DNA of 55,242 nt, from assembly GCA_007131725.1 (NCBI GenBank), contig SLPZ01000051.1, forward strand, positions 1 to 55,242, written 5' to 3'. This document shows, piece by piece, positions 1-55,242 of the stretch (position 1 is the stretch's first letter; each line of letters begins with the position of its first letter). The DNA comes from Balneolaceae bacterium. GTDB lineage: Bacteria; Bacteroidota; Rhodothermia; Balneolales; Balneolaceae. The position numbers and the translations under genes are program-made. The notes below the pieces were generated by a model, which saw only the letters and a list, made by a program, of their open reading frames with translations, made no database searches and was not told the origin of the DNA.

Positions 1-825
1 AACGAATATTTTGTGGTGCCGGATGTAGAAAAATCCGAACATATTGAACAGGATTTCAACCTTAGTTTCGACAATTTTTCTGGTAAAGGCACAACTTCCC
101 GGCAGCCGAAACAGGATGAAGCTCCCGTTCATTTACCGTCCCGGATTAATTTTAAACGCCGCAGCTTTGATGGTGAAGAAACTGCTGAAAAGCTCTACGG
201 CCCATCAGGACAGCAGGATGAGAGCAAGCCGCAACAGGAATCTGCCAGGCAGAGAACCGGTAGCGATAAAGGTTTCTGGCAGCTTCATAACCGGTACATT
301 CTCACGCAAACCCGAACTGGAATGTGTGTGGTTGACCAGCATGCTGCACACAAGCGAATTATTTTCGAAAAAGCATTAAGTGCTACGGAAGAGAGCCTAC
401 CCGGTACTCAACAGCTTCTTTTTGCCCAAACGGTTGAGCTGTCCGCATCAGAATTCTCACTACTGAAAGAACTGCTGCCCATTATTCAGCGCATGGGTTT
501 CAGTATCCAGATGCTCAGCGGAAATACGGCCATTATCAACGGGGTTCCGGCCGATATTGAAATTGGGAATGAGAGCCAGGTGCTGCGTGATATGTTGCAG
601 CAGTACAGGGAATTGGAGAAAAAGCCATCGCTTGATGCCCGGAAAAAAGTGGCCATTGCTTTTGCTTCCCGAACGGCCATACCACGAGGGAAACGGCTTA
701 CCGAAACCGAAATGGAGACACTGATCGATCAGTTATTTGCCTGTGCTGAACCGTATCACGACCCGCTTGAAAAACCGACATTGATCTATATGTCACTGGA
801 TGACCTGAAAAGAAGGTTTCGGTAA
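1..825 (+). CDS. mutL: DNA mismatch repair protein MutL, C-terminal part (5' truncated by window)
   Basis: The frame is open from base 1, so the start and the N-terminal GHKL ATPase domain lie outside the window. What remains is a low-complexity linker (about the first 90 residues) and the C-terminal dimerisation domain, recognised by QLHNRYIL, DQHAAHKR, ASRTAIPRGKRL and the closing ACAEPYHDPLEKPT stretch. MutL couples mismatch recognition by MutS to strand incision and excision. In endonuclease-type MutL the metal motif is DQHA-x2-E-x4-E; here the first Glu is Lys (DQHAAHK) while the second Glu is kept. Identity is secure; whether the nuclease is active is not. Confidence 0.93.
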   Translation, partial: NEYFVVPDVEKSEHIEQDFNLSFDNFSGKGTTSRQPKQDEAPVHLPSRINFKRRSFDGEETAEKLYGPSGQQDESKPQQESARQRTGSDKGFWQLHNRYILTQTRTGMCVVDQHAAHKRIIFEKALSATEESLPGTQQLLFAQTVELSASEFSLLKELLPIIQRMGFSIQMLSGNTAIINGVPADIEIGNESQVLRDMLQQYRELEKKPSLDARKKVAIAFASRTAIPRGKRLTETEMETLIDQLFACAEPYHDPLEKPTLIYMSLDDLKRRFR

Positions 826-1199
826 AAGGAATTAAAGTTAGCTTTTGTCAGTGATTGTGCATTTGCTGTTTCTTGCAGTGTGAAAGATTGTATATTGCGG
901 TTAACCCAAATATCTCACAGAAAATAAGTGAAACATAGCATAACTTTATGATTATTTGTCCCTTAAGTGACATATTTTGAGCCTTCAGAAAATGCAGTCT
1001 GTTTTTCTGCGACATTTTCCCCTCAGATTCGTTTGCCAAAGGCATCCCTTTGGGGGAATCTAAAATTGCATGCTCAACGTACTCAGGTACGTTTCCGCTG
1101 CCATTTTATCTTCTCCTTGCTGAGGGAAAAATCTCTTGGTGAGATATCCGGGTTAAGTATCAATCTTAAACTCAGTACGATTAACAATATCAGCACACA
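826..1199. repeat. Intergenic spacer with a three-hairpin structured element
   Basis: No convincing gene lies here; the short open frames have no recognisable features. From 1025 to 1145 there are three hairpins: AGATTC/GAATCT (1025-1030 and 1056-1061) enclosing a perfect CCAAAGG/CCTTTGG stem with a CATC loop (1036-1053); AACGTAC/GTACGTT with a TCAG loop (1076-1093); and ATCTC/GAGAT (1131-1145). This density of stems suggests a dispersed palindromic repeat or a structured RNA. It lies upstream of the next plus-strand gene, so a leader role is possible but unproven. Confidence 0.45.
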
Positions 1200-2330
1200 G
1201 TGAATATACTTGCCGTAGAACCATTTTACAGCGGATCGCACAAGGCATTTTTAAATGGCCTTCAGGAGAACTCATCGCATAATATCTTCCCGATCAAACT
1301 GGATTATAAACGCTGGAAATGGCGAATGCACGGCGATTCGGTGAAACTGGCGGAAATGTCGAGCCATGTTGATGAAGAGATTGATCTCTTACTGGTAAGC
1401 AGTATGACCAACCTTCCCGCTTTTCTGGCACTCACCAACCCGAGGTTTGCATACACTCCCAAAGTTATGATGATGCACGAAAATCAGCTAACCCAACCCA
1501 TGCCGGAAGGTGAGAAGCGTGATCTGACGTATTGCTACATCAACTATGTAAGTATGCTTGCGGCTGATAAGCTGCTGTTCACCACAAAATTTCACCTAAA
1601 TGATCTGCTTGAGTCTCTGCCGGATTTTCTGGACCATTTCACAGATGATAAAAATTATGCCACCATCGATCAGATTCGTGAAAAAAGTATGGTGATGTAT
1701 CCCGGGCTGAATCTTTCTGTTTTTGATCAGCATCCCGACACGAGACAGAATAACCGGCGGCCGGTAATCGTCTGGAACCAGCGCTGGCAGTTTGATCGCA
1801 ATCCCGCCATGTTTTTCAAAGTGCTGAACCGGTTGAATGATATTGACCTGGAGTTTGACCTGATTCTGGCCGGTGATACCCAGCATCGGAAACCCGAGGA
1901 GTTTGAGCGGGCCTGGAAACGGTTCGGGGATCAAATCACTCATTTCGGATACGTGGAAAATGTGGAAAATTACAGCCGTCTGCTCCATTCCGGAGATATT
2001 GTGGTTTCGACAGCTACCCATGAATTTTTCTGTGTAGCCATCATGGAGGCGATCTACTGTGGCTGCCACCCGCTTGTGCCCAACCGCCTGCATTATCCTG
2101 AGCTGATTCCGGAAAGCCTGCACAGGCCGCTGCTTCACGCACCCGTTCTATATGATACCGAAGATGACCTTTTCCATAACATGAAAGACCTCTTGACCGG
2201 AAAAACCAAACCGCTGCCAAAGGCATCACTTCAAAACATCAACAAACATCTGGACTGGAGCCGCATGATTGACCGGTATGATGCTCTGTTCAGCGAGCTG
2301 AAAGAGACAAAAAGTATTGCTTCGTTTTAA
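1200..2330 (+). CDS. tRNA-queuosine alpha-mannosyltransferase family protein (DUF3524, GTDC1/QTMAN-like)
   Basis: A 376-residue glycosyltransferase of the GT-B fold. The N-terminus (NILAVEPFYSGSHKAFLNGL), the RWKWRMHG segment and the MMMHENQLTQP motif are the hallmark of the DUF3524 domain found in eukaryotic GTDC1/QTMAN, which mannosylates queuosine in tRNA-Asp. The C-terminal half carries a group-1 glycosyltransferase donor site (VIVWNQRWQFDRNP, then HEFFCVAIMEAIYCGCHPLVPNRLHYPE). The start is GTG directly after an in-frame-free region and has no good Shine-Dalgarno. It is convergent with dnaB. Family assignment is firm; that the bacterial member acts on tRNA queuosine is inference from the eukaryotic enzyme. 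Confidence 0.82.
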   Translation: MNILAVEPFYSGSHKAFLNGLQENSSHNIFPIKLDYKRWKWRMHGDSVKLAEMSSHVDEEIDLLLVSSMTNLPAFLALTNPRFAYTPKVMMMHENQLTQPMPEGEKRDLTYCYINYVSMLAADKLLFTTKFHLNDLLESLPDFLDHFTDDKNYATIDQIREKSMVMYPGLNLSVFDQHPDTRQNNRRPVIVWNQRWQFDRNPAMFFKVLNRLNDIDLEFDLILAGDTQHRKPEEFERAWKRFGDQITHFGYVENVENYSRLLHSGDIVVSTATHEFFCVAIMEAIYCGCHPLVPNRLHYPELIPESLHRPLLHAPVLYDTEDDLFHNMKDLLTGKTKPLPKASLQNINKHLDWSRMIDRYDALFSELKETKSIASF

Positions 2331-2637
2331 TGTACGCCGGACAGCTTGTCCGGCCTGGAAAGCCAAAGAAAATGCTCAAAACTGAAAACAGGAAATAAAA
2401 CTGCTTCTTGAAATTAAAATTCAGTCTCAGCTTACATTCATGAGTAACGGGCAAGCTGCCCGTTGTACGTATGCCGGACAGCTTGTCCGGCTTGGAAAAC
2501 AAAAGAGATTGCCAAAACTAAAATCAGGAAATAAAACTGCTTCCTGAAATTAAAATCCAGCCTCATGCTAAATTCATGAGTAACGGGCAAGCTCAACTGC
2601 GTGTAAAACTTCGTAGAGTAAACTGCCCGTTGTACGT
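2331..2637. repeat. Two tandem copies of a palindrome-bounded intergenic repeat between convergent genes
   Basis: Unit 1 (about 2331-2464) and unit 2 (about 2465-2633) align along nearly their full length. Each begins with the perfect hairpin GCCGGACA-GCT-TGTCCGGC (2336-2354 and 2473-2491) and ends with ACGGGCA...TGCCCGT (2447-2463; 2583-2589 with 2624-2630). TGTACG marks the outer ends and the junction. In unit 2 about 34 bases separate the arms of the second hairpin instead of 3, so one copy has gained or lost sequence. Sitting between convergent stop codons, the hairpins could act as a bidirectional terminator, although no long T-run follows. Confidence 0.8.
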
Positions 2638-2639
2638 TT

Positions 2640-4160
2640 TTAAAAGGGCGCGGAATCGTCATCACCGGGGCTATGGGGGCGGGGTGGAAGTGAGGGCCCT
2701 GAAGAGGAGTCATACTCCTCAAGATAATCGTTACCGCCGGGTGATTGTTCACCGGTATCTATTCTGGAGAGACGTTCAAAACGCGCATACTCTTTTACAA
2801 AATACATTCTTGTTGTGCCCACGGGCCCGTTTCTCTGCTTTCCGATAATCAGTTCGGCAAGGCCGTTTGTGGATTCACCTTCCGGTGTGGTAGTGATGCC
2901 GTAATACTCTGGCCGGTAGAGGAAACAAACCACATCGGCATCCTGTTCAATGGAGCCCGATTCTCTCAAGTCGCTGAGCTGCGGACGTTTATCACCGCCG
3001 CGCTGTTCAACCTGCCGGCTAAGCTGCGACAGGGCAACTACCGGAACATTCAGTTCTTTGGCAAGTGCTTTCAGTCCCCGCGAAATCGTGGCGATTTCCT
3101 GTTCACGGTTTCCAATATCTTTTGAGGTGGCGGTCATTAACTGCAGGTAATCCACTACAATCAGCCCGATGTCGTGTTCACTTTTCAGGCGCCTGCATTT
3201 GGTTCGCAGTTCCATCACACTTAAACTGGGGGTGTCATCAATAAAAATGCGAGCGGTAAACAAACGGCTTGCAGCATCAATCATTCGTTTAAAATCTTCA
3301 TCCTTCACCCGGCCTGTACGGGCAGCCTGGGCATCAATCCGGGCTTCCATGGTGAGAAAACGCTGAACGAGCTGCTGTGCCGACATTTCAAGGCTGAAAA
3401 TGGCTACGTTGGTTTGCATATTTTCGTCGGGATGCAGGGCCGCATTTCGGGCCGCGGTTAGCGTAAATGCAGTTTTACCCATCGACGGACGCGCTGCAAT
3501 AATGATCAGATCTCCGTTTTGCCAGCCCGAGGTATAACGGTCTACATCCAGCCCGGCGGGCACGCCAGTAACACCTTCCGGTTTGCCGCGAAGCTCTTCA
3601 AGGTAACCGAGCGTATCCTTCAAAATATCGCCAATAGCAATTGCATTGGACCTGGATTTTGTATTGGCAATATCAAAAATTTTCTGTTCGGCACCGTCGA
3701 GCACATCGTTGGCATCAGTCGTAGTGTCGTATGCGGCTTTAATGATATCGTTGCAGTGGAGGATCAGATTGCGCTTAATGGCCTTCTCGGCAATGATCTG
3801 GGAGTGATAGTCGATATTAGCCGAAGAGCTTACCGATCGTGTCAGGTCTGCCAGGTATCCGCTGCCTCCCACTAAATCGAGCAGGTTTTTATCCCGGAGT
3901 TCATTTTCTACAGTCAGCAGATCAAGTGGGTTGCCTCGTTCGTACAGATCGAACAGGGTTTCGAAAATATGCTTGTTTGCCGGTTTGTAAAAATCTTCGG
4001 GACGCAGCAACTGCAGGGCTATCGTGGCGGCTTCTTTTTCAATCAGCATGGCACCGAGCACAGCTTCTTCCACTTCTACAGCCTGAGGTGGTATTCTGCC
4101 GCCTTCTGCCGGAATTTGAGCAGAACTCTGTGATCTGTTTGAACTGTTTTGACTGGCCAT
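2640..4160 (-). CDS. dnaB: Replicative DNA helicase DnaB
   Basis: 506 residues, the normal length for this hexameric 5'-3' helicase that unwinds DNA ahead of the replisome and recruits primase. The N-terminal DnaB domain (about 27-130; PPQAVEVEEAVLGAML) is followed by the RecA-like domain with Walker A ARPSMGKT (223-230), Walker B LIVVDYLQLM and the ALSQLSRQVEQR and LRESGSIEQDADVV motifs. No intein or insertion is visible. The poorly conserved first 25 residues are Ser/Gln rich. ATG start. Its upstream neighbour on the same strand is the patatin gene, separated by 222 bases that probably hold the dnaB promoter. Confidence 0.98.
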   Translation of the reverse strand: MASQNSSNRSQSSAQIPAEGGRIPPQAVEVEEAVLGAMLIEKEAATIALQLLRPEDFYKPANKHIFETLFDLYERGNPLDLLTVENELRDKNLLDLVGGSGYLADLTRSVSSSANIDYHSQIIAEKAIKRNLILHCNDIIKAAYDTTTDANDVLDGAEQKIFDIANTKSRSNAIAIGDILKDTLGYLEELRGKPEGVTGVPAGLDVDRYTSGWQNGDLIIIAARPSMGKTAFTLTAARNAALHPDENMQTNVAIFSLEMSAQQLVQRFLTMEARIDAQAARTGRVKDEDFKRMIDAASRLFTARIFIDDTPSLSVMELRTKCRRLKSEHDIGLIVVDYLQLMTATSKDIGNREQEIATISRGLKALAKELNVPVVALSQLSRQVEQRGGDKRPQLSDLRESGSIEQDADVVCFLYRPEYYGITTTPEGESTNGLAELIIGKQRNGPVGTTRMYFVKEYARFERLSRIDTGEQSPGGNDYLEEYDSSSGPSLPPRPHSPGDDDSAPF

Positions 4161-4382
4161 GAACGATGCCGAATGTTTGAGAGTATAGCAGATGGAAAAT
4201 GTTGCGATTCCGGCCGAAATTGATGAGATCGGTTCATCAACCTGACTTTAATAAACTAAAGAATTGATGCGTTGTAACCCAAATTAAAAGTCTGAAAATT
4301 CGGAAAAATTTTCGGCAAAATTGAGGCATTTCCAAAATGCTTAATTACCCGAAAAGTTGAAGGAATTATAATTCAGGTTGAA

Positions 4383-6578
4383 TTAAAAACCGACATCATT
4401 TTCAAAATTCACAACAACACTTTTTATGTCGATGGGTTTGTATGGTTCATCTCCACTCATATCCCGCACCACACAGGGGCAACTGCAGCAATAGACGGTT
4501 TTATACCACTCACCGGCACTGTCCTCTAATCTGATAGTGCCCTGTTTTACGCCACTTCTGAGGGGTGTACGCCGGTTTCGGTACAGTTCAAAAAAGTGTT
4601 CGCCGGCGTCGTTTGTGTGCAGTTCAGGCCCGAAAATCTGGTAGTTCACACCACCTTCAATGCGTTTTCTGATTCCGACCACTGTTTCAATCACGCCATC
4701 ATCATTTACATGATTGTCCTTACCGTAATTGCCTTTCAGATATCGCCGCTCATCTACATTTTCAAAACGCAGGTATAAATATTTCACCTGTCCGTCGATA
4801 TCGCTCATCAGGGAACTGCTTACTTTATCCACAATTCGTTTTCTTACAAAACCGCGGATTATACCGGGAACAGGCAGGCTTTTGTCCAAATGCTCATCTA
4901 TCAGTTTTTCAAACCGTGCCCGTTTCAGGTTGTCCAGTTCGCGATAGTGTGGTTCGGGATCGAACGGAGTTGGTGCGGGAGGAACTTCGGCTTCCTTTTT
5001 AAGGAATGGTTTGGCATCACCAATTGTGGTATTTAATACTTTGGCTGCAAGATGTTTGCCTACTTCGAAATCGTGCTGCCGGTATTTTTCTTCAAAAAAC
5101 CCGCCGAAACTCCGCAGAAAATTTCCCGCAATCGGCACTTGTCCGCCGCCTTCTATGGATGCCGGTGTGATAGCCACCATGTTCAGCTTCCGCTTGTCGC
5201 GAAGGTTAGCAACCAGGTCTATGGCAAGCCGCAATTTGGCGTTAAATGCACTGGATTCATCATCAGACCGAAGCCCCAGGTCTTTATCAATCCGTTGTTT
5301 TATTTCTGAGGATTGAATCTCCGTCTCTTCATCATTTTTTGATCGGTGAATTTTATCCCTGTAAATGTTTAAAAGCAGATCGTCGAGCTTTTCGTCGATA
5401 TCAGAACCCGGCTTTGGCTGAACTTCATCAAAGAGCTTCATCAAATCATCCCGCCATTCAACAAGGCTGTTGTAATGTGCGGCCTTTAGCCAGTCGCGAA
5501 AAGTGGCCTGGCTGGCTAAAACTCCGGCAAATCGCCCGAATACACCCATCATCTTTCCAAAATAATCGGGCGTGTTGAGGCTCATCGATTTAAGCTGACC
5601 GCTGTTTGTGTATTCCTCGCTCAAACTTATCGGCATATTGAAGGATAGCGGATAGACTTCGCTTGTGCCGCTCACATTCGGATCGATGAAAATAAAAACC
5701 CGCTCCACGTCTTTGCCCTGATCCTGCTCCGCCGCCATTTGAATGGCTTCACGCAACGGCTCATTTCGGAGGATTCCTCCATCAAGATAATCAAACAAAA
5801 ATTGCTGCTGATGTTTCAGGTCATCAGGCCAGTATTTGCCAAATTCATGGTTTTTACGCATAATCTGTTCAGGTGGAAACGCCCCCGGAAATGCGCCTGA
5901 AGCTATCGCGCCCTTGCGGAAAATATCCCACTTGTCTGTGGATGATCCTGAGTTCCATGGTGTAAGTTCATGATAGTTGCCAATAAATCCATTGCTTGAT
6001 TTTTGATCGCGATTCAAAACAAACCTGATATTATCCTGATGAAAAGTGGTTTGTACAGCATCGGAAAATACACTCTCTTTCCCGGTTGGTGACCCGCCTC
6101 CGGCAGATGGCTGGCGAATAATCTGGCCTTCCGACCGCACCGGTATTCCGTTAAGGTTGGTGAGGCTGAAAGACACTTTCATGCCATCGGCAAAGAGCGG
6201 ATGTTGTTCTGCATTGCCGGGCCAGCTATCGGTGTTGATGATTTCGTTTGCAATGTCAACAATTACCCGGTTCGAAAATAAACTTGCCTGATCATGTTTA
6301 TTGATATTTTCGGGATAGAGATTGTCGATGGAAATTAGCTTTACCCATGCTCTGTGGAGAGCGTCCTCAATCTCCTGGCTTGATGAACCCTTCAGTAAAT
6401 GATAAACCACAACTCCAAGTGTCATACTTCCGGCTGATGCGCCGGAAACCACATCAATTTTTGCAGGGCCTCGTTCTACATCTTTCAGTAAATGAATTAC
6501 CTGTGCTAATGCTCCCCCGGAAAAAGTTCCCAGGCTGACTCCACCACCCATTATTAGTGCAATTCTTGTTTCTGCCAT
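4383..6578 (-). CDS. Patatin-like phospholipase family protein
   Basis: 731 residues. The N-terminal part is a patatin hydrolase: glycine-rich oxyanion loop GGGVSLG (11-17), nucleophile elbow GASAG (Ser48), SGAFPGAFPP (about 227-236) and the catalytic Asp in DGG (Asp266). Such enzymes hydrolyse acyl chains from lipids through a Ser-Asp dyad. The C-terminal 400 residues (segments rich in charged residues, then a beta-rich end) match no domain I can name. There is no signal peptide, so it is predicted cytoplasmic or peripheral. The length resembles long bacterial patatin-like proteins rather than short RssA types. The substrate is unknown. Confidence 0.85.
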   Translation of the reverse strand: MAETRIALIMGGGVSLGTFSGGALAQVIHLLKDVERGPAKIDVVSGASAGSMTLGVVVYHLLKGSSSQEIEDALHRAWVKLISIDNLYPENINKHDQASLFSNRVIVDIANEIINTDSWPGNAEQHPLFADGMKVSFSLTNLNGIPVRSEGQIIRQPSAGGGSPTGKESVFSDAVQTTFHQDNIRFVLNRDQKSSNGFIGNYHELTPWNSGSSTDKWDIFRKGAIASGAFPGAFPPEQIMRKNHEFGKYWPDDLKHQQQFLFDYLDGGILRNEPLREAIQMAAEQDQGKDVERVFIFIDPNVSGTSEVYPLSFNMPISLSEEYTNSGQLKSMSLNTPDYFGKMMGVFGRFAGVLASQATFRDWLKAAHYNSLVEWRDDLMKLFDEVQPKPGSDIDEKLDDLLLNIYRDKIHRSKNDEETEIQSSEIKQRIDKDLGLRSDDESSAFNAKLRLAIDLVANLRDKRKLNMVAITPASIEGGGQVPIAGNFLRSFGGFFEEKYRQHDFEVGKHLAAKVLNTTIGDAKPFLKKEAEVPPAPTPFDPEPHYRELDNLKRARFEKLIDEHLDKSLPVPGIIRGFVRKRIVDKVSSSLMSDIDGQVKYLYLRFENVDERRYLKGNYGKDNHVNDDGVIETVVGIRKRIEGGVNYQIFGPELHTNDAGEHFFELYRNRRTPLRSGVKQGTIRLEDSAGEWYKTVYCCSCPCVVRDMSGDEPYKPIDIKSVVVNFENDVGF

Positions 6579-6750
6579 AGCTTTTACCCTCCTATTTTGT
6601 TTGTTGATGAACCTATTTACCTAATAATCAATGAAATATCAATAGGAAAATAAAATTGATCTAATGGAATAGAGTAATAAGGCAGAGTTATTCAGATATT
6701 TAAGGCTGATTCTGGTGCACCGAGATGTCAAGGATTTTTAAATGAACCAT

Positions 6751-7536
6751 TTAAGGCTTACACCCAAGTTCATCATAACGGTTGCGCACTTTTTGAACAT
6801 CCTCCCAGACGGGGCGTTTCCACTGCGGATTTCGGAGCAGTGCCGCAGGATGATAGGTTACCGTGAGTTCAGTTCCATGAAACGGGTAGAATTGCCCTCT
6901 TAAACTCCTGAGCGTGGTTTCTTTTTTCAGAAGTGTGGTGCCTGAAATTTTTCCAAGACACAGAATAATCTTGGGTTGAATGATTTCGATCTGACGCAAA
7001 AGATAGGGCAGGCTGCGGACGCGCTCATCCGGATTGGGGTTTCGGTTGCCGGGCGGACGGTGTTTTAAAATATTGGCGATGTAAACATCATCCCGCTCAA
7101 ATTTGATGGCCGAAAGTATTTTATTAAGAAGCTGACCCGCCGCACCCACAAAAGGTTCACCCTGCCGGTCTTCTTCCTGTCCCGGGGCTTCGCCAATCAG
7201 CATTAAGTCCGCATTAGGGTTGCCTACCCCGAAAACGAGATTGGTGCCCTCGAGATCGGTGCGGAGTTCGTCCGCTTCTTCGCAAAGAGTTCTCAATTCC
7301 TCAAGTGTAGTGCAGGCTTTCAATCTATCGCCAATGGTTTGTGGTGATGTGGGTTCTTCTGTACGGACAATTTCGGGTTGATTGTCGTACTCATTGCTTT
7401 GTTTGTCTTCATCCAGCCCACGTTTTTGCACTACATCACCCTGGTTATATGATATCGTGTACGGGCCAAAAATTTTTTCGTCAATATCTAAAAATTCGGC
7501 AATGTCGGAGATCAGGTTGTTTTTTGATTGATTCAT
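6751..7536 (-). CDS. Uracil-DNA glycosylase, family 4-like, Fe-S ligands largely missing
   Basis: 261 residues. Removes uracil from DNA to start base excision repair. Motif I is GEAPGQEED (115-123), followed by [13 protein letters not shown]; motif II is HPAALLRNP (229-237). An extra 70-residue N-terminal region is low in conservation. Family-4 enzymes normally bind a [4Fe-4S] cluster through C-x2-C near the N-terminus, a Cys in KCRPP and a Cys about 15 residues later. Here only one N-terminal Cys (85) is present, KCRPP reads KHRPP (158-162), and the last Cys position reads RSLPYL. The cluster is therefore probably absent. A 33-base gap separates it from the next minus-strand gene. Confidence 0.9.
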
Positions 7537-7569
7537 GATTGTGTATGATCTGCAAGCATTAATTAGAAT

Positions 7570-9117
7570 TTACTGAATCCGTTGATAGACAACATCCCTG
7601 TAAAAATCAGTCGGGTAAGCGCCCACCTGTATCAGCAACGGACGTAAAGCATAGCGAATTTTAAGCTGATCAATTTCACCGTAAAGGTTCATATCGAAGG
7701 ATATAAATTCTTCACGCATACCTGGATTATTCCAGTGAATTCGAAATGTGTTGTGATGCCAGTGCTCAAGGTTTCCGGTCAGATTTTCATCATCAAAAAT
7801 TGAGAGGGTAAGTTTATCATTTTCAAGCCGGATTTCAGCATTTTGGTAGAGATCGTTGTAATAGATTCCCGTGTAGTCTTTAAGAGAATGGGTGGGGGTG
7901 GTATGCGGAATGCGGGTGGATTCAAACTCCTCTCGTAGTGAGCGCACGGAGTTGTACCGGTTGGTGTAAGCGTTAAAATAAATTTCATTCCAGTCTCGAT
8001 CAGTGCTGTTCAGGTTGTGATCGATCACAGTTCTGGCTATGGCCTCGCGAAAAGTGGTAAAGACGTTGGTCATCACAATAATGCCAAGCCCGATTTCAGG
8101 AACAAGCATGTAAGTTGTGTTCATTCCGTCACTTGCACCTCCGTGAGAAATCATGCGATATCTCCGGTAATCGGTGATGTTGTATCCGTAACCGTAGCTG
8201 TTTTTCGGGGCATCAACCGAAGAAGCTCCGCGGGATATTTTCGGCGTTTGAATATCGGTGAGTGATTGTCCTGAGATGTACTGATGGCCATTATAACTGC
8301 CGTTATTCAGTTGTTTGATCATCCATTTGGCCATGTCATTCGCGGTAGAATTTACACCCCCGGCAGGTGATGATACATCCCAGTTGCGGAGCGGAATGTT
8401 AACAACTTCGCCTTCGATATATTGATGAGGCCAGGCCATGTTGCTATCTTCATCCAGATCATCAACACTGGTGTTGGTGCGGGTCATCTCCATCGGTTCA
8501 AAAAATCGCTCCATCATAAAATCATCCCAGCTTTGGCCGGTTACAGCCGGTACTATTTCGCCAGCCAGGGTGTACATCACATTACTGTACACATAATCTG
8601 AGCGGAATGGCTCTTCAAATTCATGATATCTCATCTGGTATAGCATTTCTTCCCTTGAGCTGTTGCTCATAAACTGAAGGCGGTTGCCCAGTAGTCGGCC
8701 AACGCCCACCTGATGGGTCAGCAGGTCGTGTATAGTTACATTGGCCGTTGCCCAGGGATCGCTGAGTTCGAACCATGGTATATGTTTTGTGACCGGGTCA
8801 TGCCAGCTAATCAGTCCTTCATCCACAAGAATTGCGAGTGATGAGGCTGTCATGTGTTTGCTGATGGAAGCCACTCCGAATTGAGTATCGGCATCCACGG
8901 GCTGGGGATCATTAAGGTTCCGGATGCCGTATCCTTCAGCTAATATCACTTCATCATTTTTAACAACAGCGATGGCCATACCCGGAATATCCCACTGCTC
9001 TATTCCGTCAATTATCCACTGTTCAAAATTTTCAGGTATTACATCCTGTGCATGAATTGTGGCAGAGTGAAACAGAAAGAGAAGCAGCAATAACAGCAGT
9101 TGATGAATTTTTTTCAT
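7570..9117 (-). CDS. Serine hydrolase of the beta-lactamase/penicillin-binding (class C-like) family
   Basis: 515 residues when started at ATG 9117, chosen because MKKIHQ and a long leucine run ending HSATIHAQ make a clean signal peptide; a longer frame to 9171 would bury it. Active-site motifs: SISK (S84-x-x-K87), YSN in the YVYSNVMY segment, and HGG in place of KTG near residue 340. A C-terminal domain of about 130 residues follows. Such periplasmic enzymes include esterases, D-aminopeptidases and beta-lactamases; sequence alone does not choose. A similar but shorter enzyme lies at 49959-51170. Confidence 0.88.
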   Translation of the reverse strand: MKKIHQLLLLLLLFLFHSATIHAQDVIPENFEQWIIDGIEQWDIPGMAIAVVKNDEVILAEGYGIRNLNDPQPVDADTQFGVASISKHMTASSLAILVDEGLISWHDPVTKHIPWFELSDPWATANVTIHDLLTHQVGVGRLLGNRLQFMSNSSREEMLYQMRYHEFEEPFRSDYVYSNVMYTLAGEIVPAVTGQSWDDFMMERFFEPMEMTRTNTSVDDLDEDSNMAWPHQYIEGEVVNIPLRNWDVSSPAGGVNSTANDMAKWMIKQLNNGSYNGHQYISGQSLTDIQTPKISRGASSVDAPKNSYGYGYNITDYRRYRMISHGGASDGMNTTYMLVPEIGLGIIVMTNVFTTFREAIARTVIDHNLNSTDRDWNEIYFNAYTNRYNSVRSLREEFESTRIPHTTPTHSLKDYTGIYYNDLYQNAEIRLENDKLTLSIFDDENLTGNLEHWHHNTFRIHWNNPGMREEFISFDMNLYGEIDQLKIRYALRPLLIQVGAYPTDFYRDVVYQRIQ

Positions 9118-9414
9118 AAAAGCGAAAGATATTTTTATAGACAAGATGCGATTGCTTTTTATGTAGAGCAATTTAAGAGAATGAGAAAAGAATCGCAGAA
9201 AAAATTCTGTATGTGTTTAGTTGCTTGAATTAATTCAAAACTGGTTCAAGAGTTCATAAAAGCGGACGCTTGCGCCAGTATCATGCTGGTAAAGACTTCC
9301 GAAGTCTTTCATGATTTTAATAAATGATTGGCTGATTTTATACGTCAAACCTTCAAACAGTGTCGATGAAGACTTCGGAAGTCTCATGCCCGACATTCTA
9401 AAATTAACACGACA
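9118..9414. repeat. Intergenic spacer with GCGGACGCTTGCGCC repeat and paired AGACTTC/GAAGTCT palindromes
   Basis: At 9261-9280 there is one copy of a short repeat (AGCGGACGCTTGCGCCAGTA) also found near 31675 and 48373. It is followed by AAAGACTTC-C-GAAGTCTTT (9291-9309) and, 60 bases later, AGACTTC-G-GAAGTCT (9370-9384). These look like dispersed intergenic repeats; no coding potential is evident. Confidence 0.6.
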
Positions 9415-11019
9415 CTAATCCTTCCTTGGAAGTTTTTCATCCAGCATGGCGGTATGGTAGACAAAAGTGGCCACGATGGTTGCCGTTCTGGCCAGATCCT
9501 GCTCCACCAGCCTTTCGTAGTAGTCCATGTTGGAGTGGTGGGTCATGGTAAAATATTCGATCGGGTCTTGTATAAACTGAAATCCGGGAAGTCCCACTCT
9601 GTCGAAAGCAACATGATCGGTTGATCCGGTATTTCGATAGGTTACGGTTGTGGCATCCCAATCACTGAATGGCTGAAGCCAGGTTCTGAAGAGCAGGCGC
9701 AGGTTTTCGTTCTCCTGCAAATAAATGCCTCGTATCTGTCCTGTTCCATTATCTACATTATAGTAGGCAGAAAAGTTGTCGTAATCGGGGGTGGTTTCCA
9801 TATCATCGGTTGAGCCCCAGACCTGCTGGGTTTGTGCAAAATGTTCAGCCACATATTCCCGTGAGCCGTGCAAGCCCTGCTCTTCGCCGTCCCAAAGGGC
9901 AATTCGAATGGTGCGGCGCGGTTCAACGTCGATAGCTTTCAAAATTCGCATCACTTCCATCATCACGGCTGATCCGGCGGCATTGTCTGTGGCCCCGGTG
10001 GCTGCATGCCAGGAATCGAGATGGGCACCGAGCATCACAATTTCATCTCCAATATCCGGGTCGGTACCGGGAATTTCAGCGATCACATTGTAGCCGTAGA
10101 GGTCATCATCAAAAAATTCGGTTTTCATGTCCAGCTCCAGTTCTACCGGAACATCTTTTTCGAGCATTCTGAAAATTCTGCCATAGTGCTCTCTTTTCAG
10201 AGAAATTTGTGTGATGATTTCTGAAGGTTCGGCTTGATGGGGTCGAATCATTTCTGTCCACGGAGTTCCCGGCTCAACCGGCAGAGATGCAGCGGTTACG
10301 GCGATCTGGCCATACCAGCCCCTGTATCCGTAATCGAGCAGAGCCAGCGGCTGTTCTTCCTGCAGGAATTTCATGATCTGATAATTGAGTTCAGCCCGGG
10401 CCTGTGCATCATCACTCCGCCGTGGCGGGGATGGCGGGGTCAATGGTTCGGAGGCATTGGCAAGATTGAGCAGCCATTCGTCAGTGAAACGGCTTGCAAC
10501 CGGGTCCCACATCGGCTCGGACTCTTCGGGCAGGTCGAGCATCACAAATTTATCGCCGAGACGGCCTCTGTATTCTTCAAGATCCTCGGCTTGTGCAATG
10601 TTCAAAAAAATGACTTCGCCTTTCACGGGCTCATCGTAACCGGGCGACCAGGCTTTTGGATATGCGGTTACGGGAAAGTAGCTGTAGGGTGATGTGGCGT
10701 GCATGGCAAATCGCTGCAATTCCCATCCGGTTCCAAACGGGCCCCACTGATGGAAATGTGCATTTTCGAGGCCAAGTTCTTCAAACTGCGATTTTGTGTA
10801 CTCCCGGGCATTGGCCATCTGGGGAGAATTGGTTAACCGCGGGCCGTACACATCGGTCAGCCAGCTTGCAAAGTTCATCACCTGGGAATTGTCGAGGCCT
10901 TCCGATTTTATTTTTTCAACAATGTCAAGGTCAACGGAAGGAGAGTGAACCGACTGTGAGATTGCCGGCTGCCATAGAAAGATGAGTAGTGAAATAAGAA
11001 ATGATAATAATCGAAGCAT
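9415..11019 (-). CDS. M28 family zinc metallopeptidase (carboxypeptidase Q-like), secreted
   Basis: 534 residues with an N-terminal signal peptide (MLRLLSFLISLLIFLWQPAISQ). The catalytic M28 domain occupies the C-terminal half: AHLDSWHAATGATDNAAGSA supplies the first His and bridging Asp, WDGEEQGLHGS the catalytic Glu pair, NVDNGTG the next Asp, and GSTDHVAFDRVGLPGF the last His. The N-terminal half, with a PA-like insertion, resembles plasma glutamate carboxypeptidase/carboxypeptidase Q. It probably cleaves small peptides in the periplasm or outside. The overlapping minus-strand open frames are shadows. The gene is followed downstream by the serine hydrolase. Confidence 0.92.
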   Translation of the reverse strand: MLRLLSFLISLLIFLWQPAISQSVHSPSVDLDIVEKIKSEGLDNSQVMNFASWLTDVYGPRLTNSPQMANAREYTKSQFEELGLENAHFHQWGPFGTGWELQRFAMHATSPYSYFPVTAYPKAWSPGYDEPVKGEVIFLNIAQAEDLEEYRGRLGDKFVMLDLPEESEPMWDPVASRFTDEWLLNLANASEPLTPPSPPRRSDDAQARAELNYQIMKFLQEEQPLALLDYGYRGWYGQIAVTAASLPVEPGTPWTEMIRPHQAEPSEIITQISLKREHYGRIFRMLEKDVPVELELDMKTEFFDDDLYGYNVIAEIPGTDPDIGDEIVMLGAHLDSWHAATGATDNAAGSAVMMEVMRILKAIDVEPRRTIRIALWDGEEQGLHGSREYVAEHFAQTQQVWGSTDDMETTPDYDNFSAYYNVDNGTGQIRGIYLQENENLRLLFRTWLQPFSDWDATTVTYRNTGSTDHVAFDRVGLPGFQFIQDPIEYFTMTHHSNMDYYERLVEQDLARTATIVATFVYHTAMLDEKLPRKD

Positions 11020-11163
11020 AATTTCTGATTTTAATTGATTTTCCAGGTGCAGGAATATGCCAAGATTTTTTCAAAAAAGCGGAAAAAATGGATGTTTTTT
11101 TCAGAGGAAATTGTGAATTGATTGCAGAAGAGAGTTTTTATAAAAGAACAGGCAGCAAATCCA

Positions 11164-14100
11164 CTACGGCAGCTGCAACTCTTCCATTCGCCTCAGATGT
11201 TCAAAATAGCGCTCAATCAGGCGCTGATACTGCTCGGTGAAGGGGGTGTAGTTCGGATCCTGCATCCTGGCACGAATTTCCTGCTGAAGCTCCTCAAGTG
11301 TGATGTCAGGCGGAAGAACCCGTTCGTAATCCTGGGCTCTTGTCCCTTCGCGTTCTTCCTCTTCGCCGCGCTGCTGAAGGGATTCCTCGGCGTTCAGCAT
11401 CCTGGAGAGAATATTTTGCTGCCGCTCAACCATCAGCGGGTCGGTAATTCCGCCGCGCATTTCGTTGATGGAATCTTCCATCTCTTCGATAGTCCGCTGA
11501 AGTTCGCTTAAGGTACGGTCGCCCTGTTCAAGTGCCCCGCTTCGCTGCAACTCCTCGAGCTGCCTGCGAATTTCGTTCTGCTGGCGTGCAATCTGGTCGA
11601 GCCGTTCGGATTGTTCTCTTGAAAGCCGATCGCCCTGTGCATCGTTGATCAAATCCTGAAGTTGCTGGTTGAGCTGCTGCTGGTCGCCGGAGAGATTCTG
11701 AAGCTGTTCAACCATCTGCTGCATCGACATGCCGCCCATTCCGTCACCGTTCTGCTGATCCATGAGCTGGTCAATCAGTGATGCGATCATCGAGGTTAGA
11801 TCGTTAATTCCGCCAAGAGATTCTCTTGTGGAGATGGTAGCACCGCGCTGATTTCGCTCAACCATTTCTTCCAGAGTATTGCTCAGCGAACGCTCAACTT
11901 CGGCTTTTTTTCGGTTAATAGTATTGGGAACTCCGGGCAGTTCGGCTGATACCTGGAACAGCGTGTCGGCAACGGTTGAAAACTGATTACTCACATTGTT
12001 TTGAACACGGGCCAGATCCACAAATCCCTGGCTGCGGCTCCGGGTTTCTGCCGATGTTTGTGTGAGATATTCCTGCATGTCCGAAATCTCGAGCAGGGTA
12101 TAAAGTGCTCTTTGCAGCGCAAGTATATTTACCTGGATTTGCTGGCCGCTCATTTGTTGAATCGACTCCCTGAAGCGCTGCGACTCCTGTTGCATCTGCT
12201 CGCTGATTTGCTGTTGCTGCTGCTGCATATCTTCAGATGGTGAGCTGTCTCCGCCGCCATTTTCCTGCTGCTGACCGGCTTCTTCCATTAGTTGTTCAAG
12301 CTGCTCGCGGATGTTTTCCAGTTCTTGCTGCCCCTGTTCTTTAATCTCTTTGAGGCGTTCTTCAGACCTGCGGGGCGGATTGCTGTCGAGCTGCTCGATC
12401 TGTTCGGAGACTTTATCCAGATCCTGACGGACGGTTTCCATTTCGTTGGAAAGCTGATCCACGGTTTGCTCTTCATTTCTGATTCTTTCGGCCATATCTT
12501 CATACTGGCTGGCAAGCTTGTCGAGATCACTGTTCATTTTCAGCCGCTTGAACAGCTCAACGGTACGCTCAAGCCGTTCTCTGTACAGGTTTTCGTTGAA
12601 TTGTACATTCTCGAGTGCCTGTTCCAGTTCCTGGCGCGACATATTTTCGAGTGCCCGCTGCAGCTCTTCCATCGCCTCGCGCAAAGCCGGATCATGCAGT
12701 TCTCTCATCAGTTCCTGCAGCTCCCGGTAGGCCTGCTGTGTTTCTTCAGAAACGTGACTGCTCTGATCAATTTCCGATCGAATTTGTTCGAACTGTTCAT
12801 TCATCCGCTCAATAGCTTCGTCGATCGACTGCTGCCTGTCTCTCACTTCCTCCAGCATCTGTTCCTGTTCAAATCCGCCGTCGGGATTTTGCCGCATCCG
12901 CTCAAGAAACTCTTCATACTCAAATTCCATCTGCCTGAAACTATCTGAAATTTCATCCAGTTCGCTCTGAACGTCGCGTTCTTTGCTGTCAATCTCATCA
13001 AAATATTCGGTGAGAGAAGGCACCTGGATGATTACCTGCTGCGATTCACTCCATTTGTAACCGGATATTTCATCATTGTCCCAAACCCTGATTCTGAATA
13101 CGAGCTGATCCCGCGGCCGAAGCTCAAACTCTTCAAGGTTCCATTGAACCTGTTCGGTGCGCCCGTTTCTGGGCCTGTCTAACGGAACGGTTCCGGTGCC
13201 GGCTTGCTCAACAAAAGCCCGCTGATGTTCCCATCGAAGCTCAGCACGTGTCAGTCCAAAATCGTCGGTAGCCTGGTAAAAAATTTCGAATTGCTCCGGG
13301 TCGGATTTCATCACGGTTCCTGTCGGCTCCTGGATCACCACTACGGGATATTGATCTTCACGGACATTCACCATAGTCCGAAACAGGTTATTGTTACGCA
13401 GCCCGTCAAAATCTTCCATTTGGAATGTGAGGGTGTCAGAATCTTCCGGGTAGAGTGTGGCTGCAAACCGGGTCTGATTTTCATTTTCAGTTTCCATTTC
13501 AACATCCCCGCTGCCTGACCGGATTGCAAGTGATTCTAACGGTTTGTTGGTTTTTCCGTCAATCTGAAGCGTTGAACCGGGGTAGAGGTTCACCTGAGAA
13601 AACGGATATTCCAGCTTGTTTTCCGATAATCCGGTATAGGAGGGAGGGGTAACTGTGAGCACCAGTTCGTCAAAACGAGGCTGAAGCTGAACATTTACGG
13701 TATGTTCTTCGCTCAGGAAACCGTCCATTTCAACCCGGTACGAGATGGTGTTGATCAGATCGAGGCTGGGAGAAAGGAATGTTTGATTTTCAGAAAGCCT
13801 CATCTGTCGCTGACGATATCCATCCTCAACATCGGTTTTGTATTCCAGGATAACATTATCCGGCCGGGCATCGCCTTCAAACTGAATGCCGATCTGAATG
13901 GACGATCCGTGTTCGATGGTAGTATCGGCCGGGGTGATGCTGAATGCATATGGATTTGGCTGAATGTAGCTGTTCCAGAAATGAAGCGTTCGCATGGTTT
14001 CGGACGGCAGTGATGCAAAAATAAATAGAGAAAAAATCAACGAAACCGTCAAACCGGCACTGCTGTACCGAAACTGACGGGTTGTTTGTAATGATCGGTT

Positions 14101-14538
14101 AAAACTATCAATTTCTTTGGAGAGCTGATCCCGCTGAAAGGATTTCAGGTTTTCTGCAAGAGCCGCTTTATAGAACCTTGAACTTTTTTGTTTTTCATCA
14201 AGGTAGAGATCTACGGCACTTAGTATCTCTTTTCTGTTGTTATGTGTCAGCAGTTTTTCATAATAAGATGTAAAGTCCGGCAGCGATCCTCTTCGGGAAA
14301 TCAGCCAGCCGGTGGCAATCGCACCGATTACAATCAATGATAAGAGAACTGATTTGCCTGTGGCTGATAAGAAAAAACTGTTTTCAATTAAAACGAGCAA
14401 ACCAAAGCCGGCAAGCAATATTCCGGTAAAAAAACAGAAGGCAGTAAGCCACTTTTTCCTCAGAATTCCGGCATAGGAATTCCGAAGCTGCGAGACTATC
14501 TGTTTAATGTTTTTTTCGGTTTGATTGAAATCAGTCAT
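11164..14538 (-). CDS. DUF4175 family large membrane protein with long Gln/Glu-rich coiled coil
   Basis: 1124 residues. Two N-terminal membrane segments (about 29-53 and 62-80) and a third near 158-175 are followed by a beta-rich extracytoplasmic region (about 190-510) and a very long helical region rich in Q, E, R and M (about 515-1115) predicted to form coiled coils. This architecture matches the DUF4175 proteins of Bacteroidota-like bacteria. Function is unknown; the topology suggests a cell-envelope scaffold or regulator. The N-terminus contains SRRGSLPDF but no enzyme motif. It lies 57 bases downstream of the MBL-fold gene on the same strand. Confidence 0.85.
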   Translation of the reverse strand: MTDFNQTEKNIKQIVSQLRNSYAGILRKKWLTAFCFFTGILLAGFGLLVLIENSFFLSATGKSVLLSLIVIGAIATGWLISRRGSLPDFTSYYEKLLTHNNRKEILSAVDLYLDEKQKSSRFYKAALAENLKSFQRDQLSKEIDSFNRSLQTTRQFRYSSAGLTVSLIFSLFIFASLPSETMRTLHFWNSYIQPNPYAFSITPADTTIEHGSSIQIGIQFEGDARPDNVILEYKTDVEDGYRQRQMRLSENQTFLSPSLDLINTISYRVEMDGFLSEEHTVNVQLQPRFDELVLTVTPPSYTGLSENKLEYPFSQVNLYPGSTLQIDGKTNKPLESLAIRSGSGDVEMETENENQTRFAATLYPEDSDTLTFQMEDFDGLRNNNLFRTMVNVREDQYPVVVIQEPTGTVMKSDPEQFEIFYQATDDFGLTRAELRWEHQRAFVEQAGTGTVPLDRPRNGRTEQVQWNLEEFELRPRDQLVFRIRVWDNDEISGYKWSESQQVIIQVPSLTEYFDEIDSKERDVQSELDEISDSFRQMEFEYEEFLERMRQNPDGGFEQEQMLEEVRDRQQSIDEAIERMNEQFEQIRSEIDQSSHVSEETQQAYRELQELMRELHDPALREAMEELQRALENMSRQELEQALENVQFNENLYRERLERTVELFKRLKMNSDLDKLASQYEDMAERIRNEEQTVDQLSNEMETVRQDLDKVSEQIEQLDSNPPRRSEERLKEIKEQGQQELENIREQLEQLMEEAGQQQENGGGDSSPSEDMQQQQQQISEQMQQESQRFRESIQQMSGQQIQVNILALQRALYTLLEISDMQEYLTQTSAETRSRSQGFVDLARVQNNVSNQFSTVADTLFQVSAELPGVPNTINRKKAEVERSLSNTLEEMVERNQRGATISTRESLGGINDLTSMIASLIDQLMDQQNGDGMGGMSMQQMVEQLQNLSGDQQQLNQQLQDLINDAQGDRLSREQSERLDQIARQQNEIRRQLEELQRSGALEQGDRTLSELQRTIEEMEDSINEMRGGITDPLMVERQQNILSRMLNAEESLQQRGEEEEREGTRAQDYERVLPPDITLEELQQEIRARMQDPNYTPFTEQYQRLIERYFEHLRRMEELQLP

Positions 14539-14595
14539 AAAAAATTTACATCATGCTGTGGCGGCTGCAGGTTTGTTAACGCTTAATTTTTGGTT

Positions 14596-15477
14596 TTATG
14601 AGATTTGGTTTAGTGAAAGAGAATCTTTCATCATAAACTTCCCGTTTTCACGGCCTACGGTAGTCACTTCGTGTGAGGCATCGTGCTCCATGAAGAGATA
14701 CCATCCGTTTTCTGCGGCCTGATTTAAAAATTCTTCTTTTTCAGCCAGTGTTTGAACCGGGTACATATCGTAGCCCATGATCCATGACAGGGGAATATGG
14801 GCAAATGTCGGGATCAGGTCTGCAGCAAAAATCACTTTTATATCAACGGCTGTTACTGCTGGAAGTTGCTGGCCAACGGTGTGGCCGTTTACTGTTAGGG
14901 TATCCAGTCCGGGCTCGAAGGTATGATTATCATCAACCAGATTGAGGCGTCCGCTATTTTCAATAGGTTCGAGATTTTCAGCAAAAAAACTGGCTTTCTC
15001 ACGGGCATTAGGGTTGGTTGCAGTTTGCCAGTGCCGCTCGTTTACGTGATAGAGTGCATTCGGAAAAACCTCCTTCAGGTTTCCATCTTTATCGTAAGTG
15101 GTTGTTCCGCCACAGTGATCGAAATGGAGATGGGAAAAAATGATATCGGTCACTTCTTCCGGAGAAATTCCCAGGTTTGAGAGTGATCCGAGCAGGCTGC
15201 TGTGATCGTAATCAAGGCCGTAAATACCAGCCATTTTATCATTAAATTTATCGCCACTGGCAGTATCCACCAGGTAAATTTTTCCGGTGTTTTTTGATTT
15301 GATTAGCAGATTTCGCATGGCCATCGGAATTCTGTTTTTTTCATCTGATGGTATCTGTCGGCTCCAAAGTGTTTTGGGTACCACTCCGAACATTGCGCCT
15401 CCATCAAGCATAAACCGTCCGGCCTCAACAGCAAAGAGTTCAAAATTACCGATAATTGATGGCTCTAATTTTTCCAT
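14596..15477 (-). CDS. MBL-fold metallo-hydrolase
   Basis: 293 residues starting at ATG 15477 (MEKLEPS). The longer frame to 15564 runs through the terminator of the oxidase operon, so the internal start is preferred. Metal motif FSHLHFDHCGG gives the H-x-H-x-D-H ligands; GHTVGQQLP and the late MEHDASHE segment provide further ligands. The GGAMFGVVPKTLW start segment is typical of AHL-lactonase/AttM-like and related hydrolases. No signal peptide, so cytoplasmic. The substrate cannot be told from sequence; quorum-signal lactonase is one possibility among many. Confidence 0.9.
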   Translation of the reverse strand: MEKLEPSIIGNFELFAVEAGRFMLDGGAMFGVVPKTLWSRQIPSDEKNRIPMAMRNLLIKSKNTGKIYLVDTASGDKFNDKMAGIYGLDYDHSSLLGSLSNLGISPEEVTDIIFSHLHFDHCGGTTTYDKDGNLKEVFPNALYHVNERHWQTATNPNAREKASFFAENLEPIENSGRLNLVDDNHTFEPGLDTLTVNGHTVGQQLPAVTAVDIKVIFAADLIPTFAHIPLSWIMGYDMYPVQTLAEKEEFLNQAAENGWYLFMEHDASHEVTTVGRENGKFMMKDSLSLNQIS

Positions 15478-15527
15478 TAACGTCTGTTTGATTACACAAT
15501 TTTGTAGTGTGATAAATATAAATAAAA

Positions 15528-15555
15528 AAAGCCGGTCACGTAAGAAACCGGCTTT
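15528..15555 (-). terminator. Rho-independent terminator of the ACIII-caa3 operon
   Basis: On the minus strand, AAAGCCGGT and ACCGGCTTT form a perfect 9-bp stem with a 10-base loop, followed by a run of T. It lies about 20 bases beyond the stop of the last oxidase gene and before the MBL-fold gene. Confidence 0.9.
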
Positions 15556-15574
15556 ATATGACAATTTTTAAAAA

Positions 15575-15877
15575 TTAAAATGAGGGTACCGGGTCAACTC
15601 TGTAAAGCGTATCGAGTAGCGTGATTCCAACAAGCAGCACAAAGAATAATATGGACATGATAAACAGCATGACATTAAATTTGCTGTCCCACCACAAGTT
15701 CATGAAAAAGGCTGCTACAATTACCGCTTTTACCGCCGCAATGGAGATTTTTACAACTACATTCCAGGGTTCGGGAATATGAATATATGCAACGCCTACG
15801 GTTAAAAATGTAAGGATAAAGAGGCTGATTGCCACTCCCCAAAGAAATTTTGCTGATGATATATGATGTCCGCTCAT
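15575..15877 (-). CDS. ctaF: Cytochrome c oxidase subunit IV (caa3 type)
   Basis: 100 residues with three predicted membrane segments (about 10-30, 38-60, 68-90), matching the small prokaryotic oxidase subunit IV family. It stabilises the oxidase core in the cytoplasmic membrane. The PEPWNVVVKISIAAVKAVIVA segment is typical of this family. It lies 20 bases downstream of subunit III and is the last gene before the terminator. Confidence 0.9.
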   Translation of the reverse strand: MSGHHISSAKFLWGVAISLFILTFLTVGVAYIHIPEPWNVVVKISIAAVKAVIVAAFFMNLWWDSKFNVMLFIMSILFFVLLVGITLLDTLYRVDPVPSF

Positions 15878-15897
15878 GGTTTAAAAGAGTTTTTCGG

Positions 15898-16554
15898 TTA
15901 ATCGATCAGGTAGAGTAATGGAAACAGGAAAATCCAGATCACGTCAACGAGGTGCCAATACAGTCCGGTAATTTCAACGGGTGTGTAATAGCCGCTGTGA
16001 AATACCTTTTTCTTCGCTTTGAAAACCAGCCAGACCATCAGACCAATTCCAACCAGAACATGAATGCCGTGCAGGCCTGTCATCATGTAATAGATGCTGA
16101 AAAAGATATTGGCTTTTTCGTGAGCTATTCCGTCGTAGCTGTAGTGTGCACCCGGCAGAATTCCTTTTTCGATCTTTTCGGCATACTCGAAATACTTGAT
16201 AACCATAAATGTTACAGCCAGTCCAATGGTTATCCAAAGGTTGATAATCAAACCCCTGATCTGGTTAAGCTGGGCCGATCGAATGGCCATGGCAACGGTC
16301 AGCGAGCTGCCGATCAGTACAAAAGTGTTTACTGCACCCCAAAAAACATCCAGCTCTTCAGAAGCCAATAGATACAATTCGGGATACCAGGAACGGTAAA
16401 CAATATAGGCAGCAAAAAGGCCGCCGAAAAAGAGTATTTCGGTAACGAGGAAGATCCACATCCCAAGTTTTGACGCTTCAAACTGCTGATCGCTGTCAAT
16501 AAAATGGTGTTGCAGATGCTCCAGTTTTTCTTCTACTGCAGAAGGTTGAGACAT
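15898..16554 (-). CDS. ctaE: Cytochrome c oxidase subunit III
   Basis: 218 residues with about five membrane helices, the short form typical of caa3 and bo3 oxidases. Recognisable segments are KLGMWIFLVTEILFFGGLF, the conserved Glu-containing KYFEYAEKI, and MMTGLHGIHVLVGIGLM, ending with YWHLVDVIWIFLFPLLYL. Subunit III surrounds the proton-uptake side of subunit I. It lies 22 bases downstream of subunit I. Confidence 0.97.
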   Translation of the reverse strand: MSQPSAVEEKLEHLQHHFIDSDQQFEASKLGMWIFLVTEILFFGGLFAAYIVYRSWYPELYLLASEELDVFWGAVNTFVLIGSSLTVAMAIRSAQLNQIRGLIINLWITIGLAVTFMVIKYFEYAEKIEKGILPGAHYSYDGIAHEKANIFFSIYYMMTGLHGIHVLVGIGLMVWLVFKAKKKVFHSGYYTPVEITGLYWHLVDVIWIFLFPLLYLID

Positions 16555-16576
16555 GATCGTTAATTATGTTTTTCGC

Positions 16577-18319
16577 TTATTCTTTTTCCTGTTTTGAGAC
16601 TTTCACCGCCACTTCTTCTTCGGCGTGGTGATGCCCGTGTTTAGCAGCTATACCAAGCTGAAATTCTGACATCGGTTTGTGATAATCATAAGGTCCGTTG
16701 ATTATAACCGGTGTGTGCTCAAAGTTATGCAGCGGCACGGGCGAAGATGTTTGCCATTCAAGCGCACGGCTTCCCCAAGGGTTCGAAGATGCAGGTTTAC
16801 CTTTTACGAGGGAGTGAATCATATAGGCGGCCATCATCACAAACCCGACACCCATAATGTATGCTCCGATGGTGGAGAATTGGTGGAATGACTGGAATTG
16901 ATCGATATAGTTAAAATATCTCCGCGGCATACCCTGAGCACCCATTACAAACTGCGGCAGGAACGTCATGTTGAAACCAACAAAGATAACGGCACATGTA
17001 ATTTTTGCCCAGAATTCACTGTACATCTTGCCGAACATTTTTGGCCACCAGTAGTGCAGCCCGGCCAGAAATGCCATTACCATACCGCCCATCATCACGT
17101 AATGGAAGTGGGCAACAACATAATAGGTGTCGTGCAGGTGAATATCCACGGCAAGCGCGCCGAGCATAATTCCCGTAAAGCCGCCAATAGTGAACAAAAA
17201 CAGGAATACAAGGGCATAAACCATCGGAGTTTTCAGGTCTATTGAACCTTTGTACATGGTTGCCAGCCAATTGAAGATTTTAATGCCAGTCGGAATTCCA
17301 ACCAGGAAGGTCAGGAAAGAGAATACCATATTTGCCAGTGACGACTGACCGGCGGTAAACATGTGGTGCCCCCAAACCAGGAACCCGATAAAGGCAATGG
17401 CAAGTGAAGACAGAGCAATGGCCCAGTATCCAAAGATAACCTTTCTTGAAAAAGTGGAGATCACTTCAGAAATTATGCCAAACCCGGGAACAATCATAAT
17501 GTAGACGGCGGGATGTGAATAGAACCAGAAAAAGTGCTGGTATAGAACCGGGTCGCCGCCAATTGCCGGATCAAAAATCCCGATTGAAAGCATTCGCTCC
17601 ATAGTGAGCAGAAGAAGGGTTATAGCGAGTACCGGAGTTGCCAGAATCTGAATAATACTTGTGGCATAAAGCCCCCAAAGGTTCAGAGGCAGTTTGTTCC
17701 AGGTGATGCCGGGCGATCTCATTTTATGGATAGTTACCATAAAGTTAATACCCGTTAAAATGGAAGAGAACCCAAGAATAAAAATTCCAAAGGTCATGGC
17801 CATAATGTTGCCACCGGATGTAGTTGAGCTGTAAGGAGTATAGAACGTCCATCCAGTATCAACACCACCGGTAAAAATGGCAAACAGTGTGAACAAGGCG
17901 CCAATTACATAAATATAATAGCTGGCAAGGTTAAGCCTTGGGAATGCAACATCTTTTGCTCCGAGCTGCAATGGCAATATAAAGTTACCCAAAACGGCAG
18001 GTACTGAGGGCACCAGGAAGAAGAAAATCATGATGGCGCCGTGGAGCGTAAATACCTGGTTGTACATATCGGCATCCATGAAGGAGCGTGCCGGTGTAAG
18101 CAGTTCAGTTCTTAGCAGCAGTGCCAGAACGCCTGCAACAAAGAAAAAGAAGACGATTGAGCCGAGATACATCAACCCGATCTTCTTATGATCAACCGTA
18201 GTCATCCAGGCCCAAAGGCCTTTTTCTTCGTTCAGATAGTGTTTTTCTGGATTTTCTTCAGGCTTAAAGCGCCTTACCTGTAACTTTCTTACTTTTTTTG
18301 ATTCGTCGTTAGTAGCCAT
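16577..18319 (-). CDS. ctaD: Cytochrome c oxidase subunit I (A2-type heme-copper oxidase)
   Basis: 580 residues, twelve membrane helices, the catalytic subunit that reduces oxygen and pumps protons. Visible ligands are the low-spin heme His in [10 protein letters not shown], the CuB His with its linked Tyr in SHPAVY, the HH pair in WGHHMFTAG, and the HFHYVMMGG heme pair. At the position of the D-channel Glu (HPEVY in A1 enzymes) this protein has YSHPAVY, the signature of A2-type oxidases such as the Rhodothermus marinus caa3. Both ends are charged cytoplasmic tails. Only four bases separate it from subunit II, indicating co-transcription. Confidence 0.98.
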
Positions 18320-18323
18320 TGAA

Positions 18324-19265
18324 TTACTCTAATGTTTTGATATACTCAATAATTGCATCGATTTGGCGATCGTCCAGTGTACCGGCATAGGAAGGCATAA
18401 CAGGCTGATATCCGGCAGTAATTCTTGCATTTGGTTCAAGAATACTTTCGCGGATATAATTTTCATCGGCAACAACAATTTCACCATCTTCCATTTCCCG
18501 TTCAGAGCCAAACAATCCCTGGAAAGTTGGCCCCTGAAGGCGCGTTCCGTCACTGGAATGGCAGGTGTCGCAAGCATTACGTGTTACAAGCTGTTCACCA
18601 CGTGCAACCGGATCCATATCATCGTCTTCGGCTCCGGCAGTTTCAAGCCAAATTTCGAAATCTTCCTGAGAATGGACATGTGCAGTTGCCAGCATGTTTG
18701 AATGAGCAGTGCCACAATATTCTGCGCAGTAAATTACTGATTCCCCGATTTCTGTAGCTTCAAACCAAAGTGATGTATACCGGTTCGGAAGAACATCCAT
18801 CTTTACACGGTAATCGGGAATATAGAGTGAGTGGATGACATCATCTGAGCTCATCACCAGTTTTACCGGTCTGTCTACCGGTACGTGCATTTCGTTAACA
18901 CTTACATGGCCGTTTTGATAATGAAATTCCCAGAGCCAGCTTTTTGCAACCACACGAATTTCGTAGGCATCGTCGGGTGGAGTTGTCAGGTTCATGTAAC
19001 CGGTGAGGCCCCAGCCGAATACAATCATCACTAAAATGAGAGGTATTACTGACCAAGTAATTTCGAGCGTACTGTTGTGTGTAATTACAGGCGTAACATC
19101 ATCTTCTGACCGCCTTCGGTATTTCCATGCAAAATATACGATTGCAATCGTAATACCCAACAGCAGAATTAAACTTACACTTGTAATAAAATGGAATAAT
19201 GCATCCGTTTCAGCTGCCGTAGTACTTTTGGCAGGTGGAAGCATAAATTCGCTTATTCTGTTCAT
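18324..19265 (-). CDS. ctaC: Cytochrome c oxidase subunit II with fused cytochrome c domain (caa3)
   Basis: 313 residues. Two membrane helices (about 25-47 and 70-90) are followed by the CuA cupredoxin domain, with ligands H145, C180, E182, C184, H188 and M191 in the [14 protein letters not shown] region. The C-terminal cytochrome c domain has CDTCH (232-236) and a likely axial Met at 290 in QPVMPSY. It accepts electrons from complex III and passes them to subunit I. Its start overlaps the SCO stop by four bases (19262-19265), giving translational coupling. The heme domain closely resembles the extra heme domain of the ActE protein upstream. Confidence 0.97.
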
Positions 19266-20095
19266 GTATCAAATTCGAGTTTTGGTGTTTGTGAAGAACT
19301 TCGTTCGCGCCTCCAAAAAACGCTCAGGAATATACCCAGAAATATTACTGTTGCCAAACCACCAAGCTTCATAATATTCATGGCTATGGGCACATAACTT
19401 TGCGATGATGGATCGTAGGTAAAGCAATAAAACATAACTCTTTCGAGGGTAGACCCCACAGTTCCGTCAGCGGCTTCGTATAGAGCATTCCTTAAATCGA
19501 ACTCTCTGAAGGCTGCGCCATAGAGGTATCTTGTGATTACACCTTCGGGGCTGATCATCATAATACTGGCAAGGTGAAGGTACTCTCCGGTTTCTTCATG
19601 ATATTTGTATCGAAAGCCTACAGCGTCAGTAAGTTTTGATATGGCCTCCTGCTGTCCGGTTAGAAAGTGCCAGCCATCTTCTGCACCAGGACGGTCTAAT
19701 GCCGTCAGGTACTGATTTTTGGTTCTTGCCGCCAATTCCGGCGTCTCTTCCGGGTCGATACTAAAAGAGATGATGGTGTAATCTTTTCCGGGCGTCCATG
19801 CCATGTCATCCACAACATTGAAAACGGCATCCAGCACCATACCGCAAAGTACCGGGCATTCGTAATAAAGCGGGTTCAGAAGAACGGGTTTTCCATCTTT
19901 GATAAGTTCACCAATGCTTACTGAATCTCCTTCGGAATTGGCAAACCGGAGATCCATTGGAATTTTTTCACCAAGTTTTTCATCCACCCCAATGTCATCC
20001 ACAATGGCTGGGGCACCTTGGTTTACCTGAGCATTAGCTGTATCAAAAATGAAAAACACTGCAACCATCGATAAGATTGTCAGAGTGTATTTCAT
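19262..20095 (-). CDS. SCO1/SenC family copper chaperone
   Basis: 277 residues with a signal peptide (MKYTLTILSMVAVFFIFDTANAQ) and a C-terminal membrane anchor (about 243-262). The thioredoxin-like domain has the copper-binding pair C80-PVL-C84 and the conserved His in YLHLASIMMISPEG. SCO proteins deliver copper to, or reduce, the CuA site of oxidase subunit II, which is the next gene and overlaps it by four bases. The C-terminal helix is usual for SCO proteins inside ACIII-oxidase operons. Secure. Confidence 0.95.
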   Translation of the reverse strand: MKYTLTILSMVAVFFIFDTANAQVNQGAPAIVDDIGVDEKLGEKIPMDLRFANSEGDSVSIGELIKDGKPVLLNPLYYECPVLCGMVLDAVFNVVDDMAWTPGKDYTIISFSIDPEETPELAARTKNQYLTALDRPGAEDGWHFLTGQQEAISKLTDAVGFRYKYHEETGEYLHLASIMMISPEGVITRYLYGAAFREFDLRNALYEAADGTVGSTLERVMFYCFTYDPSSQSYVPIAMNIMKLGGLATVIFLGIFLSVFWRRERSSSQTPKLEFDT

Positions 20096-20114
20096 GTTTG
20101 TTTGTAAAGAGAAT

Positions 20115-20615
20115 CTAATCTTCGGCGATTATAGTTATAGCGCTATCTATTGGTATCCTGTAAATTCCTTCATCGGGGTCAACAACCCCAAAAGACTCAA
20201 GTTTTGCCTGGTCTCTTTGTTGCAACTCTTCAATGTTGTAAAACTGGCTTTCAGCAGAACGGTCGTGAAAGAACGCATCCCTGGTGAAGTCGTGCATATA
20301 CTTCATTGCAACAATAAAAAGTAAAACAGCGGCTATCCCAAAAACAGACCAAAAAGTTAAGCGCTTGTAGTTCAGCTTGTCAAATGTAGCACCGTACTCA
20401 ACGGATTGTTGAAAATCTTCAGATGCCTCAAGAGAAACTTCATCAGGATCTTTTTCGTTCGCTTCCTGATAGTCTTTTATCCATTTTTTTATCTGCTCTT
20501 CAGAAATGTCGTGCTCTGCAGCCAATTGTTTTATGGCTCCCTCTCCGCCTTTTATAGCTTTCAGCGCGATAGCTGCTATTTCTTTGGGGGTAAATTTTTC
20601 TGGTTTTTTACTCAT
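20115..20615 (-). CDS. Membrane-anchored protein with N-terminal transposase-type HTH, in ACIII-oxidase operon
   Basis: 166 residues of no known function. Residues 8-50 look like a transposase/IS3 OrfA-type helix-turn-helix (FTPKEIAAIALKAIKGGEG, LAAEHDISEEQIKKWIKDYQ). An acidic linker leads to one membrane helix (about 86-105), then an extracytoplasmic tail of 60 residues ending IYRIPIDSAITII. It sits between actF and SCO with gaps of about 20 bases, so it is co-transcribed with respiratory genes. The tail with an IPI-x-x-A motif suggests an assembly or accessory factor of ACIII or caa3. The HTH could bind DNA or have been adapted to bind protein. Both roles are inference. Confidence 0.85.
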   Translation of the reverse strand: MSKKPEKFTPKEIAAIALKAIKGGEGAIKQLAAEHDISEEQIKKWIKDYQEANEKDPDEVSLEASEDFQQSVEYGATFDKLNYKRLTFWSVFGIAAVLLFIVAMKYMHDFTRDAFFHDRSAESQFYNIEELQQRDQAKLESFGVVDPDEGIYRIPIDSAITIIAED

Positions 20616-20636
20616 GGCAAATAATATGAAAACGAT

Positions 20637-21836
20637 TTATTGATGATAGCTTTTAGCAAGCGATTCACCCAGTTTGGGATCGTTAACCGGAACAATATTG
20701 TGTTTTTTAAAGCTCTGGAAAAACAGGCCCATAAATATTCCGCCAAGGCCGATAAGAGTTGCAAAATCGAGCCAGCTTAGCGATACGCCGCCATCGCTTA
20801 ATACCGGCATAACTATCCAATGCAGTTCAATAAGATGCATTACAATAACCAATACGGAAGTGAAAACGAGCAGTTTATGATTATGTTTTGTATCTCTGTT
20901 AAGCAATAAAATAAAAGGAATTACAAATCGCCCAAAAAGCAACAGGTATGTTACAAAAGCCCAGCTTCCTTCAAGCCGGTGGTAAAACCAAAGGGTTGCT
21001 TCCGGAATATTTGCATAATAAATGAGTAAAAACTGGCTGAATGCGATATAAGCGTAGAAAACCGTAAAACCGAAGAACCAGGCACCGAGATCGTAGATGT
21101 GGGCTTTGCCAATGGTGTTTTCAAGTATTCCTTTGCGGTGCATCCAAAAAACCAAAAGGATTAAAACCGGGAAAAGGGCCTGGAAACTCATCGAAAAAAA
21201 GTAAACGCCAAACATGGTTGAGAACCAATGGGCATCGAGAGACATCAGCCAGTCGAAGCTTGCAAATGCTACCGTAAAGGCAAAGAGAAGAATTCCGGGA
21301 GCACTCAGTTTTCTGAGAATATGTGTGAGGCCCCAGTCATTTGTGCGGTCCATTTCAACGGAAACTTTATGCAGCCGGTAGCCAAGATAACCCCATATTC
21401 CAAAATAGATGAACTGCCTGATCACAAAAAAGGGAATGTTGAGATAGGGTACTTTACCCAGCATGATTGGATCATCGGCAACATATTCGGTATTTGTCCA
21501 TGAATAAAGACTGCTCATGCCAAGCAGGACAGGTATCATAAAGATAGCCCAGATCCAGAAATTTGAGATGAATGATTCCGGTATACGCCGAATAACCGTT
21601 CCCCAGGATGATTTGGTGACATGATGCACCATAATCAAAATCATGGAAGCGAGAGCAAAACTGGTGAAAAAGGTGAAGCTGGTGAGATACGAAAAGAAAA
21701 ACTGTTCACTGTTCAGAAAGTATCCAACAAGGCTTGCAATCAGCCCCGCAATGCCAAAGCCATAGCAGGTTTTTGCCACATCCAGGTTTGCTGGAAATTG
21801 AACAGAATCGGTAATTTTAGGACTTGTTGAAGCCAT
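20637..21836 (-). CDS. actF: Alternative complex III, membrane subunit ActF
   Basis: 399 residues with about ten membrane helices, a shortened paralogue of the NrfD-like ActC. It belongs to the membrane part of alternative complex III, the quinol:cytochrome c oxidoreductase that replaces bc1. Segments such as FLNSEQFFFSYLTSFTFFTS, SWGTVIRRIPESF and FDWLMSLDAHWFSTMFGVYFF are characteristic. It lies 24 bases downstream of actE and 21 bases upstream of the HTH-like gene. Confidence 0.93.
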   Translation of the reverse strand: MASTSPKITDSVQFPANLDVAKTCYGFGIAGLIASLVGYFLNSEQFFFSYLTSFTFFTSFALASMILIMVHHVTKSSWGTVIRRIPESFISNFWIWAIFMIPVLLGMSSLYSWTNTEYVADDPIMLGKVPYLNIPFFVIRQFIYFGIWGYLGYRLHKVSVEMDRTNDWGLTHILRKLSAPGILLFAFTVAFASFDWLMSLDAHWFSTMFGVYFFSMSFQALFPVLILLVFWMHRKGILENTIGKAHIYDLGAWFFGFTVFYAYIAFSQFLLIYYANIPEATLWFYHRLEGSWAFVTYLLLFGRFVIPFILLLNRDTKHNHKLLVFTSVLVIVMHLIELHWIVMPVLSDGGVSLSWLDFATLIGLGGIFMGLFFQSFKKHNIVPVNDPKLGESLAKSYHQ

Positions 21837-21860
21837 GAATTATCTTTTTAATGCTTGAAT

Positions 21861-22847
21861 TTACTCGTCTGCTAATGTTTTGATAAACTCGACCAGAGAT
21901 TGAATTTCACTTTCTGATAGGTGTGCATAAGATGCCATAACATTGTCATACCCCTCAGTAATTCTGGCACCAGGATCAACAATCGATTCATACAGGTAAT
22001 CCTCATCAGCGATTGTTGAGGTTCCATCTACAAACGTAACTTCTGAACCGTAAAGGCCTGCCAGTGTTGGCCCTACACCGGGAGAACCATCCAGCGAGTG
22101 GCATGCCTGACATCCCTGCTGAACGATGAGACGCTCACCCAATTCAACCGACACTTCATCATCTGCAGCGGCAGCAATTGCAGCAGCACGAGCTTCTTCT
22201 CGCTCTTGCTCTTCCCGGAAAAGTTGTTGTAGTTCTGCAAGATCAACATCATACCGCTCCATCTCTTCCTCAGGAATATTTTGACTGCGCTGAAGAGCCC
22301 GAATGTAAGCTACAATGGCCCAGCGATCTTCAACTGAAATTTGTGTAGCGTAAGATGGCATGGTTCGGATACCGTTTGCTATGGCAGAATAAAGTTCACC
22401 GGCCGGCATATCGTAACTCTCCGTTCGGTGGAATGTGGGTGCGGGTACATATCCGTATTCTCCTGTCATAATAATTCCGCGGCCATCACCGGTGCCTCCG
22501 TGGCACATTTGGCAGAAAATATCGTACCTGTCTTTACCGCGATAGAGAAAATCGCGTGTCAGGTCAAAAGGAATTTCGTCAATATATTCTCCATCATCAT
22601 CAATACCTTCAAACAGCGCAAGATCGTGGCGCAGGTTACCGCGGGCAACAGTGCCCTCTACGGGCATTCTCATGGCCATACCATCTTCAAAAAACGGATT
22701 TTCCTGCTGCGCATTAAAGCGTTCCTGGAAATTCATATTGAAATGGTGACGTATCGGTGGATTTTCAGTGGTTTGACCCCGGCAGGACATCAACACTGCC
22801 GATATCAAAAATAGTGCACTGATATATTTTAAGCCCGGTTTAATCAT
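21861..22847 (-). CDS. actE: Alternative complex III, cytochrome c subunit ActE carrying a second, CoxB-like heme domain
   Basis: 328 residues. Lipoprotein signal with lipobox ending at C22 (AVLMSC). The first heme domain (about 95-190) has CQMCH (112-116); M163 or a nearby Met is a candidate axial ligand. An acidic, alanine-rich linker (196-232) leads to a second cytochrome c domain with CQACH (246-250) and Met304. That second domain is about half identical by hand alignment to the C-terminal heme domain of the operon's oxidase subunit II. Monoheme ActE is the described form in well-studied complexes, so the second domain is an addition that may bridge to the caa3 oxidase. Confidence 0.93.
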   Translation of the reverse strand: MIKPGLKYISALFLISAVLMSCRGQTTENPPIRHHFNMNFQERFNAQQENPFFEDGMAMRMPVEGTVARGNLRHDLALFEGIDDDGEYIDEIPFDLTRDFLYRGKDRYDIFCQMCHGGTGDGRGIIMTGEYGYVPAPTFHRTESYDMPAGELYSAIANGIRTMPSYATQISVEDRWAIVAYIRALQRSQNIPEEEMERYDVDLAELQQLFREEQEREEARAAAIAAAADDEVSVELGERLIVQQGCQACHSLDGSPGVGPTLAGLYGSEVTFVDGTSTIADEDYLYESIVDPGARITEGYDNVMASYAHLSESEIQSLVEFIKTLADE

Positions 22848-22882
22848 ATTATGCGATCTTGAAAAATTTTGGTTTGATGAAC

Positions 22883-23440
22883 TTATTCATCATAAATCTT
22901 TTCGATGTTGGTAGCCCCGGCGTCTTTGAGCAGAGTTTCTACTTTACTGGTTTCAAATTGAGGGTCTTCCGATTCAATACATACAAAAAAACCATCGTCT
23001 GATGCTTTTTTGAAATTCTCCGAATTAAACAGAGGATGGTTCAGCCGGGGTAGCCCGTTCAGATAAAACATACCGAAAACAGCCCCGAAAGCGGCAAGGA
23101 GCACGGTCAATTCAAACAATACAGGCACCCATGCCGGAATATTCATCAACGGTTTACCGCTGATGTTCAGAGGATAGTCAACAACCATCATAAAATAAAT
23201 CATAGCAAAGCCACCCACCAGGCCTATCAAACCATGCCCGCCTACGATCCAGCCAAGTTTGGATTTTCTCAGGTTCATGGCTTTGTCCATTCCGTGAACC
23301 GGAAAGGGGCTGAATGTATCGTAATTTTTAAAACCTTTACTGTTCATCAGTTTTGCAGCATCCAGTAATTCTTTTGGATTTCTGAATTCTGCAAGAATAC
23401 CGTAAAGTTTGTTATCTGAAGTTGATCTGTCCATATTCAA
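22883..23440 (-). CDS. actD: Alternative complex III subunit ActD (DUF3341)
   Basis: 185 residues matching DUF3341. The N-terminal cytoplasmic domain (YGILAEFRNPKELLDAAKL, TFSPFPVHGMDKAM) precedes two membrane helices (about 62-86 and 101-126), a GLPRLNHPLFN turn and a C-terminal acidic tail that resembles a ferredoxin-like fold. ActD is a peripheral-to-membrane subunit packing against ActC/ActF. It lies five bases downstream of actC, so the two are translationally linked. Confidence 0.94.
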   Translation of the reverse strand: MNMDRSTSDNKLYGILAEFRNPKELLDAAKLMNSKGFKNYDTFSPFPVHGMDKAMNLRKSKLGWIVGGHGLIGLVGGFAMIYFMMVVDYPLNISGKPLMNIPAWVPVLFELTVLLAAFGAVFGMFYLNGLPRLNHPLFNSENFKKASDDGFFVCIESEDPQFETSKVETLLKDAGATNIEKIYDE

Positions 23441-23445
23441 ACTTA

Positions 23446-24876
23446 TTAATCCGTTTTATTATAGGGTTCCGGCACTTGAACTTTCGGAGGTACATATTCC
23501 CCGGTTTCTTCATCATAATTATGGGGATCGGCCTGCGGCATAACTCCCTTCAGCTCCGAAACGGCAACCATCGGCAGGAAGCGTAAAAAGAGCAGGAAGA
23601 AGGTGAAAAACAATCCAAATGTTCCAACATAAGTAATTACATCCCAGAAGGTGGCTGTGTAGTAACCCCATGATGAAGGCAGAAAGTCGGTCGAGAGCGA
23701 TGTAACCACAATTACAAATCGCTCAAACCACATGCCGATATTCACCACAATGGAAATCAGAAAGGTAAATGCCACATGCCTTCTCAGTTTTTTAAACCAG
23801 AAAAGCTGTGGTGAAATTACATTACAGGTAATCATTATCCAATAAGCCCAGGCATAAGGGCCGGTTGCCCGTATAATAAAGATGGCTTTTTCGTATTCAA
23901 CACCGCTGTACCAGGCAATGAAAAATTCCATGATATATGCAAAACCAACCATGGAGCCTGTAACAAGAATAATGATGTTCATTTTTTCGATATGGTCAAC
24001 CGTCATAATGTCCTCAAGCCCGTAAATTTTTCGGCAGATAATCATGAGGGTCAGCACCATAGCAAAACCGGAAAAAACGGCCCCGGCTACGAAATATGGG
24101 GGGAAAATAGTTGTGTGCCATCCTGGAATAATGGATACGGCAAAGTCGAACGAAACGATTGTGTGTACCGAGAGTACCAGCGGTGTGGCAAGGCCGGCAA
24201 GAATCATGTATGATTTTTCGTAATTCCACCAGTGGCGGTTACTTCCTCTCCAGCCGAGGGCAAATGTTCCGTAAAGGATCTTGCCAAGCTTGCTTTTTAT
24301 ACGGTCTCTGATAGTGGCAAGATCGGGGATAAGCCCTACGTACCAGAACAGGAATGATACTGTAAAATATGTAGATACGGCAAAAACATCCCACAGCAAA
24401 GGGCTGTTAAAGTTTGGCCACATGGCCATTGAGTTGGGCAGCGGAAACATCCAGTAAACCACCCAGATACGGCCAACATGAATTGCCGGAAATATCCCTG
24501 CACACATCACGGCAAAAATGGTCATGGCCTCGGCAAAACGGTTAATGGCTGTTCGCCAGCCCTGGCGAAACAGAAACAGAATGGCCGAAATGAGTGTACC
24601 TGCATGGCCGATACCAACCCACCAAACAAAGTTAATGATAGCCCAGCCCCAACCAACGGGTTGATTTAAACCCCAGATTCCGGTTCCCTCCCAAAACAGG
24701 TAGGCGATAGAAACCAAAAGTACAAGCATTAAAATATTAGAGATGCCAAAGGCAACATACCATGCTGTAGGAGTGGGCCGCATGTTGATATCCGTCACCA
24801 TTGCGGTGATATCTTTAAAATCGTGATTCCCCTTCACAAGAGCGGGCTCCGGAACGTATTCGTACGTTTTACTCAT
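23446..24876 (-). CDS. actC: Alternative complex III, NrfD-like quinol-oxidising subunit ActC
   Basis: 476 residues, about ten membrane helices, NrfD/PsrC family. This is the subunit thought to oxidise menaquinol and contribute to proton translocation. Recognisable regions include [40 protein letters not shown] and the [10 protein letters not shown] helix. It lies 35 bases downstream of actB in the canonical actABCDEF order. Confidence 0.96.
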
Positions 24877-24911
24877 GTTAAATCAATTGCGATTATATGT
24901 GCTGTATTGAA

Positions 24912-27900
24912 TTATGCCAATTCAGGGTTTTTGTTAGTCAGCCTGGCAAGGTATGATGTTCTCGGCCGAACATTCATCTCCTCAAGCATTACATAATTTC
25001 GGTCGTTTCTTTTCTTAATTGAGACTTCGCTGTTTTCATCGGTCAGGTCTCCAAATGAGATGGCATTTGCCGGGCAAGCCTGCTGACAGGCGGTTTTTAC
25101 AGTACCGTCTGCCGGTTTGCGTGAACCCGTAGCAATCTTCGATTTAATTTTTTCACGGTTTACGCGCTGAACACAATATGTACACTTTTCCATCACACCT
25201 CGGAAACGAATTGTAACTTCGGGATTCATCGCCATCTGGATGATTTCCGGATCGTCTCCGGTAGTTAAATATTCTTTGGTGTAATTGAAGAAATTAAACC
25301 TCCTAACCTTGAACGGACAGTTGTTGGCGCAATATCGGGTTCCTATACAGCGGTTGTATGTCATCTGATTAATGCCGTCTTCACTGTGTGTGGTTGCAGA
25401 AACCGGGCAAACCTGTTCGCATGGAGCCAGTTCGCAATGCATACAAGGCACCGGCTGGTGATAAGCCTTCGGATTTTCAGAATCACCTTCGTAATAGCGG
25501 TCGGTTCTGATCCAGTGCATAATGCGCCTTCGGCCCACTTCGCGTTTACCGATCACCGGAATGTTATTTTCCGCCTGGCATGCTATGGTGCAGACACCGC
25601 AACCAAAGCATGAGTTCAGGTCTATCGTCATGCCCCATTGTGGCTGATGATCAGGGCCATACTGTTCATTGAAAAGTGATATAGGGCCTCTTTCATCTCC
25701 TTTGGCCAAAGCTTCTTTCATACCCGGTACTTCAAAACCATGAGTATTTTCAAAGCTTGCAAAATCAGGTGTTTCTCTATACTCTTCAAGCGTAGCCGTC
25801 CGGATCATATCGCGCCCTTCAAGGCTGTGATGATCCTGAACACAGGCAATTTCATACGTTGACCCGGTCGCTTCAACATTAGCGGCCTGGAAGAACATGT
25901 GATTACTGGTTCTGAGCGGATAGGTATCCACGCCCACACCATCAGCTACACGCCCTACATTATTTCGGCCATAGCCCACTGTCAGGGTGATAGAATCATC
26001 TGCATGGCCGGGCACAACCCACGCTGCGATTTCGATTGTTTCATTTCCGGCTGATATTCTCACGGTAGGAACATTGTTGTGCCTGAAACTCGGTTCCGGC
26101 GGAATACCCAGTTGTTCTGCCGTTGCAGGGCTCATCTGGGCAACATTGTCCCAGGTAATTTTGGTCATCGGTTCGGGCAGTTCCTGCAGCCAGCTATTAT
26201 TTGCATATCGGCCATCATACACCCGTGAGTCCGGTTTGATGCAAATTTCAATTCCGGGAACGGCCTCAGCAGCAAGCGCAGGCTCAATAGCTGATGCAAA
26301 GTTGCCAGAGAGTGAAACATCTGCCGGTTCAAAACCGGATTCGGGATCAATTCCGTCATGCAGAATCTGCTCCCACTGTCTGTCAAAATCCGATGTGATG
26401 AACTCCTGCCAGGTTTCCTGTACAAGATCATAACCTGAAACTTCCGCACCGTTCAGTAAAATTCCAAGTAACTCAATTTCACTCACGCCATTAAAAAGCG
26501 GCTGTATCTGGGGCTGAATGATTGAACGTTCACCGCTGTAGGACAGCCCGTCGCCCCAGTACTCAAGAAAATGTGCACGGTTCACATGCCAGTTGCACAA
26601 ACTCGAAGTTTCATCCACATAATCAGAAAGATGAATTGTCGTATCGGCACTGGCAAGGGCGCCTTCAAAATTCAGGTCAGAAGGAGCGGAATACGCAACA
26701 TTGGTTCCAACCATAACAACAGTGTCATAAACACCAGCTTGCAATTCATTGACAGCATCCAAAAACGCCTGGTTCTCATCGCGGTTTTCGCGGTATGGCA
26801 ATGAGTGATGAGTAACCGTAGCACCAACATTCTCCAGTGCTATATTAATAGCTGCAACGGCTGCGTGAAGTTCAGGCGAATGCTCAGAACCCACAGTTAA
26901 AATTGAGTTGCCACGATTGCCCAAAAGTTCTTCGGCAAGTTTTTCAACCCAATCATGAGTGCTGAAAGCATTGGTTACATTGCTGAATGCCTCCAGGCCA
27001 CTGATCTCCTCAGAAAGTTTTGCTGCCAGCGCATAAGTAAATGGTGCAATTTCTGATGTTTTCAGCCTCAGGCGGTGATCGGCATATGAGCCGGTATTCG
27101 TAAAACTGTTTTCCACCGCATAAATTCTCGACATGGAGTCATCAACCGAATCCACTTTACGCTTTTCGGTGAGTTTCAGTGAGTTTTCCACACTATTGAT
27201 GTGCCCATAAGGACTCATAAAATCATCGTCGAGGGCGATAACCAGGTCGGCCTGGTCGTAATGATTGATGGTTCTCAGGCGCTGGCCGAAAGCGATTTGA
27301 TTTCCTTCGATTCTGTTATTCTCAGAAAACGGTTCAAATGTTACCCATTCAGCATTGGGAAACTGATCAAGTATTTGCTGTTTTAGCCTATGATAGGTAG
27401 GAGAGGAGGTTGCTTCATCAATAAAAAGGATTCGCTTTTCCTGGTCTTCAAAATGTTCAGCCGCAAAATTGATGAAATCCTCTTTAGAAACTTTTTGCTC
27501 ATTAAAAACCGGCGAACGAGATCGGTCGGGATCATACATCCCAAGAACCGAAGCCTGATTATAAATACTGGTACGGCCGAGGCTTGCCGGGTGATCTTCG
27601 TTACCTTCGATTTTTGTAGGGCGCCCTTCATTGTTGGTAATAAGAAGTCCGGTCAATGTATCCTGAAATGGCATGCCGGTTGCATAAAAGAGCGGCTCAC
27701 CGAGAACCATATCTTCGGGCTGCCTGGAGTATGGCAGAATTTTTTGCACCGGTTTGCGGCAAGATGCAAAACCTGCAAGCGCAATGGATGCACCCATCAC
27801 CCGTAAAAAACTTCTCCGGGAAACCTGATCAGTCAGTTCGGTTGCGTTTTCAGGAAATTCCCGTTGTTCAAATTTTTTGTACTCTTCGTTCTGAGCGAGC

Positions 27901-27947
27901 TGATTTAGACTTTTCCAGTAAGTTGTTTGATTGGACTGATCACTCAT
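24912..27947 (-). CDS. actB: Alternative complex III, Fe-S/molybdopterin-like subunit ActB
   Basis: 1011 residues, a natural fusion. The N-terminus has a twin-arginine signal (SRRSFLRV, 43-50) with a possible lipobox ending at C63. The large middle part is a molybdopterin-oxidoreductase-like domain which in this family carries no cofactor. The C-terminal ferredoxin-like part (about 770-1000) has four cysteine groups: CFGCGVCTIAC, CMHCELAPCEQVC, CIGTRYCANNC (one Cys fewer, expected for a [3Fe-4S] cluster) and CTYC...CQQAC. That is the three [4Fe-4S] plus one [3Fe-4S] set known for ActB. It faces the periplasm and passes electrons from quinol to ActA/ActE. Confidence 0.97.
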   Translation of the reverse strand: MSDQSNQTTYWKSLNQLAQNEEYKKFEQREFPENATELTDQVSRRSFLRVMGASIALAGFASCRKPVQKILPYSRQPEDMVLGEPLFYATGMPFQDTLTGLLITNNEGRPTKIEGNEDHPASLGRTSIYNQASVLGMYDPDRSRSPVFNEQKVSKEDFINFAAEHFEDQEKRILFIDEATSSPTYHRLKQQILDQFPNAEWVTFEPFSENNRIEGNQIAFGQRLRTINHYDQADLVIALDDDFMSPYGHINSVENSLKLTEKRKVDSVDDSMSRIYAVENSFTNTGSYADHRLRLKTSEIAPFTYALAAKLSEEISGLEAFSNVTNAFSTHDWVEKLAEELLGNRGNSILTVGSEHSPELHAAVAAINIALENVGATVTHHSLPYRENRDENQAFLDAVNELQAGVYDTVVMVGTNVAYSAPSDLNFEGALASADTTIHLSDYVDETSSLCNWHVNRAHFLEYWGDGLSYSGERSIIQPQIQPLFNGVSEIELLGILLNGAEVSGYDLVQETWQEFITSDFDRQWEQILHDGIDPESGFEPADVSLSGNFASAIEPALAAEAVPGIEICIKPDSRVYDGRYANNSWLQELPEPMTKITWDNVAQMSPATAEQLGIPPEPSFRHNNVPTVRISAGNETIEIAAWVVPGHADDSITLTVGYGRNNVGRVADGVGVDTYPLRTSNHMFFQAANVEATGSTYEIACVQDHHSLEGRDMIRTATLEEYRETPDFASFENTHGFEVPGMKEALAKGDERGPISLFNEQYGPDHQPQWGMTIDLNSCFGCGVCTIACQAENNIPVIGKREVGRRRIMHWIRTDRYYEGDSENPKAYHQPVPCMHCELAPCEQVCPVSATTHSEDGINQMTYNRCIGTRYCANNCPFKVRRFNFFNYTKEYLTTGDDPEIIQMAMNPEVTIRFRGVMEKCTYCVQRVNREKIKSKIATGSRKPADGTVKTACQQACPANAISFGDLTDENSEVSIKKRNDRNYVMLEEMNVRPRTSYLARLTNKNPELA

Positions 27948-27995
27948 TCTTTAGGCTATTTGTATTAAAACTCGTTACTCCATTGAGTAAAAAAA

Positions 27996-28640
27996 TTAGT
28001 AATGGCAACTCTGACAATATGTTGGTGCATTAATATTATGCTTGGCAACCAGCTCTAACCCAAGCTCTAACTGATTTTCAGCAACATACCCCATTGTGGT
28101 TACTTGATCTACGGGGCGCACATGCTTTTCAGGTTCGCGATGGCAGTCGAGGCACCAGCTCATACTTAAAGGTTCAGCCTGATATACTACTTCCATACGG
28201 TCAACGCGCCCGTGGCAAGACTCACATCCAACACCCACATTTACGTGCGCTGCATGATTGAAGTAAGCATAATCGGGAAGCATGTGCACACGAACCCATT
28301 CAATTGGTTTGCCGGTTTCCCAGCTTTCGTTTACCAGGGCAAGATCGTCACTGTCTGTTAAAATTTGGCCATGACAATTCATGCAGGTTTGAGTAGCAGG
28401 TATATTGGCATATTTCGATTCTGTTACCTGTGTATGACAGTATTGACAATCGAGCCCCAGTTGCCCGGCATGTATTTTATGGCTGAATGGAACCGGCTGT
28501 TCGGGCGCATAGCCTACATCTAAAAATTCGGGAGAAAAGAAATACCAAACTGCAAATACGACTGCATTTAGTAAAATTATTGTACCAACAAGAATTCGTC
28601 GTGGTGCTTCATTTGTCCACTTTGGGAAAATCTGGGCCAT
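27996..28640 (-). CDS. actA: Alternative complex III, pentaheme cytochrome c subunit ActA
   Basis: 214 residues. One N-terminal membrane anchor (about 15-36) and five CxxCH heme sites: CQYCH (65), CMNCH (86), CESCH (139), CLDCH (163) and CQSCH (209). FSHKIHAGQLGLDC and FNHAAHVNVGVGC supply distal His ligands. This matches ActA, the pentaheme electron wire. It is the first gene of the operon, 48 bases ahead of actB, and is preceded by a long divergent intergenic region. Confidence 0.97.
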   Translation of the reverse strand: MAQIFPKWTNEAPRRILVGTIILLNAVVFAVWYFFSPEFLDVGYAPEQPVPFSHKIHAGQLGLDCQYCHTQVTESKYANIPATQTCMNCHGQILTDSDDLALVNESWETGKPIEWVRVHMLPDYAYFNHAAHVNVGVGCESCHGRVDRMEVVYQAEPLSMSWCLDCHREPEKHVRPVDQVTTMGYVAENQLELGLELVAKHNINAPTYCQSCHY

Positions 28641-29229
28641 AAATTCAGTTAATCGTTACCATTTTGTAATACTTGTACCTGAGCTATCGGAAATTCTGCG
28701 CGGGAAATTATCGAATATATTGAAATCTGCATAGTAGATTTGTCCCCTACATAGATATTTAAAATGAATCTAAATAGCAGGTCACGCAGATTCATTTGGG
28801 CTTGGTTAACGCTAATTAAGATAGGATAATGAGCATATAGTTGCTGAAAATTTGATGAATTTTTTTAGCGTTTGTTAACGTTAATCTTGCGCAAACATTC
28901 AGATTTTTTAAACTGTTTAAAAAGATTGTAAGATAGGGATTTAGAAAATAGTTTTAAGATAGACAGGTACAGAAATGAGTGGTATTTCAAATTCTTTTTG
29001 TTAAAAAGCAAGCCAAAATAACTGAATTTGCATCCCAAAAAGCGTTAATTTTGTGCGAGGGACAGGAACGTGATTTTGTTTTAAACGATTAGTTATGGGA
29101 TTGGTTTGATGAAACGGTTGTAATGAATCATGCCAAACCTGATTTATTCAATTATGGGAGTAAATAGCTGATAAATAAAAAATCACAGCCCCGCTGTTAA
29201 CTGCTAAGTTTTTAAATTTCTACATAATT
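28641..29229. promoter_or_regulatory. Divergent control region between the ACIII-caa3 operon and the DUF420 gene
   Basis: 589 AT-rich bases without a credible gene. It must hold the promoter of the act operon (minus) and probably that of the DUF420 gene (plus). A perfect 10-bp hairpin AAATGAATCT/AGATTCATTT spans 28762-28797, about 120 bases upstream of actA. The motif GTTAACG occurs twice (28805-28811 and 28874-28880), the second inside the palindrome TTAACGTTAA (28875-28884), and may be a regulator site. I could not place -33/-7 Bacteroidota-type promoter boxes with confidence. Confidence 0.55.
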
Positions 29230-29799
29230 ATGGATACATCACTACAGGAACAATTAACTGTTAATTTTTTGAAAGAGATCAGTGTTACACGAGCTCTGAT
29301 AACAATTTTAATTGTAAGCGGAATAGCCCTCCTTTTTTTAATCTACCTGCTCTATTTCCGGGAAACTGCTGAAGCAGTCGACGCCTGGGTATATCAGCTT
29401 CCGGCGCTGAATGCTTTTCTAAATAGCATCAGCACGGTATTGATTGTTGCAGGATTTGTGGCGATCAAAAAAAAGAAGTTTATCCTTCATATGAGGTTCA
29501 TGCTCACTGCATTTATCTTCTCCGCCCTGTTTTTAATCAGCTACTTAGTGTATCACAATTTTGTTGGCCACACACCATTTCCCGGTGAAGGTTTTATCCG
29601 TCCGATTTACTTTACAATTCTGATCTCCCACATAATATTATCAGCTACTGTGGTGCCTCTGGTATTAACCAGTTACTATTTTGCTTTTGCAGGTAAATTT
29701 CGAACACACAGAAAAGTGTCTAAATGGACGTTCCCTGTTTGGCTTTACGTTTCAGTTACAGGTGTAATTATTTTCTTTATGCTAAATGCGTATGTGTGA
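29230..29799 (+). CDS. DUF420 family membrane protein (CtaM-like oxidase assembly factor)
   Basis: 189 residues with five predicted membrane helices (about 18-40, 52-70, 80-100, 118-142, 158-186). The conserved DUF420 features are LPALNAFLNSISTVLIVAGF, the HMRFMLTAFIFSALFL helix, YHNFVGHTPFPGEG, and the His of RTHRKVSKWTFPVWLYVSVTG. The Staphylococcus member CtaM is needed for assembly of an aa3-type oxidase. Divergent placement next to the ACIII-caa3 operon supports the same role here. Family assignment is strong; function is by analogy. Confidence 0.9.
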   Translation: MDTSLQEQLTVNFLKEISVTRALITILIVSGIALLFLIYLLYFRETAEAVDAWVYQLPALNAFLNSISTVLIVAGFVAIKKKKFILHMRFMLTAFIFSALFLISYLVYHNFVGHTPFPGEGFIRPIYFTILISHIILSATVVPLVLTSYYFAFAGKFRTHRKVSKWTFPVWLYVSVTGVIIFFMLNAYV

Positions 29800-29890
29800 G
29801 GAGCAGGGTAAAATTAATCTGTGTTATTCAGAAACGATTTTTACTTTGGACTGATATCTCAAATAGCGAGTAAAGATTCTGTGCCATTAT

Positions 29891-30049
29891 ATGAGTAAAA
29901 AAAGAGAATGTCCCGGTTGTGCCATAGAGGTAGACGCTGATGCTGATGTTTGCCCCATCTGCGGTTATGATTTTCCAAAACAGCCCAAATCCATACAGAT
30001 TGCAGTGTGGGTTTTTATTGCTTTGATGTTATTTTGGATTTTCTTTTGA
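29891..30049 (+). CDS. Zinc-ribbon, single-pass membrane microprotein
   Basis: A 52-residue frame. Residues 7-24 form a zinc ribbon with two knuckles (CPGC and CPICGYDFP); residues 36-52 are a hydrophobic, Trp-rich helix that ends the protein. This matches small zinc-ribbon domain proteins annotated across Bacteroidota-like genomes. It starts with ATG about 90 bases downstream of the DUF420 gene on the same strand, so it may share the transcript. The partner and function are unknown. Confidence 0.75.
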   Translation: MSKKRECPGCAIEVDADADVCPICGYDFPKQPKSIQIAVWVFIALMLFWIFF

Positions 30050-30154
30050 GCATATCGTGTTTTCCGGGTTTTATTCAGATATTATTTCTGGAAGTTTGCG
30101 GCACGTTTTGAAGGGACAATGTGTTTGCAATGGGGCAACAAAAATTATTTCTTT

Positions 30155-30763
30155 ATGAAAATTATATTATTAATATCAATTGTGTTTATGATGACTGAAC
30201 AGAGCCAGCAAAAAAACCAGCAGGATACCGAAGTTGCAGTATTCGGAGCCGGTTGTTTTTGGTGTGTTGAAGCCATTTATCAGCGGGTGAAAGGAGTGGT
30301 TGCCGTAGAATCGGGGTACGCCGGAGGCAATTTCAAAAATCCCACCTATGAACAGGTTGTTACTGGTAGAACGGGTCATGCCGAAGTAGCAAGGATTGAA
30401 TTTGATCCGGCGCAAATATCCTACGAAGAACTTCTCGAGGTTTTTTGGCACACCCATGATCCCACCACCCTGAATCGGCAGGGAGCTGATGTCGGTACAC
30501 AATACCGGTCTGCCATTTTTTATTTAACCGAAGATCAGAAGAAGATCGCAGAAAAATCACTGAAAAAAACTGATGCATCCGATCTTTGGGAAAATCCGAT
30601 CGTTACGGAAATCACTCCGCTATCGAATTACAGCAAAGCACAGGACTATCATCAAAATTACTTCAATAATAACCCTAACGCAGGCTACTGCATGGTTGTA
30701 ATTGCTCCTAAACTGGCCAAATTCAAAAAAGACTTTCCGCACCTTCTGCAGGAATCTCTTTGA
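30155..30763 (+). CDS. msrA: Peptide-methionine (S)-S-oxide reductase MsrA
   Basis: 202 residues when started at ATG 30155, where a short hydrophobic leader (MKIILLISIVFMM) begins; a longer frame from 30119 adds twelve unlikely residues. The catalytic GCFWC (Cys34, with Cys37) is followed by GYAGG, YEQVVTGRTGHAEV and WHTHDPTTLNRQGADVGTQYRS, all diagnostic. A likely resolving Cys sits in NAGYCMVV. It reduces the S-epimer of methionine sulfoxide. The leader suggests an envelope location, guarding secreted proteins next to the respiratory genes. Confidence 0.96.
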   Translation: MKIILLISIVFMMTEQSQQKNQQDTEVAVFGAGCFWCVEAIYQRVKGVVAVESGYAGGNFKNPTYEQVVTGRTGHAEVARIEFDPAQISYEELLEVFWHTHDPTTLNRQGADVGTQYRSAIFYLTEDQKKIAEKSLKKTDASDLWENPIVTEITPLSNYSKAQDYHQNYFNNNPNAGYCMVVIAPKLAKFKKDFPHLLQESL

Positions 30764-30852
30764 AAATTTTGATTTGATTTATAACGGAGATATGCTATTT
30801 ATTGGCAATCAAAAAAATTATTATCTAACGAACCTTTGAAAAAATCAGATTT

Positions 30853-31398
30853 ATGAAATCATTATTTGTATTGCTTCTAATTTTCTTTGCCTCAATGGGT
30901 TTCAGTAAAACTGCAACAGCACAGGAACGCACAACCGATCGTGTTTGGCAGAGCCCGAATGCGGCCGTTGCCCAGACAATCGGGCTGACTGAAGTGTCTT
31001 TAACCTATGGCCGGCCAGGTGTTCGCGACCGTGTGATTTTTGCCGATGACGGCCTGGTGCCGTTCAACAATGTATGGAGAACCGGCGCAAACGAATCCAC
31101 AGCCATTACGTTTTCGAATGATGTTCTGGTTGAAGGTGAATTTGTTGAAGAAGGAACCTATTCTCTTTACACCATTCCACGCGCTGATGAATGGACAATC
31201 ATCATCAACAATAAGCTATCATGGGGAACCCAGTACGATGAAACCGAAGATGTAATCCGGGTGGAGGTTCAGCCTGAAGAATCTTTCTATATGGATCAGA
31301 TGATGATCTATTTTGAAAATGTAACCCCGGAAGAGGGCGATCTCGTAATCCACTGGGATACGGTGAAAGTGCCGGTAAATATCCGGCCCGTGGAGTAA
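30853..31398 (+). CDS. DUF2911 domain-containing secreted protein
   Basis: 181 residues with a signal peptide (MKSLFVLLLIFFASMGFSKTATAQ). The domain is diagnosed by SPNAAVAQTIGLTEVSLTYGRPGVRDR, VPFNNVWRTGANEST and GTYSLYTIP, and ends in a beta strand-rich DTVKVPVNI segment. DUF2911 proteins are periplasmic or exported in Bacteroidota-like bacteria; function unknown. Followed at once by a mobile-element-like repeat. Confidence 0.9.
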   Translation: MKSLFVLLLIFFASMGFSKTATAQERTTDRVWQSPNAAVAQTIGLTEVSLTYGRPGVRDRVIFADDGLVPFNNVWRTGANESTAITFSNDVLVEGEFVEEGTYSLYTIPRADEWTIIINNKLSWGTQYDETEDVIRVEVQPEESFYMDQMMIYFENVTPEEGDLVIHWDTVKVPVNIRPVE

Positions 31399-31426
31399 TG
31401 GCTCGAATTTTACAACTGACAGAGTG

Positions 31427-31565
31427 AGGCTGTCCAAAAAGTGCGTCATCCCGTACTTGATACGGGATCTCCTCTCTTGGTTAAAAGCAGGAGATGCCTG
31501 ATCGAAGTCCGGCATCATGGTATCGAAATTGAATAATCTTATTGAACGCCCTTTTTGGACAACCT
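31427..31565. mobile_element. MITE-like element with 20-bp imperfect terminal inverted repeats
   Basis: The left end AGGCTGTCCAAAAAGTGCGT (31427-31446) and the right end (31546-31565) are inverted copies with 18 of 20 matches. Inside are hairpins ATCCCGTA/TACGGGAT and ATCTCCT/AGGAGAT. The element is too short to code for a transposase. A related copy missing the left end lies at about 48399-48535. Confidence 0.75.
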
Positions 31566-31673
31566 CTCCTGTAAGAGTTGTGGCCAATGGCAAATTTCCT
31601 GCTAAACAGTTGCACGCGATCCAGACATGATTGTTTTGGAATAACGCACTTTATCAATTCGAAAAGTCACAAG

Positions 31674-31715
31674 CGGGGACGCTTGCGCCATATCAGGTCG
31701 GGGACGCTTGCGCCA
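31674..31715. repeat. Tandem GGGGACGCTTGCGCCA repeats
   Basis: Two copies of CGGGGACGCTTGCGCCA about 25 bases apart, each next to AGGTC or similar. The same core occurs at 9261-9280 and 48373-48390. They lie just beyond the end of the TonB-dependent receptor gene, in the 358-base spacer that also holds the MITE-like element. Confidence 0.7.
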
Positions 31716-31756
31716 GTTCGTTTGACTTGCGCCATTTCATTTCAGGTAAAAGGTTT

Positions 31757-34228
31757 TTAGAAACGTATTCTCAAATTTGCCAGGATGTTTCTTGTTGCCT
31801 GCGGGTAGAAATAGTTAAAAAACTGCTCTTCGCCGCCGGAAATCCAGCCGAATGTGTATCCGTTCGAGACGTATTTTTCATTCAGGATATTGTTCACCTG
31901 AAGTGATGCAACGATACTGTTTACAAATGGGAAATTGCGCAGTTCGTAACGAATCAGTAAATCGTTCGTCCAGTAGGGATCTATTGAGCGTGCGCCGGAT
32001 TGGGTATTATCCAGGTATTGCCGGGATACAAATTGTGAAATCCACTCTGTGCTGAACCTGCCCGTTTGATATGTGAGAACAGAATTTGCAATAACGGACG
32101 GCGAGAACGAGATATCCACTCCTGTCAGGATTTGAGACTGCTGTCCTCCTGCATCAAAATCATCCAGAAAGTGCTCATATTCATTAATTTTATTTCTGCT
32201 GAATGTGGCATTGCCGCTCCAGTGCAGTGTGGGTAAAATCCGGGCTCCCAGTTCCAGCTCAATCCCGGCACGGTAGCTTTCTGGTACATTTTCGCGCACA
32301 ATGTTGCCAACATCATTCACCTCACCGGTGTTAATCAACTGATCGCGGTATAGCATGTAGTAAAGATTCACACCTGCCTCAATGCGTCCGAAATCGCCCC
32401 TGTAACCCAGCTCAAAATCATAGAGGCGTTCAGGATCGGGCCGGCTTTCTTCTGTTGATTCAACGTAATCCCGGCGGGTTGGCTCCTTTCCGCCAACACT
32501 CACGGATGCAAACGCACGCTGCCCTTCGGCAAATCGGTATACTACCCCGGCTTTGGGGTTAAAGAAATTGATGCGGTCACTTTGGGTAACATCGGCCACA
32601 TCCCCGGTATCCCCGTCAATCCGCAAGCCGAGAAACCGGTAAGTGACAGCACGATACTGTAAGTCCAGGTAGGTGTTGAAAGAGGGTGAGAAATAGTAGT
32701 TCATTTTACCGAAAATGTTGAAATCGGTTTTGAAGCCGTTGTTGTCGTAGTAACGGTCACCGATGTCACTGTCTCCGGCAAAACGCGCCCAGATCACTTC
32801 ACCAAAATGGTCGCCGTCATATTCGTTGTACCCACCCCCGAAGGTAAGATCCCACTGCTCGGGCAAGCTGTATTCTGTGTTAAATACCAGGCCGTAAAAA
32901 TGATTGTCGAGCCAGCGACGCCGCACCAGGTCAGACCGGTCAATCACTTCATCACCTATCTCAACAGGGCTGATGTTGTACGTGCTTAACCTGTCGTTTC
33001 TTCGGAATTGCTCAAAATAACCGCGCCCGTACGTGTAATGAAGTGAAGCATTGGCATTCCAGTTGTCTTGTATCTGATACGAATAGTGAAGCTGATAGTG
33101 ATCCTGCTGGTAATTATCTACCTGGTTGTCGTACGTAAATTCGTTGAACCGGCGGTTTCCGAGATTTTCAAGCCAGTGGGCGGCATCTTCTTCACCGAGC
33201 CAAAGCTGACTGATGTAGTGCTCCAACTGGGACTGGTCGTTATTCAGAATAGGTTCGGGTACACCGTTCCAGGCCTGATAGGTAACCTCCTGCCCGGAAA
33301 ATACATCAGCCTTCAGCAAGCTGCGGTCACCAAGCCGCGATCCCGAGAGGTAGAACGACCGGAGATCGGATGTGGCACGGTCAATATATCCGTCTGAATC
33401 GATTTTGGATAGACGGCCTTCAATCTGCCAGCCGTTATCCAGGATGCCTGAACCAATCTGCACGTTGGCTTTTCTTGTTCCGAATGAGCCGATTCCGGTA
33501 TTAAGCTCTCCGTAAGCGTCCGGACTCATGATGGCTGTTTGCAGGTTCATCGTACCGCCAAATGCGCCTGCACCGTGTGTGGATGTTCCCACACCGCGTT
33601 GTATCTGAATGTTTTGTGTTGATGATGCCAGGTCAGGCAGATTTACCCACCACACCCCATGAGATTCAGCATCGTTAAGAGGGATTCCGTTTACAGTTAC
33701 ATTTATTCGGCCCGGATCAACTCCGCGGATTCGAATGCTTGTGTAGCCGATTCCTGCACCTGCATCCGAGGTGGAAACAACGGAAGGAGTGGTTTGCACC
33801 AGGAAAGGAATATCCTGGCCAAAATTCCGGCTTTCAATTTCTTCGCGGCTGATATTGCTGTAAGCAATGGGTGTGGTGTCATCAACCCGCAGGGCGCTCA
33901 CGAAAATTTCGCCGGTCATGTAAACCTGCTCTCTGAGCCCGATCTCCAAAAATTCGGCTTCATCCGTGACAGGAATATTCACCGTATGATATCCAACAAA
34001 ACTGACTGTCAGTTCAGAACTGTCTGAAATCAGGTCAATTGAGAATGAGCCGTCACTGCCGGCAGAAGTGCCGTTTGTAGTTCCGGTTTCGATGATTGTG
34101 GCGCCTTCCAGAGGCAGACCTGTATCCTGGTCAAAAACCCGGCCTTCAATGGTTTGTGCTTGAATTTGAAATGATGCCCCGATGAGAAATAAAATCAGGG
34201 TAAAAAGAGTTGATAAATATTTAAGCAT
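31757..34228 (-). CDS. TonB-dependent outer-membrane receptor, TPP-riboswitch controlled (probable thiamin uptake)
   Basis: 823 residues from ATG 34228, chosen because MLKYLSTLFTLILFLIGASFQIQAQ is a signal peptide and GGAGG lies seven bases upstream. A CarboxypepD_reg-like domain (IEGRVFDQDTGLPLEGATI) precedes the plug (TSIRIRGVDPGRINVTVNGI, GVGTSTHGAGAFGG) and a 22-strand barrel ending in ILANLRIRF with a terminal Phe. It would import a substrate across the outer membrane using TonB energy. The TPP riboswitch upstream argues that the substrate is thiamin or a precursor. No thiamin genes are adjacent. Confidence 0.93.
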   Translation of the reverse strand: MLKYLSTLFTLILFLIGASFQIQAQTIEGRVFDQDTGLPLEGATIIETGTTNGTSAGSDGSFSIDLISDSSELTVSFVGYHTVNIPVTDEAEFLEIGLREQVYMTGEIFVSALRVDDTTPIAYSNISREEIESRNFGQDIPFLVQTTPSVVSTSDAGAGIGYTSIRIRGVDPGRINVTVNGIPLNDAESHGVWWVNLPDLASSTQNIQIQRGVGTSTHGAGAFGGTMNLQTAIMSPDAYGELNTGIGSFGTRKANVQIGSGILDNGWQIEGRLSKIDSDGYIDRATSDLRSFYLSGSRLGDRSLLKADVFSGQEVTYQAWNGVPEPILNNDQSQLEHYISQLWLGEEDAAHWLENLGNRRFNEFTYDNQVDNYQQDHYQLHYSYQIQDNWNANASLHYTYGRGYFEQFRRNDRLSTYNISPVEIGDEVIDRSDLVRRRWLDNHFYGLVFNTEYSLPEQWDLTFGGGYNEYDGDHFGEVIWARFAGDSDIGDRYYDNNGFKTDFNIFGKMNYYFSPSFNTYLDLQYRAVTYRFLGLRIDGDTGDVADVTQSDRINFFNPKAGVVYRFAEGQRAFASVSVGGKEPTRRDYVESTEESRPDPERLYDFELGYRGDFGRIEAGVNLYYMLYRDQLINTGEVNDVGNIVRENVPESYRAGIELELGARILPTLHWSGNATFSRNKINEYEHFLDDFDAGGQQSQILTGVDISFSPSVIANSVLTYQTGRFSTEWISQFVSRQYLDNTQSGARSIDPYWTNDLLIRYELRNFPFVNSIVASLQVNNILNEKYVSNGYTFGWISGGEEQFFNYFYPQATRNILANLRIRF

Positions 34229-34232
34229 ATAG

Positions 34233-34258
34233 CCTCCATCAATAAAGATTGAAGGAGG
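34233..34258 (-). promoter_or_regulatory. Shine-Dalgarno-sequestering hairpin (riboswitch expression platform)
   Basis: On the minus strand CCTCC-TT-CAAT-CTTT-ATTG-AT-GGAGG folds so that the GGAGG ribosome-binding site of the receptor gene is paired. A strong GGAGG is unusual in this genome region, which fits translational control by the riboswitch. Confidence 0.65.
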
Positions 34259-34261
34259 GGG

Positions 34262-34296
34262 TTTAACTTGCATTTGTGGAAGTTTTGCAAGTTAAA
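34262..34296 (-). promoter_or_regulatory. Perfect 11-bp hairpin between riboswitch and ribosome-binding site
   Basis: TTTAACTTGCA and TGCAAGTTAAA form a perfect stem directly after the aptamer and before the SD hairpin. In the − direction it is followed by C-rich sequence, not a T-run, so it is not a classical terminator. It is probably part of the expression platform. Confidence 0.6.
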
Positions 34297-34297
34297 G

Positions 34298-34386
34298 ATC
34301 GGTTTCCCTACGCCGGTATTACCCGGTTCAGGTTCACAGGGTATGATCTCAGTTCCGTTTTTTCATCCGGAACACCCCCAACCTTT
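34298..34386 (-). promoter_or_regulatory. TPP riboswitch (THI element)
   Basis: The minus strand reads GGTTGGGGGTGTTCC, then CTGAGAT, ACCC, GAACCTGA and TAATACCGGCGTAGGGA followed by AACC, the conserved core of the thiamin pyrophosphate aptamer. The P1 helix is GGTT (34380-34383) with AACC (34301-34304). Binding of TPP normally lowers expression of the downstream gene, here the TonB-dependent receptor. Confidence 0.95.
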
Positions 34387-34455
34387 TGTTGGTTTAGAAG
34401 TTTAAAAATAGGCAGGAAAGCCGTATGCTTCAAGAAAAACATTCAGGCCGTAGCA

Positions 34456-35703
34456 ATGAATTACCGAATTAACCAAACCTTATTATCATCAGCATTATTA
34501 CTTTTTGTTTTTTTTGGATGTAAGCCCGAAAAGCTTGAAATAACATCCGAAGAATATCTTCAGGAACACATTGAATGGCTAAGCGATATTGAAAGGGGAG
34601 GGAGGCTTGCAGGTTCCATACATGAAGCTGATGCCGCCAATTATATTGCCGACCGTTTTTTGCAATACGGGCTGGAACCCGCCGGCGACCAGGGAACCTA
34701 TTTTCAGCAGTTTATTCTTACAGGGCCTATGGTTCAGATTATGGGTAAGGAAAATTATTTATCGAGAAATGTGGCGGGGCTGATTGAAGGCCGAAAACAT
34801 CCGGAAAGATATATTATTATTGGTGCGCATTACGACGGGCAGGGAAAAGGTGGGGCCATCTCCATGGAGCACAACAGTGAACCGGCAATTCACCCCTCGG
34901 CAGATGACAACGCATCGGGTACGGCCGGACTGCTTTATCTGGCACGCCATTTTTCTGAAAACCCGGCCAATCACTCCATTCTGCTGATCGCGTTTTCGGG
35001 TGAGGAAATGGGGCTTCTGGGTTCGCGCCATTTTGCAGAAGAGATGGAAATGACCGCAGATTCTGTTATGGCAATGATTAATATTGACATGATCGGCAGA
35101 TTAACCGAGGGAGAACTCACAATTTTTGGAACCGGCACTGCCAATATCTGGGACGATCTGCTCGATTCGATTCCTGATGATATGCTCACAATTACGAGAA
35201 CTCCGGGAGGTATGGGCAGCAGCGATCACGCATCTTTTTATGAAGTTGGCATACCTGTATTGCACTACTTTACCGGAATTCATGAAGATTATCACCGCTC
35301 AACCGATACGGCAGATAAAATCAATTTTACGGGCATGGAGTGGGTGCTGGAGCATCTGAAAAATACCGTTGCACATCTGGATGAAATGGACATATCAGAC
35401 GTTGAATTTCAGGAGTCTACGGATCCGCGAAGCACTGTAATGAGAGGAGACGGAATAAGGCTTGGTGTGATTCCCGATTATACCTATTCGGGACCCGGAT
35501 TCAAGGTTGAGTCGGTACGCGATGGCCAGCCTGCTGAACGTGCCGGTTTTGAAGAAGGCGATATTGTACTGGAAATGAACAGTGATACAATCCAGGATCT
35601 GTTTGATTACGCTCAAAAACTTGGTGAATTTAGCGAGGGTGATGAAGTAACCTTCAAAGTTCAGCGCGGTGATGAAGAAATTGAACTGATTGTTGAGTTT
35701 TAA
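34456..35703 (+). CDS. M28 family peptidase lipoprotein with C-terminal PDZ domain
   Basis: 415 residues from ATG 34456; the longer frame from 34276 runs antisense through the riboswitch and is rejected. Lipoprotein signal with FVFFGC (C22). The M28 motifs are GAHYDGQGKGG, ADDNASGTAG, FSGEEMGLLGS, NIDMIGR and SSDHASFYEVGIPVLHYFTG. The PDZ domain covers about the last 95 residues (GFKVESVRDGQPAERAGFEE). Probably an exported aminopeptidase. It is divergent from the receptor gene and shares a short promoter region with it. Confidence 0.93.
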   Translation: MNYRINQTLLSSALLLFVFFGCKPEKLEITSEEYLQEHIEWLSDIERGGRLAGSIHEADAANYIADRFLQYGLEPAGDQGTYFQQFILTGPMVQIMGKENYLSRNVAGLIEGRKHPERYIIIGAHYDGQGKGGAISMEHNSEPAIHPSADDNASGTAGLLYLARHFSENPANHSILLIAFSGEEMGLLGSRHFAEEMEMTADSVMAMINIDMIGRLTEGELTIFGTGTANIWDDLLDSIPDDMLTITRTPGGMGSSDHASFYEVGIPVLHYFTGIHEDYHRSTDTADKINFTGMEWVLEHLKNTVAHLDEMDISDVEFQESTDPRSTVMRGDGIRLGVIPDYTYSGPGFKVESVRDGQPAERAGFEEGDIVLEMNSDTIQDLFDYAQKLGEFSEGDEVTFKVQRGDEEIELIVEF

Positions 35704-35783
35704 AAGATCAACAAAATTATAGCAGTTGGTTTCAATGTATTTCCTCAAGATAATAAGCCCTTTGGGAGAAGTTGACATAAGGC

Positions 35784-35820
35784 AGTTGGCAGTTGACAAT
35801 TTTTTTGTCAACTGCCAACT
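35784..35820. repeat. Perfect 16-bp hairpin with T5 loop
   Basis: AGTTGGCAGTTGACAA (35784-35799) and TTGTCAACTGCCAACT (35805-35820) form a perfect stem in the spacer between the M28-PDZ and TPR genes. No T-run follows on the plus strand. It may act as a terminator or be a dispersed repeat remnant. Confidence 0.6.
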
Positions 35821-35898
35821 ATATATCGACAACCTGTTGGTATTAACGACGCTTTATGCGACTAAAGAATAAATTTAAAAAATTAAATACGATAATTA

Positions 35899-36849
35899 AT
35901 GAACAAGGAATTTCATTTGAGTAATATTTTTATCAGCCTGATTGCAACAGCACTTCTGGTTAGTGCGTGCAGTGAAAGCCATGATCTGCCGCCTGCTCCG
36001 TCGGGTGTTCAGGCCTATTCACTGCTGGGTGATACACTTTTTACACCCCAAATTTCATCCGAGACATTTGATCTTTACAATGAACAACTGCTGGAGGCCA
36101 TTCTTGAGTACAGAGTCGATCCGGAAGATCCGGAGGTGTTGATCTGGCTCGGCAGGAGAACGGCCTATCTTGGGGAATATCGCGAAGCCGTCCGGATTTT
36201 TACTGAGGCCATCTATAAACACCCGGAAGATCCCAGGATGTACCGCCACAGAGGGCACCGCTATCTCACACTTCGTTTGTTTGATATGGCACTCAGTGAT
36301 TTCAGAAATGCCGAATCCTTGATGCGAAATATGCCCGATCAGGTTGAACCCGACGGTTTGCCCAATCCGCAGGATATTCCCACAAGTACACTCAAATCCA
36401 ACGTGTGGTATCACATGGGATTGGCTTATTATGTGAAGGGGGAATTCAATGAGGCAAGAGAAGCCTATGAAAAAGCACTCGAGCTGGATTTAACGGATGA
36501 TATGAAGGTTGCCGTTCTTTACTGGTACTATATGACTTTAAAGAGGGAGGGCAAGGATGAACAAGCCGGCCGTGCCATTGCCGGTATCAACGAAGAGATC
36601 GAGTTGTTGGAAAATGAAGTATACCTGAATCTGCTTCTTGTCTTTAATGGCATTTTTGACGCCGACCGGCTCGTTGAACACACCGATGACGCCCTTCGGG
36701 ATGCAACTCTCGGATACGGCCTTGGAAACTGGCATTACATCAACGGAAGAGAAGAACGGGCATATGAAATCTGGCAGAATATTTACGACAACGGAGAGTG
36801 GCCGGCGTTCGGTTTTATTGCTGCAGAGGCAGAATTAGCGAGGAGATAA
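35899..36849 (+). CDS. TPR-containing lipoprotein
   Basis: 316 residues with a lipoprotein signal (ATALLVSAC, C24). Tetratricopeptide-like helical pairs are visible at about 72-135 (DPEVLIWLGRRTAYLGEYREA; HPEDPRMYRHRGHRYLTL) and 170-205 (WYHMGLAYYVKGEFNEAREAYEKAL). No catalytic motif. Likely an envelope scaffold. Its stop codon is only six bases from the stop of the convergent smc gene, so the two transcripts must overlap. Confidence 0.88.
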   Translation: MNKEFHLSNIFISLIATALLVSACSESHDLPPAPSGVQAYSLLGDTLFTPQISSETFDLYNEQLLEAILEYRVDPEDPEVLIWLGRRTAYLGEYREAVRIFTEAIYKHPEDPRMYRHRGHRYLTLRLFDMALSDFRNAESLMRNMPDQVEPDGLPNPQDIPTSTLKSNVWYHMGLAYYVKGEFNEAREAYEKALELDLTDDMKVAVLYWYYMTLKREGKDEQAGRAIAGINEEIELLENEVYLNLLLVFNGIFDADRLVEHTDDALRDATLGYGLGNWHYINGREERAYEIWQNIYDNGEWPAFGFIAAEAELARR

Positions 36850-36855
36850 AATCGC

Positions 36856-39800
36856 TTAAACCTCTTCCACCTCATCCAGTTTCACTCCAACGAGCCGGCT
36901 CACACCGGTTTCCGGCATGGTGACACCATACATCATCTCCGCTTTCGACATGGTTTTTTTGTTGTGGGTGATGATGATAAATTGTGTGTCTTGGCTGAAT
37001 GTGCGAAGCATCTGTGAGAAGCGTTCAATATTGGCATCATCCAGCGGGGCGTCTACCTCGTCAAGTACACAAAACGGACTCGGTTTTACCAGGTAAATTG
37101 CAAACAGCAAAGCGATGGCTGTCAGTGTTTTCTCACCGCCGGAGAGCTGGTTGATTCCTGAAGGCCGCTTACCCCTGGGATTGGCTTTAATTTCAATTTT
37201 GGATTCAAGCGGATCATCCGCATTTTCTTCGATTAAAAGGTCGCAAAAATCATCTTCGTGAAAGAGGGTGCTGAAAACGGTTTTAAAATTCTGCCGGATT
37301 TTTTCAAAGGTTTCGTTGAAGCGCTGGGTGGCCGTCAGGTTGATTTCACGAATGGTTTCACGCATCTCCTTTTCGGCTTTCTGGAGATCTTCAATCTGGC
37401 CTTCATAAAAATCGAGGCGCTCTTTTTCTTCACCAAATTCTTCAATGGCAAGCGGATTCACATCCCCGATTCGCTGCAATTTTTGACGGAGTGAGGTAAT
37501 TTTCACTTTTGCATCATCCGGTTCCATATCCTCAGGTAATTCTTCACTAAGCTGATCCATCAAAACGCCATATGTTTCCCAGATATGATCGGCCAGCCCC
37601 TGTGCCTGCATCTCAAATTTTTCTCTCGCCATTGTCAGGTGGTGCACAAGCTCCAGGTTTACCTCTTTTTTCTTCCGAAGTTCTTTGAGTTCCTTCTCAA
37701 TTTCGTTGATTTGTCCGCGCTGCAGGCTGCTCTCTTTTTCAGCTTTTTCAAGTTTTTCATCAGCGGTTATTTTTTTGATCCGGGTTTCTTCAAGCCGTAT
37801 ATCCGTTTGCCCGATTTGTTCAGAATAGGACTCAATCTTTTCCCGGCTTTCTGTCTTCAGCTTTTTTCTGGTTTCCAGCCTTGTTTTGATGGATGCAACT
37901 CCGTTTTCGGCACGCAGAATATCTCGTTCAAGGTTTTCAGCTTTGTTTTTTAAATCCTGGTGCTTCAGGCGGGCATCATTATAGCGGTTCTGGGCTATGG
38001 CTCTTTCTTCTTCCAGCCGCTGTAATATGTCTTTTTTATTCTGCTGCTCTTTACTCAGTTCAGAAATTTTTTGCTGAAATTCTTTCTGTTTTGGCTGGAG
38101 CTCCTCGAGTTCTTCAGCCGCCACGTCAAGGTTGCCTGCAAGGGCTTCTTTCCTGTTTTTTAAATCGGCAATATTTTTCTCATAAACCTGTATTCCCGAT
38201 TGATAACGGCTCATCTCCTGTTCATGTGTCCGTGCCGTTTTCTGCATCTCTTTGATGGTTTGGCGTATCGCATCCACATTCAAAGACTGCAGCTCTTTCT
38301 TGACCTCCTCAAGTTCGGTTTCCCGGTGCTCAATTGTGGTGTTGAGCTCAGTTTCTCTGGCTGATAATTTTTCGAGTTTATCCTTCAGCCCCAGGCGGAT
38401 TCCGGCTTGCTTGTTTCTGCTGCCGCTTTTCAGAATGTGGTTTGATGTAATCAGGTCTCCGTCTCTGGTTACTGCTGCCTCCCCCTCTTTTTTAAGCATC
38501 GCCGAAGCTTCGTCAAGATCTTCGGCAATCAGTATACTACCAAGAAGTAGGCGTGCCATATTCCGGTAATCATCATCGTGCCAGACATGTTCCAGAATCG
38601 ACCCGGGCAGTTGATTTTGTGCACTTTGCAAAGCCTGAACCGGAATAAAAGTAGCACGGCCTTTTTCATTCTCTTTTAGTATTTGAGAAGCACGCTTTGC
38701 ACTTTCGAGTGTATCCGTTACTACATAATTCACGGCATCTCCCAAAGCGGTATCCAGGGCGGCGGTGTACTCTTCGGAAGTTTGAAGAATCTCACCCACG
38801 GGCTTGAGAAGGTTAAATTCTCCTGAGTGATGTTCTAAAAGATAGGCTACCGAACCCGGCATCGCCTCGTTCGATTCTGCAATGCTCTGCAAAAGGGAAA
38901 TTTCAGACTGCACAGCATCTTTTTCGCTTTTCAGCGAACGTATATTTTCACGGAGGGATTCCTGGTTTTTCTGAAGTTCATTTCGTTTTTCTATTGCTTT
39001 TTCCAGCAATTGCTCCTGTTTTTCGATGTCAGAATAGACAGCATCCGCTTTTTCTTTGATCAGGCTAAGCTCACCTTTTGAGTTCAGAATTTCATCTTCA
39101 AAATTTTCAATATCCTTCACAATTCTGAGCCGGTCGTCTTCACTGCTTTCCAGTTTCGATTCCAGCTTTATACGGCTTGATTGAAGGGCTGTCAGTTTCT
39201 GGTTTGCATCGCTGATGGCAATTTCCAGTTCATACAACTCATGACGTATTTTGGCATATTTTTGCTGAACATCAGAAAACGTATCCTTGGATTTGTTGAG
39301 GCTTTGTTCGGATTTCTCTTTTTCATCCGACAAATTTTCGAGTGTTTTTTTGTGAGATTCTTTCAGTTCTTCAAGTTCTTTAATATCAATCTCACTCTGC
39401 TCAATATCAGACTGGTATTGCCTGATGACACCTTCTTCATTTGTGATTTTTTCCTTCAGAATGGTGAGGCTGGTTTCCATCTCCCGGATTGAAGAATGAA
39501 GCTGGCTGACTCTCCGATTGGCATCGGCTTCAATTTTTTCTTTTTCAAGCAGGCGGGTTCTGGCTTTTTCTTCGGTTGCTTCAAGCTCTGAAAGGCGCTC
39601 AGAAATCTCTTTCTTTTCTTTCTCTGAATTTAAAATTCGGGTTTGAAGCGGTTCAAGCTCTTGGTTAATGGTGTTGTATTCGTGCAGTGTATACGCCTTA
39701 TCGAGGTGTTCAAGCTCGTGTTTGTAGGCTTTGGCTTTTGCAGCTTTACCGGCCTGTATTTCGAGAGAGCGCACTTTTTTCCGGATTTCAACCAAAATAT

Positions 39801-40377
39801 CCTCAAGCCGCTGAAGGTTTTTCAGGGTTTCATCCAGTTTTCTGAGTGTCTGTTTTCTTTTTTCTTTGTACCGGGTTACTCCTGCAGCCTCCTCAAATAA
39901 GCGGCGGCGGTCGTTATTGCGGTCGTTCAGAATTTCCTCAACCATTTTCAGCTCAATCACCGAATAGGCATCGGAGCTCATTCCCGTATCCATGAACAGT
40001 TCCATGATGTCCTTCAGCCGGCACGGGGTGTTGTTGATGAGATACTCACTATCTCCCGACCTGTAGAGCCGCCGGGTAATGGTCAGCTCACTATATTCGA
40101 CAGGAAGGATGCCTTTGTCGTTTACAAAGGTGAGAGATACATCGGCCATTCCCAGGGCTTTTTTCTTGGCTGTACCGTTAAAAATTACGTTGCTCATCGA
40201 ACTTGACCGCAGCAGGGTGGGGCGCTGCTCACCGAGAACCCACCGCAGTGCATCCACAATATTCGACTTGCCGCAGCCATTTGGCCCGACAATAGCCGTG
40301 ATACCGTCGTCGAATTTAACATGGGTTTTATGGGCAAAACTCTTAAAGCCGTGTAATTCAAGTTCAGAAATGTACAT
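36856..40377 (-). CDS. smc: Chromosome partition protein SMC
   Basis: 1173 residues, full length. The N-terminal ATPase half has GPNGCGKSNIVDALRWVLGE; the C-terminal half has the signature LSGGEKTLTAIALLFAIY and Walker B FCVLDEVDAPLDD. Two long coiled-coil arms (about 170-500 and 675-1010) surround the hinge at about 510-660. SMC dimers with ScpAB extrude loops and organise and segregate the chromosome. The overlapping plus-strand frames are artefacts of its coiled-coil composition. It is preceded by frr on the same strand. Confidence 0.98.
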   Translation of the reverse strand: MYISELELHGFKSFAHKTHVKFDDGITAIVGPNGCGKSNIVDALRWVLGEQRPTLLRSSSMSNVIFNGTAKKKALGMADVSLTFVNDKGILPVEYSELTITRRLYRSGDSEYLINNTPCRLKDIMELFMDTGMSSDAYSVIELKMVEEILNDRNNDRRRLFEEAAGVTRYKEKRKQTLRKLDETLKNLQRLEDILVEIRKKVRSLEIQAGKAAKAKAYKHELEHLDKAYTLHEYNTINQELEPLQTRILNSEKEKKEISERLSELEATEEKARTRLLEKEKIEADANRRVSQLHSSIREMETSLTILKEKITNEEGVIRQYQSDIEQSEIDIKELEELKESHKKTLENLSDEKEKSEQSLNKSKDTFSDVQQKYAKIRHELYELEIAISDANQKLTALQSSRIKLESKLESSEDDRLRIVKDIENFEDEILNSKGELSLIKEKADAVYSDIEKQEQLLEKAIEKRNELQKNQESLRENIRSLKSEKDAVQSEISLLQSIAESNEAMPGSVAYLLEHHSGEFNLLKPVGEILQTSEEYTAALDTALGDAVNYVVTDTLESAKRASQILKENEKGRATFIPVQALQSAQNQLPGSILEHVWHDDDYRNMARLLLGSILIAEDLDEASAMLKKEGEAAVTRDGDLITSNHILKSGSRNKQAGIRLGLKDKLEKLSARETELNTTIEHRETELEEVKKELQSLNVDAIRQTIKEMQKTARTHEQEMSRYQSGIQVYEKNIADLKNRKEALAGNLDVAAEELEELQPKQKEFQQKISELSKEQQNKKDILQRLEEERAIAQNRYNDARLKHQDLKNKAENLERDILRAENGVASIKTRLETRKKLKTESREKIESYSEQIGQTDIRLEETRIKKITADEKLEKAEKESSLQRGQINEIEKELKELRKKKEVNLELVHHLTMAREKFEMQAQGLADHIWETYGVLMDQLSEELPEDMEPDDAKVKITSLRQKLQRIGDVNPLAIEEFGEEKERLDFYEGQIEDLQKAEKEMRETIREINLTATQRFNETFEKIRQNFKTVFSTLFHEDDFCDLLIEENADDPLESKIEIKANPRGKRPSGINQLSGGEKTLTAIALLFAIYLVKPSPFCVLDEVDAPLDDANIERFSQMLRTFSQDTQFIIITHNKKTMSKAEMMYGVTMPETGVSRLVGVKLDEVEEV

Positions 40378-40451
40378 GTAGTGCTAACGTAAAAGAGTAT
40401 CAGAATTCAAAAATGATGAAATCAAAAATGTGCAGTTATGGTATGTAAGAA

Positions 40452-40465
40452 CTGCCTGCAGGCAG
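40452..40465. repeat. 14-bp perfect palindrome CTGCCTGCAGGCAG
   Basis: A symmetrical palindrome in the 192-base spacer between frr and smc. Its sequence type is common in intergenic repeats; a terminator role after frr is not supported by a T-run. Confidence 0.4.
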
Positions 40466-40569
40466 ACATGCAATATAGTGATAAAAGAGCAGAGCTATGC
40501 CTGTTAAAAGCAGAATCTGCTTGCAGAATAAATGCAAAAAAACTGAGATGCAAGAAATGAAGAAACGTT

Positions 40570-41139
40570 TCAGACAGTCATGATGTCCGACTCTTTAACT
40601 TCGAGCAGTTCATCAATTTTGCCGATATATTTGTCTGTCAGCTTTTGCACTTCCTCTTCAGCTTCGTAGCGGCTGTCTTCCGGAAGAGATTCATTTTGCA
40701 CGGTTTTTTTGATTTCATCATTTGCATCCCGTCTGGCATTGCGGATACTAATCCGGCCTTGTTCGGCAACTTCTTTGGCTTTTTTTACAAGTTCGCGGCG
40801 CCGCTCCTCCGACAGCATCGGGAATGGAATCCGGATTATAGTGCCGTCGTTATTGGGATTCAAACCAAGGTTAGATGCCATAATTGCCTTTTCGATATCC
40901 CCGAGGACAGATTTATCGTACGGCTGAACGGTGATCAGCCTTGCCTCGGGAGCAGATACGGTTGCAAGCTGGTTTAGCGGGGTCTGAGATCCGTAATAGT
41001 CTACTTTGATGTGATCGAGCAATGCGGGACTTGCCTTGCCGGCCCGGATGTGAGAAAATTCTTTTTTACAGTAAGCCACAGCCTCAACCATTTTCTCTTT
41101 GGCTTCTTCGATGATCAATTGAAGTTCTTCAGGTATCAT
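40570..41139 (-). CDS. frr: Ribosome recycling factor
   Basis: 189 residues; a normal length. The three-helix bundle and the HIRAGKASPALLDHIKVDYYG, LITVQPYD and IRIPFPMLSEERRRELVKKAK segments are diagnostic. It splits post-termination ribosomes together with EF-G. It follows pyrH by 124 bases in the conserved rpsB-tsf-pyrH-frr order. Confidence 0.98.
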   Translation of the reverse strand: MIPEELQLIIEEAKEKMVEAVAYCKKEFSHIRAGKASPALLDHIKVDYYGSQTPLNQLATVSAPEARLITVQPYDKSVLGDIEKAIMASNLGLNPNNDGTIIRIPFPMLSEERRRELVKKAKEVAEQGRISIRNARRDANDEIKKTVQNESLPEDSRYEAEEEVQKLTDKYIGKIDELLEVKESDIMTV

Positions 41140-41263
41140 AGTTCACTTAAATTAGGTTCAAAATTTCAACACGGGCAGGTATTGATCGGTCTCCCGGATT
41201 ATTTCAGTATTTCCTGTTTTCAATTTCAACAGGATTTTATATCAATCCTTTAATTTAAGAAAA

Positions 41264-41989
41264 CTACTTTTTATCCCAAACTACAGTGGTTCCAATTGAA
41301 CGGTCTTTGTTCACAACTTTTTGCAGGTTGCCGGGTTTGTTTACATCAAAAACAATGATGGGAGTTTTATTATCTCTGCATAGCGTAAAGGCGGTTAAAT
41401 CCATCACTTTCAGACGCCGCTGAAGAACTTCATCTCCGGTAATGATATCAAACTTTTTGGCATCATTATTTTTTTCCGGGTCAGAATCATATATACCATC
41501 CACACGGGTTCCCTTCAGAATCACATCGGCTTCAATTTCGATGGCTCTCAGTGATGCGGCCGTATCGGTTGTGAAATAGGGGTTTCCTGTGCCGGCTCCG
41601 AAAATAATTACGCGGCCTTTTTCAAGGTGGCGAACAGCACGGCGCCGAATAAAGGGCTCTGCGATTTCTTCCATTCTGATGGCACTCATCAGCCGTGTGT
41701 GAACGCCCTTCCTTTCAAGTGCATCCTGAAGTGCCATACTGTTGATCATGGTGGCAAGCATTCCCATGTAATCGCCCTGAACGCGATCCATTCCTTCCGT
41801 GGCTCCTCTCACGCCTCTGAAGATATTTCCTCCGCCTATCACAACAGACACTTCAACGTCCTGGCGCTGCACCTGTTTAATTTCATCGGCGTAATGTGTC
41901 AGCATTTTTGCATCAATTCCGTGTCCCTGTTCTCCGAGCAGCGCCTCACCGCTTAGTTTCAGTAAAATTCGTTTATATTTGTCGGCCAA
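41264..41989 (-). CDS. pyrH: Uridylate kinase (UMP kinase)
   Basis: 241 residues if started at TTG 41989 (then [16 protein letters not shown]), the normal length and N-terminus for this hexameric enzyme that makes UDP from UMP. The frame is open to another TTG at 42046, which would add 19 atypical residues; no ATG is available, so the true start is not certain. Motifs: [47 protein letters not shown] and TAFTLCRDN. It sits just downstream of a terminator-like hairpin after tsf. Confidence 0.95.
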
Positions 41990-42055
41990 AATAAAATGGG
42001 TTTGTTTGGTTTTGGTTGATTGTTCTGAATGTACCGGATTTCCCAAATAACAGAC

Positions 42056-42088
42056 AAAAAAAAAGCTACCATTAAGGCAGCTTTTTTT
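42056..42088 (-). terminator. Rho-independent terminator after tsf
   Basis: On the minus strand AAAAAAAGCT-GCCTTAATGGT-AGCTTTTTTT is a stem followed by a T-run ten bases past the tsf stop. Transcription into pyrH then depends on readthrough or on a promoter in the 65 bases that remain. Confidence 0.75.
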
Positions 42089-42098
42089 AAAAGGGTTT

Positions 42099-42929
42099 TT
42101 ATGATTCTCCGAGCTGGAGCCGATGAAATGATCTCACCAGCGGCGCGTTCTCTTTCTGGAGGTACTCTTTTACAGTAATACCGTTGTCTTTCACAAATTT
42201 TTGTTCCAGAAGCACCCGCTCCTCGTAAAAACGGCGAAGTTTACCCTGAGCGGCTTTTTCGGCAATTTCAGCCGGTTTTCCTTCATTAATCAACTGCTCT
42301 TTGGCAATTTCCAGCTCTTTTTCCACTACTGATGCATCAACACCGTCGCGGGTAACAGCCAGCGGATTCATGGCAGCAATCTGCATGGCAACATCTTTTC
42401 CGACATTATCATTATCGAGGCTGCTTTCGAATTCTACAATAACGCCCAACTGGTTTCCGGGGTGAATGTAATCAACGAGCGCTCCCGAAGTGCTGATGAA
42501 AAGTACGCGGCTGATCTCAATTTTTTCACCAATTTTTCCAACCATAGATTCCAGGTGCTTTTCAACGGTGAGGCCGTTAACCTCTTTCTTGGAAAGCTCT
42601 TCGATGGTTCCGGTTTCATGTTCAAATGCGGCATCGAGAAACGATTGTGCCTGTGCCTGGAAATCTTCGTTGCGAGCCACAAAGTCGGTTTCGCAGTTAA
42701 TTTCGATGGCAGAGGCTTTTTTCTTGTCATCGCTGATTTTAACGAGTATCAGCCCCTGGTTTGCTTCTCTGTCGGCACGTTTCTCTGATACTTTTTGTCC
42801 TTTTTTACGCAAAAATTCAACGGCTTTGTCAAAGTCGCCGCCGGTTTCTTTCAGGGCGTTTTTGCAATCCATCATTCCGGCCCCGGTAGCTTCGCGTAAT
42901 TTCATTACATCTTTTGCACTAATACTCAT
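42099..42929 (-). CDS. tsf: Elongation factor Ts
   Basis: 276 residues. The N-terminal UBA-like domain ([23 protein letters not shown]) and the core ([15 protein letters not shown], with the TDFV loop that enters EF-Tu) identify the nucleotide-exchange factor for EF-Tu. It lies 39 bases downstream of rpsB. A terminator follows. Confidence 0.98.
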
Positions 42930-42968
42930 GTCTGTATCTGTTTATCAATTTCGGTTTCCAGAAGGCTC

Positions 42969-43925
42969 CTATTCCGAGCTTTCTTTGGTTTTGTCAGTTT
43001 CTTTGGCTTCTTTTTCCTCTGTACCGGAGGCTTCGGCAGTTTCTGAGGTTTCATCATCTGAAGATGCTTTTTTTGATGATGTATCAGCTTTTTCAGCAGA
43101 ATCGGCTTTCTTTCTTCGTCGTTTTCTGCGCTTGGTTTTTACCTCAGGTTCGCCTTTTTCTTCTACCTCTTCTTTCTCTACAGCAACTTTGGCTTCTTCA
43201 GCAGCCTGTTCCATCAATTCTTCTTCTTTCATCGCTTCACGCTCGGCGTTGCCTTCAATAATGGCATCGGCAATCAGCGAGGTTACAAGCTGGATGGTTC
43301 GTGCGGAATCATCATTGGCCGGAATAATATAGTCCGGGATGTCAGGATCACTGTTCGTGTCAACCATCGCAATGATAGGAATATTCAGTTTCACAGCTTC
43401 ATTGATTGCGATGTGTTCTTTAATTGTATCCACCACAAAAACAGCACCCGGCAACCGGTTCATGTTTGCGATTCCGCCAAGTGTCTGCTCAAGCTTTTCA
43501 CGTTCACGCTCAAGCATCAATCCTTCTTTTTTAGTGAGCTCGTCGAACGTGCCGTCGGTTTTCATTTTTTCGATTTCCTCCATACGGGAAATACTTTTGC
43601 GAACCGTGCTGAAATTGGTCAGCATTCCACCAAGCCATCGGTGGGTAGCGAAGGGCATACCAGAGCGGATAGCTTCGGTTTTGATAATATCCTGTGCCTG
43701 TTTTTTAGTACCTACAAACAGGATGGTTTTACCGGCACGTGCAAGGTTGGCCACTTCTTCGAGGGCTTCCTGCAGATATTGTTCGGTTTTTTTCAGGTCT
43801 ATGATGTGGATTCCGTTGCGGGCCATAAAGATGAATTCTTTCATCTTTGGATTCCACCGGCGGGTGAGGTGTCCGAAATGGGCTCCGGACTTAAGCAGTT
43901 CTTCTACTGTAGCAGATTTTGGCAT
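42969..43925 (-). CDS. rpsB: 30S ribosomal protein S2 with long charged C-terminal tail
   Basis: 318 residues. Residues 1-225 are a normal S2 ([65 protein letters not shown]). The remaining 90 or so residues are a low-complexity tail rich in E, K, A and S with a basic patch [10 protein letters not shown] near residue 265. Such extended tails occur in related phyla; role unknown. Preceded by a possible folded leader. Confidence 0.97.
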
Positions 43926-43958
43926 TATATTAAGTATGTATGTTTGAGTTAGTCCTCT

Positions 43959-44025
43959 ACACAGGTCTTTCCCAAAGCACCCATCCCGCTTTTTCGGCGG
44001 AACACTCGGCGAAGGGTCGCTGTGT
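43959..44025 (-). promoter_or_regulatory. Candidate structured leader RNA of rpsB
   Basis: On the minus strand ACACAG (44020-44025) can pair with CTGTGT (43959-43964), closing a region that contains the hairpin CCGC/GCGG (43986-44000). It lies 34 bases upstream of the rpsB start, where r-protein autoregulatory leaders occur. The fold is by eye only. Confidence 0.4.
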
Positions 44026-44100
44026 ATGTGTTTTTTAGTGCTCAGTTAACAATCTGCAGAATAATTCAGAAATTTTCTGCAAACTTGTTTCAAAAAGCAA

Positions 44101-44147
44101 CAGGGCAGTTTGATCGGGGTTAAAACCCCACTGAGCTTTGCACCCTG
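44101..44147 (-). terminator. Possible terminator after rpsI
   Basis: CAGGG/CCCTG arms enclose the hairpin GGGGTT-AA-AACCCC (44116-44129), then TTGCTTTTTG follows on the minus strand. It begins 16 bases beyond the rpsI stop, so it may end the rplM-rpsI transcript or attenuate rpsB. Confidence 0.45.
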
Positions 44148-44162
44148 CTCCTTTCAAAAAAA

Positions 44163-44549
44163 TTACCGCTTCGAGAACTGGAATCTCTTACGGGCTTTGG
44201 GCTGTCCGTATTTTTTACGTTCAACCATACGGTCGTCTCGTGTAAGAAGGCCGTGTTTTTTCAATACAGAATGTTTGTCTTCGTTCAGGTCGTCCAGGGC
44301 ACGCGCAAGTGCGAGTGAAACAGCACCGGCCTGACCGGTAATTCCGCCGCCTCGAACAGTTACTTTAATATCGTATTCGCCGTCGAGCTCGGTAACGGTT
44401 AGAGGGAGTTTTGCAATATTTAGCCGTGCTTTTGTGCTAAAATAATCCTCTATCGGCTTGCCGTTTACCAAAAAGCTTCCGCTGCCATTTTTTATGTAAA
44501 GGCGTGCAGTGGATGTTTTTCTTCGACCTATATAATTCGCTTTAGCCAT
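44163..44549 (-). CDS. rpsI: 30S ribosomal protein S9
   Basis: 128 residues. YIGRRKTSTARLYIKNGSG at the N-terminus, GGGITGQAGAVSLALARAL in the middle, and the basic C-terminal KKYGQPKARKRFQFSKR that reaches the tRNA at the P site are diagnostic. It lies nine bases after rplM, the conserved pair. Confidence 0.98.
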   Translation of the reverse strand: MAKANYIGRRKTSTARLYIKNGSGSFLVNGKPIEDYFSTKARLNIAKLPLTVTELDGEYDIKVTVRGGGITGQAGAVSLALARALDDLNEDKHSVLKKHGLLTRDDRMVERKKYGQPKARKRFQFSKR

Positions 44550-44558
44550 ATCAAATGT

Positions 44559-45002
44559 TTAGTTCTCTATAATTTCCGGTTGTTGTGCAGTATGCGGATG
44601 AACCGGGCCTGCGTAAACCCGCAGGTTGGTTAATAATTTTCTGCCAAGTTTATTCTTTGGGAGCATTCCCTTAACAGCATTCGTTACCAGAGATGTGGGG
44701 TCTTTTTCCAGCATCTCTTCAGCTGAGGTGAACTTCTCACCACCGGGATATCCTGTGTGGCGGAAATACTGCTTGTCTGTCATTTTTTTTCCGGTCAGCA
44801 CTACTTTTTCAGCATTGATGACGATAACATTATCCCCGGCATCAATATGAGGTGTAAATTCCGGCTTGGTTTTTCCTCTGAGTATGGATGCAACCTGGCT
44901 GCACACTCTTCCTAAAGGTTTGTCTTCAGCATCTACCAATACCCATTTCTTATCCACTGAGCCTGGCTTTGCACTGTAAGTTTTGTTACTAATCGTATTC
45001 AC
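44559..45002 (-). CDS. rplM: 50S ribosomal protein L13
   Basis: 147 residues from a GTG at 45002 (MNTISNKTYSAKPGSVDKKW), which matches the usual N-terminus in this lineage; the frame stays open to 45089 but those residues are atypical. Motifs: LVDAEDKPLGRVCSQVAS, GDNVIVINAEKVVLTGKK, RHTGYPGG, AVKGMLPKNKLGR and YAGPVHPHTAQQPE. Early-assembly 50S protein. Confidence 0.96.
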   Translation of the reverse strand: MNTISNKTYSAKPGSVDKKWVLVDAEDKPLGRVCSQVASILRGKTKPEFTPHIDAGDNVIVINAEKVVLTGKKMTDKQYFRHTGYPGGEKFTSAEEMLEKDPTSLVTNAVKGMLPKNKLGRKLLTNLRVYAGPVHPHTAQQPEIIEN

Positions 45003-45119
45003 GGGATTCTCTTTTATTTTGCAAAATTGATAAGTCGAAAAAAATAAGAGGAATTCTGGTTGATTGCAATAAATATTGCCCAGAATCATCAGAAAAAATG
45101 TAACGGATCATAACTGAAC

Positions 45120-45362
45120 TGTCCAAAACATTTTAAAAATTAGCTTGAAAATCTTCGTTTCAGTTCATTTAAGATGGTTTTATTTGTAAATCATAAATAA
45201 ATCCTCTCGTCTTTTTCTCGCAGAGTTACGCAGATTAAATCGCTGAGTCTCGCAGATATTCTGCGGAAATCTGCGCCAAACTCTGCGAAAATCTGCGAGA
45301 TAGAGAACAAATGCCATCAAGGCTGTAAATTTTTCATTCGCTTTCCAGAAATGTTTTGGACA
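45120..45362. mobile_element. MITE-like element with TGTCCAAAACATTT terminal inverted repeats
   Basis: TGTCCAAAACATTT (45120-45133) and AAATGTTTTGGACA (45349-45362) are perfect inverted repeats around 215 bases. The inside holds repeated CTGCG words and inverted copies TCTCGCAGAT (45248-45257) and ATCTGCGAGA (45291-45300). No coding potential. The TGTCCAAAA end resembles that of the element at 31427-31565. It occupies the spacer between rplM and acnA; the rest of that spacer shows nothing further. Confidence 0.65.
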
Positions 45363-45494
45363 ATTATGATAGCGGATGCCGGATGTATGCCGAAACCAAA
45401 CAGAATTGTCAAAGATATTCTCTGAAAAATACCATATTTTTAGAGGCTAAAGCATTCTAATTACGATACCTGAAAATTCAACCGAGGAAGATTT

Positions 45495-48212
45495 ATGACG
45501 AGTAAAAATCCACTTAAGGAAACGAAATTAAAATTTAATACAGGTTCGGGAGAGGCACATTTATTTAGCCTCAAAAAACTGGAAGAACTTGGTTATGGAA
45601 ATGTAAGCAGGCTGCCTTTTACCATAAAAATACTTTTAGAAGCTGTTTTGCGAGAGTACGATGGATTTGCCATTACCGAAGATGATGTGAAAATTCTGGC
45701 TGATTATAACGCAAAAAGTCCAAGCGGTGAAGTTCCTTTTAAACCTTCAAGAGTCGTGCTTCAGGATTTTACTGGCGTGCCGGCTGTGGTAGACCTGGCA
45801 GCACTTCGTTCGGCTATGAGTGAAATGGGCGGAAACCCGCAGTCAATCAACCCGCAGGTTCCCGTGGATCTTGTGATTGACCACTCAGTTCAGGTGGATA
45901 TGTTCGGGCAGGAATACGCCTTCATGTTCAACGTGGAAAAGGAGATGGAGAGAAACCGCGAACGGTACGAATTTTTGAAATGGGGGAAAGAAGCATTTGA
46001 CAATTTCCGGGTAGTACCGCCGGGCCGCGGAATTGTGCACCAGGTGAACCTTGAATACCTGGCGAAAGGAGTCTTCACAAGAAAAGAGGACGACGGTACA
46101 ACGGTAGCCTATCCTGACACACTTGTCGGAACAGATTCACACACAACCATGATTAACGGACTCGGCATCCTCGGATGGGGCGTTGGCGGAATCGAAGCCG
46201 AAGCTGCCATGCTTGGCCAGCCAATCTACATGCTGGTGCCTGAAGTAATTGGTGTGAAGTTGACAGGCAAACTGCGGGAAGGCATCACGGCAACCGACCT
46301 GACACTGACCGTTACCGAAATGCTGCGCCGCCACGGTGTGGTCGGTAAATTTGTTGAATTTTTCGGTACAGGGCTCAGCAACATGAGTCTGCCCGACCGC
46401 GCAACCATCGCAAACATGTCTCCCGAATATGGCGCAACCATGGGTTTCTTCCCGATTGATGATGAAGCGCTGCGCTATATGAGCCGAACAGGCCGGAGTG
46501 ATGAACTTGTAAAACTTGTTGGAAACTACACGAAAGAACAAGGGCTCTTCAGAACAGATGAAACTCCCGACCCGGAATTTACAGAAGTGCTTGAGCTCGA
46601 CCTTGGCGATGTGGAAACCTCGCTTGCAGGGCCAAAACGCCCGCAGGACCGCATCACACTGCCAAATATGAAAAAAACATTTGAGGCTTCGCTTACCAGC
46701 AATGACCCCACGATGGGCTTCAGCCTTACTCAGGAAAAACTGGCAAGCAGGGGAGTCTTCAAAAACGGCCGGGAAATCGAGATGAAACACGGGGATGTGG
46801 TGATTGCGGCGATTACAAGCTGCACCAACACTTCCAACCCGAGCGTAATGCTGGGCGCCGGAATTATCGCTAAAAAAGCCGTTGAAAAAGGAATGAGCGT
46901 ACCGCCTTACGTGAAAACCTCGCTGGCTCCGGGTTCGCGTGTGGTAACAGAATATCTGAAAGAAGCAGGACTGACCGACTATATGGACCGGCTTGGCTTT
47001 AACCTGGTTGGATACGGCTGCACAACCTGTATCGGAAACTCTGGCCCGCTGCCGGAAGCTGTGGAGAATGCCGTAAAAGAAGGTGATCTTGTTGTAGCCG
47101 GTGTACTTTCGGGCAACCGGAACTTTGAAGGACGGATTCATCCCTACGTGAAGGCCAACTACCTGGCATCACCACCGCTCGTGGTGGCGTATGCACTGGC
47201 CGGAACGGTTGACATCGATCTTGCCAATGAGCCGATCGGAAAAGATAAAGAAGGGAATGATGTTTACCTGAAGGAAATCTGGCCTACTTCGGAAGAAATC
47301 ACCGAATTCCTGGACCAGGCAATCCGACCGGAACTGTTCGATCAAATGTATGAAGATATATTTGAGTCTGAAGCCTGGGACGATATTCCTGTTGGCGGCG
47401 GTGAATTGTATGAGTGGAAGGACGAATCAACCTACATCCAGGAGCCGCCATTTTTTAAGGGAATGGAAGAAACACCAAAGCCGATTCAGCCCATCAACGA
47501 TGCAAGGGTGCTGGTGAAAGTTGGTGACTCGATCACCACAGACCATATCTCGCCCGCGGGTAACATCAAACCGGAGAGCCCGGCAGGTAAATACCTGATT
47601 GAAAACGGTGTGGAGATTGCGGATTTCAACTCGTACGGTTCGCGAAGAGGTAACGACCGTGTGATGACGCGTGGAACTTTTGCCAATGTGAGGTTTAAAA
47701 ACCAGCTTGCACCGGGCACGGAAGGAGGTTTTACGAAATACCATCCAAATGGAGAAATTACCACAATTTATGAAGCTGCCGAGCAATACAAAAAAGACGG
47801 GACTCCGCTTGTTGCACTGGCAGGCCATGAGTACGGAACCGGTTCATCGCGAGACTGGGCCGCAAAAGGCACCATTCTGCTGGGCGTGAGAGCGGTAATT
47901 GCGGCTTCTTACGAAAGAATCCACCGGTCGAACCTTGTTGGCATGGGAGTTCTGCCACTGCAGTTTGCTGACGATCAAACTCACGAAACCCTGGGTCTTG
48001 ACGGATCAGAAACCTATACCATCCACATCGATGATGACCTGAAACCTCAGCAAACCGTGAAAGTGGAAGCGGAGAAGGAAAACGGCAATGTGGTTGAGTT
48101 TGATACCGTTTGCCGGATCGACACGCCGGTAGAAATTGAGTATTTCCGAAACGGGGGCATTTTACACAAAGTGCTTCGCGATTATGTTGAGGAAGACAAG
48201 AAAAAAAGCTGA
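45495..48212 (+). CDS. acnA: Aconitate hydratase A
   Basis: 905 residues, the normal length for AcnA/IRP-type aconitase, which interconverts citrate and isocitrate in the TCA cycle using a [4Fe-4S] cluster. Cluster ligands are in [18 protein letters not shown] and [12 protein letters not shown]; substrate-binding segments include [51 protein letters not shown] and [24 protein letters not shown] ribosome-binding site precedes the ATG by seven bases. Long opposite-strand open frames here are shadows. Confidence 0.98.
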
Positions 48213-48288
48213 TCATTTTGTTCGGCAACTTGCCAGAACATGATAAAAATAGAAGCTTTGATAAAAGTATAATTCCTATATATTCAGA

Positions 48289-48317
48289 AAGCCCGGATTT
48301 ATGTCCGGGTTTTTTTA
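48289..48317 (+). terminator. Rho-independent terminator of acnA
   Basis: CCCGGA (48292-48297) and TCCGGG (48304-48309) form a stem with a six-base loop followed by T8. Confidence 0.92.
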
Positions 48318-48372
48318 TGAGAAGCGGCAGAGTTAGACTCCAAAATTGATTTGGTTCAGGCACCAAAGGCAC

Positions 48373-48535
48373 AAGCGGACGCTTGCGCCAGTACCAGGTC
48401 GTCATCCCGTACTTGATACGTGATCTCCTCTTTTTGATAAGAAAAGGAGATGCCAGCCCCTTCGGGGGATCGGGGTCCGGCATGACGGTATCGATGATGA
48501 ATCATCTCATTGCACGACTTTTTTGGACAACCCCT
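48373..48535. repeat. Composite intergenic repeat: GCGGACGCTTGCGCC word joined to a MITE-like core
   Basis: AGCGGACGCTTGCGCCAGTA starts the block; GTCATCCCGTACTTGATACG from about 48400 then matches the core of the element at 31441-31565, through GGAGATGCC, GGCATGACGGTATCG, and ending in TTTTTTGGACAACC (48519-48533). The left TGTCCAAAAA end found at 31431 is absent here. The rest of the 413-base spacer shows only the terminator. Confidence 0.7.
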
Positions 48536-48625
48536 TCTTAAGGTTTTCTTTTTAACAGTTGCATAGTGGCGCTTCAAGGTCACTTTTTACACGAAAAACA
48601 AAGCAATACGAAATAAACCGGATTT

Positions 48626-49462
48626 ATGTCTGATCAAATAGTGCTGATCGATTGCCCAGACGAAAAAGGGCTGGTCTATAATATTACAAAAGAGATTTAC
48701 GGGCGCGGCCTGAATATTATCAACAACCAGGAGTACGTGGATACGGAGGCGAAGCACTTTTTTATGAGGACGGTTGTGGAGGGTAACAGCCTTGGAGAAA
48801 GTTTTCAGGAAAAACTTTTTGAGGTACTTCCCGATGGAGCAAATGTTCGGCTTTCATCAATCAAAAGACAGCCAGTTGTGATTATGGGCACTAAAGAACC
48901 ACACTGTCTTGGCGATCTGCTTTTAAGAAATGCATACGCAGAGCTTCCGTGTGATGTGAAAGCGGTGATCAGCAATCATGATGATTTGCGCTCACTGGCA
49001 GAATCGTTTCAGATACCGTTTCATCATATCCCTGCGGATGGTGTTGATCGTCATCAGCATGAGAAAAAGATCAGCGAATGCCTGAGATTATATCAGCCAA
49101 AATATGTTATCCTGGCGAAGTATATGAGGATTTTTACACCGGAGTTCGTTGCTCAGTATCCTCATCGGATGATTAACATTCACCACTCGTTTTTACCGGC
49201 ATTTATCGGGGCATCTCCATACCGGCAGGCATATGACCGGGGCGTGAAAATTATCGGGGCAACTTCACATTTCGTCACAGAAAACCTCGACGAGGGGCCG
49301 ATTATTTCGCAAAATGTGATTCCGGTAAACCACACCTATACTCCGGAAGGAATGGCACAGGCCGGGCGGGACATCGAAAAAAATGTGCTTGCCACCGCCG
49401 TAAAACTGGTGCTCGAAGAACGGGTTTTCATTTTCAAAGACAAAACCATTGTTTTTGAGTAA
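48626..49462 (+). CDS. purU: Formyltetrahydrofolate deformylase
   Basis: 278 residues. An N-terminal ACT domain (about 3-80; VLIDCPDEKGLVYNITKEIYG-like start) precedes the formyl-transferase fold. Catalytic Asn-His-Asp residues lie in INIHHSFLPAFIGA and ATSHFVTENLDEGPII. It releases formate and tetrahydrofolate from 10-formyl-THF, balancing the one-carbon pool. ATG start; isolated between repeat-rich spacers, so probably monocistronic. Confidence 0.96.
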   Translation: MSDQIVLIDCPDEKGLVYNITKEIYGRGLNIINNQEYVDTEAKHFFMRTVVEGNSLGESFQEKLFEVLPDGANVRLSSIKRQPVVIMGTKEPHCLGDLLLRNAYAELPCDVKAVISNHDDLRSLAESFQIPFHHIPADGVDRHQHEKKISECLRLYQPKYVILAKYMRIFTPEFVAQYPHRMINIHHSFLPAFIGASPYRQAYDRGVKIIGATSHFVTENLDEGPIISQNVIPVNHTYTPEGMAQAGRDIEKNVLATAVKLVLEERVFIFKDKTIVFE

Positions 49463-49958
49463 TTTTTCGAGAAGTTTCTCTGGCCTTGCTTTCCGTTACT
49501 GATATGTAACGTAAGTTCGAGATAAGAGAGCTGAATTAAATTGTTGTAGTTCAAAAAGGCCATCATCCCGCATTTGTTTTAAGGCAGTCATACCTCAAAA
49601 CATCATACCGTGCCCCGACACTCTCATTTGTTGAACCTGCCTTCTCAGCAGACAGGCACGTAGTTGAAATCTCCTCCGTTTACCAGAGATGTTCTGGAAC
49701 AACGTTTGGAGATTCCTTATCAAGTCAGGAATGATTGATTTTGGTTGGAGAGGCCGGATTGTTTGCACAGTAAACATCATAACCATTATATATTTTTTAA
49801 TGGTAATGTCATTCTCGCGAGGGATCCCTAGAGGAAACTCAATTTAAATAAAAAATTTTTACTCAAATTATGTTCTATAAGAGCAGGTTTTTTAGTATCC
49901 TTAGGAATAAATATATCAGATACAGAAACTCCATCTAATTAACACTCATCGATATTCT
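49463..49958. repeat. Intergenic region with degenerate palindromic repeats
   Basis: No gene. TAACGTAAGTTCGAGATAAG (49507-49526) is a near-copy of the terminal repeat of the MITE at 53147-53332, so a solo end. Further on, ATTCCT/AGGAAT (49712-49732) and TGCCT/AGGCA hairpins resemble worn copies of the ATCCCG/GGAGAT repeats seen at 31441 and 48400. The promoter of the following gene should lie near 49850-49958 but is not distinct. Confidence 0.55.
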
Positions 49959-51170
49959 GTGATACGATCATTATCTGCGATTTACTTGCTTGTCGTTCTT
50001 TTTATATCGTACCTGGCCTTCGCCAATTTCATACCGGAACCTGAACCGAAAATTGTGGAGCCTGAACCCGAAGAGTGGGTGATGGATCCTTACCTGGCTA
50101 TGTACCTGGATGATTTTGCCAGGAATTTTGAAGAAGGCATGATCGAAGAAGAAATTCCCGGCGCGGCGGTTGTCATCGTAAAAGAGGGGAGGGTTGTATT
50201 TCAACAAGGCTTCGGGGTAAAAGAGAGAGGCAAGCCCGACAAAGTGGATGAACATACCGTATTCAGACTGGGGAGCCTGTCCAAAGGTTTTACCTCGGTT
50301 CTGGCCGGAGTGCTGGCAGAAGAGGGAGTCGTAAACTGGGATCAGCCGGTATCCCGCTATTTGAATGAATTCAGGCTGAATGACCCGGAACAGACCGGCC
50401 GGATTCAGGTGAGGCATTTGCTGTCGCACACAGTCGGATTGCCGCGCCATGCATATACAAATTTGATTGAAGACGGGCTTACTCTGGATCAAATTATCCC
50501 CCGTTTTGAAGTAGTTCCCCTGGCCGCAAGAGAAGGTGCTCAGCATTCCTATCAGAATGCTGCATTTTCAGTGATTGAAAGTGTCCTGGAAGCCAAAACA
50601 AACACAAGCTTTGACACGCTGCTGCATGATAAGCTTTTTAAGCCGCTGGAGATGAATCACTCCTCAACAGACTATTACAGCATGATAAATTCGGATAACA
50701 GGGCAACGCCTCATATTTTTCATTCGCGTGCACGGGGACGTGTTCCCGTTCCAATTAACAGGAGGTATTATAACGCGGTTTCATCCGGCGGAATTAATGC
50801 ATCGGCCTCAGATATGGGGAAGTGGCTGCTGCTGTTAACAGGACATTATCCGGATATTATTTCTGAGGAGACACTCGCGGATATTTATGAGCCCCTGGCA
50901 ACCATCCGAAACCAGCGATTCAGCCGGCATTGGGATGGAGTACGCCAAACGCACTACGGAATGGGGTGGAGAGTGCTTTATAATCATGGCCAAAGAATTA
51001 TATTTCACGGAGGGTATGTGAACGGATTTCGAAGCGAGATCGCTTTTTCTCCTGAAGACGGTACAGGAATCTTTATCGTCATCAATACCCATTCAAGCTA
51101 CCCGCTAACCGTTATCCCGGACTTATTTAATCACTTTAGAACAACTCCCCAAGTTGTGATTTCTGAGTGA
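49959..51170 (+). CDS. Serine hydrolase of the beta-lactamase family, membrane anchored or exported
   Basis: 403 residues from a GTG start. An uncleaved-looking N-terminal helix (about 5-24) is followed by a Pro/Glu-rich linker (EPEPKIVEPEPEEW). Active-site motifs: SLSK (S106-x-x-K109), YQN in HSYQNAAFSVIE and HGG near residue 350. Class C-like fold; candidates are D-Ala-D-Ala carboxypeptidase, esterase or beta-lactamase. Distinct from the 515-residue enzyme at 7570-9117, which has an extra C-terminal domain. Confidence 0.9.
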   Translation: MIRSLSAIYLLVVLFISYLAFANFIPEPEPKIVEPEPEEWVMDPYLAMYLDDFARNFEEGMIEEEIPGAAVVIVKEGRVVFQQGFGVKERGKPDKVDEHTVFRLGSLSKGFTSVLAGVLAEEGVVNWDQPVSRYLNEFRLNDPEQTGRIQVRHLLSHTVGLPRHAYTNLIEDGLTLDQIIPRFEVVPLAAREGAQHSYQNAAFSVIESVLEAKTNTSFDTLLHDKLFKPLEMNHSSTDYYSMINSDNRATPHIFHSRARGRVPVPINRRYYNAVSSGGINASASDMGKWLLLLTGHYPDIISEETLADIYEPLATIRNQRFSRHWDGVRQTHYGMGWRVLYNHGQRIIFHGGYVNGFRSEIAFSPEDGTGIFIVINTHSSYPLTVIPDLFNHFRTTPQVVISE

Positions 51171-52125
51171 TGCCAGGTCAATTTTTAAAAAGTACGGATA
51201 ATGAATTTTACTCGTCTCAATAGAGGGAATAATCGATACGATATTCGTTCTTCAGTTTTATCTGCCGTCATTGTGTACTCTTTCAAGCAAAAGCCCAGGA
51301 AAAACTGCCAGGAGCGGTGCAAATATGAAGGATAGCAAAAGACCCGGCGGATTTCGTAAAGAGAGCTTCATTAGCACCACGATGAGTTTCCTGAACCCAC
51401 ATTTCACACACTAAAATTATATGAACCCAAAAAAGTCGTTAGACCTTTTTTGCCCTGCGGGCCGACATTGAAACACAAAGGTTTATGAGTATTTATTAAA
51501 GAATGAACCCTTACTAGTTTCAATATCGGGGTCAACCCCGACAAAACATTGGTTCACAATGATTTGTCGACCCTTCGGGCAAAATTGTCATTGTTCCAAT
51601 GACAATTTTGGGATGAAAACGATACACATCTATTTGTCATCACCTTAGAATTCAGTATCAACTTTTTAAGACTACCGGACTCTGTAGAAGAACGGCATCC
51701 AACCAAAAGAGAAAGAAGAAACAGACTATGGATTTTATTTAAGTCCATAATAGGGTGATGAGTAATGTTCCACAAAAGGTTTGGCGTTTCTGCGACCAGA
51801 CAGCAACCTAATAAATTCAACAAGAAAACTGAACAGGTCCACGGGTTCATCATTCACAAGCAAAGCGGTCATCTGTTGAACAGGTAGTACTCATCTTTTG
51901 CACGCGAAGCGAAATGGTTTGTTAGACCGCTGATTTTAATTTACCTGACAAACTGTTTGGATGAATAATTATCCCGGAAAATTCCAAGCATATCTGTTAA
52001 TAAATAAAAATGATAGGTTTGAAATAAAAAAATATGATATGCCGTTCATAAAACATTAAATAACAAACTGATAAATAAATTATAATAATTAAAACTTCAA
52101 TGAGATTGCTATTGAGTTCTGAGAG
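51171..52125. other. Long intergenic region with palindromes and possible gene debris
   Basis: 955 bases without a complete gene. AAAATTGTCATTG-TTC-CAATGACAATTTT (51581-51609) is a perfect 13-bp hairpin. CGGGGTCAACCCCG lies near 51526-51539. A short frame with a lipoprotein-like start lies at 51554-51748 on the minus strand. An AT-rich stretch follows from about 51940 to 52110. The region reads as decayed accessory DNA. Confidence 0.5.
51554..51748 (-). pseudogene. Possible remnant of a small lipoprotein gene
   Basis: 64-residue frame beginning MDLNKIHSLFLLSLLVGCRSS, cut here: the lipobox LLVGC is convincing but the mature part is short, has no conserved pattern, and its 3' end runs into the perfect hairpin at 51581-51609. 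It could be a lipoprotein 5' end truncated by insertion of a palindromic repeat, or chance. Confidence 0.25.
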
Positions 52126-53037
52126 CTACTGCTCCCTGGTGAACCCATGATCAACCAGTTTTTCAGCCAAAGCCCTGATATGAGCCGGGCCGACCTCGCA
52201 GCATCCCCCTATGATACCGGCACCGTGTTTTGCCCAGCCCAGTGCATACTCGGCATAGGCGGCGGGATCAAGGTCTTTTCGCGCCTCCAGCACATCTACT
52301 GTGCCGCCTGGTTCCAGAGCATCAACAGATTTGAAGCCGTTGGCATAGCCGCCGTAGGTTACATTAAATCTTGAAAGCACATCCATTGCAGTGGTGACCG
52401 CTTCAGGTGCGGAGCAATTTACGAGGAGGCCTTCAGCGCCATTACGCACGACTTTTTCGGCTGCTTCGGCCAGAGATTCACCGGAACGTAACCTTGCGCC
52501 GTCACCGTCATCTACTGTGAAGGACACCCATACCGGCAGGTTGCTTTCCACGGCAGCCTTCACCGCGGCGAGCGCTTCGCGGGCCAGGGACATGGTCTCG
52601 CAGATGAAAAGATCGACACCGTTGGCTTGTGTCGCGACTATCCGGCGGTATGATTTAAGACAGGCAGCGTTGTCAGGGACGATTTCGTGGTGATAGCTCC
52701 CCACGAGCGGCGGCAGGCAACCGGCAATTCGTATATCTTCTTTTCCGCTCGCATCGCGCGCTTTATGGGCTGCGTCCAGCGCGGCAGCATGCAGCGGTTC
52801 GAACAGTCCGGGTTCAGCGTCCCGTTCCAAGCGCTGTGGCGTGGCGCTGTACGTATTCAGAATAATAACTTTTGCCCCGGCTTCGATGTAATCGCGATGA
52901 GCCGAAACCACCAGTTCCGGTTCATCCAGCATTACCTGGGCAGACCACAAGGGAGATGGCGGGCGGCTGCTCCGGCGCCTGAGTTCCTGGCCCATTCCGC
53001 CATCCATTACGATCACATTGTTTCGATCAGATTCCAT
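52126..53037 (-). CDS. Homocysteine S-methyltransferase family protein (MmuM/BHMT-like)
   Basis: 303 residues. Starts with VMDGGMGQELRRR, the family signature; zinc ligands are Cys in VNCSAPEAV and the CC pair in IIGGCCEVGPAHI. These enzymes transfer a methyl group, for example from S-methylmethionine or betaine, to homocysteine. The gene is visibly richer in G+C than its neighbours and flanked by repeat-rich DNA, suggesting horizontal acquisition. The methyl donor cannot be read from sequence. Confidence 0.92.
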   Translation of the reverse strand: MESDRNNVIVMDGGMGQELRRRSSRPPSPLWSAQVMLDEPELVVSAHRDYIEAGAKVIILNTYSATPQRLERDAEPGLFEPLHAAALDAAHKARDASGKEDIRIAGCLPPLVGSYHHEIVPDNAACLKSYRRIVATQANGVDLFICETMSLAREALAAVKAAVESNLPVWVSFTVDDGDGARLRSGESLAEAAEKVVRNGAEGLLVNCSAPEAVTTAMDVLSRFNVTYGGYANGFKSVDALEPGGTVDVLEARKDLDPAAYAEYALGWAKHGAGIIGGCCEVGPAHIRALAEKLVDHGFTREQ

Positions 53038-53146
53038 GATGGTACGTTTTTTATTTATGTTGTGATATCTGAATCATGCCATTCCAGCATTCAAGCGGTT
53101 TTATTGAATTCCGCGTTTATATTCCCAGGCTGATCCAATTTTCTAA

Positions 53147-53332
53147 TTAACGTGAGTTCGAGATAAGAATGATGATAAATGGTTACTATGTCATATTGAG
53201 CGAAATTCCGATGGTGCCTTTCCATCGGTATGAAGTCGAAATATAGAGTTTTCGACTTCGTTCCGGCCAAAAAGCGGTCGGAACTGCGCTCAAACTGACG
53301 ATACCTTTAGTTTTATCTCGAACTCACGTTAA
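53147..53332. mobile_element. MITE with perfect 20-bp terminal inverted repeats
   Basis: TTAACGTGAGTTCGAGATAA (53147-53166) and its exact inverse complement (53313-53332) bound 186 bases. Inside are nested hairpins: CCGATGG/CCATCGG (53208-53228), GAAGTCGAA/TTCGACTTC (53232-53259) and GTTCCG/CGGAAC (53260-53285). No coding frame. A solo end lies at 49507-49526. Confidence 0.85.
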
Positions 53333-53432
53333 TAAATAATTTCATGAACAGTTGGGTGATGGATAATAAAGATGAGTGGATTTGGGATTTTGCAAATTTA
53401 AATTAAAGCGAAATTATAGAGCGTATCGAAAT

Positions 53433-54854
53433 TTAATTCATTTGACCCGGATGTCCTTTTTGATCTTCAATTAACTTCTGATGGATAAAATCGAATAACT
53501 CTTTTTTATTAGATTCAGAATATCGTTGCTTTTTAGACTTAGATATTTGATTTATCAGCTTTGAAATTTTTAATAAGCTTTTTTTATCAAGATCCTTGTT
53601 GATTACGATTTTCTCTGTATTTGCGGCTGTCCTGTTATGCAGGTTAGAGACAACCTGCCTGAGTCGGTTAATAACTAAAAAACCTATTTCCGGATTTAAA
53701 GACTTTACTTTAATCTTCTCTTTTCTCTCAGAGTTGATATATTTTTTTATGTTTAATAAATCCTGAGGCTTAAAATCGCTAAAGTAACCAGTTGCATAAC
53801 CGCCGGAGCTTAAGATTGCAGTAAAAACTCCAAATGTTAATCCACCCGCAGCAGCATCAATTAATGCACCAATTGCACCTCCTCCAACTGCCCAAATAAA
53901 CCCACGTTGATGGGGGCTTAAATTACGTTTCCGGACAGTTTCGCTAAATAAGTCGTTATCTTCATAATTTTCAGTTAACTCTATTTCAATATCAATGCCA
54001 AATAATGAGTTAATTTTCTTCTGGCTTGAGTTCATTTTATTTATAACAAACTTGCGAGCCTGCTTCAGTAACTCTTCTTTGTGTTCATCATCATCTTGTA
54101 AAGGGTCGACATTTATTTCGAATTCATTATCGAATATTTCAAGAACTGTTTTTCTTATGATTCTTGCCGATTCCTCAAGTATCTGCTTTCTATCATTCTC
54201 TATTAAATCTATCACATAATTTATTGGTCTTTCCCATTTATCATGCAGATGGCTTAAAGCACTGAGAGTGCTTAGTTTTTCTTCAAAAGTTGTTTTATGT
54301 GGGTTAAAAACTTTTATAGTGTGAAAATACTGTCGTAACCCCTCTCTCCATGATTCTATGTGTAAATTTCCATCAATTGGATTAAGGATTGCAATTCTTG
54401 GCAAGTTTGTGAACTGAAGCAATTGAATTTCTCTTAAATAATCTTCCTTACTAAAGCTTTTTGAACAATCTGCTACATAAATAATGCAGGCAAAGTCTAC
54501 AAGGGGTTTAAATATTTCTACCTCACGCTTATGATCGGGATGGCCTTTATAAGTATTTACATACTTTTGTATTAGTTCTAATGGCCTTTCATGCCCTTCT
54601 TTTTTCCAGTCATTAAGTATTTCAAAAACTTCCGCTTGATTTTCAAAGCCTGGAGTATCCCATAGTGTAAGTAGCTTCTCCATATCTCCCTCACTATTCT
54701 TTTTGTAGTAATGATATGGCTTACTTTTAGTGGTAGTTCCTGCTGTACTTTTTATAACTACATTTGGGTCGTTAGTTAATGCTTTCACAAAAGTACTTTT
54801 TCCTTTATTAGGAGCTCCTGTAATTACAAAAACCGGTGTGGAATTTTCGCTCAT
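53433..54854 (-). CDS. Dynamin/Era-like GTPase with DUF3482-type C-terminus
   Basis: 473 residues. GTPase domain: P-loop GAPNKGKST (13-21), switch-I AGTTTKSKP, G3 WDTPGF, and a G4 position reading NPID instead of NKxD. The rest matches the DUF3482 family: a helical region ending DLF (about 300), then a glycine-rich hydrophobic hairpin (GGGAIGALIDAAAGGLTFGVF, cut here at 18 residues after the first) that could enter a membrane, then a basic helical tail. Its start overlaps the stop of the DUF2868-like gene by four bases, the known genetic pairing of the two families. AT-rich compared with the window. Function unknown. Confidence 0.85.
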   Translation of the reverse strand: MSENSTPVFVITGAPNKGKSTFVKALTNDPNVVIKSTAGTTTKSKPYHYYKKNSEGDMEKLLTLWDTPGFENQAEVFEILNDWKKEGHERPLELIQKYVNTYKGHPDHKREVEIFKPLVDFACIIYVADCSKSFSKEDYLREIQLLQFTNLPRIAILNPIDGNLHIESWREGLRQYFHTIKVFNPHKTTFEEKLSTLSALSHLHDKWERPINYVIDLIENDRKQILEESARIIRKTVLEIFDNEFEINVDPLQDDDEHKEELLKQARKFVINKMNSSQKKINSLFGIDIEIELTENYEDNDLFSETVRKRNLSPHQRGFIWAVGGGAIGALIDAAAGGLTFGVFTAILSSGGYATGYFSDFKPQDLLNIKKYINSERKEKIKVKSLNPEIGFLVINRLRQVVSNLHNRTAANTEKIVINKDLDKKSLLKISKLINQISKSKKQRYSESNKKELFDFIHQKLIEDQKGHPGQMN

Positions 54855-55242
54855 AATAGCCTATTTATATCTACTGATTCAGATACTTCAAGAAATATTC
54901 TTTTCGATCCAAGTTTTTGGTTGAGTGAAGCCATTCTATTCTTCCAATTCGATTCATTTACTGAATTAAGTTGATTAACATCTTCGTATAAAGGAATTAT
55001 TTGAATTCTGCTTTTTGAGTTATGATTTAAAATTTCAGTAAGCACCTTTTCAAACCTAATATTAGGCGACTCCCAATATTTAATAAATACAATGATATCT
55101 GAATTGTTATTGACAGTTGATTCATTGGCAATTTTTTGTGCTATAATTTTATCATTTTTTGTTGGGCTGATGCCGCTTATTTTATTTAAAGAGATGATAT
55201 TCCTATTCAAGTATTCCGATAACTTCTCTTCATTAATATTGG
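54851..55242 (-). CDS. DUF2868-like protein, C-terminal fragment (truncated by window end)
   Basis: The frame is open to the window edge (130 residues seen; start outside). The visible C-terminal part, with IIVFIKYWESPNIRFEKVL and IQIIPLYEDVNQ followed by SNWKNRMASLNQKLG, fits the end of DUF2868 proteins, where a V-K-x-W-x-P strand and a W-containing helix are conserved. Its stop overlaps the GTPase start, so the two are co-translated. The membrane helices expected earlier in DUF2868 are not in the window, so the assignment rests on this fragment and on the neighbour. Confidence 0.6.
   Translation of the reverse strand, partial: NINEEKLSEYLNRNIISLNKISGISPTKNDKIIAQKIANESTVNNNSDIIVFIKYWESPNIRFEKVLTEILNHNSKSRIQIIPLYEDVNQLNSVNESNWKNRMASLNQKLGSKRIFLEVSESVDINRLL

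Follow-up and report, generated by a model that had tools for sequence, protein, structure and literature searches.

The window analysed here, a stretch of 55,242 nucleotides, corresponded to one entire contig (C213) of the draft genome of a Balneolaceae bacterium, which is divided into 331 contigs. Two genes on the reverse strand occupy its right-hand end: an intact gene for a GTPase of 473 amino acids carrying a DUF3482 domain (positions 53433 to 54854) and, upstream of it, the part of a DUF2868 gene that encodes the C-terminal 129 residues (54851 to 55240) and runs off the contig end. As read in the sequence, the stop codon of the latter and the start codon of the former share the four bases ATGA (54851 to 54854, same strand). 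The GTPase gene had a GC content of 34% and a GC3 of 0.276, as compared to GC3 values of 0.38–0.57 in the other long genes of the window. The module is flanked by a MITE-like element of about 188 bp with terminal inverted repeats of about 41 nt (53146 to 53333, no strand assigned), which stands outside its function, and beyond this lies a homocysteine S-methyltransferase gene recognised by Pfam (52126 to 53037; 57% GC). Long matches to the MITE were found at about 20 other places in the assembly. Of the 28 genomes in the genus only 2 carried the methyltransferase, with 46% identity between the two copies. These results agreed with the first-pass annotation, which had described an AT-rich GTPase gene overlapping its neighbour by 4 bp and lying beside a MITE and a GC-rich foreign gene. 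A second dispersed repeat of about 200 bp (51421 to 51617), located between a β-lactamase-like gene and the methyltransferase, was 82–96% identical at around 10 full-length places in the same genome, with more partial ones in addition.

The architecture of the GTPase was established from Pfam, an alignment of 69 homologues and an AlphaFold2 model (pLDDT 86). An MMR_HSR1 G domain (E 5.4e-11, 43 bits vs. a cut-off of 21.9; residues ~7–200) preceded a clear match to DUF3482 (PF11981; E 7.1e-26, 91.7 bits vs. a cut-off of 29.2), so that the G-domain protein of the DUF3482 kind proposed earlier was recovered together with its glycine-rich hydrophobic hairpin, located at residues ~312–358. In the model the G domain was followed by two long helices (residues 205–285), the glycine hairpin and a small C-terminal part made of a beta hairpin and helices. 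Residues G325, G329, D333 and G338 of the glycine hairpin were conserved among the homologues; the model offered no structural support for insertion of this hairpin into a membrane, because confidence fell below pLDDT 50 at residues 331–355. The P-loop (GAPNKGKS, residues 13–20) and the G3 motif (DTPG, residues 66–69) conformed to patterns that were invariant in all 69 homologues (G..N.GKS and DTPG), as was T41. The G4-like motif read NPID (residues 158–161, in the context ILNPIDG). The first-pass annotation had pointed out this departure from NKxD as a trait of the present copy; the motif itself was correctly read, but it is not peculiar to this protein, since none of the 69 homologues has NKxD. 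N158 was invariant, the following lysine was absent from all 69 sequences, and the position of Asp161 was occupied by D in only 18 of them. The non-canonical G4 is thus a property of the family, and the protein lacks the signature of a canonical GTP-specific G protein. A comparable change is known in YchF/Ola1, in which G4 is NxxE and the change is thought to alter nucleotide specificity (PMC8779481); the domain architecture of these proteins is unrelated, and DUF3482 proteins fix only the N. The family-wide absence of NKxD makes nucleotide specificity a simple and testable question.

By fold, the G domain was nearest to those of Era, EngA, FeoB and MnmE (VIA Z 14–16), and by sequence it matched Der (E 2e-19). 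The P-loop GxPNxGKS with its potassium-contacting Asn, the DTPG motif and the fold are common to DUF3482 and to Era, EngA (Der), MnmE and FeoB, whereas DUF3482 is devoid of NKxD and of the second K-loop Asn, shows no recognisable KH or TrmE domain, and adds a helical, glycine-hairpin C-terminal half. Potassium-activated TEES GTPases carry one Asn in the G1 motif GXXNXGKS and a second one five residues past the G1 Lys (PMC3466195). In our alignment the first Asn was invariant (69/69) and the second position held S, A, K or T, never N. Der, Era and Nog1, which function in ribosome assembly, have the nearest G domains by sequence and fold, and we therefore considered whether the DUF3482 protein is a GTPase linked to ribosomes or RNA that is tethered to the membrane by chance; we judge this highly unlikely, given that the likeness to Der/Era-type GTPases stops at residues ~3–210, that Pfam recognises no RNA-binding domain in the C-terminal half of the DUF3482 protein and that its partner has predicted membrane helices. 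The order of elements in the model, with a G domain, a long helical pair, a hydrophobic tip and returning helices, also recalls a dynamin-like membrane-remodelling pair, in which the GTPase would polymerise on the membrane through a helical stalk and a hydrophobic hairpin with DUF2868 as adaptor. Foldseek did return the Campylobacter dynamin pair, EHD4 and dynamin, but with TM-scores of ~0.25 and alignments of rmsd above 30 Å, the true alignment being limited to the G domain, which is Era/EngA-like in both sequence and fold; this explanation appears improbable. Membrane remodelling in general, also raised in the first-pass annotation, may be a role of the pair.

The DUF2868 fragment of the window, taken alone, gave a sub-threshold match at the right place of the profile (E 0.07, 13.1 bits; positions 239–313 of 315, Pfam). 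When the same genome was searched with the DUF2868 profile (PF11067), a single strong place was obtained, at the end of a contig of 3,858 bases (C44), where a frame of 358 amino acids open at the contig end (L006:2783-3856) encodes the N-terminal part of the protein and matched profile positions 33–147 well above the cut-off (E ~1e-26, ranging from 7e-27 to 1.3e-26; 94.3 bits vs. 26.8). The C44 part ends in SVCVLI and the window part begins with NINEEKL; in an alignment with four Balneolales relatives a gap of only ~3–5 residues remained between them. Each half was present as a single copy in the genome and their GC3 values were similar (0.26–0.29). No k-mer was common to the two contig ends, and the adjacency of C44 and C213 therefore rests on the tiling, the single copies and GC3. 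The two halves are almost certainly parts of one DUF2868 gene, as judged from tiling and not from overlapping sequence. The upstream gene, described as DUF2868-like in the first-pass annotation, did not turn out to be unrelated once completed, the rest of it on C44 being DUF2868. Directly upstream of it on C44, the region L006:1402-2650 holds a Phd/YefM-ParE toxin-antitoxin pair as well as an HTH antitoxin-like gene with a small partner.

Four membrane helices were predicted in DUF2868 by hydropathy and by a model of the relative at L011 (pLDDT 87), with the segment that joins helices 3 and 4 predicted to be periplasmic and a five-stranded, Rossmann-like C-terminal domain predicted to be cytosolic; the window fragment corresponds to this last domain. 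Its top structural matches included EngB/YsxC (Z 9.1, 8.5, and 8.3), EngA (8.2), Gtr1 (8.2) and Era (7.6), and its beta-alpha order fits a G domain minus the second strand, which might indicate a degenerate G domain forming a nucleotide-dependent heterodimer with the G domain of DUF3482, as other paired GTPases do. These values were nevertheless tied with those of unrelated Rossmann folds (ketoreductase, Z 8.8; NarL, 7.4; flavoprotein, 7.3), so that a pseudo-GTPase is possible and not more. Moreover, no P-loop remains in the domain, Foldseek yielded no match with E below 0.08, and profile-profile comparison of this domain with the DUF3482 G domain gave a probability of 1%; we consider a degenerate G domain unlikely.

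Homologous loci were collected by an alignment-guided scan of genome contigs, which provided 80 loci, unlike a scan with the single protein, which gave no match. In 78 of the 80 loci the gene directly upstream of DUF3482, in the same orientation, was DUF2868; the two exceptions were L040, whose contig starts too late to show the upstream gene, and L026, with two genes in between. If C44 and C213 adjoin as the tiling indicates, the present copy has this same arrangement. Of 79 homologous pairs, 49 could have a 4-bp overlap. Among 129 Balneolales genomes, both families were confined to the same nine, eight of them from one genus of another family and the ninth being the present genome, the sole carrier in its own genus. 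This co-occurrence shows a shared function of DUF2868 and DUF3482, not contact between the proteins. The pair was known as mainly proteobacterial according to the first-pass annotation; its conservation as a pair stood, but not the restriction, as it was also found in Campylobacterota, Thermodesulfobacteriota, Verrucomicrobiota, Planctomycetota, Myxococcota and Balneolota. One further phylum-level match (G316) was rejected (27.7 bits, below the cut-off, in a frame with stops). In L026 the intervening genes (L026:5181-6850) look like genes for a DNA methyltransferase and a restriction endonuclease, the first overlapping DUF2868 by 4 bp and the second overlapping the first by 4 bp.

No third gene was conserved beside the pair in the 80 loci. 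Since the outside neighbours change with lineage, the two genes seem to make up the whole module. Neighbouring genes read by eye (among L061, L029, L054, and L072) illustrate this variety: the pair follows genes resembling a pilus-type chemotaxis operon in Kangiella relatives and a malic-enzyme-like gene in Sulfurovum, and precedes an ectoine-synthase-like gene in Marinobacter. A defence role, raised in the first-pass annotation, found no support. An anti-phage or other defence module on an island would fit the accessory site beside a MITE, the toxin-antitoxin-type genes upstream on C44 and a PADLOC match to LeoA; that match was weak and covered only residues 2–75 of the G domain, no defence genes were conserved beside the pair in the 80 loci, where neighbours were lineage-specific genes of ordinary, housekeeping kinds, and in the eight-carrier genus 8 of 10 genomes have the pair (completeness is 51 and 60% in the two non-carriers) and its neighbours were constant in the loci read, which fits a resident gene. 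Defence is thus an extremely improbable explanation. A phage-borne copy in "Pseudomonas phage Y10" (OQ572411, L009) was discarded, the record being unverified and containing bacterial chromosomal genes alongside the pair, which we take from their translations to be host thyA and lgt; because these and DUF2868-DUF3482 read as chromosomal, the record looks like host DNA.

The pair was absent from the 27 congeners. In the nearest congener carrying the aconitase-formyltransferase block (formyltransferase 91% identical) different genes come next, and all four congeners read lack the region downstream of this block in the window. A maximum-likelihood tree placed the window protein together with four Balneolota sequences, with full support (100/100), in a clade formed by Balneolota only, whose stem was long (3.25 changes per site). 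The low GC3, the variable site in congeners, the rare methyltransferase and the multicopy MITE make a lateral arrival likely. The module is thus part of an accessory region, with a probable lateral source within Balneolota; alternatively, it may have been lost from all other relatives. The horizontal movement proposed by the first-pass annotation probably holds, in view of the GC3 of ~0.28, the adjacent MITE and the absence from the 27 congeners. The closest pairs compared were those of Balneolales CSSed16 soda-lake MAGs (L010–L013), whose GTPases were 54–56% identical to that of the window, with ~40% identity over the C44 part of DUF2868 and the ATGA overlap in three of four. Their GC content was higher (51–57 vs. 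34% in the window) and their flanks, where present, consisted of a DUF4097-like gene (identified by eye) and a TonB-receptor-like gene, unlike the MITE, methyltransferase and upstream toxin-antitoxin genes found here. The window suggests transfer of both genes together, as one unit, into a genus otherwise devoid of them. Pairs of other phyla were more distant (~21–30% identity to the Balneolota-specific window clade, of which the window copy is AT-rich and in an accessory region). The pairs of the Thiodictyon plasmid pTs485 (THSYN_RS31235/31240), Neisseria and Pseudomonas comprised both families on one strand with DUF2868 first, as here, with the same G1 and G3 and likewise without NKxD, and in Thiodictyon the genes overlap as in the window. 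A tblastn search of plasmids with the DUF2868 part gave no match. The present copy adds a new member, probably placed laterally, to an already known, uncharacterised pair.

With about even confidence, we propose that the two genes constitute one membrane-bound NTPase module. DUF2868 would be an inner-membrane sensor or anchor, with four helices and a cytosolic Rossmann-like domain, and DUF3482 a G protein of the TEES type (TrmE-Era-EngA-EngB-Septin) that bears the glycine-rich hydrophobic hairpin. DUF2868 would recruit the GTPase to the membrane and sense the state of the envelope. Driven by nucleotide binding and hydrolysis, the GTPase would alternate between a soluble state and one in which its hairpin contacts the membrane and/or DUF2868, thereby altering envelope physiology. 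Direct evidence covers the family assignments, the coupling and co-occurrence of the genes, the conservation of the catalytic motifs G1–G3, the missing NKxD and the lack of a constant third partner; the physical interaction, the membrane insertion of the hairpin, the direction of signalling and a benefit to the cell are inferred. A more specific version, in which an NTPase with non-canonical G4 and a membrane-anchored pseudo-G-domain would form a new type of heteromeric GTPase/pseudo-GTPase switch of the envelope, present in at least seven phyla, seems quite unlikely.

In line with the first-pass annotation, which had stated that neither family has an assigned function, a full-text literature search found none for either, nor experiments on DUF2868 or DUF3482 beyond names in tables. 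The pair, whose two families always co-occur within the order Balneolales and lie together at nearly every homologous locus examined, in at least seven phyla, has no recorded function in the literature found. PA0344 of P. aeruginosa, a 50.5 kDa protein, was seen among soluble proteins resolved on a 2-D gel (PMC3240657). The homologue has a calculated mass of 50.0 kDa, and that PA0344 could be the DUF3482 protein is for now only a lead. Work on Thiodictyon recorded a higher abundance of one DUF2868 protein in the dark (PMC6413534).
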